Source: Macrocystis pyrifera
Taxonomy: Eukaryota; Sar; Phaeophyceae; Laminariales; Laminariaceae
Assembly (NCBI GenBank): GCA_031763025.1
Contig: JASSKH010000010.1
Coordinates: forward strand, 12,789,427 to 12,853,426
DNA: 64,000 nucleotides
Reading direction: 5' to 3'
In this document: positions 1-64,000 of the stretch, one piece after another
Layout: each line of letters opens with the position of its first letter
Position numbering within the stretch: position 1 is the first letter of the stretch
The notes under the pieces: model-generated
The model's input: the letters and a program-made list of their open reading frames with translations, nothing else
Told to the model about the DNA's origin: nothing
Databases searched by the model: none
Program-made: the position numbers and the translations under genes

Positions 1-8
1 TTACGTAC

Positions 9-123
9 CTTGTCGGCTTCGTTGCCTCGCCGTTCAGAGGTGTGGCAGTAGGTTTTGAGGAGCCGCATCTCCGACTCATGTTCTAGTTCGTGGATTCGGG
101 GTTTCCATGAATTTCCCATAATT
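9..123 (-). CDS. Possible exon of an unidentified leftward gene, at window edge
   Basis: One base and 38 codons reading IMGNSWKPRIHELEHESEMR, LLKTYCHTSERRGNEADK, followed by a consensus GTACGT donor. The acceptor ATATGCAG has little pyrimidine support. The charged helical composition suggests coding sequence; function unknown. Confidence 0.35.
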
Positions 124-1097
124 CTGCATATGCGGATCAACAGAGTGGGCTAGTGTGATGATACTGCCTCGAATGAGGCTGAAAGTCCGGTAATTACCCG
201 TGGGTTCAAGTATTGGGATCGTATTCGTAGTACTTAGGAGGCATATCTGAGATGGAAAACCAGGGGTTTTCCCAGTGAGACACGAGCGCGGCTCCCAGTC
301 TCCGCGTGCACGAAAGGAATAAAGCTGGTCTTCTTCTATCTCTAAGCAAGAACACACGTGAGTACCAACGAGTACCGGCTTCATAGGCAAACCTGTCCAG
401 GGATACAAAGTGTTCCGACCTCTGATCTTAACAAAATGATATTAACATCTTGTTTGCCATCTGACAGTGTTGCTGTGTTTACACACGTGACAGATCGGAT
501 CCCCATTCCATCACCTGTCCGCACAAGTAAAAAAGAGTACATATTTCGGGGCACATACATATCGTACAGTAGTAGATCCCCGATTTCCATCTCCTGCAAG
601 ATCCCCGATTTCCATCATGTGCACGATCTTACAAATTTTGAAATGAATCATGTGCACGATTTATATACTGCTTGCTGTAGAACGCGATTGCTTGCTGGGT
701 TGGACCTGTATGACGCGATCCGCACGCAACATGCTCGCTCGCCGAGCGCGATCTGTTGTCTGTGTTGTCGGTATGATACGCGGCCCTTGCACAATAATAG
801 GTGTATCATAACATCATCACAAACGGCAAACACACAGGATCTACAGTACGTTCCACTTACAGGAACAACAGTCACAGTATTATTATAGATCGTCATATGT
901 CCGACGTGTGCAAGGTTTCTTTATGCACAGCAAATATTGCTGGTGAAGCCCTCACCACACCACACCACATAAGTAGCTTGTACCTGGTATGTCTCTATTT
1001 TGAAGTGATGGATCGCCGCGGACACTGAATGTATGTGTGTGCTGCGGGCTTCGTTACAGCGGTTGGGTTTGAAGAACACACAACATACACGCCACAC
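124..1097. other. No gene seen; presumed intron
   Basis: AT-rich unique-looking sequence between two candidate leftward exons. Reading frames here lack splice-consistent or protein-like structure. No repeat was recognised apart from a short CCCCGATTTCCATC doublet near 580-615. Confidence 0.3.
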
Positions 1098-1204
1098 CTG
1101 AACGGCGGCGTCGAGGTCAGCGAAGTTAAGGTCCAGAACGCCAAAAGACTGCCCGCCAGCACCACCTGGTCCTCCTGCTGCTGCTGCACCACCTGTTGAT
1201 AGTC
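1098..1204 (-). CDS. Possible exon of an unidentified leftward gene
   Basis: Two bases and 35 codons between an acceptor (CCTGGGGGCAG) and a GTGTGG donor: a Gly/Ala-rich stretch, then GQSFGVLDLNFADLDAAVQ. GC content is higher than in the flanks. The phase does not connect directly to the next candidate exon, so a missing exon or a different gene is possible. Confidence 0.35.
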
Positions 1205-2324
1205 CTGCCCCCAGGATGAAGACGTATGATGTGGCCGACGCCACGAACCTTAGAGCACGCAAAGCCATCGTGCTTTCGGTCTATCATCTACCATCAGGTG
1301 GTGGCGAACCTAGTGCATTTGCTTGTACGTACTCCACCTGTACGGACAACCTGTTGGCTGCTGGTTGGGTGCTTGTCGCGCCACACACCCGCCTTCGAAA
1401 ATATTGTGACATGGCTACGTATCGTATCATCACGTAGTACGCATAGTCGTGTATCGTATTCGAATGAACGCCGTCATGATTTGTATGAGGGGGTACAATA
1501 AATATCTTGGTGCAACATGATAAACAAGATTGTTGTGATCGAGTGGTCGGTCGAAAAGACGAAACCGTCGGACGGACCAATGGCAACCAACCGAGAAATA
1601 AGTTATCGCTGGTCGACTTGATACCAGATCGAACACCCATGGGAAGGGCTCGTACATCCCACGGGTTTATTCCGAGGGAACTCCTGTCACAAGTTTCTCC
1701 ATGAGTGCATTCGAACATTGTGTACTAACTACTGTGGTATATATATCCAGGTTGTAACACTCCCTACCCATGGGAAATCAGATACCAGGTATTAGTGTGT
1801 ATCCCACGGGATATCCCATGAGATTTCCGACGATCCTATGGATGGGATCATCTGATTCCGTAGAGCTTTTATCGCTAATTCGATAAAACGATGTGTCAAT
1901 CATGTTCTCGGACAGAGTGGTAAGCTACCCTCGATGGGATAAATCGCACGTAGCAATCAATGGTAGTCCATTGGGGTATCGATAAGATCCTATTTCAGTT
2001 ATTATAATAGTTGTCCTCATTTGGACCTTCGGACTGAAAACGGCATACCGGGGATATACGATTCCTCCTGTCTGTGTACCGAAGTTTCGAAGTTTTTTTG
2101 GGAGACTTTCGCACTACCGAAACGTGGAACGATACCGTAAACTAGCGTAATTTTCGCCAGTACACCGCTTTATTATGGGCTTTAAATTATAGGCTTTTAC
2201 GAGGCGGAGGACTTTGTGGGCTTTGGTCAACAATAATAGGAGACCCTGCGCAGTACTATAATAGTAGGTAAACCTAAAGAACTAACAAACTAACAGTGTG
2301 AGGTACGTATACGTACATACTACT
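1205..2324. other. No gene seen; presumed intron or intergenic DNA
   Basis: Unique-looking AT-rich sequence. A run of CCCATGGG-type and GGGATATCCC-type palindromic words occurs at about 1636-1830. No coding exon or transposon could be supported. Confidence 0.3.
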
Positions 2325-2325
2325 A

Positions 2326-2431
2326 TTACGGGGGGCCATAGTAAATAGGACCAAATATTGTTAGTAAACTAGGTGAATATATAGGTTTTGGTGTACACCA
2401 TAGGTCCTATTAACTATGGACCCCCGTAATA
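2326..2431. mobile_element. TTACGGGGG MITE copy
   Basis: Near-complete copy with termini TTACGGGGGGCCATAGT and ACTATGGACCCCCGTAA, flanked by TA. The internal sequence is the family's AGGACCAAATATTG and ATATATAGG segments. Confidence 0.85.
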
Positions 2432-2872
2432 GTAGTCTACGTACGTACCGTAAAGTTATTCGAGTAGCGGCAGAGTCTTGCCCCCCCGAAAAAAAATGAC
2501 ACAACAGTCCCATCATGATCATTTCTACGAGAAAGCGAAAACGCCTTTTGCTTCTCTACCGACGACACGCAGCCAGCACCGACCGACAGAACCACACGGT
2601 GTCAGTGAAAAATGTACCAGGTATCAGGTAGTAAACATTTTTGTTCCTGTATGACCATACGCGTTTTTTTTTCTCCGTCACTTCTTCTCCCGAAAAGCTC
2701 AACGCGCGGGGGGTTTTACCCCGAGCGGCATTCTTGATCATAGCACCATCGTACGTACGTAGCACTACCCGTGGTCACAGGGGTGTCTTGTTCCCTCCTC
2801 CCCGTATAATAATTTTTATCGAGAACAGGGTTCAGCATATAATACTACTGTGCCAGAAGAAAATGTTCCAAA

Positions 2873-3152
2873 ACACAAAATACCTTGTTGTACTGTAAAC
2901 CTTTGCTTTTAAGACTCATCGAGCTACCAGTAGGTATACATACGTAAAAGTCGCCGGAAAGCAGGTCATCAAAAATCGAGCCAAGCAACCCAAATGCGCA
3001 CAATAGGAGTCCAACACAAAATACCTTGTTGTACTGTAAACCTTTGCTTTTAAGACTCATCGAGCTACCAGTAGGTATACATACGTAAAAGTCGCCGGAA
3101 AGCGGGTCATCAAGAATCGAGCCAAGCAACCCAAATGCGCACAATAGGAGTC
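2873..3152. repeat. 140-bp tandem duplication
   Basis: Two adjacent ~140-bp units starting AACACAAAATACCTTG and ending GCACAATAGGAGTCC, with only a few differences (for example GCAGGTCATCAAAAAT against GCGGGTCATCAAGAAT). The high identity suggests a recent duplication. Confidence 0.9.
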
Positions 3153-3512
3153 CGAGCGAGCCTGTGGTAGGCTGTGTAGCGTACACCGAGTATAATGCCG
3201 TTCCCATTAAAACGCACACTCGCTAGCGCGGGCCGTAACGCCGTATTTCATGGTTTGCAACAGCAATGTAATACAGAGAAGAAGCGTCCCGGGGTCTCCT
3301 TCATTGCCTTATCTGCATGTTTCCTGCTACTACCACCACTACCAGGTATACATCTTTTATGTATATATATATCTGGTACCGGGCATTATATGTATGAGCG
3401 TCACATCAGTTTTGATTTGTCGTATGATACTGCCGCGCTTTTTTTTTTCTGGAGAGTTCTTCACTTTATGTTAAGCCTTTTTTAGAACACTACACAATGT
3501 CGGATGGCAAGC

Positions 3513-3597
3513 ATAATAATAATAATAACAATAATAATAATAATAACAATAATAATAATAATAACAATAATAATAATAATAACAATAATAATAATTA
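3513..3597. repeat. AAT/AAC microsatellite
   Basis: Four ~21-bp units of AATAATAATAATAATAAC-type sequence. Both strands give long repetitive frames (Ile/Thr or Tyr/Cys) that are not genes. Confidence 0.9.
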
Positions 3598-3714
3598 ATG
3601 ATAAGAATAATAAAATAATATGTATGGTACCGCGTTTGTCCCACTACGTGCTGCATGGAGTATTGTATCATTTTTTATTTTTTATTTTTTTTCATCATCA
3701 CTTTTACTTTCCAG

Positions 3715-3896
3715 CCCACTCGCAGGAGGTTTTACCCTCGACGATCTTCTGGACAAGCCGTGGTCACAGGTGTCGTCCCTTCTCCCCCCCGGTACGTGCC
3801 TTTAGTTTTTATCGCGCATAGGGTTCAGCATTCCCACTGCTCGTCGATTTTCATCGAATGTACAGCTAACTCACGCTCTCGCGCTTTCCGCTAATC
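3715..3896. repeat. Dispersed repeat, inverted copy at 36763-36940
   Basis: The segment from TTTTACCCTCGACGATC through GTGGTCACAGGTGTCGTCC to CTCACGCTCTCGCGCTTTCC reappears in reverse orientation near 36763-36940. A more diverged copy is at about 2756-2840. No coding capacity seen. Confidence 0.75.
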
Positions 3897-3924
3897 AATT
3901 ATATGCAAGAAAAAGTCCCTATGA

Positions 3925-4005
3925 GCATGCACTCGGAGAGACTCGAACTCACGAAATTGATCTTGATAGGCTCGCGGACCACCTACCAAGCCACCGGGGA
4001 CGCCG
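3925..4005 (-). other. tRNA-like relic
   Basis: The minus strand contains an A-box-like TGGCTTGGTAGG and a B-box-like GAGTTCGAGTCTC about 35 bases apart, in a ~75-base region. The acceptor stem does not pair and one T-stem pair fails, so it is read as a tRNA-derived fragment or pseudogene rather than a working tRNA. Confidence 0.3.
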
Positions 4006-4628
4006 GCTATAATACCATATTATTGATGCTACTACAAATAATACACGGTGAAGTACCATATAAAATCTGCGCATTGTATCATACCGCGCTTTACCTATTG
4101 TGCGGTACAGCCACATGTCTACCTTAGCCGTATGATACCGCGGTTACCCCACAATGATGCCACTAAAACATATGACACTCTGCCATACCATATCATACCA
4201 TACCATACCATACCGCACGTAGCCTAATTATCCAAAATGCGGTACGGCACATACCGTAAAACACAGTGTACGAGTCTTTGAAGGCCATATTTCAATCGTG
4301 GGCGGATAAAATCCGGAATGCAGCCCCCCAAAAGTAAAACAGCCATCGTCGCCTCGATCAAAAGACACTGCTGTTGTTGCTGTCATACCATATACCATAC
4401 GACCTCGCACACATGCACATCATAAGCGTGAACTTCTCACAGCAGTAGCTCATTTCCTTGTAATCTACGTAGCCCGCCTTCGTAAAAACAATAGCACCAG
4501 GTATCATACACACGAGTAAACACGAAACTAGACGGTGCGGTACGGTTTATACCAGGAATAGGTATGTGTACTGCTACCAGGAAAAACCACACCAAGTACA
4601 AAACAGGATTAACCATATGAAACAGGAA

Positions 4629-4827
4629 TTACCATATTATGCCAGAAATAACGAAATAACCATATTCAAGCCAACTTGAGCCTTTTGGCGGCAGGGGCCG
4701 ACAGGGGCCAGCCCCCCCCGTTTCCGACCCCTTCCCCCCCTTCCGACGACTTGATGCTGGCAACAATCTTGGTCAGGCGTTTTCGAAGCTTGGCCGCTCC
4801 CTTTGCCCCGTGCATCTTGGCCAGGTC
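4629..4827 (-). CDS. Possible exon of an unidentified leftward gene
   Basis: A strong acceptor (TTTGTTTGGAAACCAG) precedes DLAKMHGAKGAAKLRKRLTK, IVASIKSSEGGKGSETGG. The frame stays open to a TAA at 4629-4631. The basic helix looks like real protein, but I do not recognise the family. It could be a terminal exon, or it could splice onward from a GT inside it, for example after LEY. It lies downstream of the INTS2-like stop and so would belong to a separate gene. Confidence 0.4.
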
Positions 4828-4904
4828 CTGGTTTCCAAACAAACGAAAAAATAAACAAAGCGCCAGGTAAGCACAAAAAAAAGAGGACAGGATGGTTAGG
4901 AGAT

Positions 4905-5012
4905 GAAGTCATGTCGTGCACGGCCGTAGTCGTATGACCATAGACCCTCGCATCCCTACAATGCCGGGATGGAGCACGTCGGGTTTTCATCGACACAGAC
5001 ATACATTGCTTG
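4905..5012 (-). mobile_element. CATGCATGGCCG element, 3' fragment
   Basis: Contains the family core from GGCCGTAGTCGTATGACC through CATCCCTACAATGCCGGG to CGGGTTTTCATCGAC. Unlike most copies it has no G run at its left end. Confidence 0.8.
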
Positions 5013-5023
5013 GCGGAGGGGAA

Positions 5024-5096
5024 GGGGGGGGGGGAGGGGGGACTCGGGGCGGACAGAGGGGGGTCGGGGGCGGGGGGGGGGGGGGGGGGGGGGGGG
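5024..5096. repeat. G-rich homopolymer region
   Basis: Broken G runs, the longest about 25 bases. Reading frames across it give poly-Gly or poly-Pro only. Confidence 0.9.
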
Positions 5097-5379
5097 CAAG
5101 CGGGCCCTGAAGTGGCCTCGCTGTCTGTCCTGGCGGGGTTACTATTTAGTCTGCCGAAAAGTCTTGCGCCGACGAGCAGGGACGGGGGAGAAGTGCCTCG
5201 TTCGCGCCGAAACATCAGAAAACAAGCAACTTTACCATTATGCCGCGTTAAAAGTTGGGACACCCCTCGTCGATATCGCTTGTGGTCTCTGGCGTTGAGT
5301 TTTCTCACGTTCTCCATGTCTCCTTCCGCCCTTTGTCCATATGTTCATACCCCTCCCCCCCTTCCTATATATCATGTAT

Positions 5380-5940
5380 AGGTTGGGTTGGTGACGGTTG
5401 GCAACCGCACTGTAAAACATGCCGCTCTACGTACGTGAGCTAGACAACCAGGGGTACCGTTTTTTTTTTTGTGTGGCCGGTTGGTCGTAGCTGGCGATCG
5501 AGATACAGATCATTTGTGCGGGGTGGAGAACATTTACTCCGCACAAGGGGAATGGTCGTACGACGTAGTGTGTATACGGTAAGGCATCCACAAGGCAGTC
5601 ACAAGTACTCCCACTGCTGTCTCTGGACGTAGCCAACCCGGAAAATACAGTAATTCAATGAAGCTGTCATCCATAAGAAAATCCGCTTCTAAAGCAGTTC
5701 TTAGTAGGAGGCAGCTCACCCATCATGCGACTCAACGAACACCTCACTACGGCGCTACGCGCTTGGTGCAAGCAATGTCTGCCTGGTCGGTGAAAACCCG
5801 ACGTGCTCCGTCCCGGCATCGTAGGGATGCGCGTGTCTATTGGTCATACGACTACGGCCACGCATGATATCGACCACACACCCCTACCTCCCTATCCCTG
5901 TCTAACCCCTTCTCCCCCCCTACACCCATAAAGTCGTTCG
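5380..5940 (+). mobile_element. CATGCATGGCCG element, near full length with C-rich tail
   Basis: Starts GGTTGGGTTGG, passes a T run, GTGCGGGG and CTCCGCACAAGGG, CATTGCTGTCTCTGG-like sequence and TGCAAGCAATGTCTGCC, and ends TACGGCCACGCATGATATCG followed by a C-rich tract. No open frame is conserved between copies. Confidence 0.85.
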
Positions 5941-6327
5941 ACGCCGTCATCCATGAACAACAAACGTAATCGATACGATTTCGACAGTCGATACCTTGAA
6001 GCCTTCGTTCAGTATCAGCACAACAAAACACGGGGATGCCAGGGAATTGGAGGGCGAAACACGCTCGAAATCATACATTGAAATCGAAAGTGGGATATCG
6101 TCTCCGTCGATGCGGATAATATTTGATATCTTGCAGTACCGTACGCGTAGTACCAGATATAAATTAACTAATTATTCGCATCTCGATAGATCGATTCGAT
6201 ACTATATATATCGAAAGTTCAATATGTCGACACATCGATTCGATATTGTGCACATCAAGAGCTCGATATATTACGACAAATACAAACTATCCACATGATA
6301 TCCATTACCAAAACGCACAAGAGCTAA

Positions 6328-44587
<38,260 letters not shown>

Positions 44588-44814
44588 ATTTTCCCGTTCC
44601 TCCTGTGTTTTGCGTCACGTAGTGTGTGTGTAGGCAGGAGGAGAAGAGCCGAGAGAGTGTGAAATGGGCGGCTGCGAGTCAGTCGTTCGTTGAGAAGAGG
44701 CGCCCTGTTTCTTGTGTTACGTCAGTGTGTAGCCGGTATCCGGTTCGCGGATGGATGCTGTGTGAGCGCGCCGGTAACAGTGTCTGCGTCTCTTTTTCTG
44801 CGCTTCTGAGGCGT

Positions 44815-45300
44815 CGATGGGGGTTGGGGATGGGGGTGGGAACGGGGGTTAGGATTAGGGTGGACGTGGGGGGGGGGGGGGGGGGGTCGGGGTGGGGTGG
44901 GAGTTAGGAAATGAGGGGTGGGCGGTGGGGCTGGGGGTAGGGATGGGTGTGAGGGTAGGCGTTTGGGTGGAGGTACGGGTGGGGATTGGGGTCGGGGCTA
45001 GGGGCACGGGTCGAGGGGTGGGGGCTAGGGTGGGGGTTGGGTTCGGGTGGGAGTTGAGGTGGGGAGTTAGAGGCTGGGGGGGGGGGGGGGGGGGGGGGGG
45101 CTTGGGAGCGGGAGTAGGTTAGGGATTAAGGGATTGAGAGTAGGGGTTGGAGTGAAAGTGAGAGTAGGGGTGGAGGTGGAATTTAGGGGTGGAGGTTGAG
45201 GTGGGGGTAGTGTTTGGGGTAGGTGTGGCGGTGGCGGGGGTTGGGTGGGGGTGGTCGAGGGGTGGGGGTGGTGTTCACGGTGGGGACTGGGGGTGGGGGA
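44815..45300. repeat. G-rich GGGGTTNGG degenerate repeat
   Basis: GGGGGTTAGGATTAGGGTGG-type words, almost all G on the plus strand, with a 24-base G run at 45077-45100. G-quadruplex potential is evident. Confidence 0.75.
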
Positions 45301-45927
45301 ACCGCCAGTAGCTATGAGCTGAGAGGGGAAACGAGAGATGTTCGGCGCGGCCAGGCGGGCGGGCATTGCGTGCGAAAAAAAAAACAGGAGCGTTGGCGTT
45401 GGCGTCCGCAAAGCCGTCGATCTGCACTGCACCTGCTGCAGCTGGATCGATATACTTGCGCCCACCTACAAAATCGATCTGTTACCATCATTGGAGGACC
45501 CGGAGTTCTCCGGCGGCGAAGTGGTAAAATACAATAAATACGCTATCGCGGCAGTCTGCTGCCACGTCGTGGGCATTGCCCCCACCGTTGCTCGTCAACA
45601 GGGGGCCGAGAGTGACGGAAGTGTGGATACTGCTTACGGGGAATCCAACACAGCTTGTCCGTCAAGTTCGATCTCCTTGTCGTGTCCGTCGTCCAAATTC
45701 AAATTTCAACTATTAATATTAAATACGAGCACAGCAGTATGTAAAACAATCATGTACTGCCTGTAGTACTTCTGTTACATACCTGGTATTCTGTTATTCA
45801 TTTTTACATACCGCTCGCTGGCCCTTGCTGTCCCTACATATCGTGCTGAGTACTCTACCGCAATACTCAATACCAGGCACAATGCAGCAGTACGTAACTC
45901 AGTAGTCGTGCCACTGATACTGCTGCA

Positions 45928-45933
45928 GCTACT

Positions 45934-45981
<48 letters not shown>

Positions 45982-45982
45982 A
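45928..45982. repeat. CTG microsatellite
   Basis: About 17 CTG units. Confidence 0.95.
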
Positions 45983-46256
45983 CCAGAACTGCTGAATGAA
46001 GAGAGCGCATGGTCTGCAAAGGCCAAGATAGAGCCCAGGATGGGGATCAAGATCGCAACATAAAATGGCGACGCTGCATCCAATATCCAATACGTGGGAG
46101 TGAAGCGACAGCAGCCGAACGTGTCGCATCGCGAGAGTGTGCAACAGGCTCAAAGCGCGGGAGTTCAAAGCTGCCACCCTGTGCGATATCAATATTCGCC
46201 ACAGGTGTCTCTTTGCATTGCAGATATGCCATAGTCAGTCTACAGTAGTACAGCAA

Positions 46257-46263
46257 AGAAAGC

Positions 46264-46314
<51 letters not shown>

Positions 46315-46316
46315 CG
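46257..46316. repeat. CAG microsatellite facing the CTG run
   Basis: About 17 CAG units, 275 bases from the CTG run and its reverse complement. Confidence 0.95.
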
Positions 46317-47013
46317 CAGCAGCTGCTGCATGCTAAATTCTCACGCAAGATCACAACGAACATGATCTCGTGATATCGTGGATCGTGGGCCGCATTCTGG
46401 GATTTCAACATTCTATGTGTCATCCGTGATCAGGTGGGCAGCTACGAGTAGAGCCGGAGAAGAGACTGACTACGCGCACTTGGCAGCAACTCCTAGGCAA
46501 TGAAATCAATCATAACCCTACCAAAAAATCAGTGCAACACCCTATCCCATGTCAAGTACCTGGTTTTGTCTCTGGTGTAGGTCTCCGTTGTCTGTATCGA
46601 GCGCGCAACAGCAGCAGAAAACATCGACCCAAAATCGCGGTTCGGGGAGTTTACATGGCGTCGCAGGCGGTAATAGAGTAGGGGACATACCTCTCAGCTG
46701 TCGTGCTGTTGCGCCGCCAGAACCCACACCAACACAAGAGGAAGAAGGAAGCCCTACTGTCCGTTGGTCTCGGTGGTTTGGTTCTTAACTGCGGCCGACG
46801 ATTTGTAGACTCCTACAGTTGCCCTGACGCAATCCTGGCCGCTTAGGGAGATCGCAGTGGAAACCGCGACCCCCGTAAACCTCACGGCATATATACGACT
46901 ACCTTGTCTCGAAAAAGGTAGAAAGTAAAAAGTAACTTCAAACAAGAGGGAGAAAGTCCGACTTTCTCTGTCAAGAGATATCCGAGTTCGAGCCCGAGCC
47001 ATCGCACGCAATC

Positions 47014-61921
<14,908 letters not shown>

Positions 61922-62658
61922 GTAGGGCTCGGGATGAGTGAGGGTATGGGCATGCGTGAGTTGTTACTTGTTCTCACATTAATTCATCGCCACAATACAA
62001 TGCAGTCTGTGGAATCAGGACAGGCTCCAATAACTCTGGAGTGGAAGATTGCTTCCGTGGAGGGAAAAATAAAAAAACGGGGAAAAAAAAAAGACACAAC
62101 AGTTCTGTAAGACAGCAGCAGAAACACGGTGGTCACCAATGTAATGTAGTACCTGCGCTGGTCGTTCGGACGGAGGTCGTCGCGGAGATGTCGCAGTGTA
62201 GAATTCGCGGAGAAGTCGCCGTGATGAGGTCGCGGAGCGAAGGTCCCTTCTAGCCGTCGTTACGGCCGACGTAAAAAAGTAAGCCGAGCAGAGTTCTTCG
62301 TTGATATTTAGCAAGGAGATGCTAGAGAGCTAGTCTGACTCGGTGGGGGACACCTTTTGGTCACCCCAGGGTCTGCGGGCGGATAATGTCCCGATCGCTA
62401 TCTCCCGGGGACGGGTCAACACCGTCAATGACGTGAGACCGCTCGTGACCCGAGATTTGGTATTGCTTGACCGGTGACGTGTCCTTCGCGCGTGCGTGCT
62501 ACGAGATCTACGATATCTCCGACCCTGGCTTCCAAAATGTTCTACATACGTACCCCAGACAAGTATAGAAAAGTGCAATGAGCGCACGTACGTATCGGAT
62601 ACGTATGGTATGCTGTACGAATCGCAAACCGAAACCGAGGAGACAGCATAGTAGTACT

Positions 62659-62871
62659 ATTACGGAGGACCCTAGTAAATAGGACCTACGGTACACACAA
62701 AAACCTATATATTTCCCTATGTTTACTATTACGGGGGTCTATAGTTAACAGGACCTATGGCACACATAAAAACCTATATAATTAGGTAGTATTACTAACA
62801 ATATTTGGTCCTGTTTACTATGGTCCCCCGTAATAACAAAATTTGGTCCCAGTACTATGGTCCTCTGTACT
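62659..62871. mobile_element. MITE split by a second MITE
   Basis: The outer copy starts TTACGGAGGACCCTAGTAAA, breaks after CCCTATGTTTAC, and resumes with ACAAAATTTGGTCC to TCCTCTGTACTA. Confidence 0.9.
62728..62836. mobile_element. TTACGGGGG MITE nested in a MITE
   Basis: TATTACGGGGGTCTATAGTT to TACTATGGTCCCCCGTAATA. Removing TTACG...CGTAA plus one TA restores TTTACTAACAAAATTTGG, the family consensus. Confidence 0.95.
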
Positions 62872-63324
62872 ACTTGCTACCCACGGGGAAAAATTTAAAA
62901 CGACGGGGTGAAACGAATCGACGTCGAAATCGAAACCCAACTCGAAGGGGGAAGAAATAGCAGAGAAAGAAAGGCAGATGATGCAATAAAAGCCTTAATT
63001 CTTAGTTCACGTTTTTTTTTTTTTTCTCCCGGAACTTTCCCGAGAACCGGATTTTTCCCCGCCAGTCAGTGTGACCGCAGGGGCAAACCCCCCCCATTTT
63101 GTTGTTGTAAGTACCACTGCATACACGTGATCACAAGAAGAAAAGGCGCTCCCAAGCCCCACTTTGGTCGGGAGATTTCCGGCTCCGGAGTTTTTTTCGC
63201 AAAAAAAATCCGGGATGGGGTGGAGGGCAGAGAAGCAGGGCTCGTATTTAGGGTTAATAAGCGTTGCGGTAAAAATGTGAGGATAAAGGCGAGGTCGGAG
63301 GTAAGAATGTAAAGGTGGTGGCGG

Positions 63325-63535
63325 TGAGAGAGGAGGAGGAGGCGTGCTATGATTGGGGCACTGTAGAGGGAGGAGGCATGCTATGATTTGTAGAAGGAGG
63401 AGGCGTGTTTCGATTGGGGTACTTTAGAGGGTGGAGGCGTATTACGATTGGGGTACTGTAGAGGGAGGAGGCGTGCTACGATAGGGATACTGCTGTAGAG
63501 GGGGAGGAGGCGTGCTATGATTGGGATACTGCTGT
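63325..63535. repeat. ~40-bp GAGGAGGCGTGCTATGATTG minisatellite
   Basis: Five to six units of GGAGGAGGCGTGCTATGATT plus GGGGTACTGTAGAG. Confidence 0.85.
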
Positions 63536-63688
63536 ACCTTTTTTTTTTACCAAGAAATTTCCCACTGACGTGGGCTCCTCGACTGAACATATTTCGAGGA
63601 ACTGATGTACCCAAAATCGTAGGAAATTCAGTTGCAGTTACATTACAGCAAGCAGTAACTGCTGTTTTTCCATGTTTTTCGTTGTACT

Positions 63689-63796
63689 ATTACGGGGGAC
63701 GACAGTAAAAAGGATCAAATATTGTTAGTAAATTAGGGAAATATACAGGTTTTTGTGTGTACCATAGGTCCTATTTTTACTATGGACCACGGGATG
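63689..63796. mobile_element. TTACGGGGG MITE copy, right end degraded
   Basis: TATTACGGGGGACGACAGTA start; ends TTACTATGGACCACGGGATG. Confidence 0.75.
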
Positions 63797-63870
63797 GTTG
63801 TGGTTCATCGGGTGAATTTTTCCAAGGAACGAAAAAAGACACGATGATGCCTACTATTAATACGAGTACC

Positions 63871-63981
63871 TATTACGGGGGTCCATAGTTAACAGGACCT
63901 ATGGTATACCAAAAAACCTATATATTTCCCTATTTTTTTACTAACAAAATTTGGTCCCGTTAACTACGGACCCCCGTAATA
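63871..63981. mobile_element. TTACGGGGG MITE copy between direct repeats
   Basis: Complete copy. GATGCCTACTATTAATA lies on both sides (63846-63862 and 63984-64000). Confidence 0.85.
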
Positions 63982-64000
63982 GTGATGCCTACTATTAATA

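Follow-up and report, generated by a model that had tools for sequence, protein, structure and literature searches.

The most abundant family of Ectocarpus, RTEX-N1_Ec32, is a non-autonomous element of ~600 bp with more than 6000 copies, and the accessible portion of its description gives it a 3′ end in common with autonomous RTE-X LINEs and a 5′ part of unknown origin, and treats it as a possible SINE (PMC12477816). The RTE-clade LINEs of Lepidoptera, as portrayed in the available text, have a very short 3′ UTR right after the stop codon, with simple repeats, and are represented by many 5′-truncated copies, their insertion sites appearing not to be sequence-specific (PMC2887409). Non-LTR elements that target microsatellites are known in other clades, the example given in the available excerpt being Togen, for (TG)n, which groups with clades encoding a restriction-like endonuclease (PMC4640811). 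For zebrafish ZfL2, the accessible part of the account takes a 3′ stem-loop as the recognition signal of the LINE protein (PMC4176376).

Searches of open-licence papers showed no LINE or SINE that targets poly(C), nor one that is specific for any pure homopolymer apart from poly(A)/poly(T). In LINE-1 and Alu, the poly(A) tail pairs with T's, and the homopolymer at which reverse transcription is primed is also where the target duplication begins; for LINE-1 this pairing takes place at a TTTT/AA target. A 3′ stem-loop in common is a mark of stringent LINE/SINE pairs, such as that of eel UnaL2. The elements analysed here are very probably a SINE/LINE pair that primes at poly(C)/poly(G), in which the short family A is a SINE-like, LINE-dependent retroposon and the C runs beside its copies are mainly pre-existing targets. 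The SINE/LINE kind as such is already known, from Ectocarpus RTEX-N1.

The core CATGCATGGCCGTAGTCG, reported by the sequence-only reading in at least a dozen copies, was matched 14 times with up to three mismatches in the window (the whole 64,000-nucleotide stretch of Macrocystis pyrifera DNA analysed), compared with a mean of 0.05 in 100 shuffles. Genome-wide (537 Mb), 18,903 + 18,655 = 37,558 matches with up to two mismatches were obtained, and the reversed control gave 28 + 22 = 50. This core marks the 3′ end of A, a non-coding retroposon of ~492 bp when read with the C's last. The 492 bp consensus runs from GGTTGGGTTGGCG to CGACTACGGCCATGCATG-ATATCGAGTAC, with variants in which the 3′ end is ATAATGAGTAC or is tandemly repeated (GATCGAGTACATCTCTCCTATCGAGTAC), and it has no coding capacity, its longest stop-to-stop frame being 75 aa, in agreement with the non-coding element of ~500 bp described earlier. 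In kind, A is like RTEX-N1_Ec32, that is, non-autonomous with a LINE-type 3′ end, a likeness of description, whereas the accessible portion of the Ectocarpus account includes neither a C tract nor a poly(C) target, and the 37,558 core matches of A come from a larger genome (PMC12477816).

Individual copies were analysed in the window and in 20 fetched stretches (259 kb), a non-random sample chosen around core matches in unplaced contigs. The duplicate stretches L011, L013, L016, L019, L020 and L024 were excluded from the counts; L021 was kept despite at least one insertion in common with L012, so that up to two counted copies may be repeats. Long near-identical stretches were observed between unplaced contigs in four groups (L009/L016/L019/L020, L012/L013/L021, L015/L024 and L010/L011), which represent either segmental duplicates or haplotigs.

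When the ends of A were compared, the 3′ end (consensus position 480 or beyond) was kept in 49 of 50 copies and the 5′ end (start at position 7 or before) in 13 of 50, with starts scattered along the whole length of the element (five of the 55 pieces were left out of this count), as the earlier proposal of retroposition with 5′ truncation would have it. A is short, non-coding, high-copy and dispersed, keeps its 3′ end under variable 5′ truncation and has that end in common with a LINE, and by these features it is very probably a LINE-dependent non-autonomous retroposon. Seven of the 50 copies, L015:5293, L018:5397, L025:4932 and L012:6874 among them, began at consensus positions 452-453, which yields minimal insertions of ~41 bp starting within the 3′ stem-loop; is this cluster a preferred stop of reverse transcription?

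The opposite end, GGTTGGGTTGGCG, had been taken as sharp in full copies; in most of these it is not, since GGTTGGG is usually reached through ~10-40 bp of TA-rich leader, often with C's before the leader. In full-length A (e.g. window position 5381 and L027:723), this leader was variable and TATTATATATATATTATATATG-like, with the C run on one side of it and GGTTGGG on the other. A tRNA origin of the 5′ part was considered because the first ~70 nt can be drawn by eye as a cloverleaf-like fold, and ARAGORN found no tRNA in the A consensus on either strand. A 5S-like look of GACTACGGCCAT was likewise set aside, an Rfam scan of the window having given no match to it and no ancestry for A at the gathering cut-off; a permissive Rfam scan of 1 kb returned only four sub-threshold matches, all to unrelated families.

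The C tract lies on the ATCGAGTAC side of A in both orientations, just as had been noticed. The presence of C runs was then scored in the flanks of 47 copies, eight of the 55 pieces being left out. A run of at least six C's was found within 60 bp past the 3′ end in 39 of the 47 (background 4.6%), 32 had such a run in the 40 bp that precede the 5′ junction (background 3.3%), and 27 copies were flanked on both sides, so the tract is not one-sided, contrary to what had been thought. Removal of L021 left these values at 38/45, 31/45 and 26/45, respectively. The 5′ run accompanied seven of 12 full-length and 25 of 35 truncated copies, and G runs of five or more were seen beside none of the 47, on either side. 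The earlier statement that nearly every copy has a C tract proved too strong, as eight of the 47 copies had no run of six C's in the 60 bp after their 3′ end; in the 40-bp 5′ flank 15 of the 47 had none, and some of the copies without a run may have decayed or been inserted elsewhere. Genome-wide, the exact end GGCCATGCATGATATCGAGTAC occurred 1,588 times and was directly followed by NCCCC in 822 cases (52%; chance ~0.4%). The copies without a run and the exact ends without directly adjoining NCCCC count against C runs as the general target.

In the window, A copies were located by blastn to the A consensus, and 11 of 13 had at least six C's in the 60-bp 3′ flank. The 5′-truncated copies flanked by C runs at either end were 6633..6677 (−; consensus 446-490; C10 at the 5′ side, C8 at the 3′ side), 26088..26228 (−; 352-492; CCCCGC common to both sides), 38086..38183 (−; 398-492) and 42704..42732 (−; 29 bp). 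The full-length copy 42181..42680 (−) sits in the C tract of the last of these. At 12776..12970 (−; truncated, 297-490), 42880..43065 (+; truncated, 302-482) and 56624..57060 (+; 36-492), the 5′ junction had no C run and the 3′ side had C14, C23 and, after a repeated GAGTAC end, C7, respectively; a C7 also lay at the 3′ side of the truncated copy 41432..41503 (+; 411-482). Upstream runs were seen at the 33-bp truncated copy 26846..26878 (−; 459-492), preceded by C22GC, at the full-length copy 5381..5873 (+; 1-488), where C7 stands before the TA-rich leader, and at the full-length copy 58644..59154 (+), with C7 before it and a second GAGTAC end plus a C13 tract at 59167..59186 (+). The copy at 4911..5012 (−; 385-485) had C11 upstream of its 5′ junction and no C tract at its 3′ end, and the fragment 11159..11445 (+; 189-467) had a diverged 3′ end. 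The full-length copy 33134..33731 (−) was split at ~33301-33402 by a nested inverted-repeat element.

The association was also evident when it was approached from the homopolymers. In 204 kb, 63 of the 116 C/G runs of ten or more adjoined the end of an A or B copy with the strand matching, and none did so with the strand reversed (32 at the 3′ end, 28 at the 5′ end and three at both), and the other 53 had no A or B within 60 bp. With a threshold of eight, 76 of 169 runs were beside A or B on the matching strand and one on the opposite. Homopolymers of 20 or more in the same 204 kb comprised 44 of C/G versus 11 of A/T, ~4 times as many, though the G+C content of the window is ~45-61%; the longest C/G run in the fetched DNA was 218.

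The state of the target before insertion could be compared for two independent insertions, the empty sites being in paralogous host repeats ~75-93% alike, and not alleles. The occupied site at L027:723-231 reads CTTGCAA-C5TC5-leader-A-C10-TCTGCCC, and its two empty paralogues read CTTGCAA-C7-TCTACCC. The occupied site at L018:5397-5357 reads CTTCT-C11T-A-C9TC7-GTACTTG, with three empty paralogues reading CTTCT-C7 and a fourth CTTCT-C6; one of the four is in the window near 3787, as the unoccupied host-repeat C7 run at 3783..3791 (+). A third empty site was sought for L026:5514, and of its loci ten were occupied (flank halves 461-481 bp apart), one had the right half only and none was empty. 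Since the empty paralogues already hold C6-7, the C run predates the insertion, and it is longer on both sides afterwards. At both recovered sites the target sequence thus appears, from these paralogues, to have been in place before the insertion, which is a criterion for target-specific non-LTR elements. The sequence-only reading had regarded the tract as a poly(C) tail belonging to the element, and had named as evidence to the contrary empty sites already holding the tract; both recovered sites are of that kind, with C7 in two copies and C6-7 in four, and the 5′ side is flanked as well. Together, the C6-7 of the empty paralogues and the 5′ C runs indicate that most of the tract is not a poly(C) tail but a target that was there beforehand, of which the insertion left a copy at either side and which then grew longer.

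Candidate target duplications were also compared. At L014:5296, CCCCCCTGCAG was found on both sides of the element and starts with the C run, and at L026:3263 the two sides read CCCCTGTGTGGGTCTCGC and CCCTGTCTGGGTCTCGC, a likeness noted by eye that was scored low by the script. Among 37 truncated A copies, nine had no run of at least four C's in the 5′ 40 bp, five had the run abutting the element and one had no 3′ run, which left 22; at least two matching bases beyond the C run were found in nine of these, compared with 4.7 when permuted (28 of 2000 permutations were as good), some of the matches being C-rich and weak. The C run thus seems to be where the duplicated stretch starts. The pattern would then resemble that of LINE-1 and Alu, with the difference that here the homopolymers are C runs and there is no proven tail.

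The search for a LINE with a matching 3′ end, suggested earlier, led to family B, which codes for a reverse transcriptase and resembles A in its stem-loop and terminal GAGTAC. The 3′ end of B reads GGCAAGCAACAAATGAGTAC-G-Cn, and its longer copies encode a LINE reverse transcriptase (RVT_1, PF00078, E 1.3e-18; LINE-1 ORF2p, E 1.8e-8). The stop codon of the B frame is the TGA of AAATGAGTAC, in the arrangement AAA-TGA-GTACG-Cn, so that the stop lies 4-5 nt before the C tract and the 3′ UTR is very short, with GTAC or GTACG after the TGA and then the C tract, a trait of RTE and RTE-X. B is like the Lepidoptera RTE elements in its short 3′ UTR, simple repeat and 5′ truncation, and differs from them, as they appear in the available text, in that a pre-existing C run is the site (PMC2887409).

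Nine LINE copies (L036-L044) were fetched, in eight of which the 5′ junction was fixed by alignment to a longer copy; L041, the longest, was excluded from the junction count since its 5′ end had been guessed from the translation, and it shows C6TC4 where the LINE-like translation begins. The eight copies were cut at differing points, and at least six C's were found within 20 bp before the cut in seven of them (background 1.8%), the eighth (L040) having C7 within 30 bp of the junction. After GAGTAC, C's followed in all nine, with a run of at least seven in eight and C5GC5 in L038. When all B pieces including these longer copies were considered (n = 19), at least six C's lay upstream in 11 and downstream in 16. 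None of the nine copies extends to the N-terminal endonuclease region, and the C-terminal 432-aa frame of L037 had no Pfam family match. That frame and the homopolymeric target set A and B apart from Togen, which they resemble in inserting into a simple repeat, as far as the available excerpt describes it (PMC4640811). L029, found in the first search for a reverse transcriptase, ends in an AC repeat without a C tract and was taken as another LINE; tblastn with its reverse transcriptase detected a remnant of a different LINE in the window at 18171-19484 (−).

The last ~50 nt of A (37 copies) and B (12 copies) have in common a three-tier stem-loop with the tip UGGUC-NNNN-GACUA, followed by the GAGTAC end. 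In A, none of the 14 pairs was kept in fewer than 30 of the 36 or 37 cells scored. For B, where the stem-loop falls within coding sequence and the pairs were counted after a manual shift of its register, the five tip pairs were kept in 8 to 11 of 12 copies, and the outer pairs 18-62 (0/11), 22-58 (0/4) and 25-56 (2/12) were mostly absent. The stem-loops fold only a little better than shuffled sequences (z −0.9 and −1.4). As in ZfL2 and UnaL2, a SINE and a LINE have a 3′ stem-loop in common, but it is a different stem-loop and its role in recognition would be by analogy. B forms the 3′ end of a LINE, which is likely to mobilise A.

How such a pair would insert can be proposed from these features. 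A LINE-encoded endonuclease would nick the G-rich strand at a C run, and the 3′-OH of the G run would serve as primer for copying the A or LINE RNA from its 3′ end, just past GAGTAC plus A or G. One or a few C's at the end of the RNA might pair with the G run in this step. Reverse transcription would often halt early, and once the second strand is joined a C run would stand at either side of the insert, in some cases together with a few of the bases that follow it. Both runs could then lengthen by slippage and become further targets.

The A RNA itself may bear a short oligo(C), given that occupied sites have longer tracts than empty ones. A sub-case of priming at poly(C) makes use of this: the RNA would end in a few C's copied from the flank of its source and pair with the nicked G run, the tract being part tail and part target. 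Growth of the tract at the 3′ side and duplications starting with the C run, as in the geometry of LINE-1, fit this version, but the 5′ side grows too, and C/G homopolymers are generally long in the sample (44 vs. 11), so that slippage alone could suffice; we regard it as possible, though somewhat doubtful.

It is improbable that the C's are a genuine 3′ tail, whether templated or added to the RNA, and that the element inserts anywhere as poly(A) retroposons do. Such a tail would account for the 3′ C tract of most copies, for the conserved GAGTAC(A/G) immediately before the C's, for a 3′ tract longer than the empty site (C10 and C9TC7 vs. C6-7) and for the 15 of 47 copies without a 5′ run. However, 32 of 47 A copies also have the run ahead of their 5′ junction, and the eight LINE copies that could be judged have it near theirs, the two recovered empty sites already hold it, and the 5′ tracts were lengthened as well (C11 and C5TC5). 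A caution follows, that a tract adjoining a retroposon may be its target instead of its tail. Less probable still is that the tracts arose after insertion, by expansion or by assembly error at GC-rich ends, and were not targets; their lengths do vary greatly (up to 218), but element-free sites hold C6-7, no A or B lies within 60 bp of 53 of the 116 C/G runs of ten or more, and at either side of the elements the strand of the runs matches. A DNA transposon or Helitron-type element targeting poly(C) would explain the C runs on both sides but can be practically dismissed in view of the one-sided truncation at many points, the 3′ end in common with a reverse-transcriptase element and the A consensus, in which no terminal inverted repeat was noticed on inspection.

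Under target-primed insertion at poly(C), the use of lengthened C runs as targets would produce chains of A and LINE copies in the same orientation with C tracts between them. All 19 pairs of A and B neighbours up to 120 bp apart shared their orientation, and none was opposed (a split copy was removed from the 20 listed). As read from the list, the gap held a run of at least five C's in 18 of the 19, which would follow if each copy inserted into the tract of its neighbour. At distances of 1-6 kb, neighbours were in the same orientation in 14 cases and in the opposite in five, which means that orientation in the sample is somewhat biased anyway. Two such chains are present in the window, where truncated B copies stand head-to-tail behind full-length A: one at 59196..59261 (+) behind A 58644-59154, followed by G and C26, and one at 42012..42073 (−) behind A 42181-42680.

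A further proposal, which we put forward tentatively and at a little under an even chance, is that homopolymeric C is a self-propagating landing site for this LINE/SINE pair: the RNA would end at or in C and prime on a G run, one short run would be turned into two longer ones, and the pair would breed its own targets. If true, self-propagating C targets would build same-orientation chains and explain much of the long poly(C) found here. Specificity for poly(C) as such, if it holds, would help to explain why long C/G homopolymers are so abundant, and with its tens of thousands of copies the pair would be a simple system in which to study target choice by a LINE endonuclease and by the 3′ end of the RNA.

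Two minor features of the window were also recorded. The small element at 33301-33402, inside an A copy, has the inverted ends TATTACGGGGGACC...GACCCCCGTAATA, and similar pieces are present elsewhere in the window and in L029. The polyproline stop-to-stop frames at 30873-32309 (−), 57068-57844 (−) and others are mere C/G tracts.
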